Assembly: GCA_947631975.1 (NCBI GenBank)
Contig: CANRNM010000003.1
Coordinates: 1-46,734, forward strand
Source of the DNA: an uncultured Clostridia bacterium
Lineage (GTDB): Bacteria; Bacillota; Clostridia; Lachnospirales; CAG-274
DNA length: 46,734 nucleotides
Direction of reading: 5' to 3'
This document shows positions 1-46,734 of the stretch, in pieces. Both the position numbers and the translations under genes were made by a program. Every line of letters begins with the position of its first letter. Positions within the stretch are counted from its first letter, which is position 1. The notes beneath the pieces were generated by a model that saw only the letters and a list, made by a program, of their open reading frames with translations, searched no databases and had not been told where the DNA came from.

Positions 1-95
1 AATCCGACGATGCCGTAAGGCATCGCTTTCCCGAAGGGAAAGTTCTGATACCCGAAGGGCGACTGAAGGGTAAAAAATATTTTATCGACACGCAG
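1..95 (-). mobile_element. Terminator-associated non-coding element, copy C (cut by window edge)
   Basis: Read on the minus strand, the sequence directly after the mocA terminator hairpin begins GCGTGTCGATAAAATA, then runs into a CCCTTCAGTCGCCC block and three nested hairpins. The same block in the same order occurs at 24419-24520 on the plus strand, again directly after a terminator. The other end lies left of the window. It has no coding capacity. Insertion by mobility is inferred from the repeated arrangement at three sites. Confidence 0.7.
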
Positions 96-119
96 AAACA
101 CCCCTTATCGGGGGTGTTT
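96..119 (-). terminator. Intrinsic terminator of the xdh operon (element-proximal copy)
   Basis: A 9-bp stem (AAACACCCC paired with GGGGTGTTT) follows the mocA stop codon on the minus strand. The expected U-tract is poor (TTTCTGCG), because the repeat element begins right after the stem. The intact sites 4920-5221 and 24393-24898 suggest that a second copy with a good T-tract lies beyond the left edge. Confidence 0.7.
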
Positions 120-689
120 TTATATTTGCTCGTCTATGTCCGTCAGCTCCCTGTCGGCTATGGGAACTAGAACGGCATCGTCGATATGCCTTTTTATTAT
201 GCTCTTGCCTCCCCTGTCGCCCTTGAGCTTCATAAGCTCCGCTCTGTAGGCAGGCGAAAACACCGCGGGGTTTGATATATTGCCAGCGCTGTCTTTAAAG
301 CAGGCAATACCGCGCTTTGAGGATATATATTCCCTCACAAGCTCTATGAGGCTTTCGGGGCGCATATAGGGCATGTCACACACCATAAAAAGAATCGAGT
401 TACCGCTCGTAGAGCTCTGCACGCCTATTCTAAGCGAGGCGGAGATGCCCTCCGAGCTTTGGGGATTGTATATGTATTCCGCGCCCTTTTCAAGGCATAT
501 TTTTTTTATTTCGTCATAGCGCGATACGGCTTTCACGCCGTCTATATGCTCGGGAAGGCTTTTTTTGAGGGCAAGCGCGTTGTCAAGAGCAATGCCGAAA
601 AGCGTCCTGCCCTCAAAGCCGTAAATGAGCTTGTTTTCTCCGAAGCGTCTGCCATAGCCCGACGCCGTAAGAATTATGTCGATCTTCAT
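120..689 (-). CDS. mocA: MobA/MocA-like nucleotidyltransferase of a molybdenum hydroxylase cluster
   Basis: The 189-residue protein has a GT-A nucleotidyltransferase fold. The N-terminal nucleotide-binding loop is LTASGYGRRFGENKL, a variant of the family's LAAGxSxRFGxxK, and the acidic metal-binding motif is VCDMP. Family members transfer CMP to molybdopterin to make the cytosine dinucleotide form used by xanthine-dehydrogenase-type enzymes. Some members in selenium clusters (YgfJ family) have no tested activity. The start overlaps the xdhA stop by four bases, so the gene is translationally coupled as the last gene of the xdh operon. The cytidylyl specificity is inferred from family and neighbours. 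Confidence 0.85.
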   Translation of the reverse strand: MKIDIILTASGYGRRFGENKLIYGFEGRTLFGIALDNALALKKSLPEHIDGVKAVSRYDEIKKICLEKGAEYIYNPQSSEGISASLRIGVQSSTSGNSILFMVCDMPYMRPESLIELVREYISSKRGIACFKDSAGNISNPAVFSPAYRAELMKLKGDRGGKSIIKRHIDDAVLVPIADRELTDIDEQI

Positions 690-2974
690 TTCTTTTTCAT
701 TCCGTTGTATATCTTTTCGGGCGTTATGGGAAGCTCCCTTATCCTTACGCCCACGGCGTTGTACACTGCGTTTGCTATTGCGGGAGGCGGAGTGTTTATG
801 ACTATCTCGCCTATAGACTTTGCGCCGAAGGGTCCCGTAGGCTCGTAGCTCGGCTCAAATTCCACCTGTATGTCGCATATGTCCTGCCTTGTGGGTATCT
901 TGTACTGCATGAGGGAGTTGCTGAGCGTTCCGCCCTTTTCGTTGTATACCACATCTTCATAGAGCGCCATGCCTATGCCCTGAACAAGTCCGCCCTCCGT
1001 CTGTATTCTGGCAAGGTTGGGATTTATGACTGTTCCGCAGTCCACCACCGCCTTGTAGTTTATAAGCTCCGTCTTGCCCGTTTCCTTGTCCACCTCTACC
1101 TCTGCCATGCCCACCATGAACGGGGGCGGAGATATGGGCGAGGAATGGCTTTCCGTAGCGCAGAGAGCTTCTGCGTCGTTGTTGTTCTGCGAGCTGTAGG
1201 CGATGTCCTTTAGAGATATTTTTTTGTTATTTTTTGTGTTTATTATCTCCCTGCCGTTAAATTCCATATCCTCCTCGCCGCACTCAAGGAAGGGCTTGGC
1301 ATAATGCTTGAGCTTGGCTATGAGCGTCTCGCAGGTCTTTACGACAGCCATACCCGTTATATAAGTGGTGCTTGAAGCATAAGAGCCCGAATCATAGGGC
1401 GATGAATCCGTGTCCACTCCGTGGACTATTATGTCGTCCACATCGCAGCAGAGGCAGTCCGCAGCCATCTGCGCAAGTATGGTGTCGCAGCCCGTGCCCA
1501 TATCCGACGCGCCTATAAGAAGCGTATAGAAGCCGTCGTCGTTTACTCTCAATGTAACGGAGCCAGTGTCAAGAGAGGATATGCAGGAGCCCTGCATTGC
1601 CATAGCCATGCCCACAGCCCTTATTTTTCCGTTGCCCATATCCTTGGAGGGGTATTTGCTGTCCCAGTCCATGAGCTCTCTTGCTCGCTCCAGACATCTG
1701 TCCAGAGCGCAGCTGTTGGCAGGCTCTCCGTAATATGCGTACATGGTGTCGCCCTCGCGCACCATATTTTTTTCTCTTATCTTTATGGGGTCTATATTCA
1801 GCATATGCGCAAGCTCGTCGATTGCCGACTCCATGGCGAACATACCCTGCGGAGCGCCGTAGCCTCTGTATGCTCCCGCCGCCATATAGTTGGTGTAGAC
1901 CACGTCATACACAAAGCGGTACGCCTCCGCCCTGTTGTAGAGCGGTATGCTCTTGTGTCCGCTTAGACCCACCGTCGTGGGACCATGCTCGCCGAAGGCT
2001 CCCGAGTTGGAGAGAGTGTACATGTCTATGGCTTTTATGGTGCCGTCGCGCATAGCGCCTATTTTGAGCTTTATCTCCATCTCGTGGCGGGGCGATGAAG
2101 CCGTCTGGCTCTCCTGCCTTGTGTATATCATCTTGGCTTTTTTGCCCGTTTTGTATGTTACAAAGGCGGGATACATCTCCATTACAGCCGTCTGCTTTGC
2201 GCCGAAGCCTCCGCCTATTCTCGGCTTTATTACCCTTATTTTTGACTTGGGTATACAAAGCGCGTTTGAAAGTATGCGCCTCACATGGAAGGGTATCTGC
2301 GTGGAGGTAACAACATTCAGCCTGCCGTATGTGTCCATGTACGAATACGCTCTGAAGGTCTCCATCATAGCCTGCTGATTTGCCTGTGTGTGATATGTGT
2401 TTTCAAAAACAACGTCGCTTTCGGCAAAGGCTTTTTCAAGGTCGCCGTGCTCCGAGGTCTCGCTTGCGCAGAGGTTTCTCTTGTTGTCCGCGCCCACGGG
2501 ACAGAGCGAGCGCCAGTTGTCCTCGGGGTGCACCAAAATTTCGTTGTCCTTAGCCCTTCTGAAATCCAGAAGAGGCTCAAGCACATTGTATTTTACCTTT
2601 ATGAGCTTGAGCGCCCTGTCCACCGCTTTTTCGCTCTCGCCTGCGACTATAGCCACGGCGTCGTCCACAAAGCGCACTCTCTTGTCAAGTATAAGCCTGT
2701 CGTAGGGGCTCGCCTCGGGATAGGTCTGTCCCGCTATGCTGAAACGCTCGTTGGGAACGTCCTTATATGTAAACACAGCCTCTATGCCCGGCACCTTCAT
2801 GGCTGCGGATATGTCTATATCCTCTATGAGAGCGTGGGCGTGAGGACTTCTTAAAAGCTTCACCGTAAGGCAGTCCGCGGGCGCAAGGTCATCGGTGTAC
2901 ACGGGCTTGCCCGTTACCAGCGCCATGGCGTCCTTTTTTCTGACAGGTCTGTTTACATTCTTATATTCACTCAT
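686..2974 (-). CDS. xdhA: Xanthine dehydrogenase family molybdopterin-binding subunit
   Basis: This 762-residue catalytic subunit would hydroxylate a purine or related heterocycle at the Mo centre. It has an N-terminal aldehyde-oxidase hammerhead domain (about 15-130) and the Mo-binding domains after it. Visible cofactor motifs are IGGGFGAKQ (253-261), AYRGYGAPQ (368-376) and GAKSIGE, whose E723 matches the catalytic glutamate of the family. The Fe-S and FAD subunits are separate genes directly upstream, and the start overlaps xdhC by eight bases. With selD, yqeB and yqeC nearby, this is most likely a selenium-dependent molybdenum hydroxylase, in which the selenium is a labile ligand rather than selenocysteine. 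Xanthine is the likeliest substrate, given the purine permease and xpt. Other N-heterocycles are possible. Confidence 0.92.
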   Translation of the reverse strand: MSEYKNVNRPVRKKDAMALVTGKPVYTDDLAPADCLTVKLLRSPHAHALIEDIDISAAMKVPGIEAVFTYKDVPNERFSIAGQTYPEASPYDRLILDKRVRFVDDAVAIVAGESEKAVDRALKLIKVKYNVLEPLLDFRRAKDNEILVHPEDNWRSLCPVGADNKRNLCASETSEHGDLEKAFAESDVVFENTYHTQANQQAMMETFRAYSYMDTYGRLNVVTSTQIPFHVRRILSNALCIPKSKIRVIKPRIGGGFGAKQTAVMEMYPAFVTYKTGKKAKMIYTRQESQTASSPRHEMEIKLKIGAMRDGTIKAIDMYTLSNSGAFGEHGPTTVGLSGHKSIPLYNRAEAYRFVYDVVYTNYMAAGAYRGYGAPQGMFAMESAIDELAHMLNIDPIKIREKNMVREGDTMYAYYGEPANSCALDRCLERARELMDWDSKYPSKDMGNGKIRAVGMAMAMQGSCISSLDTGSVTLRVNDDGFYTLLIGASDMGTGCDTILAQMAADCLCCDVDDIIVHGVDTDSSPYDSGSYASSTTYITGMAVVKTCETLIAKLKHYAKPFLECGEEDMEFNGREIINTKNNKKISLKDIAYSSQNNNDAEALCATESHSSPISPPPFMVGMAEVEVDKETGKTELINYKAVVDCGTVINPNLARIQTEGGLVQGIGMALYEDVVYNEKGGTLSNSLMQYKIPTRQDICDIQVEFEPSYEPTGPFGAKSIGEIVINTPPPAIANAVYNAVGVRIRELPITPEKIYNGMKKK

Positions 2975-3437
2975 TGCCTGCCTCTCCTTTCACAGACTTC
3001 AAATAATTTTTTATGGCTCTCAGCTGTCCCACATAGCCCGTGCAGCGGCAGAGATTGCCCGCGAGATATTCCTTTATTTCCTCCTCCGTGGGGTTCTTCA
3101 GCTCTCTTTTCATAGCCAGCACATTCATTATAAATCCGCTGTTGCAGAAACCGCACTGCTCCGCGCCCTCGTCCGCAAGAAAGGCGCCGAACTCCTCCGC
3201 CTCGCTCTGAAGTCCCTCCAGAGTGGTGATATGCTTGCCGTCGGCGCGCATGAGGGGGAGGGTGCATGAGAGTATGGGCTTGCCCTCGAGCCACACCGTG
3301 CAGAGCCCGCAGTTTGAGGTCTCGCAGCCTCTTTTTACGCTGTAGCAGCCCTTGCTCCTTAAGTATTCGAGCATGGGCGTATCGGGCTCCACGCTGTCCT
3401 TTATAAGCTTTCCGTTTATCCACAGTTTAATGTCCAT
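2967..3437 (-). CDS. xdhC: Xanthine dehydrogenase family 2Fe-2S subunit
   Basis: The 156-residue iron-sulfur subunit passes electrons from the Mo centre to FAD. The N-terminal ferredoxin-like cluster ligands are C38, C43, C46 and C58 (motif RGCETSNCGLCTVW). The C-terminal helical domain carries the second cluster: C95 and C98 in QCGFCNSGF, and C130 and C132 in GNLCRCTGY. The length is typical. It sits between the FAD subunit, four bases upstream, and the Mo subunit, which it overlaps. The usual GFCTPG is GFCNSG here, a mild variation that keeps both cysteines. Confidence 0.93.
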   Translation of the reverse strand: MDIKLWINGKLIKDSVEPDTPMLEYLRSKGCYSVKRGCETSNCGLCTVWLEGKPILSCTLPLMRADGKHITTLEGLQSEAEEFGAFLADEGAEQCGFCNSGFIMNVLAMKRELKNPTEEEIKEYLAGNLCRCTGYVGQLRAIKNYLKSVKGEAGNE

Positions 3438-3441
3438 AGGC

Positions 3442-4251
3442 TCACCCCTTATCCAAAATTGACGCTACGGTGCGCCTTGCAAGCACCTCGGCAATGTGCC
3501 TTCTGTAGTCTGCGCTTGCTCTTAGATTGCTTTCGTATGCATATTGCGAGCTTATCCAAAGAGCGTAAGCGTCTACTGCCCTTTCGGCTTCCTCGTAAGA
3601 CAGTGAAAATATATCCTTTAATATGCTTTCGTCATCCCGCCTAAGCTCCGCCCTTGAGGGTCTTGCGCCTATAGCCGAAAATGCGCCGTCCTCCCTGAAG
3701 GCGTGGGCAAATGTAAGCACGGGGAAATCCGTCTGCTGATTTCTGAAGGACGAATATGCCATTTTAAGCGGAGTTTTTTTGACTATTATATTTACGAGTA
3801 TATCGTTGTCGTAGGGCAGCTTGGCAAATTCATGAAGAGGTATCACGCCTCCCTTGTAGAGCTCGGCGAAGCTATCCATCACCATAAACACCGTGAGCAC
3901 GTCCGAAAAGCCGAAGCGTCCGAAAATGCTTCCGCCCACGGTAACCGTATTTCTAAACTGCGTGCCCACTATGTGCCTCACGCTTTCCTTTACGGCGCCG
4001 TTTGTGTATGCGTTGAGCCCTTCGTGCTTTTCTATGTCCCTAAGCGTAACCATTGCGCCTATTGTAAAGCTCTCGTCGGTCTCCGTTATTTTGTCAAGAC
4101 CCAGCCTTGATATGTCTATAACGCTGCCCCACTGCCTGTTTCCAAGCTTGAGCCAGCCGTTTCCGCCGACTATTGCCGCGCTTTTTTTGCTGTTGAGTTC
4201 ATAAGCCTCACCGAGGCTTTCGGCAAATATATATTCATTGCATCTCAGCAT
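3442..4251 (-). CDS. xdhB: Xanthine dehydrogenase family FAD-binding subunit
   Basis: The 269-residue flavoprotein subunit is slightly shorter than the usual 280-300. The FAD pyrophosphate loop AIVGGNGWLKLG (about 26-37) replaces the common AGGTDL. The second FAD motif is TVTVGGSIFGRFGFSD, followed by the CO-dehydrogenase-type C-terminal domain. It is the first gene of the xdhB-xdhC-xdhA-mocA operon and has a GGAAGGG ribosome-binding site. Gene names follow the E. coli convention, where A is Mo, B is FAD and C is Fe-S. Confidence 0.9.
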   Translation of the reverse strand: MLRCNEYIFAESLGEAYELNSKKSAAIVGGNGWLKLGNRQWGSVIDISRLGLDKITETDESFTIGAMVTLRDIEKHEGLNAYTNGAVKESVRHIVGTQFRNTVTVGGSIFGRFGFSDVLTVFMVMDSFAELYKGGVIPLHEFAKLPYDNDILVNIIVKKTPLKMAYSSFRNQQTDFPVLTFAHAFREDGAFSAIGARPSRAELRRDDESILKDIFSLSYEEAERAVDAYALWISSQYAYESNLRASADYRRHIAEVLARRTVASILDKG

Positions 4252-4289
4252 AACCCTTCCTGCCTTTCAATTTCATATATTACTCTTTA

Positions 4290-4318
4290 ATTTTACAATA
4301 AAATCAAAAATAATACAA
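4290..4318 (-). promoter_or_regulatory. Candidate promoter for xdhB operon
   Basis: On the minus strand TTGTAT is followed after 17 bases by TAAAAT, about 40 bases before the xdhB start. The match is moderate and the region is AT-rich, so chance cannot be excluded. Confidence 0.4.
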
Positions 4319-4334
4319 CAGAAATTGCAAAAGC

Positions 4335-4574
4335 TTATGCGTTATCCTCCATAATGCTGTCAAAATGCGTGGGAAATACCCTGTTTCTGCACACTATGTC
4401 GTATATTCTTTGGGCTCTTTCGCCGTCGTTTATAATTTTGCTCCTGCAAAATTCCTCAACGCTTCCGTTATCCTCCAGCACTCCCGCAATAAAATATTCC
4501 TTCTCCTCTTTTACCATCATTATGTAGAGTGTAAACCTGTCCGCCCGCAATACGGACGCTCTTTTGACCGTCAT
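4335..4574 (-). CDS. DUF6514-like small protein
   Basis: This 79-residue protein of unknown function resembles the small DUF6514 family of Clostridia: an N-terminal strand-rich half containing YFIAGVLEDNGS, then a short helical segment ending in a C-terminal FDSIMED. It has no signal peptide or membrane segment. An AAAGGAGG ribosome-binding site lies eight bases before the start, and a clear promoter lies upstream. It is encoded between the permease and the xdh operon on the same strand, but nothing in the sequence ties it to purine metabolism. Confidence 0.75.
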   Translation of the reverse strand: MTVKRASVLRADRFTLYIMMVKEEKEYFIAGVLEDNGSVEEFCRSKIINDGERAQRIYDIVCRNRVFPTHFDSIMEDNA

Positions 4575-4600
4575 TGTTTTTGCCTCCTTTTTTATAATGT

Positions 4601-4629
4601 ATTATAACAAAACAAGCACAAAAAGGCAA
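4601..4629 (-). promoter_or_regulatory. Promoter of the DUF6514-like gene
   Basis: TTGCCT, a 17-base spacer and TATAAT lie on the minus strand about 27 bases before the start codon. Confidence 0.6.
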
Positions 4630-4919
4630 TATTAAAATATAACAAAAAGTACTATATATAGTGCCGTTCCAAATTAAACAACACTAAATATGCCGTTTTT
4701 GGGATATAAATTTTTTAAAAAAATTTTTATTTATTTTACATTTGAAGCCTTGGCTCAAAAAATAAATACCGAGCTTGATTTTTTTGCGATATGCCAAAAT
4801 AGGCATAAAACTTGTACAAACCGTTTGCCGTGCATAAAAAATACAGCGGTCAAAAAATTTTAATTTATAAAGCAGGTTTAGATTTTAAGCACAAAAAGTA
4901 TTGTAAAAAATGCACAAAA
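4630..4919. other. AT-rich intergenic stretch with no gene seen
   Basis: This very AT-rich stretch lies between the DUF6514 promoter and the outer terminator copy. It has only short open frames without ribosome-binding sites. No structure beyond poly-A/T runs was recognised. Confidence 0.6.
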
Positions 4920-4946
4920 AAAGACGCCGTCAAAATGACGGCGCCT
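4920..4946 (-). terminator. Permease terminator, distal copy with intact T-tract
   Basis: Read on the minus strand this is a GGCGCCGTC...GACGGCGTC stem followed by seven T. It is a base-for-base repeat of 5195-5221, displaced by the intervening element. It is probably the original 3' half of the permease terminator. Confidence 0.8.
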
Positions 4947-5194
4947 CAGACTGTCGAAAAAGTATTTATAAAAAATTTTTCTATAACTGTCTCTTAGATT
5001 TAGCGGAATAAAGAACGACATAAAAGGCTCCCTCCGGGAGGGAGCTGTCGCCCGTAGGGCGACTGAGGGAGAATGCGCAACTAACAATATTATACTCCTT
5101 CCACCGCCTTCGGCGGTCCCCCTCCCTCGGTGAGGGAGGCTTACCTAGCATTCACAGAACAACTGAAGGATCAAAAAGCATTTTATCGACACGC
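4947..5194 (-). mobile_element. Terminator-associated non-coding element, copy A (complete)
   Basis: This 248-bp non-coding element is flanked by two identical 27-bp copies of the permease terminator hairpin. Read on the minus strand it opens with GCGTGTCGATAAAATG and closes with ACTTTTTCGACAGTCTG. These are the ends found on the unrelated-length copy B at 24419-24869. The interior is a chain of hairpins: CCTCCCTCACCGAGGGAGG, GCCGAAGGC inside GGGGGACC...GGTGGAAGG, GTCGCCCTACGGGCGAC and CTCCCTCCCGGAGGGAG. No frame has a credible start. It is probably a non-autonomous mobile element whose mobilising enzyme is encoded elsewhere. Confidence 0.75.
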
Positions 5195-5221
5195 AAAGAC
5201 GCCGTCAAAATGACGGCGCCT
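5195..5221 (-). terminator. Permease terminator, proximal copy
   Basis: The same hairpin as 4920-4946, 15 bases after the permease stop. Its T-tract is cut to TTT by the start of the element (TTTGCGTG). Confidence 0.8.
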
Positions 5222-5235
5222 TTATTATATTTGCT

Positions 5236-6672
5236 TTATGCCTTTGCTTCTTCCTTATTTTCCTTGGGTTTATCCTGCGGAAGTATGATGTTGAGCGCTA
5301 TTGCCACAACTGCTGCGGGAACTATGCCCGAGCCGCCGAATATGAGCGATATAGCCTCGGGAAGCTTGGCAAGAGCCGCAGAGTTTGCGCCGAGTCCGTA
5401 GCCAAGACCGAGAGCAACTGAAATTATGGTTATGCTTCTTGCCGTAACGGGATTCTTTGTAACGAGCTGAATACCGCTGACAACTATAGAAGAAAACATA
5501 ATTACGGCTGCGCCGCCGAGTACGGGCTGGGGCATAATTGAAACTATAGCCGCAAGCTTGGGGAACAGACCGCAGAGAATGAGGAATATTGCGCCCATTG
5601 AAAGCGTGAAGAGATTTACGACCTTAGTTATTCCCACAAGACCTACGTTCTGGCTGAAGGAAGTGTTGGGAAGCACGCCGAATATGGCTGCAAATGACGA
5701 GCCTAAGCCGTCGCACATAACGCCGCCCGAAAGCTCCTTGTCGCTTGCCTCTCTGCCGAGACCGCCTTCGGTTATGCCGGATATGTCGCCGACCGTCTCA
5801 ACAGCCGTAACAATGAACATTATAAGCATGGGAAGTATTGCCTTTGCGGAAAATACAAAGCCCAGAACCTCGCCTGCGGAATCCTTTAAAAGATACATGG
5901 GTCTGGGAACGGAGAACCATGCGGCGTCTCTTACCTTTGCCCAGTTCAAAACCCATGCCTTTGCAACCTCGTTGCCCGTTTCGGGGTCTACCACAGTGGT
6001 GGGAAGTATCTGCGACATGATTATAACCAATATGTAGCCCGCTATTATGCCGAAAAGTATGGAGGATGCGCTTAACATACCCTTTGTGCCGTGCTTAAGA
6101 GCTATTATTACAATGAGCACTACCATACCTACAAAGAGGTTTTCAAGCGAAGCGTAATCCACTGCGCCGCTGCCTCCCGCAAATGAAGCAACGCCCACCG
6201 CTATGAGCGAAAGACCTATCGAAAGAACCACGGTACCCGTTACAACTGCCGGGAAGAACCTTCTGAGAGGCTTTAAGAAGCTTCCGAGTATGGTCTCAAA
6301 TATACCGCCTAAGAACGAGGCAGCCATGAGCGCGCCGTATGCCGCAACTCCGCCGCCCATAACGCTTGCTATGCTGGAGCTTACGCCTATGAAGCCCGAG
6401 CTTGTACCCATTATTATGGGGAGCCTTGCGCCAACGGGACCTATGGTGAAAAGCTGTACCAGAGTAACTATACCCGCAACGAGCATGGCGTTCTGCAAAA
6501 GCGCTATCTGAAGCTCCGAGCCCGAGCCCAGACCGCAGGCGCCCGTTATGATAAGAAGCGGGGTAAGGTTGCCCACAAACATTGCCATTACATGCTGCAA
6601 TCCAAGAGGTATAGCCTCTCTTAAAGGCACCTTGCCTTCCAGTTGGTAAACACTTGTGTATTCCTTTGACAT
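5236..6672 (-). CDS. NCS2 family xanthine/uracil permease
   Basis: This 478-residue membrane protein of the nucleobase-ascorbate transporter family has about 12-14 hydrophobic segments. It shows the conserved TM1 histidine motif GLQHVMAMFVGN and the NAT signature SQNVGLVGITKV. A Q-N pair at the start of that signature is typical of xanthine and urate transporters. It would bring purines into the cell by cation symport to feed the xdh enzyme and xpt. It has its own promoter and terminator. Both neighbours belong to the molybdenum hydroxylase system, which supports xanthine over uracil, but specificity is inferred. Confidence 0.9.
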   Translation of the reverse strand: MSKEYTSVYQLEGKVPLREAIPLGLQHVMAMFVGNLTPLLIITGACGLGSGSELQIALLQNAMLVAGIVTLVQLFTIGPVGARLPIIMGTSSGFIGVSSSIASVMGGGVAAYGALMAASFLGGIFETILGSFLKPLRRFFPAVVTGTVVLSIGLSLIAVGVASFAGGSGAVDYASLENLFVGMVVLIVIIALKHGTKGMLSASSILFGIIAGYILVIIMSQILPTTVVDPETGNEVAKAWVLNWAKVRDAAWFSVPRPMYLLKDSAGEVLGFVFSAKAILPMLIMFIVTAVETVGDISGITEGGLGREASDKELSGGVMCDGLGSSFAAIFGVLPNTSFSQNVGLVGITKVVNLFTLSMGAIFLILCGLFPKLAAIVSIMPQPVLGGAAVIMFSSIVVSGIQLVTKNPVTARSITIISVALGLGYGLGANSAALAKLPEAISLIFGGSGIVPAAVVAIALNIILPQDKPKENKEEAKA

Positions 6673-6713
6673 TTTTCTTCTCCTTTTCTTTAGATTTTAA
6701 TAATACATATGAT

Positions 6714-6742
6714 ATTATACTATTTTTGACTTTTTTTGTAAA
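6714..6742 (-). promoter_or_regulatory. Permease promoter
   Basis: TTTACA, a 17-base spacer and TATAAT lie about 42 bases before the permease start. No purine riboswitch-like structure fits in the short leader. Confidence 0.65.
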
Positions 6743-6790
6743 CCGAAAAATTAAGAAAAATGTAATATTTTTTTAAATTTTATTTTAATT

Positions 6791-7753
6791 TTAACTGTCA
6801 TATCTCTTTTCTATAAGCTGCGCCGTTATGCTCACGGCTATTTCCGCAGGCGTTCTGCTCACTATGTCTATTCCCGCAGGGCATATTATTCTTTTTATAT
6901 CCTCATCGCTATAGCCCGCTTTTTTGAGATATTCCCTCGAAAACTCCGCTTTTTTACGGCTTCCCAGCATACCTATATAGCGCGCGGGAGTTTTAAGTGC
7001 GAAAATTTCCGCCTCCATGTCGTATTTGTGCCCCCTCGTCATTATGAGTATATAGTCCTTTTCGCCTATTGACGGTATGTTGTCAAGGCGCTTATAGTCG
7101 GTCTCTATCACCTCGTCAGCCGTTGAAAACGCGTCGCCTTCAAGAAGCTCCCTTCTGTCGTCTATGACTATATATCTCAAGCCCAGACGTTCAAGTATGA
7201 ATGCGCACTCCGAGGCGACATGCCCCGAGCCGAATATGAACACCCTGCCCTCGTCGCAGAAGGTGTCATAATAATATTTTCTGCCTTCGGCTTCGATAGT
7301 GCCGTTTTTGCCGCCGCAGTCCATGTCCTCGCATATTTTTATGTCGCCTCTGTCCATGGGCAGGAGCAGAGAATATTTTTCTCGGTTCTTTTCATTTTCC
7401 TCCGCTTTTTCAAAGAGCCTTTCGTTTTTTTCGCATGGCGCAACAACGCAGTAAAGTAGCTCCGCCTTGCCTCCGCACACCATAGAGAGGTCGCCGCCGA
7501 GGTCGTAATTTTTTAAAAGAACTTCGTTATTCTCCTTGCCGTCGTGAGAAGAAATGAGAGCCTTTGCGGTTTTTATGGCTGTGTTTTCTATAGCTCCCCC
7601 GCCCACCGTGCCGTATATACTGCCGTCAGAATCGACAAGCATATACGCTCCGCGCTTCACGGGCGACGAGCCCTCGGAGGAAACGGCGCAGACTATCGCC
7701 GCAGGTCTGCCCGTTTTTATATGCTCTTTTATTTTTTCATACATTTCTTTCAT
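6791..7753 (-). CDS. XdhC/CoxI family maturation factor
   Basis: This 320-residue accessory protein is not the Fe-S subunit despite the family name. The N-terminal XdhC/CoxI domain has SSEGSSPVKRGA and GTVGGGAIE. The C-terminal Rossmann domain has VFIFGSGHVASE (about 171-182) and MLGSRKKAEF. Characterised homologues bind molybdopterin cofactor, support its sulfuration and insert it into xanthine dehydrogenase. Here it would handle the selenium-containing form. It is the last gene of the selenium operon, and its start overlaps yqeB by 17 bases. Confidence 0.88.
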   Translation of the reverse strand: MKEMYEKIKEHIKTGRPAAIVCAVSSEGSSPVKRGAYMLVDSDGSIYGTVGGGAIENTAIKTAKALISSHDGKENNEVLLKNYDLGGDLSMVCGGKAELLYCVVAPCEKNERLFEKAEENEKNREKYSLLLPMDRGDIKICEDMDCGGKNGTIEAEGRKYYYDTFCDEGRVFIFGSGHVASECAFILERLGLRYIVIDDRRELLEGDAFSTADEVIETDYKRLDNIPSIGEKDYILIMTRGHKYDMEAEIFALKTPARYIGMLGSRKKAEFSREYLKKAGYSDEDIKRIICPAGIDIVSRTPAEIAVSITAQLIEKRYDS

Positions 7754-8546
7754 TGTTTATCTCCCTGCACACAAGCTCCAGAACGCTCCCCGCTATACAC
7801 CTTGCCTTGTCGGATATGGTGAAGCAATTTTCATATTCCCTGGGGCGGGGGTCTATATCCGCAATTTTGAAGCCCTCGTTTACGGCATAGCCGTCCCTTA
7901 TCATTCCCCTTATTATGCCGTCTATGGAGGCATAGACGGGCGAAGCGTCTATATGGGCTATAACATCGCCCTTTTTAACGCCGTCGCCTATGCTTTTTTC
8001 GGATTTGAATATTCCCTTTTCCTTGGAATATATCACCCTGTCGGCAGTGTGCCCCGCTATATTTCCGGGCACTCCCGTGTTAGGCAGAGCGCCGCCTTTT
8101 TCTATTATCCTGCCTAAATTATGCCCTCTCATTGTTTCTATCACGAAGTGGGCGTCCTTTCCCGCCGTAAAGCCTGGTCCAAGCGCTATGACAAGGGGAG
8201 CCATGTCTATAGATGTGCCTATATTTTTCTTGGCTATCACGGCGTCCACAAGAGCGCGGGGCTTTATTTTTTTTATGCTTTCGCCCTTTTTGTCGGGTAT
8301 GACGGGCACAAAGCCTTTTGATATCATTTCAAGAGCCTCTTCGGCATTTTCCGCCTTTATAGCCGTAACGCCCTCTACGGTCTTTCTGCCGTCGTATACA
8401 GCCTCGCAGAAGGACACCTGCCGTCTTATGGCTGAGGGTCTTTCGCTTTCAAGCGCAATAACGGGGAAGCCTGCCGAAAACAGGCGGTGAATACTGCCCG
8501 TGGCAATGTCTCCCCCGCCTCTTACTATAATTATATTGTTATTCAT
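7737..8546 (-). CDS. yqeB: YqeB/EF2563 family selenium-dependent molybdenum hydroxylase protein
   Basis: The 269-residue protein begins IIIVRGGGDIATGSIHRL, a glycine-rich Rossmann-like start typical of this family. Central segments include IDMAPLVIALGPGF and PGNIAGHTADRV. The family was defined by its co-occurrence with SelD and molybdenum hydroxylases in genomes that do not use selenocysteine. Its biochemical step is unknown; selenium insertion into the Mo cofactor is the usual proposal. An AGGAGATG ribosome-binding site supports the start. Confidence 0.88.
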   Translation of the reverse strand: MNNNIIIVRGGGDIATGSIHRLFSAGFPVIALESERPSAIRRQVSFCEAVYDGRKTVEGVTAIKAENAEEALEMISKGFVPVIPDKKGESIKKIKPRALVDAVIAKKNIGTSIDMAPLVIALGPGFTAGKDAHFVIETMRGHNLGRIIEKGGALPNTGVPGNIAGHTADRVIYSKEKGIFKSEKSIGDGVKKGDVIAHIDASPVYASIDGIIRGMIRDGYAVNEGFKIADIDPRPREYENCFTISDKARCIAGSVLELVCREINNERNV

Positions 8547-8557
8547 ATAAACATCTC

Positions 8558-8800
8558 CTAAAAATAGAGCTCCAGCTCGGCAATACCTTCAATTCCTTGC
8601 GGAAGGCTTAAAATAATGTCCTTGAAAACCGCAAATTCTTCTATATCCATGCGCCATGCCAGCCCGCAGCCCGCGTCGATCTGCGGAGGGAGCGGTATGA
8701 GCCTGCCCTTTATGTTTTTTTCCCCGCACATTTTTTCCATAGCCATTGCCTGCGTTGTGGTCTCAAAGGCTATCACCGTAAATTTCTTTTTTGTCCTCAT
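8558..8800 (-). CDS. DUF3343 putative selenium/sulfur carrier protein
   Basis: This 80-residue protein begins MRTKKKFTVIAFETTTQAM and has the family core RLIPLPPQIDAGCGLAWR, whose CG pair (about C45) is the likely carrier residue. A longer frame runs upstream, but the start at 8800 was chosen because it overlaps the desulfurase stop by four bases and gives the usual family length of about 80. Related proteins (Se_S_carrier) are thought to ferry selenide or sulfide. It lies between the cysteine desulfurase and yqeB. Confidence 0.85.
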   Translation of the reverse strand: MRTKKKFTVIAFETTTQAMAMEKMCGEKNIKGRLIPLPPQIDAGCGLAWRMDIEEFAVFKDIILSLPQGIEGIAELELYF

Positions 8801-9939
8801 ATTTTGTCCTCTGCTATGGAGCGCAGAGCTCCGAGCGCAAATTCGATCTCCTTTTCCGTATTGTAATAGGAAAAGCTGAAACGCACCGCGCCCCGCTTTT
8901 CCGTGTCCAGCGCCCTGTGCATGAGGGGCGCGCAGTGCGCTCCCGCTCTCACGCATATTGAATACCTATTCCATAGTATATCCGCGGTCTCCGCCGAGTA
9001 AAGATCTCCTATGTTGAGGGATACCACAGCCGTTCTTTCGCCGCCGAAGCTGCCGTAGAGCTTAACGCCCTTTATTTTTTCAGCCTCGCCGTAAAAATGC
9101 TCCGAAAGCTCCTTTTCTCTTTTGTATATGGCCTTTATGCCCTTTTGGGCTATGAAATCCAGCGACGCGTCAAGCCCCGCTATGCCGTGCGAATTGAGCG
9201 TGCCCGCCTCGTGAGCTTCGGGCATGGACGAGGGGTGCTCCTCATTGAAGCTCTGTATACCGCTGCCGCCCGTTTTAAGCGGAGGAAGCTCCACGCCCTC
9301 TCTTATATATATACCGCCCGTTCCCTGCGGCGCCATAAGCCCCTTGTGTCCCGAAAAGCAGAAAATATCAATGCCGTCTCCTTCTATATCCACGGGAAAA
9401 CAGCCTGCCGTCTGCGCTCCGTCGACCACGAGAAGCAAACCGTGTCTGCGGGCGATATCGGATATTGCAGATATATCCGTTACATTTCCCGTTACGTTTG
9501 AGCTGTGTGTAATGACTATGGCTTTTGTGTCATTTCTTATGGCTTTTTCTATGTCGCTGCAGCTTATGCTTCCCTCGCCGTCAGCGCCTATGAGCGTTAG
9601 CTCTGTGCCGTGAAGCCTGGCGCAGCGGTAAAGAGGGCGCAGAACGGAGTTGTGCTCGCATACTGTCGAAATGCAGTGTCCGCCGTTTTGGAATATGCCG
9701 TTTATGGCTATATTGAGCGCCTCCGTGGCGTTGTGAGTGAAAGAAAGCCTTTCGGGGGACGAAAAGCCCAGAAGCCCCGCAAGCTTTTCCCTTGCGCCGT
9801 ATACGAGCCTTGAAGCCTCGAGCGACGGAGAATGAGCGCCTCTTGAGGGATTGCCGAAGCTGTCGAGAGCGTAAAGCACAGCCTTGCCAACGGCGGGAGG
9901 TCTTTGAAGCGCCGATGCGGCGCAGTCCATGTATATCAT
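8797..9939 (-). CDS. Cysteine desulfurase-like PLP enzyme (EF2568 type)
   Basis: This 380-residue class V aminotransferase-fold enzyme has the PLP-lysine motif FSGHKGLMAPQG and the glycine-rich THNATEALN. The mobile-loop cysteine is in VRAGAHCAPLMH. It would release sulfur from cysteine, or selenium from selenocysteine, as an enzyme-bound persulfide or perselenide. This subgroup is found next to selD and yqeB. Overlaps with both neighbours indicate coupling, so a role in supplying selenium to SelD or DUF3343 is likely but not proven by sequence. Confidence 0.88.
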   Translation of the reverse strand: MIYMDCAASALQRPPAVGKAVLYALDSFGNPSRGAHSPSLEASRLVYGAREKLAGLLGFSSPERLSFTHNATEALNIAINGIFQNGGHCISTVCEHNSVLRPLYRCARLHGTELTLIGADGEGSISCSDIEKAIRNDTKAIVITHSSNVTGNVTDISAISDIARRHGLLLVVDGAQTAGCFPVDIEGDGIDIFCFSGHKGLMAPQGTGGIYIREGVELPPLKTGGSGIQSFNEEHPSSMPEAHEAGTLNSHGIAGLDASLDFIAQKGIKAIYKREKELSEHFYGEAEKIKGVKLYGSFGGERTAVVSLNIGDLYSAETADILWNRYSICVRAGAHCAPLMHRALDTEKRGAVRFSFSYYNTEKEIEFALGALRSIAEDKI

Positions 9940-10535
9940 GGCTTTATTATGCGCGCTGCGCGCGACATTCTCTCCACTATTTCATACATATTCGTTACCC
10001 CGCCTATTTTAAGCTTTTCGCTGAGTCCATAGTGCTTAAGGCAGGTACCGCAGGTAAGTATCTCAACGCCGTGCTCCGCAAGATAGCTTATATCCTCCAG
10101 AGATGCGGAGCCCTCGCAGGTGAGCTTGGCTCCGCCGTTGTAGAAAAGCACGGCTTCGGGGAGGCTTTCCTGCTGTGTGAGCGCAAATATAAAGCTCTTC
10201 ATGAGCATTGCGCCCAATGTGTCGTCGCCCGAGCCCATAAAGCCCGAGGATATAACGGCTATGCTTCCTCCGGATTCGGCTGCGGCGGGAGCCTGCTCCT
10301 CCTTTTCGGTCTGCTCCTCGCCCACCGTCATTATAACGCTGTAAAGCTCGTCGCTTATTTTTTTGCTTTTGACCTTGTAGCCCTTTTGGTTTGCCATTTT
10401 GGTGAGGTTCTGCACGGCTATTTCGTTGTCCACGAGCGTTTCCACCGTGCCCGAGCCCTTAAGCTCCTTTATGGCGTTCTTTGTCTTTACCACCGGTATG
10501 GGGCAAACATCGCCCACCGCGTCTATTTTTATCAT
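9936..10535 (-). CDS. yedF: YedF family selenium metabolism protein (TusA + DsrE-like)
   Basis: The 199-residue fusion has an N-terminal TusA/SirA-like domain (1-70) with the carrier cysteine C11 in GDVCPIPVVKTKNA. A linker rich in E, Q and A follows, then a DsrE/F-like domain (about 95-199) with the conserved pair in EILTCGTCLKHYG. It would carry selenium or sulfur between the desulfurase and SelD. It lies 13 bases downstream of selD and overlaps the desulfurase start by four bases. Confidence 0.88.
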   Translation of the reverse strand: MIKIDAVGDVCPIPVVKTKNAIKELKGSGTVETLVDNEIAVQNLTKMANQKGYKVKSKKISDELYSVIMTVGEEQTEKEEQAPAAAESGGSIAVISSGFMGSGDDTLGAMLMKSFIFALTQQESLPEAVLFYNGGAKLTCEGSASLEDISYLAEHGVEILTCGTCLKHYGLSEKLKIGGVTNMYEIVERMSRAARIIKP

Positions 10536-10548
10536 AATTTAGCTCCTT

Positions 10549-11571
10549 TCAGCTCACATATATTTCATTTTTGTCTTTTGCTGTTATTTCGCCTATTATA
10601 GAGGCGGGCATACCCGCCGAGCGAAGCTCCTCCGCGAGCCCTTCGCCCTCGTCGGCGCCTATGGATATGAGCAGACCGCCCGATGTCTGGGGGTCGAAAA
10701 GTATCTCCTCCACAGCGAAGGGTATATTGTTGAACTCAATATATTGCTCCGTGAAGTTCCTGTTTCTCTGCGCCGCCGCAGTCAGCAGAAATTCGTCCGC
10801 ATAGTCGAGCGCCCGGCGTATAACGGGAACGCTTCCGCTTATTATATGCGCCGACAGCCTGCCCGAGAGCATTTCGTGAAGGTGTCCCATAAGCCCGAAG
10901 CCCGTAACATCCGTGCAGGCGTTTACATTGTACTTCCTGCATATTTCCGAGGCGTATTTATTGAGTGCCGTCATGGAGGCAACAGCCTCGTCCATGGCGT
11001 CCTGCGAGGCTTCGCCCGCTCTTGAAGCCGTGCATACTATCCCCACGCCCAGCTTTTTGGTGAGTATGAGCACATCGCCTTGCTTAGCCGTGTTGTTGGC
11101 AAGTATCCTTTTGGGCGAAACTATGCCGTTTACGGAAAGCCCGTACTTCACATCGCTGTCGTTTATGGAGTGTCCGCCTGCGAGTATCCCGCCCGCTTCT
11201 ATCACCTTTTCGGCTCCGCCCTGCATTATCCTTCCCAGTATGTTCATGTCCATTTTTTCGGGGAAGCACACTATGTTGAGCGCCGTTATAACGTCGGCGC
11301 CCATGGCGTAAATATCGCTTAGAGCGTTTGCCGCCGCTATCTTGCCGAAGGTGTAGGGGTCCTCCACCATGGGCGGGAAGAAATCAAGCGTCTGCACAAC
11401 GGCTATATCCTCCGTAATTTTATACACTGCTGCGTCATCACGGCTGTCATAGCCCACCATGAGGTTGGCGTCATATTCGCCCCTCGGGAGCTTTTCAAGC
11501 ACCTTTGAGAGCACGCCCGCGCCGAGCTTTGCCGTACAGCCTCCGCCCTTGCAGAACACGATATCACTCAT
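10549..11571 (-). CDS. selD: Selenide, water dikinase
   Basis: This 340-residue enzyme makes selenophosphate from selenide and ATP. The N-terminal active-site segment [11 protein letters not shown] places C12 and K15 where E. coli SelD has Cys17 and Lys20, so this is a cysteine, not selenocysteine, version. The AIR-synthase fold motifs [27 protein letters not shown] and [15 protein letters not shown] are present. No selA, selB or ybbB/selU is in the window, and no in-frame UGA was seen in the genes here. It therefore fits an orphan SelD devoted to the Mo-hydroxylase cofactor. Confidence 0.95.
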
Positions 11572-12298
11572 AAAATTTCCCCTCCTTAAGAGCGGATATT
11601 ATAACATCCGAAACACCGTTTTTGTTGAGAAGCTCTTTTATGTAAAGAGCGTCCTTCAATAAATCTTCATTGTCGCATTTATTCAGCAGGGCATAATATC
11701 TCATGCCCTCCGTGTTTTTTCTCTGTCCCTCGTAAGACGAGAGCATAAGGGCTATGTCCTCCGCCGTTATTATATGCTCCTCATCGCAGCCGAGAAGCTC
11801 TGCCGCCCTTTCCGCCCTGAAGCAGGCGTCTTTAAGCCTCCTGCCGAGAGCGTCGAGCCCCGCCGAGCCTATCGCAATGTCGCTTTTTGGATATATGGCG
11901 GGCTCGTGGCTTTCGGGAGCCTTGAAGGACAGGGTCTTTGCGCCGTCAGCCTCTATGATAACGCTGTCCGCCATGGATATATATTCCCCTATATTTTCGG
12001 GAGCTGTGAGCTTGTTATCACTGCTTTTTCTGCCTATCACGGCATAGCGTCCCTTCTGCCAAAGGCGCCTTATTTCCTCGGCGTTTTCGGCTTCAAAGCG
12101 AGCAGGGCGCAGTATGTGGGCTGTGGTGGTAACAAGGGTGTTGTGTCCCCTCCCGGCGTATTGCTCCGCCAAGAAATACATAAGCGTTGTCTTTCCGCCC
12201 GCGCCCACTATGGATATTATATGTCCTTTCTCGGCGAGAAAGGGGAATATCTTTTCAAGCCGGTCGGCATTTTTTTCATTTATACAGCGGTTTGTCAT
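11564..12298 (-). CDS. yqeC: YqeC family selenium cofactor biosynthesis protein
   Basis: The 244-residue protein carries a P-loop near its N-terminus ([16 protein letters not shown]) and an acidic strand [12 protein letters not shown], so it is probably a nucleotide-binding enzyme or chaperone. The family is known only from genomic association with SelD and selenium-dependent molybdenum hydroxylases. It is the first gene of the seven-gene operon, and its stop overlaps the selD start by eight bases. Confidence 0.87.
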
Positions 12299-12327
12299 AT
12301 ACTAACCTCCGGGCATATACTAATATT

Positions 12328-12356
12328 ATTCTACAACATACTGCAAATTTTTTCAA
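12328..12356 (-). promoter_or_regulatory. Candidate promoter of the selenium operon
   Basis: TTGAAA, a 17-base spacer and TAGAAT lie on the minus strand about 30 bases before yqeC. It is back to back with the plus-strand promoter at 12359-12387. Confidence 0.5.
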
Positions 12357-12358
12357 TA

Positions 12359-12387
12359 TTTACAACTCAAATAAATTCTGCTATACT
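12359..12387 (+). promoter_or_regulatory. Promoter of the C39-like gene
   Basis: TTTACA, a 17-base spacer and an extended -10 (TGCTATACT) lie 32 bases before the start codon. Confidence 0.6.
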
Positions 12388-12419
12388 TGATATATCTATT
12401 ATTTTATGGAAGTGATGAT

Positions 12420-13022
12420 ATGACTAACGAGCTCAGGCTTTTTAAAATAGACAATATGATAGGCTGGGATCAGGAGCAGTTTTCCGACTGGTGGATGAAC
12501 AAGGGCGGCTGCGGAGCCGTTACCGCCTGCGACTGCTGTATATATCTGGCAAGGGAATTCGGCATGACAGAGCTATATCCCTTCGACTGCGAAAGCCTCA
12601 CAAGAGAGGACTATATAAGCTTTTCAAAAATAATGAAGCCCTATTTGAGCCCAAGGATATCGGGCATAAATACTCTTGAAATATTTATAGACGGCTTTAA
12701 CGAATATTTAAACGGCGCAGGCTGTGCAAATTTGGAAATGACGGCGCTATACAGCAGCTGTGAATATGAGGCCTACAAAAACGCCGTTAAAACACAGCTT
12801 GACAAAAGGCTCCCCGTGCCTTATCTCAACCTTAAGCACAAAAATCCCATATTTGACGACTTTGTGTGGCATTGGTTCTGGCTGGCGGGCTATACCGAGG
12901 TCGAAGATATATTCATGGTAAAAATAATATCCTACGGCGAATACAAGTGGTTCGACCTAAGAGAGCTGTGGGACAGCGGCTACAGCGCAAAGGGCGGTAT
13001 AGTGCTCCTTGACATAGTGTGA
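12420..13022 (+). CDS. Uncharacterised protein with papain/C39-like active-site pattern
   Basis: I do not recognise a named family for this 200-residue protein. The start at 12420 follows a GGAAGTGA ribosome-binding site. Visible signals are a cysteine at the head of a probable helix, NKGGCGAVTACDCCIYLA (C31), a histidine in DFVWHWFWLAGY (H151) and an aspartate in YKWFDLRELWDSG (D179). That order (Cys helix, His strand, Asp) is that of papain-fold and C39-type cysteine peptidases. There is no signal peptide, so it would act in the cytoplasm. It is transcribed divergently from the selenium operon and ends at a terminator inside the convergent ogt gene. The peptidase assignment is inferred from pattern only. 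Confidence 0.7.
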   Translation: MTNELRLFKIDNMIGWDQEQFSDWWMNKGGCGAVTACDCCIYLAREFGMTELYPFDCESLTREDYISFSKIMKPYLSPRISGINTLEIFIDGFNEYLNGAGCANLEMTALYSSCEYEAYKNAVKTQLDKRLPVPYLNLKHKNPIFDDFVWHWFWLAGYTEVEDIFMVKIISYGEYKWFDLRELWDSGYSAKGGIVLLDIV

Positions 13023-13030
13023 AAAAAAAT

Positions 13031-13081
13031 AAAGGCTCCTTAGCTCGGATGCCTTCTTTCGAGCTCAAGAAGCCTTTTTTT
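13031..13081 (+). terminator. Terminator of the C39-like gene, embedded in ogt
   Basis: Nested stems (AGGCT/AGCCT outside, AGCTCG/CGAGCT inside) are followed by seven T on the plus strand. They lie within the C-terminal codons of the convergent ogt gene. Confidence 0.65.
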
Positions 13082-13498
13082 GATGTCCGTTCCGCCCGCG
13101 TAGCCCACAAGGCTGCCGTCTGCGCCTATCACTCTGTGGCAGGGAATGACTATCATTATGGGGTTTTTGTTGTTGGCTCCGCCCACAGCCCTGCACGCTC
13201 TTGGATTTCCTATGAGCTTGGCTATTTCGCCGTAGCTTCGGGTCTCGCCGTAGGGTATTGTGCAGAGCGCGCGCCACACCTTTTTTTGAAATTCCGTGCC
13301 CTCGGGCGCAAGAGGGAGAGTAAATTCTGTTAATTTCCCTTCAAAATATTCCTTAAGCTCAAATAATGCCTTCTTCTGAAGCCTTGAGGGCTCGCCCTGC
13401 GACAAGTCGCCGTCGGTGAGGCATATTTCCGTTACAGCCTCGCCGTTGTCGCTTATTTTCATACTGCCTAAGGGCGATGAAAAAACATAATAACTCAA
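13040..13498 (-). CDS. ogt: Methylated-DNA--protein-cysteine methyltransferase, TTG start
   Basis: This 152-residue suicide DNA repair protein removes methyl groups from O6-methylguanine or O4-methylthymine. The acceptor motif MIVIPCHRVIGADGS and the helix-turn-helix YGEIAKLIGNPRACRAVGGA are intact. The start chosen is a TTG at 13498, eight bases after an AAAGGAG site, giving the N-terminus MSYYVFSSPLG. An in-frame ATG farther upstream would overlap pfkB and add residues without homology. It is the third gene of the xpt-pfkB-ogt operon. Confidence 0.9.
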   Translation of the reverse strand: MSYYVFSSPLGSMKISDNGEAVTEICLTDGDLSQGEPSRLQKKALFELKEYFEGKLTEFTLPLAPEGTEFQKKVWRALCTIPYGETRSYGEIAKLIGNPRACRAVGGANNKNPIMIVIPCHRVIGADGSLVGYAGGTDIKKRLLELERRHPS

Positions 13499-13514
13499 TT
13501 TAACAGCTCCTTTT

Positions 13515-14354
13515 TTAAATGCGGGATATTCTCTTTTCGGCATAGTCCACCGAGAGAGTGAGGGCTTCCTCGTAGCCTCTGCCGTCAAGCACATAGTGAA
13601 TGAAGGCGGCAAGCATTGTGTCTCCCGCTCCCACCGTATTTTTCACCTTAACTCCGTTGCCCTCGGCATAATAGCTTTCTTCGGCGTTCACAAACACCGC
13701 GCCCCTCTTGCCCATGGACACGAGCACATTCTGCGCGCCCATGTCGCAGAGCCTTCTGCCGTAGAGCACGGCGTCGTCGTATGTGTCCACACTGCAGCCG
13801 AATATTTCGCCCAGCTCCGCATTGTTGGGCTTTATGAGATAGGGCTTGTATTTCAAAGTATTTGTGAGCAGACTGCCCGTTGCGTCAACTATGAATTTTC
13901 CCTCGGCATTTTCCATTATATAGGCGTAAATGTCCTTATCAAGCCCGTTGCACACAGAGCCCGAAAGCACCACATAGTCGTCCTCCTTGGTGCTTGAGAG
14001 CATGCAAAGCCTGTCCACATCGCTCTTTGAGGCTATGCATCCGCTGCCGTTTATGGCGGTCTCGCTCTCTCCCACAAGCTTTATGTTTATTCTGGAATTT
14101 CCCAGCACCTTTATGAATTTATGCGGTATTGCCGCCTTGTCAAGCTCCTCCGTTATGGCTTTTCCAACGGTGCCTGCCATAAGTCCGCAGGCAATGCTTT
14201 CAACGCCAAGCTCCTTTAGCACTATGGACACATTTATACCCTTTCCGCCCACGCGGAGAGTTTCGGAATGGCTCCTGTTTATCCTGCCCTTGCCGAGGCT
14301 GTCGACCTCCATTATATAGTCGAGGCTGGGATTTAATGTAAATGTGTATATCAT
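13515..14354 (-). CDS. PfkB family 1-phosphofructokinase-like hexose phosphate kinase
   Basis: The 279-residue ribokinase-fold kinase begins [17 protein letters not shown], typical of 1-phosphofructokinase and tagatose-6-phosphate kinase. It has the substrate loop [10 protein letters not shown] and the anion-hole motif [14 protein letters not shown] with the catalytic aspartate. It is about 25-30 residues short at the C-terminus, ending [17 protein letters not shown] where relatives continue into a final helix. No PTS or other fructose genes are nearby. Its start overlaps xpt by four bases. The substrate is therefore uncertain. Confidence 0.8.
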
Positions 14355-14944
14355 TTATATTCCTCCTGATTTGCAAAAGTAACCGTAGACCTTTCGGCGT
14401 CCATGGACTCCACAATGGCGAGGGATTCGAGATGATAGCCCAGGTTTCTTATGGTCCTTCCGCCGTTTTGGAAACCCTTTTCTATAACTATGCCTATGCC
14501 CTCTACCTTTGCGCCCGCGTCGTTCACTATGGATATAAGCCCCTGGAGAGCGCAGCCGTTTGCAAGAAAATCGTCAATTATAAGCACTCTGTCGTCGGAA
14601 TTGAGGAAGCTCTTTGAAACCACAACCTGATTTTTGCACTTATGCGTGAACGACTCCACCTCTGCCATGTACACGTCGCCTTCTATATTTATGCTTTTAG
14701 ACTTCTTTGCAAACACCACGGGCACGCCGAAGTGCTTTGCCGCAACGCAGGCTATGCCTATGCCCGAGGCTTCTATAGTTATTATTTTGTTTATATCGCA
14801 GTCCTTAAACCTTTTTTTGAACTCCTTGCCTATCTCGTCAAAAAGCTCTATGTCCATCTGGTGATTCAGAAAGCTGTCCACCTTTAACACATTGCCTTCT
14901 CTCACCACTCCGTCGCGGAGTATTCTTTCTTCCAGAAAATTCAT
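14351..14944 (-). CDS. xpt: Xanthine phosphoribosyltransferase
   Basis: The 197-residue type I phosphoribosyltransferase converts xanthine plus PRPP to XMP in purine salvage. It opens with [23 protein letters not shown], as in Bacillus Xpt. It has the PRPP-binding loop [16 protein letters not shown] and the IEASGIGIA segment. It competes with the xanthine dehydrogenase for the same base. It has its own promoter, but I see no guanine riboswitch in the leader, unlike the Bacillus xpt-pbuX operon. Confidence 0.93.
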
Positions 14945-14978
14945 AGCCTTCTCCTTTCAAACAAGTTTATTTAACATT

Positions 14979-15007
14979 ATTATATATAAATTGACGGCAA
15001 TTTGCAA
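14979..15007 (-). promoter_or_regulatory. xpt promoter
   Basis: TTGCAA, a 17-base spacer and TATAAT lie about 35 bases before the xpt start. The short leader leaves no room for a purine aptamer. Confidence 0.6.
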
Positions 15008-15066
15008 TATATTTATTCACAGGGAAATAAAAACCCATTCACTCCCTTAATGTAGGGGCGAACGCA

Positions 15067-15097
15067 GGGGCTGTCCTGCGAAGCCGGGACTGTCCCC
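15067..15097 (-). repeat. GGGACAGTCCC short composite repeat
   Basis: Read on the minus strand this is GGGGACAGTCCCGGC followed by TTCGCAGGACAGCCCC. It differs at only a few positions from 24586-24617 on the plus strand. A GTAGGGGCG repeat abuts it on the left. Confidence 0.75.
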
Positions 15098-15121
15098 AAA
15101 GTTAGGATAAACCTATCAGCC

Positions 15122-15217
15122 GGGGACAGTCCCGCAGTGTCCAAAACTTATTGACTGCCGGCAGCAAAAAAATACCATAACAGAGAGCAGACAACATTCA
15201 TTTTCGGGACAGTCCCC
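15122..15217 (+). repeat. 96-bp palindrome-bounded repeat (copy 1)
   Basis: It starts GGGGACAGTCCCGCAG and ends TTTTCGGGACAGTCCCC, so each end is itself a near-palindrome. Internal shared blocks are TATTGACTG and ATAACAGAGA.CAGACAA. The reverse complement of 43378-43474 aligns along its full length with a few substitutions and small indels. It is probably a REP-doublet or MITE-like element. No enzyme gene for it is in the window. Confidence 0.8.
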
Positions 15218-15244
15218 GTTCTCGCACAAATTGCACTATTTTTA

Positions 15245-15268
15245 TGTAGGGGCGACCTGTGGTCGCCC
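15245..15268 (+). repeat. GTAGGGGCGACC hairpin repeat
   Basis: TGTAGGGGCGACC is followed by its partial inverted partner GGTCGCCC. Related copies are at 16925-16950, 19384-19407 and 19502-19525. Confidence 0.7.
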
Positions 15269-15270
15269 GC

Positions 15271-15302
15271 AAAAAAAGAACCGACCCTCAAGCCGGTTCT
15301 TT
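15271..15302 (-). terminator. Terminator of the rpsF-ssb-rpsR operon
   Basis: On the minus strand AAAGAACCG pairs with CGGTTCTTT across a short loop and is followed by a T-run, ten bases after the rpsR stop. Confidence 0.85.
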
Positions 15303-15312
15303 ACTCTTTTAA

Positions 15313-15543
15313 TTACTCTGCCACATAAGCCATGAGCGCAACGTGTCTTGCCCTCTTTACGGCTGTAGTGAGAAGTCTCTGATGCTTAGCGCAGTTGCCT
15401 GTTATTCTTCTGGGCAATATCTTACCTCTTTCGGAAACAAACTTCCTGAGCTTGGCAACATCCTTGTAATCTATAGAAGTAGCCTTCTCTGCGCAGAAAA
15501 CGCAGACCTTCTTCTTTCTCCTGCCACGCTTTTTATTTATCAT
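15313..15543 (-). CDS. rpsR: 30S ribosomal protein S18
   Basis: This 76-residue ribosomal protein binds 16S rRNA as a heterodimer with S6 in the platform of the small subunit. It has a basic N-terminus ([12 protein letters not shown]), a zinc-ribbon-like cysteine pair in KVCVFCAEK, and the conserved core [18 protein letters not shown]. The start at 15543 was chosen over an upstream in-frame ATG because an AGGAGG site sits eight bases before it. It is the third gene after rpsF and ssb. Confidence 0.96.
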
Positions 15544-15585
15544 AGCAATATCCTCCTTACTTAAAAAATCCAAAAATTCCGCTTA

Positions 15586-16041
15586 TCAGAACGGTAAGTC
15601 CTCGTCGTCGGCGTCGCTGTCTATGCTGAAGCCTGCGGAGGGCATCTGTACGGGAGCGCTCGGAGCCTCGCTTGCTCCAAAGCCCTGCTGAGCCTGTGAA
15701 GCCTCTCTCTCGGCTCTGCTCTCCAAGAAGTCAAAGTCGTCCACCACTACCTCGGTAACATATCTCTTGTTGTCCTGCTGGTCCTGGTAGCTCCTTGTCT
15801 GTATCCTGCCCTGAACGGCTATTCTGTTGCCCTTGCGGAAATACTGCCCTATGTTTTCGCCTCGTCTGCCGAAAGCCACGCAGTTTATGAAGTCCGCCGT
15901 GGGCTCGCCCTCCTGCCTGTTTCTGGAGTAGGGCTTATCTACAGCCACCGAAAAGCTGCATACCGCCAAGGGCTCTGCGCCCTGCGAATATCTCACCTCG
16001 GGGTCTCTCGCCATTCTGCCTATCAATATAACTCTGTTCAC
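15586..16041 (-). CDS. ssb: Single-stranded DNA-binding protein
   Basis: The 151-residue protein has an N-terminal OB fold (1-105: MNRVILIGRMARDPEVRYS, then NCVAFGRRGENIGQYFRKG). A flexible Q, S and A-rich tail follows, and the acidic tip DADDEDLPF binds partner replication and repair proteins. It lies between the two ribosomal genes, the standard Firmicutes arrangement. Confidence 0.96.
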   Translation of the reverse strand: MNRVILIGRMARDPEVRYSQGAEPLAVCSFSVAVDKPYSRNRQEGEPTADFINCVAFGRRGENIGQYFRKGNRIAVQGRIQTRSYQDQQDNKRYVTEVVVDDFDFLESRAEREASQAQQGFGASEAPSAPVQMPSAGFSIDSDADDEDLPF

Positions 16042-16055
16042 AATGACGCCCCCTT

Positions 16056-16343
16056 TTAGTCCTCATCGCTGACAATGAGATAACGGAGAACCTGCTCGTT
16101 GATACGCATACGAGACTCTATCTCTGCGGGAGCAGTGGGCTCTGCGCTGAACTTGATGAACTCGTAAATACCCTCGTTCACCTTCTGAATTTCGTAAGCA
16201 AGTCTTCTCTTTCCCCAATCGTCAATGTTCTCAACGCTGCCGCCGAATCTCTCTATAAGAGCCTTAACGCCCTCGCGAGCCGCTGCTAACGCCTCCTCGT
16301 CCAAAGATGGGGAATAAACTACACAAAGTTCATACTTTTTCAT
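16056..16343 (-). CDS. rpsF: 30S ribosomal protein S6
   Basis: The 95-residue protein begins MKKYELCVVYSPSLDEEAL and contains the strand-forming DDWGKRRLAYEIQKVNEGIYEF typical of S6. It pairs with S18 on 16S rRNA. An AAGGAGG site precedes the start. It is first in the rpsF-ssb-rpsR operon, behind a strong promoter and a structured leader that may bind S6:S18. Confidence 0.96.
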   Translation of the reverse strand: MKKYELCVVYSPSLDEEALAAAREGVKALIERFGGSVENIDDWGKRRLAYEIQKVNEGIYEFIKFSAEPTAPAEIESRMRINEQVLRYLIVSDED

Positions 16344-16372
16344 CTTTTTGCACCTCCTTCTGGTCTTTGACC

Positions 16373-16387
16373 CTTGCCCTCGGCAAG
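16373..16387 (-). promoter_or_regulatory. rpsF leader: Candidate S6:S18 autoregulatory leader hairpin
   Basis: In the rpsF leader the minus strand folds as CTTGCC-GAG-GGCAAG, with a CCG at the top of the stem. A conserved CCG presented by a hairpin is the known binding feature of S6:S18 leader RNAs. The rest of the consensus was not verified. Confidence 0.4.
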
Positions 16388-16425
16388 AGTAAGGATAAAA
16401 TTACCTGTGATTTGCCACGAAGCTT

Positions 16426-16454
16426 ATTTTATCATATAAATATAAGGAAGTCAA
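16426..16454 (-). promoter_or_regulatory. rpsF operon promoter
   Basis: TTGACT, a 17-base spacer and TAAAAT lie about 80 bases upstream of rpsF. Confidence 0.7.
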
Positions 16455-16509
16455 GAGGTTTTTTGCAGGCTTTTTGCAGCGCTTTTTTGGAAAATGTGAT
16501 AGTCTTTGC

Positions 16510-16538
16510 TTGACATATGGTATAAATTATGTTATCAT
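16510..16538 (+). promoter_or_regulatory. Promoter of a short plus-strand RNA (candidate antitoxin)
   Basis: A near-perfect TTGACA, 17-base spacer and TATCAT faces into the 3' end of the small minus-strand gene. No open frame of note follows it in the plus direction. Confidence 0.6.
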
Positions 16539-16544
16539 ATAAGC

Positions 16545-16640
16545 ACAAAGGGAACAACATACAGTTGTCCCTCTAAAGTTTGGTTATATTAAATAGCCGT
16601 TATTTAGTTGGAGAAGAACTGAAAGCGGCTATTTTAATAT
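16545..16640 (+). ncRNA. Candidate antisense RNA of a type I toxin-antitoxin-like locus
   Basis: The predicted transcript of about 95 nt starts seven bases after the promoter at 16510-16538. It would fold into a small hairpin (GGGAACAAC/GTTGTCCC) and a longer one whose 9-bp stem AAATAGCCG/CGGCTATTT ends in a short T-run. It is fully complementary to the last codons and 3' end of the opposing small gene. Function is inferred from architecture only. Confidence 0.5.
16549..16572 (-). terminator. 3' hairpin of the small minus-strand transcript
   Basis: AGGGACAAC and GTTGTTCCCT pair around TGTAT on the minus strand and are followed by TTTGTGCTTAT. The AGGGACAAC arm is also perfectly complementary over 9 bp to GTTGTCCCT in the 5' leader (16805-16813). 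Confidence 0.55.
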
Positions 16641-16725
16641 GCAAAGAATTAAATATGTAAATATCAATACATCTCTGCAAAGCAGCAGAAACAGTATCAA
16701 TTTTAAATACTTTTTCATTATACAT
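16600..16725 (-). CDS. 41-residue peptide, candidate type I toxin
   Basis: The small frame begins MYNEKVFKIDTVSAALQR and continues with a short, moderately hydrophobic middle (IDIYIFNSLHIKIAAF). A GGGGG ribosome-binding site lies seven bases before the start. It is transcribed from a strong extended -10 promoter about 135 bases upstream, and a convergent promoter faces its 3' end. The hydrophobic stretch is weaker than in known membrane toxins, so it may be degenerate or a different kind of peptide. I do not recognise the family with certainty. Confidence 0.45.
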   Translation of the reverse strand: MYNEKVFKIDTVSAALQRCIDIYIFNSLHIKIAAFSSSPTK

Positions 16726-16860
16726 ACTATTCCCCCTTTCATAGAATCCCAAACATTTTTATCCTATAACATAGGCATCAAACCTTTGAAATCATATTAA
16801 GAGGAGGGACAACCGCATTAAGTCATACCCTTTGTGAGATCAAGGCTTTTGCCCATCCCT
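16726..16860 (-). other. Structured 5' leader of the small minus-strand gene
   Basis: The leader RNA of about 135 nt begins near AGGGATGGGCAAAAGCC. It includes a 12-codon frame starting at the third or fourth base and the segment GCGGTTGTCCCTCC, which can pair with the 3' hairpin arm. No second ribosome-binding site with a longer frame was found. Confidence 0.5.
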
Positions 16861-16866
16861 AAAATT

Positions 16867-16895
16867 ATTATAGCATAATATGGAAGCTGTTTCAA
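16867..16895 (-). promoter_or_regulatory. Promoter of the candidate toxin mRNA
   Basis: TTGAAA, a 17-base spacer and an extended -10 (TGCTATAAT) lie on the minus strand. It is one of the best promoter matches in the window. Confidence 0.65.
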
Positions 16896-16924
16896 TGATA
16901 AATGTATAAAGAGGTGTATTTTCT

Positions 16925-16950
16925 GCGGGCGTGCAATGCACTCCCCTACA
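16925..16950 (-). repeat. GTAGGGGCG hairpin repeat
   Basis: On the minus strand TGTAGGGGAGTGCATTGC is followed by ACGCCCGCAG. It is a variant of the repeat at 19502-19525, in the opposite orientation. Confidence 0.65.
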
Positions 16951-16993
16951 GGCAAGTGCAGAGGTTTATATTACATTATGAATTATTTTGTCC

Positions 16994-17163
16994 GTGCGAG
17001 CCGTTTGTCTGAGCCGTAGGCTCAGGTAACGAAAAGCTCGCACTGTAACGATTCTTTTGTGCGGTATTAATTCCACTAAACTAATGGGCACAAAAGCCGT
17101 TAGGGGTGTGGGGCGACTCGGAACGCCCCACGCTTTTTGCTTCTTTTTGTGCGCAAAAAGAAG
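16994..17163. repeat. Block of four successive perfect-stem hairpins
   Basis: The stems are GTGCGAGC/GCTCGCAC (16994-17001 and 17036-17043), enclosing CTGAGCC/GGCTCAG (17009-17025). Next come CTTTTGTGC/GCACAAAAG (17054-17096) and GTGGGGCG/CGCCCCAC (17108-17131). Last is the 24-bp near-palindrome at 17140-17163. No credible coding frame covers it. It could be a structured RNA or another palindromic repeat. Confidence 0.6.
17140..17163 (+). repeat. 24-bp CTTCTTTTTG palindromic repeat (copy 1)
   Basis: CTTCTTTTTGTG joins CGCAAAAAGAAG. The exact reverse complement is at 46649-46672. Degenerate pieces (GCAAAAAGAAGA) follow at about 17179-17190 and 17210-17222. Confidence 0.7.
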
Positions 17164-17334
17164 AGAAAGAAATCTTTTATGCAAAAAGAAGAGAAAGAAA
17201 TTTTTTACGCAAAAAGAAGAATAAAATTTTACTTGCTTTTTTAAAAGCGAGGGAATAGCCTCGCAACATCAATAAAAACTCCCCCTTCATATTGTATAAA
17301 ATTAACAAATTTTTAATAATCAACATTATACCTC

Positions 17335-17363
17335 TTGAAAAGCAAAAAACGTTGTGATATGAT
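17335..17363 (+). promoter_or_regulatory. thiE promoter
   Basis: TTGAAA, a 17-base spacer and TATGAT lie about 40 bases before thiE. The leader is too short for a TPP riboswitch and none was seen. Confidence 0.65.
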
Positions 17364-17402
17364 AAAAATAGCGACAAATGCGATTTATAAGGATGGTTTT
17401 TT

Positions 17403-18056
17403 ATGAAGCTTAGTTCAGACAACTTCCCTCTCTATGCCATTACCGACAGGCGTTGGCTCAAAAATATGAGCCTCCCCGAGGCGGTGGAGCTTGCTATCGA
17501 GGGCGGAGCGGGGCTTATTCAGCTGAGAGAAAAAAATCTTCCCTATGATGAGCTTAGGGCGCTCTCGCTTGATGTGCACAATATCACATCGCAGCGCAAT
17601 GTCCCCCTTATAATAAACGACGATGTAAGGCTTTGCGCCGATATAGACGCCGAGGGCGTGCATGTGGGCGCGGAGGATATGTCCGTCGCCAAGGCAAGGG
17701 AGATACTTGGAAATAACAAAATTATAGGAGCTACGGCAAGAACTCTTGAAAGAGCCGTTGAGGCTTGCGGCGAGGGCGCGGACTATCTGGGCATAGGCGC
17801 AGTGTTCGACACCTCCACCAAATCGGGCACCACCCGCATGACAAGGGAGCTTGCGCGCAGCATAGCAAACGCTGTAGATATACCCACATTTGCCATAGGC
17901 GGCATAGACAGCGGAAATATACTCTCGCTCTCGGACTATGGCATAAGCGGAGTGGCAGTCGTGTCCGCGGTGTTTGCACAGGACGATATAAAAGGCGCCT
18001 GCAGGGAGCTCTGTTCTCTCGCGGCAAAGGTATGTAAAGGCAGGGATATTTTATGA
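17403..18056 (+). CDS. thiE: Thiamine-phosphate synthase
   Basis: The 217-residue TIM-barrel enzyme joins HMP-PP and thiazole phosphate to make thiamine monophosphate. It has LIQLREKNLPYDEL, LIINDDVRLCADIDAEGVHVG and the phosphate-binding GTTRMTRE and AIGGIDSGN segments. No other thiamine gene is nearby. The stop codon overlaps the start of the pilin-like gene (ATGA), so the two are on one transcript despite unrelated functions. Confidence 0.93.
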   Translation: MKLSSDNFPLYAITDRRWLKNMSLPEAVELAIEGGAGLIQLREKNLPYDELRALSLDVHNITSQRNVPLIINDDVRLCADIDAEGVHVGAEDMSVAKAREILGNNKIIGATARTLERAVEACGEGADYLGIGAVFDTSTKSGTTRMTRELARSIANAVDIPTFAIGGIDSGNILSLSDYGISGVAVVSAVFAQDDIKGACRELCSLAAKVCKGRDIL

Positions 18057-19282
18057 AAAAGGTATTGAAAAATAACAAAGGCTTCACTCTTATTGAGCTT
18101 ATAGTCGTGCTTGTTGTGCTGACTATTCTCATGTGCCTTACTGCGCCCTCCGTTTTCGGCTACAGCAGAAAGGCGCAGGAAACGGCGGCTATAGAGGAAT
18201 GTAAGGGTGTTGTTTCTGCCGTTATTGATATTTTCAGCGATGATTATGTGAATACCGGAACAAGAATAACGGGAACTGAATGCCTTAATACAGAGAGAGG
18301 CAAAGAAATTATTGATGAAGCCAAAAGAATGGCAGATGTTGACGGTAATGTAAACGGTGCTTGGGTAAGAGGAAATGAACAATACATTCTTTCTCATCTT
18401 GTTTATGAATGGTCGGATAATCTTTGGGTAGTTTATGATAAAGGCGAATATAAGATATATAAAGGCAAAAACGATACACCGGCGGAGGATAAGGTAGACG
18501 GAACTGAACCTTCGGGTAAGCCCAAGAATGAGCCCTCAAATAGTTATAATCCCGACGGCGGGGATGATGGAGAAGAAAGTACAAACGGGTTTATGCAAAC
18601 GCCTACAGCTGCCACAACAGAAGCAGCAACAGAGGCTACAACTAAGGCGCCCGAGCCTACTACAAAGGCACCCGAACCGACTACGGAGAAGACACCCGAG
18701 CCGACAACTGAAAAGACACCGGAAACTCCCACAATGAAAGATAATGACGGCAATGTATATGCCTTTGGAGAAGGTCGTTGGGAAGATATAAAGCGTAATT
18801 CACAAGTAACTAATCCAGGAGATCCATGGGGAAGTATGGTTGGTGGAGATGCCAATAGTGTTACAATGATTAATGGTTATGCATACTCTGATTCATCAGG
18901 AATATATGTTTGTGTTGCAAATGAGGTTTGTGGTCCTGATCTTGATCCTAATATGACAATTGAAGAGTATTATAATAGAATGCCAGATAGTGAAAAATGG
19001 AGATTAATAAAAGTAGACATAAATAGACCTGTATTTTTGCAGAAGGATTATGATCAAGATAAATTAGCAGGCGGTGGTTGGATTGATAATGTTTATTATG
19101 AAAAGGACCCCGATAACTATGTTATTTTAACACAGGGCGATATAAAATGTGTTGACGGAAACTATTATGTATGGTCGCCTGACGATGATTCTACAAGAAA
19201 TTCTATAATATCATGGGCACCTGATGGGTTGATTAGGCTTAGCTATTTCTGGTTTGACGGTCGATTTACAAAATTCCAATAA
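18053..19282 (+). CDS. Type IV pilin-like protein with Thr/Pro-rich repeat stalk
   Basis: This 409-residue protein begins with a prepilin peptidase site, KNNKGFTLIELIVVLVVLTILM (cleavage after G10), then a pilin helix to about residue 65. A Thr/Pro/Glu-rich region (about 185-225) carries four tandem EPTT(K/E)-type units, and an unrecognised C-terminal domain of about 180 residues follows. No secretion ATPase, platform protein or prepilin peptidase is nearby, so this may be a lone pseudopilin assembled by machinery encoded elsewhere. Codon and base use become markedly more AT-rich after about 18780, suggesting that the C-terminal domain was acquired or is hypervariable. It overlaps thiE by four bases. 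Confidence 0.8.
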   Translation: MKKVLKNNKGFTLIELIVVLVVLTILMCLTAPSVFGYSRKAQETAAIEECKGVVSAVIDIFSDDYVNTGTRITGTECLNTERGKEIIDEAKRMADVDGNVNGAWVRGNEQYILSHLVYEWSDNLWVVYDKGEYKIYKGKNDTPAEDKVDGTEPSGKPKNEPSNSYNPDGGDDGEESTNGFMQTPTAATTEAATEATTKAPEPTTKAPEPTTEKTPEPTTEKTPETPTMKDNDGNVYAFGEGRWEDIKRNSQVTNPGDPWGSMVGGDANSVTMINGYAYSDSSGIYVCVANEVCGPDLDPNMTIEEYYNRMPDSEKWRLIKVDINRPVFLQKDYDQDKLAGGGWIDNVYYEKDPDNYVILTQGDIKCVDGNYYVWSPDDDSTRNSIISWAPDGLIRLSYFWFDGRFTKFQ

Positions 19283-19306
19283 TAACAATAAAAAATGTTT
19301 AAGTTC

Positions 19307-19332
19307 AAGCCCGCTTTATGCGGGCTTTTTTA
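19307..19332 (+). terminator. Terminator of thiE-pilin operon
   Basis: An AAGCCCGC/GCGGGCTT stem with loop TTTAT is followed by six T, 24 bases after the pilin stop. Confidence 0.9.
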
Positions 19333-19383
19333 TTGCTGACGGGGATAGCCTTCCGTTCCTTTCAAAAATCTGTACTTCCTTTA

Positions 19384-19407
19384 TGTAGAAGCGACCTGTG
19401 GTCGCCC
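19384..19407 (+). repeat. GTAGGGGCGACC hairpin repeat variant
   Basis: ATGTAGAAGCGACC is followed by GGTCGCCC. It matches 15245-15268 except for the GGG-to-AAG change. An inverted GTAGGGGCGAG copy ends near 19488. Confidence 0.65.
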
Positions 19408-19501
19408 ACGGGAGACCGAAGGCCGGTCGTTTTGCTTCGCAAAACTGCTCGCCCATGCAACCAAGGCTCGCCCCTACAAACCAATATATGAACTAATCAC
19501 T

Positions 19502-19525
19502 TGTAGGGGCGTGCATTGCACGCCC
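19502..19525 (+). repeat. GTAGGGGCGTGC hairpin repeat
   Basis: TGTAGGGGCGTGC is followed by its inverted partner GCACGCCC. A CCCTCAGTC...GACTGAGGG hairpin block follows to about 19583, resembling the interior of element A. Confidence 0.7.
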
Positions 19526-19634
19526 GTCCCCCCCCTCAGTCAGACTAAAGCCTGCCGGCTCTCCCTAAGGGCGACTGAGGGAAAAATTTCCTCCCTTTAA
19601 ACTTAACTTTAACAAGTATTTTACACAAAAAAGT

Positions 19635-19663
19635 TATTAATTTTTTGTGAAATGTGCTATAAT
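19635..19663 (+). promoter_or_regulatory. Candidate promoter of the pectate lyase
   Basis: An extended -10 (TGCTATAAT at 19655-19663) lies about 155 bases upstream, with a poor -35. A second candidate (TTGTAT, 17 bases, TATTAT) lies about 50 bases downstream. The long leader has no aptamer that I recognise. Confidence 0.35.
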
Positions 19664-19816
19664 TTTTTTCGGGGCTAAAAAAACGCTTTTTTTTTCTTGT
19701 ATTTGAATAAAAAAAGTTTTATTATAGTATATAGCTGATAATGTCCGAAGGTATGCGGGCATAAAAAATTAAACTATTCAATCAGTCAGCAAAGATTGAA
19801 ATAAGGAGGATTTTAA

Positions 19817-22800
19817 ATGCACAAGAACTTGAAAAGAATTGTAAGTGCGGTTCTTTCTATGGCAATGGTATGCTCAAGCATTACCTTTGCAGGCGTTACA
19901 AGCGCTGCTGCTGCAGAAAGCATCAAGGGTGCAAGTGCAGGCTGGCATGAAACGGCTTACACAGAGTGGACACCCGTCGCAGACGCTGCCAAGTACGAAG
20001 CATATGTTAAGAAGGCTTCTGACAGCGCTTGGACACAGCTTGACGACGAGCTTATACGTCAGTATAACACATACTGCCGTGCAGACGCTCTCGGACTTGC
20101 GGCAGGCACTTACAATATGAAGATTGTAGCAAAGAACGCTTCAGGCACTGAAATAGCAAGCTATGAATCGCCTGCTGTTACAGTTGACAATTATAAGCGT
20201 TCGGGCTTTGCCTTTTCACCGGCTTCACCCGCCAAGTCATCATCGGGCGGATATAATGACGACGGTACAGTAAAGGCAGACGCAAGGATAATTTATGTAA
20301 CAGACGCAAACAAGGACACTGTTTCACTTCCTGTTAAGTCAGGCAAGTCCGAAGTAGACTGCGTTGGTCTCGGCGCAATAATAAAGGCTCTTGAAAAGGG
20401 TGATGAGACAAGACCTCTTATTGTAAGATTTATAGGTCATGTTACAGACCCAAAAACATCGGAGCAGAAGCTTAATCAGGTAGACATCAAGCGTTCAGAG
20501 GCTCCCATTACATTTGAAGGCATAGGTCCCGATACCATCATAAAGTTTGGCTTCAATGTAGTTGAGTCCACAAATATTGAGTTCAGAAACATGGGTTTCA
20601 AGGATATGACTACAAAGGACGAGGACGGCGTTACTATAAAGGGCGGTCAGAATATCTGGGTACACCACTGTGATTTCTATTACGGCGGTCAGGGCTCTGA
20701 CGCAGATCAGGCAAAGGGCGACGGTTCCGTTGACTTAAAGGATGCATCAAATTATATCACAATTTCCGATAATCATTACTGGGATTCGGGAAAGGTTAAT
20801 CTCTGCGGTTTAGGCAAGGAGCCCCCGAACTATATCACTTATGCAAGGAACTGGTTTGACCATTCCGATTCAAGATGTCCCAGAGTAAGAGGTTATTCGG
20901 TTCATGTATACAATAACTTCTATGACGGCGTTTCAAAGTATGGCGTTGGCGCTACAAACGGCAGTTCTGTATTTGTAGACAGCAATTACTTCAGAAACAC
21001 CAATGACCCCGTTCTTATTTCAAAACAGGGTACAGACGCTCAAGGCAGCGGTACATTCTCGGGTGAGCCCGGCGGTATCATCAAGATGTACGGCAACATC
21101 ATGATGGGCGAATATTACAAGTACATCGAGGGTACAAATGCAGACGGCACATACGGCAACAATGCAGACGGTTATTCCGTACAGAACAGAACGGATACTC
21201 TTCCGTCATCACTTGTTACAAGGGCAGGCGGCACATCTTACAACAACTTTGATACAAAGGTTGATCTCGTTGCCGATGATGTTCTGGAAGCAAAGGATGT
21301 TCCCGCATATGTTGTTAAGGAAGCAGGTCGTACAAACACAAGTAATTTCAGATATGACTTTGCAAGCGGTAATGCTACCGATAAGGATTATGAAGTAGAT
21401 CCTAACCTTACAAAGCAGCTTGCAGACCTCAAGCCCACCATTATAAACTATGGCGGCGAAGTTAAAGTTAAGCCCAACACATCGGCTGCTCCCGAGAGCA
21501 CACTCGGCGTAGACGGCAACAAAGCTTATCAGGAAAAGGCTGCGGCTTATGATGCAAGAGTAAAAGACCTTCCCGCAGAGAGCGACCCCGCAGGCAATAA
21601 GGCAACAGGCGGTTCGGGCAGCAGCACGGGCGGAGAAGTAATAGGCGCAGCAGACCTTGTGCTTGACGGTTTTGCAGATATCCCCGAGGGAGAATATTCA
21701 AGCAGCAACAAGGCAACGGGCAGCTATGGCACAGACGGCGCTTTCAAACTCATAACAAATACTACCGACAAGGTTACCGTAAGCGAGAGCAAGGGTATTG
21801 CGCTTGGCGGCGGCGGCGACTTTGCAACAGGCAAGAGACTTATATCCGTAGATGTTAAGGAAGCAGGCAAGATATTTGTTTCGGGTGAATCCACAGGCTC
21901 GGATACAAGAACTATAAATATACTTGATTCAACAGGTAAGGTCGTAGGAACTATAGCAACAAGTTCAAATGCTTCCGTTGACCTTCCCGAAGCAGGTACT
22001 TATTATATCTGCTCATTAACAAAGGGTATAAACATTGAGAGAGTAGAGGTTTATTACGGCTCAAGTTCAACCGAGACTCAGACTCAGCCGACAACATCTT
22101 CTGCAACTACCACAACATCGGCAACTACTACAACATCTGCAACTACCACAACAACAGATCAGTCGCAGACAACAACTAATCCTTCCACAGAGAAGGATAC
22201 CGAGAATACTACGGAAGACCCATACGAGGATCTTTACGGCGATGTCAATAAGACAGGCGAAAGAAAGATAGACGACGTAGATATTCTTCTTACTCAGATA
22301 CTCAAGGGCAGCGTTGCTCCCGACCCCGGCAGAAACGATGTTAACCTTGATAATAAGGTAGATTCTCAGGACGTAGCAATGATACTCCAGAAGATACTTG
22401 ATTCTTCATACACTATGCCTTGCGAGGGCAAGGTCGACCTTGGCGGCGGCTCAACGCCCGAACAGCCCACAGAGGGCACAACGGCAGCGCCCACAACTCA
22501 GGCAGGACCTACTCAAGCTACTACACAGGCACAGGAGACGACCGAGAAGGCTCCCGAGACTACAACGGAAGCAGCACCTACTACAACAACGGCACAGGAG
22601 AATCCTTCCGAGGGCACAACGGCAGGTATAGTTTCAACTCCCGTTGAGCTTGGTAATGCTGAAACGGGCATTGATTCGGATGATCCCAACGACACAGGCG
22701 CCGGCGTAAGCGTAACACATGACGATGCTACTAAGACATGGACACTTACCGACAGTTCCTCAACAGCAGCGGCAAAGCTTACAATACCTTTTGCAGAGCA

Positions 22801-24379
22801 GACAAAGGGTAAGGTAGTAATATCGGGTACGGCTACTCCGACCAAAGTCGGCAGCAAGTGGATGTTTATTCAGATAAGAGGCAAGAAAGCGGACGGCACA
22901 GCTTCAGAAATAGTTGGCTTTGGCGGCGGCGAAACATCGGGTGATCTTTCGGTAAGAAAGAACGGCTCGGCTTATACAAAGCTTGGCACTCTTGAAGCTA
23001 ATAAGAAGTATGAATATACAATAGTTATTGATTTGGACGCTAAGACAGCCGATGTAACTATTGACGGTATAACAACGACCTTGACAGATCTTGATGTATC
23101 TTCTGTTGATTCCGTATTTTCAACTACATCAAAGAAAGTAGTGGATAGAAATGTTTCACTTTCAGATCCTTATGTAGGTATAGTTGAAGGCGGCAGCTCA
23201 ACACCCGAACAGCCCACAGAGGGCACAACGGCTGCACAGGCTACAACAACAGCACAGCCCACAACAGCTGCACAGCAGACGACCGAGAAGGCTCCCGAGG
23301 CTACAACAGAAGCAGCACCTACTACAACAACGGCACAGGAGAATCCTTCCGAGGGCACAACGGCAGGAGCATTCAGATTTGACTATACTCCCGAGTATGT
23401 AGCAGGTAAGACATTGGCTGCAGGCGATGTAATCTTTACAAAGGACGGCGTAACCATATCTGCGGGTCAGGCTCTTGAATATCAACAGAGATCAAAGGAA
23501 GAGAAGGACAAAGACGGTCTGGGTGATGCAACATTTGGCGGTGTTGTACAGGAAAACAGACTTAAGTCAACAGGTATTAATACATCTTTGAAACTTGACG
23601 GCGGATCATCAACAAATTATCGTGTAATGGCTAAGATAGAGGCAACAGCGGCAGCTAAGGTTTCTCTTGCAATGATAATTCCCGAGGGTAAAGGTCTCTT
23701 GTTTGCAGCTATTGACGGCAACAATGCACACACAGTCAAGAATATAGATACAACAACTGCAAGATTTGAGATAGTAACTGTTGATCTTAAGGCAGGCGAT
23801 ACTGTTTATCTTATCGGTCAAAGCACTAACCCCGAGATCTACGGCATTGATGTTGACGCTGTAGAGGGCGGTTCAACACCCGAACAGCCTTCCGAGACAA
23901 CTTCATCCGAACAGTCTTCCGAGACTACTTCATCCGAGCAGCCGTCAGAGCCCGAAACTTCCGCACCTTCGGGCGAGGGAGCAAATGCAGGCGATAGCTG
24001 GACAGCAACAGAAGGCGGAACAATGCCTAACTGGATAACTGGTATAACAGCTTCAGTAACACCAGATAATAAGCGTACTGCATATTCAACCGATAATGGC
24101 AGTGTATTTAATGACACTATAGTAATTGCTAAAAATAGTAAATTTTCTGTTACTTTGAAGGAGCCCGGAACTATAGTTCTTTATATGGCTGCAAACAATA
24201 ATGCTGCAAAAGATAAGGTTACTGTAACAGATCCTACAGGAAAAGAAGTATACAGTGGTGCAATGCCCGGCAGAGATGATTCAGCTGCTAAACCGGCAAA
24301 GATAACAGCAACAACAGCAGGCACATATGAATTTGCTAATGCATATGAAGCTTTGTTATTCAAGATTGCTGTAGAATAA
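19817..24379 (+). CDS. Secreted multidomain PL1 pectate lyase with internal dockerin
   Basis: The 1520-residue exoprotein would cleave pectate by beta-elimination outside the cell. Order: signal peptide (1-33); fibronectin-like segment (about 38-125); PL1 beta-helix (about 150-560). The beta-helix has NIWVHHCDFYYG, a calcium aspartate in DGSVDLK (D306) and R353/R358 in SRCPRVR, matching the RxPxxR catalytic motif. Next come a beta-sandwich module (about 610-748), a dockerin-like pair of calcium loops (809-862: GDVNKTGERKIDD and DVNLDNKVDSQD), and three further modules (about 938-1125, 1185-1350, 1388-1520). Thr-rich linkers separate the modules. The first two linkers after the dockerin are near copies of each other. 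The internal dockerin is unusual, since it is normally terminal. An AAGGAGGA site fixes the start. Confidence 0.92.
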   Translation: MHKNLKRIVSAVLSMAMVCSSITFAGVTSAAAAESIKGASAGWHETAYTEWTPVADAAKYEAYVKKASDSAWTQLDDELIRQYNTYCRADALGLAAGTYNMKIVAKNASGTEIASYESPAVTVDNYKRSGFAFSPASPAKSSSGGYNDDGTVKADARIIYVTDANKDTVSLPVKSGKSEVDCVGLGAIIKALEKGDETRPLIVRFIGHVTDPKTSEQKLNQVDIKRSEAPITFEGIGPDTIIKFGFNVVESTNIEFRNMGFKDMTTKDEDGVTIKGGQNIWVHHCDFYYGGQGSDADQAKGDGSVDLKDASNYITISDNHYWDSGKVNLCGLGKEPPNYITYARNWFDHSDSRCPRVRGYSVHVYNNFYDGVSKYGVGATNGSSVFVDSNYFRNTNDPVLISKQGTDAQGSGTFSGEPGGIIKMYGNIMMGEYYKYIEGTNADGTYGNNADGYSVQNRTDTLPSSLVTRAGGTSYNNFDTKVDLVADDVLEAKDVPAYVVKEAGRTNTSNFRYDFASGNATDKDYEVDPNLTKQLADLKPTIINYGGEVKVKPNTSAAPESTLGVDGNKAYQEKAAAYDARVKDLPAESDPAGNKATGGSGSSTGGEVIGAADLVLDGFADIPEGEYSSSNKATGSYGTDGAFKLITNTTDKVTVSESKGIALGGGGDFATGKRLISVDVKEAGKIFVSGESTGSDTRTINILDSTGKVVGTIATSSNASVDLPEAGTYYICSLTKGINIERVEVYYGSSSTETQTQPTTSSATTTTSATTTTSATTTTTDQSQTTTNPSTEKDTENTTEDPYEDLYGDVNKTGERKIDDVDILLTQILKGSVAPDPGRNDVNLDNKVDSQDVAMILQKILDSSYTMPCEGKVDLGGGSTPEQPTEGTTAAPTTQAGPTQATTQAQETTEKAPETTTEAAPTTTTAQENPSEGTTAGIVSTPVELGNAETGIDSDDPNDTGAGVSVTHDDATKTWTLTDSSSTAAAKLTIPFAEQTKGKVVISGTATPTKVGSKWMFIQIRGKKADGTASEIVGFGGGETSGDLSVRKNGSAYTKLGTLEANKKYEYTIVIDLDAKTADVTIDGITTTLTDLDVSSVDSVFSTTSKKVVDRNVSLSDPYVGIVEGGSSTPEQPTEGTTAAQATTTAQPTTAAQQTTEKAPEATTEAAPTTTTAQENPSEGTTAGAFRFDYTPEYVAGKTLAAGDVIFTKDGVTISAGQALEYQQRSKEEKDKDGLGDATFGGVVQENRLKSTGINTSLKLDGGSSTNYRVMAKIEATAAAKVSLAMIIPEGKGLLFAAIDGNNAHTVKNIDTTTARFEIVTVDLKAGDTVYLIGQSTNPEIYGIDVDAVEGGSTPEQPSETTSSEQSSETTSSEQPSEPETSAPSGEGANAGDSWTATEGGTMPNWITGITASVTPDNKRTAYSTDNGSVFNDTIVIAKNSKFSVTLKEPGTIVLYMAANNNAAKDKVTVTDPTGKEVYSGAMPGRDDSAAKPAKITATTAGTYEFANAYEALLFKIAVE

Positions 24380-24392
24380 TCAATCTAAAATT

Positions 24393-24418
24393 AACAGAGG
24401 GAGATTTCTCCCTCTGTT
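24393..24418 (+). terminator. Pectate lyase terminator, proximal copy
   Basis: An AACAGAGGGAG/CTCCCTCTGTT stem with loop ATTT lies 13 bases after the stop. The T-tract is interrupted after TT by the element (CTGCGTTTCG). Confidence 0.8.
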
Positions 24419-24869
24419 CTGCGTTTCGATAAAATGTTTTTTTTGACCCTTCAGTCGCCCTTCGGGTATCAGAACTTTCCCTTCGGGAAAGCGATGCCTT
24501 ACGGCATCGTCGGATTAATCTTTCCGATTCAAATGCCAGCTTCCCTGCATTGCACCGAAAGATTTATCGGACGCCGCCTAAAGTTGGGGACAGTCCCAAC
24601 TTCGCAGGACAGTCCCCTTTGACCGATAGGAACAGTAAAACAGGGCGGCGGCTTTCGGCGTAGCCGAAAGTGCTGACTTCGCAAGGACGCCTTATAGTGT
24701 TGTATCCTCTGGGTGGAAGAAATCTGCCGTTAGATTTTAAAACATTATAAGCCGTCCTTTAGCCCGTTAGGGCGTAAGGGAAGGGGGACCAATTCAAGCA
24801 AAGCTTGCTTTGTGATGAATTGGTGGAAGGGTTTATATTTGGTATAAATTTACTTTTTCGACAGTCTGC
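24419..24869 (+). mobile_element. Terminator-associated non-coding element, copy B (complete)
   Basis: This 451-bp element lies between two copies of the pectate lyase terminator hairpin (25 identical bases). It opens CTGCGTTTCGATAAAATG and closes ACTTTTTCGACAGTCTGC, the same ends as copy A. Its first 100 bp match copy C. The interior also holds a GGGACAGTCCC composite repeat at 24586-24617, an AGCCGAAAG hairpin block, and GGGGGACC-hairpin-GGTGGAAGG shared with copy A. No coding frame is credible. Confidence 0.78.
24586..24617 (+). repeat. GGGACAGTCCC short composite repeat inside element B
   Basis: GGGGACAGTCCCAAC is followed by TTCGCAGGACAGTCCCC. It nearly matches 15067-15097 in opposite orientation, so it looks like a repeat nested inside a repeat. 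Confidence 0.75.
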
Positions 24870-24898
24870 ACAGAGGGAGATTTCTCCCTCTGTTTTTT
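24870..24898 (+). terminator. Pectate lyase terminator, distal copy with intact T-tract
   Basis: The same 25-base hairpin as 24394-24418, here followed by seven T. Confidence 0.82.
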
Positions 24899-25250
24899 TG
24901 TGATATTCTGCGGCTAAGGAAACTGCCCACTCTAGAGCCGTCGGGTACAATTTTCCGACTTGTCGGTTAGGTAAGGAGCAGCTTCTCACATTTTTTACAC
25001 AAGTATATTAAATATTTTGCAAAAAAAGAGCGCCTACACACGTAAGCTCTCTTTTCTTATTTTTTGTTTTGCTTCACTTTTTTCTTTATATTTTTTTCTT
25101 TTAAGCGTTGGGTACATATTTTCTGAAATGAGTTGCCGTTATACTCCGTATACGATAACCAAATGAAATTATCATATCTAAATTATACCATTTTCTGTTT
25201 GATAAATGATAATTTAGCCCTTCAAAACCTACTTCACCTTCATAATGCAA
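24899..25250. other. Intergenic stretch without a recognised gene
   Basis: It contains a weak AGAGC/GCTCT hairpin near 25028-25050, then T-rich and AT-rich sequence up to the stop of the convergent amidohydrolase. No RNA family, promoter pair or coding frame was recognised. Confidence 0.5.
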
Positions 25251-26012
25251 TCAAAACGGCTGCAACCTTATATACACATCTCTTCTCTTATCCCCCAATG
25301 CGGGGAATTTTTCCCTATATTTTGTTACATCGTTTTCTAAATCTACGGTCATTGTGCCCTCTTTATTTTCTGCCGAAGCGAGCATATTTCCGTCGGGGTC
25401 AATGAGCGCGCTGCCGCCCCCATATCGTATGTCCCCTATATCGCCCGTACAGTTTATGCCCATCACATAGCATCTGTTTTCTATTGCCCGCGCCTTTAGA
25501 AGCGTGCTCCAGTGCTCCTGCCTTGCCTCGGGCCAGTTGGCAGGCACTATTATTATATCCGCCTCGTATGCCCTGAAAATTTCGGGGAAGCGGAGGTCAT
25601 AGCATATGGCAGGCAGAAATTTAAAGCCCATAAATTCAAAGGGCGAAAGCTTATCTCCGCCCTTGAAATATTTATTCTCCCCGCCGTAGCTGAAGGGGTG
25701 TATCTTTACATAGTCCGAAAGCACCTCGCCGCCGTCTGTTACGGTGTAGTGATTTTCAGCCTTTTCTCCGTCCTTGAATACCCAACCGAAGCCCACGGCT
25801 TTGCCGTATTTCTTGGAAAGCGTGTTCATTTTGTGCAGGGTATATCCGTCGTTTTCGCCCGTAAGCTCGGTGTTCATGGAAAAGCCCGTAAAGCTCATCT
25901 CGGGAAACAGCAGTATATCCGCAGAGCTTTCGGCGATGAGCCTCTCGGCATTTGAAATATTTTCGCTTTTGTTTTCCCACACAATTTTTGTCTGGCAGAT
26001 ATCAACGCGCAT
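25251..26012 (-). CDS. Nitrilase-superfamily carbon-nitrogen hydrolase
   Basis: The 253-residue amidohydrolase has the complete Glu-Lys-Cys triad: E38 in LLFPEMSFTGF, K103 in DYVKIHPFSYGG and C137 in AICYDLRFPE. The length and the KIHPF and YDLRFPE segments resemble omega-amidases that deaminate alpha-ketoglutaramate or ketosuccinamate, but substrate cannot be read from sequence. It lies 17 bases after the GH13 gene on the same strand, probably on the same transcript. No terminator was seen after it. Confidence 0.88.
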   Translation of the reverse strand: MRVDICQTKIVWENKSENISNAERLIAESSADILLFPEMSFTGFSMNTELTGENDGYTLHKMNTLSKKYGKAVGFGWVFKDGEKAENHYTVTDGGEVLSDYVKIHPFSYGGENKYFKGGDKLSPFEFMGFKFLPAICYDLRFPEIFRAYEADIIIVPANWPEARQEHWSTLLKARAIENRCYVMGINCTGDIGDIRYGGGSALIDPDGNMLASAENKEGTMTVDLENDVTKYREKFPALGDKRRDVYIRLQPF

Positions 26013-26029
26013 AGCGCCACTTCCTTAAT

Positions 26030-28120
26030 TTATTCGGCAGTATACGCAAGTATACAGCTTCCCTGCGCCCTGCACTTGACCTTCAGACAGCCGTCCTTTA
26101 CGGAATAATGCTGTTTCTGCGTGTCCCAGTCGCCCTCGCCGGATTGCAGTATCCTTGTGAACACGGTGCCGTTTTTCACCTCCGTGCGCCATGCGGGCAC
26201 GGTTATTTCCTGCGATGTGTCGTTGTTGTTTATTATAACTATTATTTTCTCCTTGTCCGTCCACCTGCCGTAGCACATTATGCCGTAGCCCATGTAGAGA
26301 TAGTCGAGCGAGCCGAATGAAAGCGCTCTGTATTTCTTGTGTATGGCTATCAGCTTTTTGTAGTACCTTATGAGATCCTTGTCCTCTCTGCCCCAGGGAT
26401 AGGGACGGCGGCAGTCCGGGTCTGTCCAGCCCGTAAGCCCCGCTTCATCGCCGTAGTATATCGTGGGCGCGCCTATCCATGTCATCTGGAAGGTGATGGC
26501 TTCGCGCATTATGTCCTTGTTTATGCCCGTGTTCGCCTCCTCGCTTCCCATGGTGTGGAGCCTGCCCATTTTTTTGTTTGTCCTTGTGAGGAATCTTGAA
26601 TGGTCGTGATTTGAGAGCTCGTTCATGGCTACGGAAAGACTCTCATAGCTGAAGCGCGACATAAAGTAGCGCATACTGCTCTCAAAGTCCGCAGAGTTAT
26701 TGAATTTATCCCAAGCGCACTGCTCGCTGTGCTTTTCCATGCCCGTCAGAAACCATGTGATGGGCTCCATAAAGGCGTCGTAGTTCATGACCGTGTCCCA
26801 CTGGTCGCCTCCGAGCCAGTCCTTCGGGTCGCCGTAGTGCTCGGCAAGTATTATGGCGTCGGGGTTTGCCTCCTTCACAGCCTTTCTGAAGTCGCGCCAG
26901 AACTGCATATTGTATTCCTTGCTCGTGCAGAGGTCGGCAGCCACATCAAGCCTCCAGCCGTCTGCGTTGTAGGGAGGCGACACCCACTTTTTGCCTATGC
27001 CTATAATGTAGTCGTAGAGCTCCTTGGAGCCTTCAAAGTTCAGCTTGGGGTGGTTTGCGTGTCCCCACCAGCCGTCGTAGTTCTCGTTGCCGGGCCAGTG
27101 TCCGCCGTGCCAGCTGAAGAAGTTGTGATAAGGACTGCTCTCGCTCATGAAAGCGCCGTCGGGATAGCCGTTTCTTTTGTAGAAGCCCTCCCTGTCGAGC
27201 CACTTGTTGAAGGCTCCGCAGTGGTTGAAAACGCCGTCCAATATGACCCTTATGCCGTTTTTGTGCGCAAGGGCTATAAGCTCTGCCATAAGGGCGTTGC
27301 TGGCTTCAAGGTTCTCCTTGTCGGTGGTCCTTATCATATACATGCTGGCTTCGGCGTTGTCCTTTTTGCCGTCCTCAAGGGGCTTTCCGCCGTCGTTTAT
27401 TATAACTCCGTAGTGGGGGTCAACGCTGTCGTAGTCCTGCGTGTCGTATTTGTGGTTGCTGGGCGATACAAAAATGGGATTGAAATATATTACCTCCACG
27501 CCTAAATCTCTGAGGTATTCCATCTTGTCCATAACGCCCTTGAGATCTCCGCCGTAGAAATTGCACACATCCAGATTTTCAACGGGAGCGTCCCAGTCCT
27601 TTACAGCCTTTGCCGTAACGCCGAGATAGGCGTATTCGTTGTCGACTACGTCGTTTGTTTTGTCGCCGTTGTAGAAACGGTCTACATATATCTGATACAT
27701 AACGGCGCCCTTTGCCCAGTCGGGCGTCTTAAAATCGGGTATCACAATAAAGTTGAAGTCGGGATTGAGGTTTTTTACAAATCCCTGCTTGTTGTAGTAG
27801 TACACTCTTTCCTTGTTTTTAAGCTCAAAGTAATATTCCGCCCTTTCGCTGCCGCAGGTCAGGGTATAGCTGTAGTAGTCGAACCTTTCGTCGCTTTCGG
27901 CAACGCGCATGGTATGCTTTTCTCCGCCGTAGCAGAGCTTGACGGTGTCTATGTTGTCCCTTGCGGTCCTTATCCTCACGGAAAATTTCTCGCCCGCAGC
28001 GGGAGAAACAGGCCGTCTGTAGTTCTCGCTCTCATCGGAAAAAACAGCGTCTATATTTACATATACGAAATTCATTTTTGCCAGAAGCAATATTCGCTCT
28101 ATATAAGTGTACTTATCCAT
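26030..28120 (-). CDS. GH13 alpha-glucan hydrolase (cyclomaltodextrinase/neopullulanase-like)
   Basis: The 696-residue enzyme has an N-terminal starch-binding beta domain (about 15-125), a (beta/alpha)8 catalytic barrel (about 135-600) and a C-terminal beta domain. All four conserved GH13 regions are present: DGVFNH (295-300), GWRLDVAAD with nucleophile D392, IILAEHYG with acid/base E427, and NELSNHDHSR with D506. There is no signal peptide, so it would break down imported maltodextrins in the cytoplasm. The N-terminal domain plus barrel layout fits maltogenic amylase, neopullulanase or cyclomaltodextrinase, and the sequence does not settle which. An AAAGAGGT site supports the start. Confidence 0.9.
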   Translation of the reverse strand: MDKYTYIERILLLAKMNFVYVNIDAVFSDESENYRRPVSPAAGEKFSVRIRTARDNIDTVKLCYGGEKHTMRVAESDERFDYYSYTLTCGSERAEYYFELKNKERVYYYNKQGFVKNLNPDFNFIVIPDFKTPDWAKGAVMYQIYVDRFYNGDKTNDVVDNEYAYLGVTAKAVKDWDAPVENLDVCNFYGGDLKGVMDKMEYLRDLGVEVIYFNPIFVSPSNHKYDTQDYDSVDPHYGVIINDGGKPLEDGKKDNAEASMYMIRTTDKENLEASNALMAELIALAHKNGIRVILDGVFNHCGAFNKWLDREGFYKRNGYPDGAFMSESSPYHNFFSWHGGHWPGNENYDGWWGHANHPKLNFEGSKELYDYIIGIGKKWVSPPYNADGWRLDVAADLCTSKEYNMQFWRDFRKAVKEANPDAIILAEHYGDPKDWLGGDQWDTVMNYDAFMEPITWFLTGMEKHSEQCAWDKFNNSADFESSMRYFMSRFSYESLSVAMNELSNHDHSRFLTRTNKKMGRLHTMGSEEANTGINKDIMREAITFQMTWIGAPTIYYGDEAGLTGWTDPDCRRPYPWGREDKDLIRYYKKLIAIHKKYRALSFGSLDYLYMGYGIMCYGRWTDKEKIIVIINNNDTSQEITVPAWRTEVKNGTVFTRILQSGEGDWDTQKQHYSVKDGCLKVKCRAQGSCILAYTAE

Positions 28121-28162
28121 ATAAATTACCTCTTTAACGCCTTTAAATGCAGTCTTACATTA

Positions 28163-28191
28163 ATTTTAAATTTAAAATGCCCCGTTGTCAA
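28163..28191 (-). promoter_or_regulatory. GH13 gene promoter
   Basis: TTGACA, a 17-base spacer and TAAAAT lie about 43 bases before the GH13 start on the minus strand. Confidence 0.6.
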
Positions 28192-28254
28192 CATCTATTC
28201 ACATTATAAAGGTGTTATAAAATAAAACTTTGTGTAAAGCTTATTTCTTTTTTA

Positions 28255-29478
28255 TTACTTTACTATCTTTCCCGAAGCCACATCCACATTGAAGGTCTCT
28301 GTTTTGCTTTCCTCCGTGGGAGCCTCTGCGCCGTTTTCATAGCGTGTTTCGCTGTAGGTGTTTGTAACGGTCGCAATGTCGCCCTCAAAGCTTACGTCGC
28401 ATAAGCAAGTGTAGATATAGGGCACCTCAAAGAGCTTCTGCGGAGGGTCGTTGTAGTATTTCTCGGCATCGGCGCTGTATTTTTCTATAAAATCGCTGCC
28501 CGCCTGCTTTGCATCCTCCTCAAATTTTTTGTTTATGTCGGCGTTCTGCTCTCCTTCAAACTCGGGATACTGCACAATTATATTTATATAAGGAGTTTCG
28601 TCCTTCGCCGTCTTGTTCTCGCCGTATTCCTTTATTGTATAATTATGCACGGACTTGGCCTCGGCCTCATCGAGAGCCTTTGCCGTCTGTCTGTATTGTT
28701 CCAGCTTGTCGCTGTCAATATGCGCGCCGAATATGACTACATAGTTTATTTCGTCCTCCAATGCTCCGCTTGAAGCCGTGTATTTAACTGTGAGTATGCC
28801 TGCCTCGCAGGAGGTCTCGCAGGTTATGGCGTCGTTTTCACTCGATGCCTCGGCAAGCGAAAGGGCAGCCTGCTCTGCGTCCGACTTCATGAGCTTGTTG
28901 AGCTTTTCGCGTGCCGTAAAGGGCGCCTTGTCCGATATAACGGGATAAGAATAGCTTACGGAAACACTGTTTTCGCTGTTTTCTGCGGAAGCGTCGGCAA
29001 ATGTTATGTCGAGCTCCTCGGGAACTTCGTTGTCATATACTGTGGGCGGAGTTATGCTCACTCTTTTATCGGCTGCGTCCCATTCCACCTCCGCTCCGAG
29101 CACCTCGGAGAGCACTCTCAAGGGAACCATTGTCCTACCGTTTATTATCTGAGCGGGTACATCGCTTTCAACAGTCGAAAGGTCGCCTATGGCGACGGTT
29201 TTTGAGCCTATCTCTATGTCGCACACTATTCCTCCGAGGCTTGCCTCGCAGAGCTTTATATCCTCAAACCACTTTACCTCCGCGCCCATCTTTTCAAACA
29301 CTGCGCGGAAGGGTACAAGCGTCCTGCCCTCGATTATAACGGGAGCCTGGTCGCCCGTGAAGTCTATCTTTTCGCCGTTCACCTCAACGCTCACTCCGTC
29401 GTCCGCATAAGCGGGAGCGCACAAAAGCGCCGAAAAAGCAAGAGCCGAAGCCAGCAGTAAAGCATTTAATTTTTTCAT
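28255..29478 (-). CDS. Secreted protein with copper-amine-oxidase N-like domain and DUF3298-type C-terminus
   Basis: The 407-residue protein has a signal peptide (1-25, ending PAYA). Two beta-alpha-beta repeats follow: VIIEGRTLVPFRAVFEKMGAEVKW and AQIINGRTMVPLRVLSEVLGAEVEW. These are the hallmark of the copper amine oxidase N-terminal domain, which is common in Clostridia cell-surface proteins and has no oxidase activity by itself. The C-terminal part (about 165-407) resembles the DUF4163/DUF3298 pair of RsiV-like proteins. A cell-wall or sensor role is possible, but no function is established. It is monocistronic with its own promoter. Confidence 0.85.
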   Translation of the reverse strand: MKKLNALLLASALAFSALLCAPAYADDGVSVEVNGEKIDFTGDQAPVIIEGRTLVPFRAVFEKMGAEVKWFEDIKLCEASLGGIVCDIEIGSKTVAIGDLSTVESDVPAQIINGRTMVPLRVLSEVLGAEVEWDAADKRVSITPPTVYDNEVPEELDITFADASAENSENSVSVSYSYPVISDKAPFTAREKLNKLMKSDAEQAALSLAEASSENDAITCETSCEAGILTVKYTASSGALEDEINYVVIFGAHIDSDKLEQYRQTAKALDEAEAKSVHNYTIKEYGENKTAKDETPYINIIVQYPEFEGEQNADINKKFEEDAKQAGSDFIEKYSADAEKYYNDPPQKLFEVPYIYTCLCDVSFEGDIATVTNTYSETRYENGAEAPTEESKTETFNVDVASGKIVK

Positions 29479-29513
29479 TGTAATGTCCTCCTTTGAATAG
29501 TATTAATGCTTTA

Positions 29514-29543
29514 ATTATAACATAAAAAAAGCATATCCGTCAA
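29514..29543 (-). promoter_or_regulatory. Promoter of the copper-amine-oxidase-N protein
   Basis: TTGACG, an 18-base spacer and TATAAT lie about 36 bases before the start on the minus strand. Confidence 0.55.
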
Positions 29544-29643
29544 TATATGTTAGCATCTTACCCTATTATACCGACATATTTTCGTGAAGTATACCGCTTG
29601 ACGAAGCAGACAAAATCTGTTAGCATTATAATATAGTATTGCT

Positions 29644-29791
29644 ACGTGTCGATAAAATACTTTTTTGACCCTTCAGTCGCCCTTCGGGTGTCAGAACTTT
29701 CCCGAAGGGAAAGTTCTGATAGGCGTTAGCTTGACTGAAGGGGTATGATTTGTATGTAAAAAATTCATACAATAAGATATTCTATTGACAC
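29644..29791 (+). mobile_element. Terminator-associated element, divergent copy D
   Basis: It opens CGTGTCGATAAAATAC followed by TTTTTTGACCCTTCAGTCGCCC, as in copies B and C, and holds the CAGAACTTTCCCGAAGGG hairpin. The far end, TATTCTATTGACACA, is an imperfect inverted copy of its own start rather than the usual ACTTTTTCGACAGTCTG. A terminator-like hairpin follows it on the right, but no matching copy lies on the left. Confidence 0.6.
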
Positions 29792-29822
29792 AAACCGTCT
29801 TGACAAGTCAAGGCGGTTTTTT
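29792..29822 (+). terminator. Orphan terminator-like hairpin beside element D
   Basis: An AAACCG.CTTGAC/GTCAAG.CGGTTT stem is followed by six T on the plus strand. No plus-strand gene lies upstream of it, so it terminates nothing obvious and may have arrived with the element. Confidence 0.6.
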
Positions 29823-29884
29823 GCTTCAAGCTCCGACAAGACCGCGCGCCATGTAAAATTAACAACTTTATTACAAAAATACAA

Positions 29885-29913
29885 TTGATATTTATACAGA
29901 AATCTGTTATAGT
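29885..29913 (+). promoter_or_regulatory. pur operon promoter
   Basis: TTGATA, a 17-base spacer and TATAGT lie about 70 bases before purC. The leader contains a GCGGA/TCCGC hairpin (29931-29945) but no recognisable purine riboswitch. Confidence 0.6.
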
Positions 29914-29984
29914 ATATGTGTATAAATATTGCGGAGCGCATCCGCCTTTATATAAATAAAAATACATACAGCGAGGTAATAAAA

Positions 29985-30704
29985 ATGGAAAAGCTTGATC
30001 TACTCTATGTGGGCAAGGCAAAAAAGGTGTTTTCTACGGACGACCCCACGCTTTGCATATTTGAATACAAGGACGACGCCACAGCCTTCAACGGACTTAA
30101 AAAGGGCTCGTTCGAGGGCAAGGGCATAATAAACAACCAAATGGCAAACTTTATTTTCAGACTTCTCGAAAAAGAGGGCATAAGGACTCATCTTGTGGAG
30201 GAGCTTTCTCCGCGGGAGACGCTTGTCAAAAGGGTGGATATAATACCCCTTGAGGTAATAGTAAGAAATATTGCGGCAGGCTCCTTCTCAAAGAGATACG
30301 GAGTAGAGGAGGGCACGCCCTTCATATCGCCCACTCTTGAATTCAGCTACAAAAACGACGAGCTGGGCGACCCCCTCATAAACGACTACCAGGCTATAGC
30401 CCTCGGAGCAGTAACAAGAGAAGAAATAGACGAGATATCCGACATAGCCTTCAAGGTGAACGAGGGACTCAAAAAGATATTTATGAACATAGGCATAAAG
30501 CTTGTGGACTTCAAAATAGAGCTTGGCAGGACAGCCGACGGCGAGATAGTGCTTGCCGACGAGATAAGCCCCGACACCTGCCGTCTTTGGGACGCAGAGA
30601 CAAACAAGAAGCTTGACAAGGATAGGTTCAGGCTGGATCTCGGAGAGTTCGGAGACGTATACAGAGAGGTATGGGGAAGACTTACGGAATATTACGGAAA
30701 GTAA
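29985..30704 (+). CDS. purC: SAICAR synthetase
   Basis: The 239-residue phosphoribosylaminoimidazole-succinocarboxamide synthase adds aspartate to CAIR using ATP. It has GKAKKVF near the start, the substrate segment VRNIAAGSFSKRYG, and LGRTADGEIVLADEISPDTCRLWD. The start at 29985 follows GCGAGGTAA. A longer in-frame extension upstream crosses the promoter and was rejected. It is first in the purC-purF-purB-purA operon. Confidence 0.95.
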   Translation: MEKLDLLYVGKAKKVFSTDDPTLCIFEYKDDATAFNGLKKGSFEGKGIINNQMANFIFRLLEKEGIRTHLVEELSPRETLVKRVDIIPLEVIVRNIAAGSFSKRYGVEEGTPFISPTLEFSYKNDELGDPLINDYQAIALGAVTREEIDEISDIAFKVNEGLKKIFMNIGIKLVDFKIELGRTADGEIVLADEISPDTCRLWDAETNKKLDKDRFRLDLGEFGDVYREVWGRLTEYYGK

Positions 30705-30727
30705 AAGCTCATTCGGAGGTATGAATA

Positions 30728-32110
30728 ATGGCTAAACTTCATGAGGAATGCGGTGTGTTCGGCATATATGAGCCCGAAGGCAATCCCGCAGTTACTGCTT
30801 ATTACGGGCTTGTGGCTCTGCAGCACAGAGGACAGGAGGGCTGCGGAATAGCCGTAAACAGAGACAGAGAAATATATCACTACAAGGACCAGGGGCTTGT
30901 GAACGAGGTTTTCGACGAGGAAAAGCTCGAAAAGCTCAAGGGCAGAATGGCAATAGGTCATGTGAGATATTCCACGGCGGGAGGCTCGCTGAGAGAGAAT
31001 GTTCAGCCCCTTGTGCTCAGATATGTCAAGGGACAGCTTGCCATAAGCCACAACGGCAACATTACAAACGCCGCGGAGATACGCTCCAAGCTCGAGAGAA
31101 ACGGCGCCATATTCCAGACTACGGCTGACACGGAGATAATAGCCTATCTCATAGCCAGAGAGAGGATAAATTCGGGCTCTATAGAAAAGGCTGTCAAGAA
31201 TGCCATGAAGCTTCTTAAGGGCGCTTTTTCGCTTATAGTCATGAGCCCCAACAAAATGGTGGCGGCAAGAGACCCCTGGGGCTTCAGACCGCTTTCGCTG
31301 GGCAAGAGGGACAACGCCATAATTTTTTCAAGCGAGACCTGCGCCTTTGACGCCATAGACGCGGAATTTGTAAGAGATGTTACTCCCGGCGAGATAATAA
31401 CAATAGAGGACGGCGAAATGCGAAGCGACACGGAGCTCTGCGGCAGTCAGAGGACGAGCCTTTGCATATTCGAGCATATTTACTTCGCGCGCCCCGACAG
31501 CTCCATAGCGGGCGAGGTGGTGCACGAGTGCCGAAAGAGGGCAGGCGCCTTCCTTGCAAAGCAGTCGCCCGTGGAGGCGGATATAGTCATAGGCGTGCCC
31601 GATTCGGGACTTTCCGCGGCTCAGGGCTATTCCGAGGAAAGCGGTATACCCATTGATACGGGCTTTATAAAGAACAAATACATAGCCCGCACCTTCATTA
31701 AGCCCACGCAGTCCGACAGAGAGATAGCCGTTAAGCTCAAGCTTAATGTGCTCAAGAGCGCAGTGAACGGCAAGAGAGTCATAATGGTGGACGACAGCAT
31801 AGTAAGAGGCACCACGAGCGAGAGAATAGTCAGTCTTTTAAGGGACGCGGGCGCAAAGGAAGTGCATGTGAGAGTTTCCGCTCCGCCCTTCACATGGCCC
31901 TGCTTCTTCGGCACTGACATACCCGACAGGGACCAGCTCATAGCCAACAGCCACACCATAGAGGAAACGGCAAAGATAATAAATGCCGACAGCCTCGACT
32001 ATCTCAGCATTGAAAATCTGCATAAGATAGCGCCGAATAGCAGCTGCGGCTTCTGCGACGCCTGCTTCACGGGCAATTACAGCGTAGAAGTGGAGCATCT
32101 GCTGAAATAA
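30728..32110 (+). CDS. purF: Amidophosphoribosyltransferase
   Basis: The 460-residue enzyme makes phosphoribosylamine, the first committed step of purine synthesis. A short propeptide MAKLHEE precedes the nucleophile C8 (ECGVFGIY), as in the Bacillus type that is processed to expose the cysteine. The PRPP loop is VIMVDDSIVRGTTS. The paired C-terminal cysteines SSCGFCDACF and the cysteine in SLCIFEHIYFARPDS are consistent with the 4Fe-4S cluster of Bacillus PurF. Confidence 0.95.
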   Translation: MAKLHEECGVFGIYEPEGNPAVTAYYGLVALQHRGQEGCGIAVNRDREIYHYKDQGLVNEVFDEEKLEKLKGRMAIGHVRYSTAGGSLRENVQPLVLRYVKGQLAISHNGNITNAAEIRSKLERNGAIFQTTADTEIIAYLIARERINSGSIEKAVKNAMKLLKGAFSLIVMSPNKMVAARDPWGFRPLSLGKRDNAIIFSSETCAFDAIDAEFVRDVTPGEIITIEDGEMRSDTELCGSQRTSLCIFEHIYFARPDSSIAGEVVHECRKRAGAFLAKQSPVEADIVIGVPDSGLSAAQGYSEESGIPIDTGFIKNKYIARTFIKPTQSDREIAVKLKLNVLKSAVNGKRVIMVDDSIVRGTTSERIVSLLRDAGAKEVHVRVSAPPFTWPCFFGTDIPDRDQLIANSHTIEETAKIINADSLDYLSIENLHKIAPNSSCGFCDACFTGNYSVEVEHLLK

Positions 32111-32126
32111 AAAACGGAGGATAAAT

Positions 32127-33557
32127 ATGAAAAACGAATACGAAAGCCCCCTCAATTCCAGATATGCAAGCGAAGAAATGAAAGCCATATTTTCGCCCGA
32201 CATGAAGTTTCGGACATGGCGCAGGCTGTGGATAGCGCTTGCCGAAGCCGAGAAGGAGCTGGGGCTTGACATAACACAGGAACAGATAGACGAGCTTAAG
32301 GCTCATAAGGACGATATAAACTACGAGGAAGCGCAGGAGAGAGAAAAAATAGTGCGCCACGACGTAATGTCGCATGTGTACGCCTACGGTCTGCAATGCC
32401 CCAAGGCTAAGGGCATAATCCACTTAGGCGCCACAAGCTGCTATGTCGGCGACAACACGGATGTTATAATAATGGTGGAAGCCATGAAGCTCATACGCGC
32501 GAAGGTGCTTTCGGTCATAAATAAGCTCTCTGCCTTCGCCATGAAATATAAGGATATGCCAACTCTCGGCTTCACTCATTTCCAGGCGGCGCAGACCACT
32601 ACCGTCGGCAAGAGAGCCTGCCTCTGGATACAGGACCTTATGATGGATCTGGAGCAGATAGACTTTGTGCTCTCAAACGCAAAGCTCTTGGGCTCAAAGG
32701 GAACAACGGGCACACAGGCTTCGTTTATGGAGCTCTTCGAGGGCGACACGGACAAGGTGAAAAGGCTCGACCTTATGATAGCCGAAAAGCTCGGCTACAG
32801 CGGTGTGTTTGCTGTCAGCGGTCAGACCTATACCAGAAAGCTGGATTCCATATTCTTAAATGTGCTCAGCGGTATAGCACAGAGCTGCACCAAGTTTTCA
32901 AACGATATGCGCCTTTTGCAGCACCTTAAGGAAATGGAGGAGCCCTTCGAGAAAAATCAGATAGGTTCTTCCGCCATGGCTTACAAGAGAAATCCCATGA
33001 GAAGCGAGAGAATAGCCTCTCTTGCAAGATATATCATGACCGACGCCCTCAATCCTGCGATCACGGCTTCGGCGCAGTGGTTCGAGAGGACGCTTGACGA
33101 CAGCGCAAACAAGCGTATAGCAATACCCGAGGCTTTCCTCGCCTGCGACGCTATACTCAATATATATTTGAATGTTGCGGGCGGACTTGTGGTCTATCCC
33201 AAGGTCATAGAGCGCAGGCTTATGGAGGAGCTTCCCTTCATGGCTACCGAGAATATAATGATGGACGCCGTTAAAAGAGGCGGCGACAGGCAGGAGCTCC
33301 ACGAGAGGATAAGAGAGCTCTCCATGGAGGCGGCAGCCGTTGTGAAGCAGGAGGGCGGAAAGAACGACCTTATGGAGAGGATAGCCAAGGAGCCCATGTT
33401 CGGCATGAGCCTTGAGGACCTTTACAAGGTGCTGGAGCCCAAGAACTTTGTGGGCAGGGCGCCTCAGCAGGTAGAGGAATATATCACGGAGCAGGTACAG
33501 CCTGTTCTGGACAAGAATAAGCAGAGCCTCATAGGCGATGCCGAATTGACTGTCTAA
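32127..33557 (+). CDS. purB: Adenylosuccinate lyase
   Basis: The 476-residue fumarase-superfamily lyase acts twice: it splits SAICAR to AICAR, and adenylosuccinate to AMP. The signature loop GSSAMAYKRNPMRSERI (about 289-305) carries the catalytic serine. The histidine motifs HLGATS and GFTHFQAAQ are present. It follows purF by 16 bases with a GGAGG site. Both of its substrates are supplied by enzymes in this operon (purC and purA). Confidence 0.95.
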   Translation: MKNEYESPLNSRYASEEMKAIFSPDMKFRTWRRLWIALAEAEKELGLDITQEQIDELKAHKDDINYEEAQEREKIVRHDVMSHVYAYGLQCPKAKGIIHLGATSCYVGDNTDVIIMVEAMKLIRAKVLSVINKLSAFAMKYKDMPTLGFTHFQAAQTTTVGKRACLWIQDLMMDLEQIDFVLSNAKLLGSKGTTGTQASFMELFEGDTDKVKRLDLMIAEKLGYSGVFAVSGQTYTRKLDSIFLNVLSGIAQSCTKFSNDMRLLQHLKEMEEPFEKNQIGSSAMAYKRNPMRSERIASLARYIMTDALNPAITASAQWFERTLDDSANKRIAIPEAFLACDAILNIYLNVAGGLVVYPKVIERRLMEELPFMATENIMMDAVKRGGDRQELHERIRELSMEAAAVVKQEGGKNDLMERIAKEPMFGMSLEDLYKVLEPKNFVGRAPQQVEEYITEQVQPVLDKNKQSLIGDAELTV

Positions 33558-33571
33558 AGGGAGGTTTTTAT

Positions 33572-34843
33572 ATGATAAGAGCTATTGTGGGCGCCAACTG
33601 GGGCGACGAGGGCAAGGGCAAGATAACGGATATGTGCGCGGACAGCTCCGATATAGTTGTGAGATTTCAGGGCGGAGCCAACGCGGGACACACCATCATA
33701 AACGACAAGGGACGCTTTGCCCTGCATCAGCTTCCCAGCGGTGTTTTTCACGAGCATATAACAAATGTCATAGCAAACGGCGTTGCGCTCAATGTCGCCT
33801 CGCTCAAGGAGGAAATAAAACAGCTCACCGACGCGGGAATCAAATTCAATCTTCTCATAAGCGACAAGGCGCAGGTGCTCATGCCTCACCATGTGCTCAT
33901 GGACGTATACGAGGAGGAAAGACTGGGCGACAAGAAATTCGGCTCCACAAAGAGCGGTATTGCGCCCTTCTTTGCCGATAAGTATTCCAAGACGGGCGTG
34001 CAGGTGTGGGAGCTCTACGACGAGGAGTTTCTGCTCGAAAAGCTTAAGACAATGTATGAAAAGGTGAATATACAGTTCAAGTACCTCTATGACAAGGAGC
34101 CCGTGGACTATATGGAGGTATTCGATATATTGAAGGGCTATGCAAAGTTTATAAAGCCCCATGTCGCAGACACCTCAAAGTTTTTGAGGAATGCAATAAA
34201 GGAGGGCAAAAATATACTTCTCGAGGGTCAGCTCGGCTCTCTCAAGGATACCGACCACGGAATCTATCCCTATGTTACAAGCTCCTCCACTCTTGCGGGC
34301 TATTCCGCAGTCGGCGCAGGCATACCGCCCTATGAGATAAAGAACATAACCGTTATAACGAAGGCTTATTCCTCGGCTGTGGGCGCAGGTCCTTTTGTAA
34401 CGGAGCTTTTCGGCGATGAAGCCGACGAGCTTAGGAGAAGGGGCGGCGACAAGGGCGAATTCGGCGCCACTACGGGCAGACCCAGGAGAGTGGGTTATTT
34501 TGACGCCGTTGCCACACGCTACGGCTGTGAGATACAGGGCGCAACGGAGGTTTGCATGACCTGCCTTGACGTGCTCAGCTATATGGATACCCTCCATATC
34601 TGCACGGGCTACGAATACGAGGGCAAGGTATACAAGGACTTCCTCACCACCGATAAGCTCTATAAATCAAAGCCCGTATATGAAACTCTCCCCGGCTGGA
34701 AAAGCGACATAAGGGGCATAAAGAGCTATGACGAGCTCCCGAAAGAGGCCAAGGCTTATGTGGAATTTATTGAAAAGGAGCTGGGCGTGAAAATATCTAT
34801 GGTCAGCAACGGACCCAAGAGAGAGGAAATATTATATAGATAA
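33572..34843 (+). CDS. purA: Adenylosuccinate synthetase
   Basis: The 423-residue GTP-dependent enzyme joins IMP and aspartate. The N-terminal nucleotide loop is ANWGDEGKGKITD, where most family members have QWGDEGKGK. The catalytic histidine is in GGANAGHTI, and RRGGDKGEFGATTGRPRR is the C-terminal nucleotide/aspartate region. It is last in the pur operon and 14 bases after purB. No clear terminator separates it from the glnA promoter. Confidence 0.95.
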   Translation: MIRAIVGANWGDEGKGKITDMCADSSDIVVRFQGGANAGHTIINDKGRFALHQLPSGVFHEHITNVIANGVALNVASLKEEIKQLTDAGIKFNLLISDKAQVLMPHHVLMDVYEEERLGDKKFGSTKSGIAPFFADKYSKTGVQVWELYDEEFLLEKLKTMYEKVNIQFKYLYDKEPVDYMEVFDILKGYAKFIKPHVADTSKFLRNAIKEGKNILLEGQLGSLKDTDHGIYPYVTSSSTLAGYSAVGAGIPPYEIKNITVITKAYSSAVGAGPFVTELFGDEADELRRRGGDKGEFGATTGRPRRVGYFDAVATRYGCEIQGATEVCMTCLDVLSYMDTLHICTGYEYEGKVYKDFLTTDKLYKSKPVYETLPGWKSDIRGIKSYDELPKEAKAYVEFIEKELGVKISMVSNGPKREEILYR

Positions 34844-34918
34844 ATTGCACAAAATTAAAATCAAAAGTCGGCATAATTATACAGATTAAATAAAAAAAGG
34901 CAAAATTCAATTTTGTTG

Positions 34919-34947
34919 TTGACATTTTAAATTTATGTGAGTATAAT
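34919..34947 (+). promoter_or_regulatory. glnA promoter (consensus)
   Basis: A perfect TTGACA, 17-base spacer and TATAAT, the closest match to the sigma-A consensus in the window. A CAAAATT/AATTTTG inverted repeat sits just upstream (34901-34915). Confidence 0.8.
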
Positions 34948-34961
34948 AATTTACATAACAA

Positions 34962-35003
34962 GGGTGTTTGGATACTGTGTATCCAAGCACCCGTTTTGTT
35001 TTT
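34962..35003 (+). promoter_or_regulatory. Terminator-like hairpin in the glnA leader (candidate attenuator)
   Basis: A 14-bp stem, GGGTGTTTGGATAC with GTATCCAAGCACCC (one G-T pair), has a TGT loop and is followed by GTTTTGTTTTT. It begins within 10-15 nt of the transcription start. A second hairpin (GCGGG/CCCGC) follows before the GGAAGGAG site. The form suggests early termination that must be overcome. It does not show the paired hexaloops of ANTAR targets. Confidence 0.55.
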
Positions 35004-35071
35004 GCAAAAGCAAAAGCGGGCAATACCCGCCGAAAATTTCTAAGTTTTTTAAATCGGAAGGAGACTTTAAA

Positions 35072-36406
35072 ATGGCTAAGTACACAAAGGAACAGATCAT
35101 TAAGATTTGTGATGAAAACGATGTTGAGTTTATAAGACTTCAGTTTATCGACGTTCTGGGCATACCCAAGAATGTTGCCGTTACTCGCTCACAGCTTGAA
35201 AAGGTGCTTGAGGACGGTATGATGTTCGACGGTTCTTCAATAGAGGGCTTCGCAAGAATAGAGGAGTCCGATATGTACTTAAGACCCGATCTTGATACAT
35301 TCGTTATTTACCCCTGGAGACCCCAGAAGGGCAAGGTTGCCAGATTTATATGCGATGTTTACGACAGCAAGAACGAGGTGCCTTTTGAGGGCGACCCCAG
35401 AGGAATTCTTAAAAGACAGATGGCGGAGGCTGAAAAGCTCGGCTATACATTCAATGTAGGTAATGAGTGCGAGTTCTTCTTATTCAAGACGGACGACGAC
35501 GGAAGACCTACTACCGATACAAACGACGAGGCAGGCTACTTCGACCTTGACCCCGTAGACCTCGGCACGGACGCAAGAAGGGATATCTGCCTTACGCTCG
35601 AGGCAATGGGCTATGAGATCGAGGCATCTCACCATGAGGTTGCAGAGGGTCAGCACGAGATAGATTTCAAGTATGCGGACGCTCTTACAACTGCCGACAA
35701 CGTTGTTACATTCAGGCTTGTAGTTAAGACTATCGCCAAGAAGTACGGTCTTCACGCTACATTCATTCCCAAGCCTATATTTGGTATAAACGGTTCGGGT
35801 ATGCACACCAATATGTCGCTTTTCAAGGACGGCAAGAACGCATTTTTCGATCCTACTACGGAGCTTCAGCTCTCCGACACCGCTTACAGCTTCATAGCAG
35901 GTGTGCTTAAGCATGTTGCGGGCATCACGGCTGTTACAAATCCCCTTGTTAACTCCTACAAGAGACTTGTACCCGGCTATGAGGCTCCCTGCTACATTGC
36001 TTGGTCTGCATCAAACAGAACGGATATCATAAGAATACCCGCTTCAAGAGGCGCAGGCACAAGAATAGAGCTTAGAAGTCCCGACCCGTCAACCAACCCA
36101 TATCTCTGCCTGGCATGCTGTCTTGCTGCAGGTCTTGACGGTATCAAGAACAACCTTCCCGCTCCCGAGAGCGTAGATGTAAACCTCTTTAGGTCTACTC
36201 AGGAGGAAAGAGACGAGCTCGGCGTAAAGAACCTTCCCGGCAACCTTTATGAGGCTCTCAGAGTTATGGAGGAGGACGGACTTGTTAAGGAGGTTCTCGG
36301 AAAGCACGCTTATAAGGCGTTCTATAAGTCAAAGATGGCTGAATGGGATTCGTTCAGAATGTTCGTAAGCCAGTGGGAGATAGATAATTATTTGAGCGTA
36401 TATTGA
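35072..36406 (+). CDS. glnA: Glutamine synthetase type I
   Basis: The 444-residue enzyme makes glutamine from glutamate, ammonia and ATP and forms a dodecamer. It has [17 protein letters not shown], the metal and ammonia motifs [11 protein letters not shown] and [13 protein letters not shown], and the ATP motif [12 protein letters not shown]. The length, and the lack of the adenylylation loop seen in enteric enzymes, place it in the GSI-alpha group. The start at 35072 follows GGAAGGAG; longer in-frame translation upstream would run through the leader hairpin. Confidence 0.96.
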
Positions 36407-36434
36407 TGCTATGTCAATATACTTTATATAGAAG

Positions 36435-36460
36435 AAGAGGCTGGAAACAGCCTCTTTTTT
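36435..36460 (+). terminator. glnA terminator
   Basis: AAGAGGCTG and CAGCCTCTT pair around GAAA, followed by TTTT, 28 bases after the stop. Confidence 0.9.
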
Positions 36461-36542
36461 ATATTAACTTCTTTAATTTTAAAGAAGTAAGAAATTTTTA
36501 TTTTATTTTCAAAACCAATAAAATATATTTTTCATTTATCAT

Positions 36543-37313
36543 TCATCTTAACCCGCTCACAAACGCCTTCACCTTTTCTATATCGCAGTCGGTTTCGGCT
36601 ATTTTTCTTATTATGGCGGAGCCTATTATACAGCCGTCGGCGAACTCGTCGAATTTATCCACATCGGCTTTGCAGGATATGCCGAAGCCAATGCAGGCGG
36701 GGGTGTCCGTGTTTTTCTTCACTTCCTTCACGAAGCCCTCCACTCTGGAGTCAAATTCCTTTCTCTCGCCCGTAACGCCCATGGACGAAACGCAGTAAAC
36801 AAAGCCCTTTGCGTCCTTCACAAGTGTGGGTATCCTATCGCCCGATGTAAGCCCCACAAGGGGTATCATATATATGCTTGTCTTGTCCACAAGGGGCTTG
36901 AACTCGTCATATTCCTCATAGGGAAGGTCGGGTATTATAAGTCCGTCTATGTCGGCTCTTATGCAGTTTTCCAAAAATCTCTCCCTGCCGTAGCCGAGTA
37001 TGGAGCTGTAGTACACCATTATGCAGAGGGGTATGTGGCTCCTTTTTCTGACATTTTCTATTATTCTGAAGGTGTCGTCTATCCTATAGCCGCCCTTGAA
37101 GGCTCTTAAGCCTGCCGCCTGAATGACGGGACCGTCGGCGAGGGGGTCGGAGAAGGGTATGCCCAGCTCTATTATGTCCGCGCCCGCCTCCTCAAGAGCG
37201 TAAACGAGCCTTTCGGTATTTTCGACGGAGGGATCGCCCGAGCAAATGTAGGGAATGAGCGCTTTTCTGCCCTCCGCCTTTATTTCGTTGAACCTTTTGT
37301 CTATCCTGTTCAT
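36543..37313 (-). CDS. trpA: Tryptophan synthase alpha subunit
   Basis: The 256-residue TIM barrel cleaves indole-3-glycerol phosphate to indole. The two catalytic acids are in IIELGIPFSDPLADGPVIQAA. The start at 37313 (MNRIDKRFNEI) follows an AAAGGAG site; the frame continues upstream into trpB without homology. It is the last gene of the trp operon, four bases after trpB. Confidence 0.95.
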   Translation of the reverse strand: MNRIDKRFNEIKAEGRKALIPYICSGDPSVENTERLVYALEEAGADIIELGIPFSDPLADGPVIQAAGLRAFKGGYRIDDTFRIIENVRKRSHIPLCIMVYYSSILGYGRERFLENCIRADIDGLIIPDLPYEEYDEFKPLVDKTSIYMIPLVGLTSGDRIPTLVKDAKGFVYCVSSMGVTGERKEFDSRVEGFVKEVKKNTDTPACIGFGISCKADVDKFDEFADGCIIGSAIIRKIAETDCDIEKVKAFVSGLR

Positions 37314-37317
37314 AAAA

Positions 37318-38502
37318 TTATATCTCCTTTCCAAGATACTTTGCAACGGTGTGCACGTCCTTGTCGCCTCTGCCCGAAAGACAGACAACTATAATGTCAT
37401 TCTTATCCATAGAAGGAGCGTCCTTCATTGCCTGCGCAAGAGCGTGGGAGCTTTCTATGGCGGGCATAATGCCTTCCAGCCTGCAGAGCGCCTTGAATGC
37501 CTCTATGGACTCGTCGTCCGTTATTGATGTGTATTCCACTCTGCCTATGTCGTGCAGATAGGCGTGCTCGGGACCTACGCCCGGATAGTCCAAGCCTGCG
37601 CTTATAGAATAAGCCGTCTTTATCTGTCCGTCCTCGTCCTGGAGGAGATAAGTCTTCATGCCGTGCAGTACGCCCACCTTTGAATTGGGCGAAAATGCCG
37701 CCGCGTGCTCGCCCGTTTCAAGTCCGTGGCCTGCCGCTTCTACGCCTATGAGCTTAACGCCCTCGTCGCCCACGAAGGGATAAAACATACCTATGGAGTT
37801 GGAGCCGCCGCCCACGCAGGCATAAACCTTGTCGGGAAGTCTGCCCTCGGCTTCAAGCATCTGTCTGCGGGTCTCCTCGCCTATTATCTTCTGAAATTCC
37901 CTTACCATTGTGGGATAGGGGTGGGGTCCCACGGCAGAGCCTATGATATAAAATGTGTCCTCGGCTCTTGCGACCCATGTTCTTATAGCCTCGTTTGTGG
38001 CGTCCTTGAGCGTGCCCGTGCCGCTTGAAACGGGAACTACCCTTGCGCCCAGAAGCTCCATTCTGAAAACGTTGAGCTTCTGCCTCTCTATGTCCTCAAC
38101 GCCCATGTAAACCTCGCAGTCCATGCCGAAAAGCGCAGCGACCGTAGCCGTAGCAACGCCGTGCTGACCTGCGCCCGTCTCGGCTATGACCTTTGTCTTG
38201 CCCATTTTTTTGGCAAGAAGCGCCTGCGCGAGGGCGTTGTTTATCTTGTGCGCGCCCGTGTGATTGAGGTCCTCCCTCTTTAAATATATCTTGGCTCCGC
38301 CGAGCTCCTCTGTGAGCCTTTCGGCAAAGTAAAGAGACGAGGGTCTGCCGACATACTGCTTCATGTAGTACATGTAGTCGTTTTTGAATTCGTCCGTGGA
38401 GCAGTATTCCTCAAACTCCTTTTCAAGCACCTTCAAAACGCTCATAAGAGTTTCCGGCACAAACTGACCGCCGTAAATTCCGAAGTCCTTTTTAATTTCC
38501 AT
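37318..38502 (-). CDS. trpB: Tryptophan synthase beta subunit
   Basis: The 394-residue PLP enzyme joins indole and serine. The PLP lysine is in [14 protein letters not shown], the substrate glutamate region is in [14 protein letters not shown], and the phosphate loop is [12 protein letters not shown]. It is of the standard TrpB1 type, which works with TrpA. It overlaps the end of trpF by 11 bases. Confidence 0.96.
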
Positions 38503-39118
38503 AGTTCTCTCCCTTTCTTACAGTGTGTATCAACTGCTTTATTTTTTCATAGCTTTTATAACCGTTCTCCTCCACGGAGGAGCTTAAGTCCACCACATTG
38601 GGCTTTACTATGCCGTATGCCCTAAGTATATTTTCATGGCTTATGCCGCCCGCAAGCACGGTGAAATATTTTCTGCTGAAGCTCTCCGCCGTCTGCCAGT
38701 CGAAGGTCCTGCCCGTGCCGCCGTATTTGTTTCCGCTGTCGGAATCGAGCACGAAGCCGTCGGCATTTGTGTAGTCCTCCGCCTTTTCAAGGGCGGAAGC
38801 GTCCTTCATGACTATCGCCTTCCAGACGGGCAGGCTTATTTTACCGCAATCGGCGTTGCTCTCGTCGGAGTGGAGCTGACAGATATCGAGCTCCGCTCTT
38901 TTGGCAAGGTCTATTATTTCGTCTATGCCGTGCTCAGCAAATACGCCCACGGTCTTTATGTCGGGTCTCAGGCGCTTTTTTATTTCGAGCACCCTTTCGG
39001 GCATCATGTTACGCCTGCTCTTTTCAAAGAACACAAAGCCCGCGTATTTTATTTCCTCAAATTCGCTTATATAGTCCGCGTCCTCGGGTCTTTGCAGACC
39101 GCATATCTTAATCGTCAT
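38492..39118 (-). CDS. trpF: Phosphoribosylanthranilate isomerase
   Basis: The 208-residue TIM barrel converts phosphoribosylanthranilate to CdRP. The catalytic cysteine is C7 in [14 protein letters not shown]. The phosphate-binding [11 protein letters not shown] and the C-terminal [14 protein letters not shown] are present. It overlaps trpC by 11 bases and trpB by 11 bases. Confidence 0.94.
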
Positions 39119-39884
39119 ACGCTTTTCTGAACTCCATTGCTTTTTGGCGTATATCGGGGCATTTCATGAAGCTTTCGCCCACCAGGATACCGTCGATATC
39201 CGCCTGTTTGAGTATCCTCACATCCTCGGCGGTGTGTATGGAGCTTTCGCTTAGCACGACCTTGTCCTTGGGTATTCTCTCCCGCAGTCTTACGGTAGTG
39301 TATATATCCTCGCTGAAATCCAGCAGATTGCGGTTGTTTATGCCTATTATCTCCGCTCCAGCCTCGAGCGCAGTTTCTATCTCCGCCTCGTTGTGAGTTT
39401 CCACAAGAGGCTCCAAGCCTGCGCCCCTTGCGATGTCTATATATTCCTTAAGCCTTAATGCGCTGTCAAAAAGCGCCGTTATGAGGAGCACGGAGGACGC
39501 GCCCAGCTCTCTCGCCTCGAATATCTGCATTGCGCTTATAACGAAGTCCTTTCTCAAGAGGGGAAGCGGTATGCTTTTGTGTATGTCGCTGAGATATTCG
39601 GGCTTGCCCATGAAGAATTTTTCCTCCGTGAGCACGGATATGGCGTCTACTGCTCCCTCGTATTCCCCGGCTATGGCAACGGGGTCGAAATCGGGGCGAA
39701 TGAGTCCCCTTGAGGGCGAAGCCTTCTTGACCTCGCCTATTATGGAAAGACCCTTCCTTTTCATTGCCGCCTTGAAATCGGCAACGGGGCTTTCCATGGC
39801 TTTGCAAAGCCTCTTTACATCAAAGCTGTAGCTGTGCCTTTCAAGATATTTTTTCTTTTCAGCCGTTATGTCGTCGAGTATCAT
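39108..39884 (-). CDS. trpC: Indole-3-glycerol phosphate synthase
   Basis: The 258-residue TIM barrel closes the indole ring of CdRP. The catalytic lysine motif is IGEVKKASPSRGLIRPDFDP, with LLRKDFVIS, GINNRNLLDF and SESSIHTAEDV. It starts one base after the trpG stop, so the usual trpD position between trpG and trpC is empty. Confidence 0.95.
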   Translation of the reverse strand: MILDDITAEKKKYLERHSYSFDVKRLCKAMESPVADFKAAMKRKGLSIIGEVKKASPSRGLIRPDFDPVAIAGEYEGAVDAISVLTEEKFFMGKPEYLSDIHKSIPLPLLRKDFVISAMQIFEARELGASSVLLITALFDSALRLKEYIDIARGAGLEPLVETHNEAEIETALEAGAEIIGINNRNLLDFSEDIYTTVRLRERIPKDKVVLSESSIHTAEDVRILKQADIDGILVGESFMKCPDIRQKAMEFRKAYDD

Positions 39885-39885
39885 A

Positions 39886-40452
39886 TCAAAGCTTTCCTTT
39901 CACAAAGTTTTCAACTATCCTCATGCCCTCGGGGGTGTTTATGCTCTCGGGGTGGAACTGGAGTCCTATAACATCGTAGTCCTTATGCTTTATTGCCATT
40001 ATTTCGCCGTCGGAGACAGCCAGCACCTTGAGGCAAGGCGGGAGGGTTTCAGCCTGTACGGAGAGCGAATGATATCTTGCCACCTGCATGGGGCTTGAAA
40101 TGCCCTCGAATATGCCTCTGCCGTCGTGCTCCATGAAGGAATACTTGCCGTGGCAGAGCTCCTTTGCGTTTGTTACCACTCCGCCGTAAGCCACGGCTAT
40201 TGACTGATGACCGAGGCACACGCCCAGAAGCGGTATTTTTCCGCCTACCGTTTTTATTATCTCAATGCAGTTGCCCGCCTCCTCGGGGGTCTTGGGTCCC
40301 GGGGATATGACAACTCTGTCGGGCGACATTTCAAGTATATCCTTGCCCGTTATGCTGTCGTTTCTGTATACCCTTATATCGCTGTCGAACTCGCCGAGAT
40401 ATTGATAGAGATTGTATGTAAAGCTGTCGTAATTGTCCACCAGAACTATCAT
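39886..40452 (-). CDS. trpG: Anthranilate synthase glutaminase component
   Basis: The 188-residue class I glutamine amidotransferase supplies ammonia to TrpE. The nucleophile cysteine is in LLGVCLGHQSIAVAYGG, and the His-Glu pair is in LQFHPESINTPEG. There is no C-terminal phosphoribosyltransferase domain, so it is not a TrpG-TrpD fusion. It may also serve folate synthesis, as in Bacillus. It overlaps the trpE stop by one base (TAATG). Confidence 0.94.
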   Translation of the reverse strand: MIVLVDNYDSFTYNLYQYLGEFDSDIRVYRNDSITGKDILEMSPDRVVISPGPKTPEEAGNCIEIIKTVGGKIPLLGVCLGHQSIAVAYGGVVTNAKELCHGKYSFMEHDGRGIFEGISSPMQVARYHSLSVQAETLPPCLKVLAVSDGEIMAIKHKDYDVIGLQFHPESINTPEGMRIVENFVKGKL

Positions 40453-41834
40453 TATACCTCGCCTCCTATCGTCTTGACAAGAGCACGCACCTTGTTGTGG
40501 CTCTCCTCATATTCCATTTCGGGCACGGAATCGGCAACTATGCCCGCGCCCGCCTGCATATAGACTTTTTTGTCCTTTATTATCATAGTCCTTATGGCAA
40601 TGCAGGTGTCCATATTTCCGTTGAAGTCAAAATATCCCACCGCTCCGCCGTAAAGCCCTCTTTTTTCCTCCTCGAGCTCCTCTATTATCTCCATAGCCCT
40701 TATCTTGGGCGCGCCCGAAAGCGTGCCTGCGGGAAGGAAGGTGGAAAGCACGTCGAAGCTGTCCTTATCCGCCTTTTTGGTACCCTCCACGAGGGAAACA
40801 AGGTGCATAACATGGGAGTAATAGTGCACCTGCATAAATTCGTCCAGATGTACGCTGCCTATCTCGGCTATGCGCCCCATGTCGTTGCGGGCAAGGTCAA
40901 CGAGCATTGTGTGCTCCGCCCTCTCCTTGGGGTCGTCCAAAAGCCCCTTGGCTATCTCTATGTCCTCGTTGGGCGTCCTGCCCCTCTTTCTTGTGCCTGC
41001 TATGGGACAGGTGCGCACCTTGTCGCCCTTTACCTCCACGAGCATTTCGGGCGACGAGCCCGCAACATGGTATGTGCCGAAGTTAAAGTAGAAAAGATAG
41101 GGCGAGGGATTTATCGCCCTAAGCCTTCTGTATAGGTCTATGGGCTTGTCGTCCGTTTCGGCTGTGAGCCTCTGCGAGAGCACCACCTGGAAAATATCAC
41201 CGTCGTATATGTATTTCTTGGCTTTTTTAACTATGCCCTCGTATTTTTCCTTAGTCATGTTAGATGTGAACTTTATGGGCGAGGGCTCCTTTATCTCGTA
41301 GCGTTCCTGAGGAACGGAGGACATTACCTCCCTTTCCATTCTGTCGAGCACGGGTTTTGCGTCCGCCTCGTTTTCCGCAAGAGCGACTATTTTTATTCTG
41401 TCGTGAAGGTGGTCGTAAATTATAAATTCGTCAAACGCCATGAAGTGTACCGTGGGCGTATCGACTATTTCGGGGTTTTCATCGGGCAGCTTTTCGTACT
41501 GCCTTATTATGTCGTAGCTCATGGCGCCCAAGAGTCCGCCCGTGAACGGCAGGTCGTGCTCGTCGGTTACGCTGAAGCTCTTTAAAAAGCTCCTCACATT
41601 GTCCAAAAGCCTGCCCTTGAGCTCTGTTTTTTTGCCTCTTTCTTCTATTATAAGGCTGTCGTTTCCGCTGAGCACCGCCATGGGGTTCTTGCCCATTATG
41701 GAAAAGTTGGTCTTGCCCTCGCCGCGGCTCTCCAGCAGGAAGCCGAGCGCGTCTCCGACATACTTGTAAAAAATGGTTATGGGGGTCTCGGTGTCGCCCG
41801 AAAATTCCCGCACAAAGGTCTTCAATTTTTTCAT
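40452..41834 (-). CDS. trpE: Anthranilate synthase component I
   Basis: The 460-residue chorismate-binding enzyme has the tryptophan feedback site LLESRGEGKTNFS, which marks TrpE rather than PabB. The C-terminal catalytic block is GDIFQVVLSQRL, then FLPAGTLSGAPKIRAMEII. The start at 41834 was chosen because an AAGGAG site lies nine bases before it; two upstream in-frame ATGs are worse placed. It is the first gene of the operon, behind the tryptophan T-box. Confidence 0.95.
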   Translation of the reverse strand: MKKLKTFVREFSGDTETPITIFYKYVGDALGFLLESRGEGKTNFSIMGKNPMAVLSGNDSLIIEERGKKTELKGRLLDNVRSFLKSFSVTDEHDLPFTGGLLGAMSYDIIRQYEKLPDENPEIVDTPTVHFMAFDEFIIYDHLHDRIKIVALAENEADAKPVLDRMEREVMSSVPQERYEIKEPSPIKFTSNMTKEKYEGIVKKAKKYIYDGDIFQVVLSQRLTAETDDKPIDLYRRLRAINPSPYLFYFNFGTYHVAGSSPEMLVEVKGDKVRTCPIAGTRKRGRTPNEDIEIAKGLLDDPKERAEHTMLVDLARNDMGRIAEIGSVHLDEFMQVHYYSHVMHLVSLVEGTKKADKDSFDVLSTFLPAGTLSGAPKIRAMEIIEELEEEKRGLYGGAVGYFDFNGNMDTCIAIRTMIIKDKKVYMQAGAGIVADSVPEMEYEESHNKVRALVKTIGGEV

Positions 41835-41896
41835 TTTTTTCATTCTCCTTTTCAATGACTTATTTAATTTCAAGCGGTCGAAGATGAAACTAGGTC

Positions 41897-42125
41897 AAAA
41901 AAAGACCTTGCCCGAGTTGGACAAGGTCGAAAATACGCCTTAATAAAGCCACCAATCCCGTATACCTACATATACTGTCTCTGTAACGGGAGAACCCGCT
42001 GCAAGCTAATAAGCCAAAACGCCGTTCGCCGCAGGTCTCATAAGTCCATTCGTCTGAAACCTCCGCACTGACTTGCACCCTCCGTCAGCTCTCTGTAGCC
42101 TCGGTCAAAGATTACTACTCTTAAT
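41897..42125 (-). promoter_or_regulatory. T-box (trpE leader): Tryptophan T-box riboswitch
   Basis: The leader has the stem I signature AGAGAGCTGACGG followed by GGGTGCAAGTCAGTGC (about 42064-42094). The specifier codon is TGG (42046-42048, in GAATGGACTTATGAG). A T-box bulge with TGGC (41948-41951) matches a tRNA-Trp ending GCCA. The final terminator is GACCTTG...CAAGGTC plus seven T (41897-41929). Uncharged tRNA-Trp would favour the antiterminator and turn on trpEGCFBA. Confidence 0.93.
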
Positions 42126-42152
42126 CATCGACATTCATTTGAAATTAAACAT

Positions 42153-42181
42153 AGTATAGCACAATTAAGCTGCTTTGTAAA
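42153..42181 (-). promoter_or_regulatory. trp operon promoter
   Basis: TTTACA, a 17-base spacer and an extended -10 (TGCTATACT) lie just upstream of the T-box. Confidence 0.7.
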
Positions 42182-42198
42182 GCCCTTTTTTTATTTTT

Positions 42199-43221
42199 TT
42201 ATTTTCTTTTAACATTGCCTATGTCCGTAACTATCTCATAGCCCGCATTTTTTACGCGGTTTTCAAGACAACTCCTGCACTGCGCCGACTCGTCGCCCGT
42301 GCATATCTTGTTGTCATAGAGCGAATAGAGCTTTCTTACGCTCACGGGCGAAAGATTGGGCATGACCACATTTGCTCCCGCCTTGAGTCCCATTTCTCTG
42401 CCCATGGGGTGTATTGTGCCTAGAGCCGTTGTGGAGGGCAGAAGCGCCCAAGGGAAGACAAGGCGCAGTATAGAAATGAGCCTCAGCGTAAGCTCAAGGC
42501 TGCCGCTCTCGTATTTTGCAAAGGGCGTGTCGTTGTGCCTTATGAAGGGTCCTATGCCTATCATATCGGGCTCCAGCTCCATCAGAAAGCGAATGTCCGA
42601 CACAAGGTTCTGCGCAGTCTGAAACGGCGAGCCCACCATAAAGCCCGAGCCCACCTGATAGCCTATCTCCTTGAGGTCGAAAAGGCATCTTTTCCTGTTC
42701 TCAAGGCTCATTGAGGCGGGGTGGAGCTTGGAATAGTGCGCATTGTCCGCAGTCTCGTGCCTTAAAAGATAGCGGTTTGCTCCCGCCTTATAGAACGCCT
42801 CGTAGCTCTCCCTGCTCTTTTCGCCTATTGAAAGAGTTATGGCGCAGTCCTCATATTTACGGCGTATGGCGGAAATAATATCACATATGAGGTCGTCGCC
42901 GAAATACGGGTCCTCTCCGCCCTGGAGCACAAATGTGCGGAAGCCCAGCCTATAGCCCTCCTCGCAGCAGAGGAGTATCTCCTCTTTGGTGAGGCGGTAG
43001 CGCTCAAGCCTGCCGTTGCCGTGCCTTATACCGCAGTAATAGCAGTTGTTTTTGCAGTAGTTAGTAAACTCTATGAGCCCTCTTATGTACACGGCTCTGC
43101 CGTATACCTGCCGCCTTATTTCGTCCGCGCGCTCTCTTAAGCCCTCGCAGCCGTTCTCTATGACGCGTATAAGCTCGCCGTCCGTGAATGTTCTGTTTTC
43201 GAGTTTTTTTATGATGTCCAT
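42199..43221 (-). CDS. hydE: [FeFe]-hydrogenase maturase HydE (radical SAM)
   Basis: The 340-residue radical SAM enzyme has the cluster motif CKNNCYYCG (CxxxCxxC), the glycine-rich VLQGGEDPYF, and a second set of cysteines near the C-terminus (KICTGDESAQCRSC) typical of many HydE proteins. HydE acts with HydF and HydG to build the H-cluster. Neither partner nor a hydrogenase is in the window. It is the last gene on this strand before the T-box region and has an AAGGA site. A biotin-synthase-related PylB-like protein is less likely, given the C-terminal cysteines. Confidence 0.88.
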   Translation of the reverse strand: MDIIKKLENRTFTDGELIRVIENGCEGLRERADEIRRQVYGRAVYIRGLIEFTNYCKNNCYYCGIRHGNGRLERYRLTKEEILLCCEEGYRLGFRTFVLQGGEDPYFGDDLICDIISAIRRKYEDCAITLSIGEKSRESYEAFYKAGANRYLLRHETADNAHYSKLHPASMSLENRKRCLFDLKEIGYQVGSGFMVGSPFQTAQNLVSDIRFLMELEPDMIGIGPFIRHNDTPFAKYESGSLELTLRLISILRLVFPWALLPSTTALGTIHPMGREMGLKAGANVVMPNLSPVSVRKLYSLYDNKICTGDESAQCRSCLENRVKNAGYEIVTDIGNVKRK

Positions 43222-43264
43222 TGCTTTTGTCCTTCTGAAAATTTGGACAGCTCCCGTAAAGGCT

Positions 43265-43359
43265 TGGGGACAGTCCCTGTGTTTATTTAGCTTTCTTTAA
43301 ATATAAGGCTTATACATTGCCGTTTGGGACTGCTTATTGTTTGATTTAGGGACAGTCCC
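43265..43359. repeat. Solo GGGACAGTCCC palindromes
   Basis: GGGGACAGTCCC (43265 onward) and GGGACAGTCCCC (about 43349-43360) flank AT-rich sequence directly left of the 97-bp element. These look like partial or degraded copies of the same family. Confidence 0.65.
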
Positions 43360-43377
43360 CGCACTTGCAGCATGGAT

Positions 43378-43474
43378 GGGGACTGTCCCGAAAAGCTCTA
43401 TTGTCTGTTCTCTGTTATAATGTTGTTCTTCTTATGAACAGTCAATAGATTTTATATTCTGCGGGACTGTCCCC
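43378..43474 (-). repeat. 97-bp palindrome-bounded repeat (copy 2)
   Basis: It is the reverse-orientation copy of 15122-15217. It starts GGGGACTGTCCCG and ends CGGGACTGTCCCC on the plus strand, with shared interior blocks CAGTCAATA and TTGTCTGTTCTCTGTTAT. Confidence 0.8.
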
Positions 43475-43584
43475 ATAATCATACCTAATTAATATGATTA
43501 TAAATAACAGAGCGTCGGAAGTCAAGCAAAAACCCGCTTTTTTACCCCAAAATAATTGTACACCGAATTTTAACAATTTTATGC

Positions 43585-43613
43585 TTGCATTATTGTCTGA
43601 AATGTGATATAGT
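43585..43613 (+). promoter_or_regulatory. Promoter of ACT-hom-lysC operon
   Basis: TTGCAT, a 17-base spacer and TATAGT lie about 43 bases before the ACT gene. There is no T-box or lysine riboswitch in the short leader. Confidence 0.6.
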
Positions 43614-43655
43614 TCTCTCTATGGGAAACAAATGTACATAGAGGGTGAACATAAA

Positions 43656-44099
43656 ATGAATGGAAATTCGGACTATTACATTGTTGAAGGAAGGGTACTG
43701 CCCGAGGTCTTTCTTAAGGTCGTGGAGGCAAAAAAGCTTTTGGACAGAGGAGAGGCAGGCTCGGTACAGGACGCTGTCGAAAAAGCGGGAGTGAGCAGGA
43801 GCGCTTATTACAAATATAAGGACTGCGTTTCGCCCCTTAACGGCAACACAAGGGGCAAAATAGCCGTGCTTGCATTCGATCTCGAGGACAAGGCGGGATT
43901 GCTCTCGCTTGTGCTCAACATCATGGCAGAGCACGGAGCAAATGTGCTCACTATCAATCAGACCATACCCGTCGGAGGCGTCGCAAACGTTACAATAACG
44001 GCTGACACCGAAAATATGACGGCAGGCGTGAAAGAAATGCTTGAAGGCATATCAAAAATAAAGGGAGTTTTAAGACTCAAAATAATAGCAAGGGAGTGA
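43656..44099 (+). CDS. ACT domain protein (PheB/UPF0735 type)
   Basis: The 147-residue protein has an N-terminal helix-turn-helix-like part (about 15-60: SVQDAVEKAGVSRSAYYKYKD) and a C-terminal ACT domain (about 68-145) that would bind an amino acid. The family is often next to hom and lysC in Clostridia. It could be a small amino-acid-responsive regulator; the family's activity is not established. The start at 43656 follows GAGGGTG. It lies six bases before hom. Confidence 0.88.
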   Translation: MNGNSDYYIVEGRVLPEVFLKVVEAKKLLDRGEAGSVQDAVEKAGVSRSAYYKYKDCVSPLNGNTRGKIAVLAFDLEDKAGLLSLVLNIMAEHGANVLTINQTIPVGGVANVTITADTENMTAGVKEMLEGISKIKGVLRLKIIARE

Positions 44100-44105
44100 A
44101 AGGCA

Positions 44106-45347
44106 ATGGCAGTCATTGCGGTTTTAGGCTACGGCACTGTAGGCTCGGGTGTTGTGGAGGTAATGAACACCAACAAAAAGAGCATAGAATCAAGGACGGG
44201 ACAGAGCATAGACATAAAGTATGTTCTGGATCTTAGGGACTTCCCCGGCGACCCCGTGCAGGAAATAATAACGCACAACTACGACGACATATTAAACGAT
44301 GAGAGCGTAGAAGTGGTGGTAGAGGTGATGGGCGGAATAAATCCCGCTTACACATTTGTAAAGAGCGCCCTGCAAAAGGGCAAGAGCGTGTGCACCTCCA
44401 ACAAGGAGCTTGTGGCGGCGCACGGCGCAGAGCTTATGCGCATTGCAAAGGAAAACAATGTCAACTTCCTCTACGAGGCGTCCGTGGGCGGCGGCATACC
44501 CATTATAAGACCCATAAACAGGAGCATAACCTCCGACAAGATAGAGGGCATAACGGGCATATTAAACGGCACCACCAACTATATGCTCTCCAAGATGACG
44601 GAGGACGGCATGGAGTATGACGATGTGCTCAAAATAGCTCAGGAGAAGGGCTATGCCGAGAGAAACCCCGCAGCCGATGTGGAGGGACACGATGCCTGCC
44701 GAAAGATAGCCATACTCGCTTCTCTGGCTACCGAAAAGACCGTGAGCTATGACGACATATACACGGAGGGCATAACGAACATTTCAAAGACGGACATAGA
44801 ATATGTAAAGAACATGGGCTGCGCAGTAAAGCTTCTGGCTTCGGCAGGCTTTACGGGCGGCAAGGTATGGGCGAGAGTTGCGCCTGCCATAGTCGACAAG
44901 GACAGCCCCATGAACATGGTGAACAATGTGTTCAACGCCATACTTTTAAGAGGCAATATGCTGGGCGACGTAATGTTCTACGGCAGGGGCGCGGGCAAGC
45001 TCCCCACAGCCGCAGCCGTTGTGTCCGACATAGTTGACGCCGTGAAGCACAAGCACGTGAACCTCGGCATAGGCTGGTCGGAGCAGAAGCAGGAGCTTGA
45101 AAGCATAGACAGCATAAGCGTAAGAAAGTTCGTAAGGATAGAATACGACGACATAGACAGAGCAAAATCTGCCGTAAAGCATATATTTAAAACGGAGGAG
45201 TTTATGGAATACTTCGACGGCGAGCTTGCCTTCGTAACCGACAAGGCGGAGGAAGGCGACATAAACGACAGGCTCAATATGCTTTTGAACAGCGAGGGTA
45301 TTTCCGACATACTCAATACAATAAGAATGGAAGACATGGAGGCATAG
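44106..45347 (+). CDS. hom: Homoserine dehydrogenase
   Basis: The 413-residue NAD(P)-dependent enzyme reduces aspartate semialdehyde to homoserine. It has the N-terminal Rossmann motif VLGYGTVGSGVVEV, the catalytic-domain signature NGTTNYMLSKM and AERNPAADVEGHDACRK. The C-terminal segment (about 320-410) is the ACT-type regulatory domain through which threonine commonly inhibits. It is followed four bases later by lysC, so the two entry steps of the threonine branch are co-transcribed. Confidence 0.95.
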   Translation: MAVIAVLGYGTVGSGVVEVMNTNKKSIESRTGQSIDIKYVLDLRDFPGDPVQEIITHNYDDILNDESVEVVVEVMGGINPAYTFVKSALQKGKSVCTSNKELVAAHGAELMRIAKENNVNFLYEASVGGGIPIIRPINRSITSDKIEGITGILNGTTNYMLSKMTEDGMEYDDVLKIAQEKGYAERNPAADVEGHDACRKIAILASLATEKTVSYDDIYTEGITNISKTDIEYVKNMGCAVKLLASAGFTGGKVWARVAPAIVDKDSPMNMVNNVFNAILLRGNMLGDVMFYGRGAGKLPTAAAVVSDIVDAVKHKHVNLGIGWSEQKQELESIDSISVRKFVRIEYDDIDRAKSAVKHIFKTEEFMEYFDGELAFVTDKAEEGDINDRLNMLLNSEGISDILNTIRMEDMEA

Positions 45348-45351
45348 CATT

Positions 45352-46578
45352 ATGTTGATAGTAAAGAAATTCGGCGGTTCATCGGTGGCAAATGCCGAAA
45401 GAATAAAGCATGTTGCCGAGACTATAGTTAAAAGCTACAGAGAGGGCAACAGGGTGGTCGTTGTGCTCAGCGCACAGGGCGACACAACGGATGAGCTCAT
45501 AGAAAAGGCGGCTGAAATAAATCCCCACGCAAGCAAAAGAGAGATGGATATGCTCCTCTCCACGGGCGAACAGCAGTCGGTCGCTCTTATGGCTATGGCT
45601 ATAGAGGCTCTCGGCTATACCGTGATATCGCTCAACGCCTTTCAGTGCAAGATATATTCCACATCCACCCACGGCAACGCAAGGATAAAGGATATATCCA
45701 CGGAGAGGATAATAAACGAGCTCGAGAGAAAGAACATCGTTATAATAACGGGCTTCCAGGGCTACAACAGACGCCTTGACGTAACAACGCTCGGCAGAGG
45801 AGGCTCCGACACGTCGGCAGTCGCTCTTGCGGCAAAGCTCGGCGCAGACCTCTGCGAAATTTATACCGATGTGGACGGCGTTTACACCTGCGACCCCAGA
45901 ATAGTCAAGAATGCCAGAAAGCTGGACGAGATAACATATGACGAAATGCTGGAGCTTGCAAGCCTCGGCGCAAAGGTGCTCCATAACCGCTCCGTAGAGC
46001 TTGCCAAGAAATATAATGTAAATTTAGTTGTTCGCAGTTCCATGCACGATACCGAAGGAACAGTTGTTAAGGAGGAAACAAAAGTGGAAAAAATGCTGGT
46101 AAACGGCGTTGCCGTAGATAACGATGTTGCAAGAATATCCGTAATAGGAGTTAAGGATAAGCCCGGCGTGGCTTTCAAGCTTTTCTCACTCATGGCTCAG
46201 AAGAAGATAAGCGTCGACCTCATAATTCAGTCCATAGGACGAAACGACACGAAGGATATATCCTTCACGGTTACAAGAGGCGAGATGGAAGAGGCTGTTA
46301 AGATACTCGACGCCAACAAGGAAAGAATAGGCTTTGAGAGCATAAGCTACAACGACAAGGTGGCTAAGGTGTCCGCTGTGGGCGCAGGCATGGCTACAAA
46401 CCCCGGCGTGGCTTCCACATTCTTCGAGGCGCTCTATGACGCCGGAATAAATGTAAAGATGATATCCACATCGGAGATAAAAATATCCGTGCTCGTGGAT
46501 GAAAATAAGGCTAATGCCGCAGCCGAGGCTATACATGATAAGTTCATAAGCGAAGGCATACAGGCAGGAAACAACTAA
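45352..46578 (+). CDS. lysC: Aspartate kinase
   Basis: The 408-residue enzyme phosphorylates aspartate, the first step towards lysine, threonine and methionine. It has the kinase motif VKKFGGSSVANAERI, the substrate segments LLSTGEQQSVALM and TTLGRGGSDTSAVALA, and two C-terminal ACT domains (about 265-400) for feedback control. It shares an operon with hom and the ACT protein, but the effector cannot be read from sequence. Confidence 0.95.
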   Translation: MLIVKKFGGSSVANAERIKHVAETIVKSYREGNRVVVVLSAQGDTTDELIEKAAEINPHASKREMDMLLSTGEQQSVALMAMAIEALGYTVISLNAFQCKIYSTSTHGNARIKDISTERIINELERKNIVIITGFQGYNRRLDVTTLGRGGSDTSAVALAAKLGADLCEIYTDVDGVYTCDPRIVKNARKLDEITYDEMLELASLGAKVLHNRSVELAKKYNVNLVVRSSMHDTEGTVVKEETKVEKMLVNGVAVDNDVARISVIGVKDKPGVAFKLFSLMAQKKISVDLIIQSIGRNDTKDISFTVTRGEMEEAVKILDANKERIGFESISYNDKVAKVSAVGAGMATNPGVASTFFEALYDAGINVKMISTSEIKISVLVDENKANAAAEAIHDKFISEGIQAGNN

Positions 46579-46583
46579 GAAGG

Positions 46584-46610
46584 AAAGGAAGCGGATGACG
46601 CTTCCTTTTT
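46584..46610 (+). terminator. Terminator of ACT-hom-lysC operon
   Basis: AAAGGAAGCG and CGCTTCCTTT pair around GATGA and end in five T, just after the lysC stop. Confidence 0.88.
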
Positions 46611-46648
46611 AACTATCATATTTACTTTTTATAAAAGTAAGTATAATT

Positions 46649-46672
46649 CTTCTTTTTGCGCACAAAAAGAAG
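46649..46672 (-). repeat. 24-bp CTTCTTTTTG palindromic repeat (copy 2)
   Basis: It is the exact reverse complement of 17140-17163. It is flanked on both sides by TTACTTTT/AAAAGTAA inverted repeats (46622-46640 and 46688-46706). The run continues off the window. Confidence 0.7.
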
Positions 46673-46734
46673 CAAAAGTTTTCATTTTTTACTTTTTGAA
46701 AAGTAAATAAAATTTTTTATTTTTCTTTTTTTTC

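Follow-up and report, generated by a model that had tools for sequence, protein, structure and literature searches.

The window, that is, the whole stretch of DNA analyzed (46734 nucleotides), is the entire contig C3 of the draft genome G000 (151 contigs, 2.02 Mb), and its base 1 is a draft contig end. A mocA-like gene, a pbuX (xanthine permease) gene, and the gene at 19817-24379 are each followed by a stem-loop and by an element of the same family, herein called C, B, and A, respectively. The features concerned are, in order of coordinates:

1..95, minus strand: element C, the left part of a MITE that the contig end truncates at base 1; its left end, CTGCGTGTCGATAAAAT, is at 95..79
96..119, minus strand: gene-proximal copy of the mocA terminator hairpin, AAACACCCCTTATCGGGGGTGTTT, with the T-run shortened to TTT by the element
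120..689, minus strand: mocA-like molybdenum cofactor cytidylyltransferase gene (TIGR03310, E=7.8e-29, below the TIGR03310 cut-off), whose terminator is the target
4920..4946, minus strand: element B, gene-distal hairpin copy, and after it the native T-run
4947..5194, minus strand: element B, a complete 248-bp MITE, from GCGTGTCGATAAAA to ACTTTTTCGACAGTCTG
5195..5221, minus strand: element B, gene-proximal copy of the pbuX terminator hairpin, 27 nt, 100% identity to 4920-4946
24394..24418, plus strand: element A, gene-proximal hairpin copy after the gene 19817-24379, 25 nt, 100% identity to 24870-24894
24419..24869, plus strand: element A, a complete 451-bp MITE
24870..24894, plus strand: element A, gene-distal hairpin copy, and after it a T-run
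29647..29750, plus strand: decayed partial copy with a left end only; its right end was not found

The elements are short (mostly 150-450 bp), present in multiple copies, and devoid of a transposase gene; they have imperfect TIRs (CTGCGTGTCGATAAA / CAGACTGTCGAAAAA) and a target-site duplication for which empty sites exist, all of which are features of MITEs. No ORF of at least 100 aa starts inside element A or B. Chance alone would give 0.07 copies of the terminal motif ACTTTTTCGACAGTCTG in the window, which contains two. The search against Rfam gave no match in the window. Other repeats were also observed: a dispersed repeat with GGGGACAGTCCC palindromes at 15067-15234, 24577-24616, and 43361-43474, one piece of which is within element A; inverted copies of the repeat TTTTGCTTCTTTTTGTGCGCAAAAAGAAGA at 17135-17229 and 46639-46677; and REP-like TGTAGGGGCGTGC..GCACGCCC palindromes at 16926-16950, 19371-19407, 19489-19526, and 15232-15268, with similar palindromes being found inside several MITE copies and also among the targets.

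At the left edge of the window, the stop of the mocA-like gene is directly followed by the hairpin and then by the element start CTGCGTGTCGATAAAAT, from 95 downward on the minus strand. Bases 1-77 of element C share 99% identity with 24440-24516, near the start of the complete element A, and about 40 related partial matches are found in G000. The proposal of the earlier note, that the mocA terminator is followed by the same element start and that the element is cut by the window edge, is thus borne out by the hairpin at 96-119, the left end at 95, and the identity to element A. Under the model of a terminator-duplicating MITE, the sequence to the left of base 1 should therefore contain the rest of an element of ~230-450 bp ending in ACTTTTTCGACAGTCTG, and after it a second ACACCCC..GGGGTGT hairpin with its T-run. 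No second copy of the 22-nt mocA hairpin was found elsewhere in the 2.02-Mb draft with up to 3 mismatches allowed, which is to be expected of an assembly-breaking repeat, since 12 contig ends of G000 sit 32-93 nt within the left half of the element. The far side of element C was sought through right ends with up to 2 mismatches, through a matching half-element at contig ends, and through synteny, and the sole outcome was contig C117 as a probable neighbor, whose base 1, judging from the synteny with the sister species G001, probably faces C3 over a gap of ~1.3 kb. In three other pairs of G000 contigs (C16-C21, C92-C107, and C124-C140), half-elements at the contig ends carry an identical hairpin (exact, 21-24 nt); contigs that the repeat has split can be rejoined with the hairpin pair as a barcode, and these three pairs were matched in this manner.

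Comparison with sister species provided both filled and empty sites. In G001, the mocA terminator is one uninterrupted hairpin, and in G002 it reads hairpin-element-hairpin, followed by a T-run and a downstream sequence that are both as in G001. The G002 element lies in the opposite orientation relative to element C and has a different interior, suggesting that this insertion was independent of that in the window. Element B is absent from the pbuX terminator of both G001 and G002, where a single hairpin directly precedes the sequence that follows the second hairpin in the window. Because of these filled and empty pbuX sites, and of the single mocA hairpin in G001, we conclude that the whole hairpin is duplicated on insertion. 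The target is the terminator hairpin, which is duplicated in full, and of its two copies it is the gene-distal one that retains the native T-run. That one family sits in terminators, flanked on each side by a copy of the target hairpin and with the far copy leading into the uninterrupted T-run, had been anticipated in the earlier note. It was observed for elements A and B, for the mocA element of G002, and for ~75 copies in G000 and related genomes, and this model is strongly supported.

This arrangement was surveyed among relatives by means of the right-end 15-mer, which has 32 exact occurrences in G000, nearly all with a stem-loop following them, and none with the reversed pattern, and is present in 11 of the 61 genomes searched, all from the same family. 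The survey comprised 144 distinct right ends from these 11 genomes, some one-mismatch matches among them being probably spurious. A 30-nt window with an MFE of -8 kcal/mol or lower follows the right end in 81% of the 144, compared with 5% of 429 control windows, and a copy of the flank is found upstream in 75/144, against 0, 0, 1, 0, and 2 when flanks were shuffled between sites. The target hairpins have no sequence in common. An ORF end is located within 120 nt at 76/79 sites, as opposed to roughly one in two points drawn at random from these loci, and this, with modest weight, and the T-runs favor 'terminator' as the description of the target; the orientation bias toward the T-run side appears weak (43 vs 37 of 76). 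At two loci, L063 (G000:C117) and L191 (G001:C25), the right end is flanked by a duplication of ~34 nt (ATACTATTTCCGTCATTTGTTGTCAATAAAG) that is not a hairpin. Four MITE copies (L024, L050, L062, and L035) and two IS1182 copies (L101 and L102) bear one hairpin at one end and a different one at the other. Such unlike hairpins call for a second process, for which recombination between copies is the best candidate.

As for the enzyme that moves these elements, ISNCY/IS1202, for which target duplications of 24-29 bp are known, was the partner tried first, and its NCBIfam model had no match in G000; the TIR search pointed to IS1182. A complete-looking element in G023 encodes a 486-aa IS1182-family transposase (NF033551, 399.9 bits vs a cut-off of 270) and has the ends GGACTTTTTCGACAGTCTG, the right one being the same 15-mer as in the MITEs; in this copy, a hairpin flanks just one of the two ends. 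A further copy in G011 has an open frame that scores 416.9 bits with NF033551. The same genome has the array hairpin-IS1182-hairpin-MITE-hairpin (L113, G011:C1), which ties the MITEs to IS1182 transposition and shows that a hairpin, once duplicated, can receive a further insertion. Chains with a second element in the duplicated hairpin were seen at L113 and also at L164 (G000:C91), L071, L201, and L221. A scan for relatives retrieved IS1182 elements in Tissierellia, Metabacillus, Lachnospiraceae, Thermotalea, and one Atribacteria MAG. Seven intact relatives have ends of the form CAGACTG-AGACAAA (CAG(A)CTG..GACAAA), the same kind of TIR as in the MITEs, immediately flanked by perfect direct repeats of 24-34 nt, every one of them a whole hairpin. 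Given these seven relatives, transposases that score above the NF033551 cut-off, terminal repeats in G023 and G011 that are common with the MITEs, and the IS1182 element beside a MITE in the G011 array, the mobilizer of the MITEs is likely an IS1182-family DDE transposase. No IS1182 transposase was detected in G000 or in G001 and G002, its two closest relatives that bear the element; the elements of the window are non-autonomous, and the MITE copies of these three genomes may be stranded. Overall, we consider it highly probable that element C belongs to the non-autonomous MITEs and owes its mobility to an IS1182-family DDE transposase for which intrinsic-terminator stem-loops are the chosen target.

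The geometry of the duplications bears on how such a target is recognized. Left-end boundaries have an uncertainty of ~2 nt, and hairpin span was taken by a simple-stem measure, since unrestricted folding is noisy because runs of A and T pair. The duplications that could be measured (n=74) are 18-43 nt long, with a median of 24, most being 21-28 nt and the mode 23-24 nt. Their center coincides exactly with the hairpin axis in 50/74 and lies within 0.5 nt of it in 65/74, their length increases with stem span (Spearman 0.47, p=2.5e-5), and 44/74 start 1-2 nt beyond the outermost G-C pair. It is about evenly balanced, in our judgment, whether one clade of IS1182 transposases responds to DNA structure, attacking an extruded terminator stem-loop at both of its 5' feet, with the size of the stem setting the length of the duplication. 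The terminator would then be regenerated and a new target created, so that several elements could accumulate as a chain in a single terminator at little cost to the gene. Recognition by the transposase would in that case be of a cruciform. The competing view, which we regard as possible though less probable, is that an ordinary dimer recognizes the dyad in duplex DNA, without any extruded structure, and cuts with a loose stagger of ~24 nt that happens to span the hairpin. Such a dimer would account for the bulk of the lengths at 21-28 nt with their mode at 23-24 nt, and for a duplication centered on the dyad, as expected on a palindrome, whereas the spread of 18-43 nt rising with stem span, the starts just outside the outermost G-C pair, and targets with no sequence in common speak against it. 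The extruded structure is favored over the duplex palindrome because the wide range of lengths is tied to stem size; a loose fixed stagger still has room because of the mode.

Terminators are benign places for an insertion and MITEs are usually intergenic, as general knowledge has it, and random insertion followed by selection that keeps only terminator-preserving insertions would fit both facts. Nevertheless, we find this very unlikely, since random intergenic insertion would not place the center of the duplication to within 0.5 nt of the dyad in 65/74, and the same geometry is found in the IS1182 elements of Metabacillus, Thermotalea, Lachnospiraceae, and Tissierellia. That the element's own terminator-like hairpin was later converted to match its neighbor, or that misassembly gave rise to the double hairpin, can be practically dismissed, because, even if the G000 assembly does break in the element (the 12 contig ends in its left half), each site has its own hairpin, the pattern repeats in independent assemblies of many species, and the orthologous empty sites, which hold that hairpin once, refute it.

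Insertion into terminator stem-loops by an IS1182-family transposase, the reading that we prefer, has consequences for the host and for the element. Past the insert, the gene would retain a complete terminator, so that an insertion at such a site would do next to no harm, and the duplicated hairpin would offer a fresh target for another insertion. The element would thus repair the terminator that it enters, and whether a DDE transposase picks its targets by their structure becomes directly testable.

Group IIC introns insert at terminators and, like the IS elements that target REP palindromes, are mobile DNA that lands on stem-loops or palindromes, the enzymes and the classes of target being different from those described here. 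The REP-targeting IS elements use palindromes as the target, and no duplication of each host's own terminator hairpin is reported for them in the accessible text (PMC1525189); group IIC introns are not known for such a duplication either. Among members of the IS1182 family, ISPse1 (PMC3281130) and ISCaa15 (PMC3196728) share the transposase family and the TIRs with our elements; however, they have direct repeats of 4 bp, in contrast to the hairpins of 18-43 nt. The ISMac2-related MITEs of Methanosarcina, of 160-169 bp, are likewise short and non-autonomous and have ends in common with an IS1182 element, but their direct repeats are listed as 4 and 0, and neither a hairpin-length repeat nor a terminator target, as found for the MITEs of this work, is reported in the accessible portion of that source (PMC3852290). 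IS1272/TnSha1, also of the IS1182 family, resembles our elements in transposase family and stem-loop targets; it sits in terminators where part of the stem-loop has been deleted, and gives no target duplication (PMC4923244). As far as the available parts of the two sources go, its targets are stem-loops, often terminators confirmed by RNA-seq, used in both orientations and with no primary sequence consensus (PMC4923244; PMC5678879). Unlike IS1272, in which the stem-loop is deleted or replaced without duplication, the elements described here keep the stem-loop and duplicate it. The model of IS1272 in Fig. 13 of PMC5678879 comprises, in the part available, a pathway a of hairpin replacement and a pathway b in which duplication of the whole hairpin is raised as a possibility, with no examples. 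Within the searchable literature (subscription reviews and ISfinder apart), and as far as its accessible text extends, that hypothetical pathway was the only mention of whole-hairpin duplication, and an earlier description is possible. Hairpin targeting in the IS1182 family was known as replacement, and the opposite outcome is documented here by ~75 MITE copies, seven intact IS1182 elements, and empty sites.
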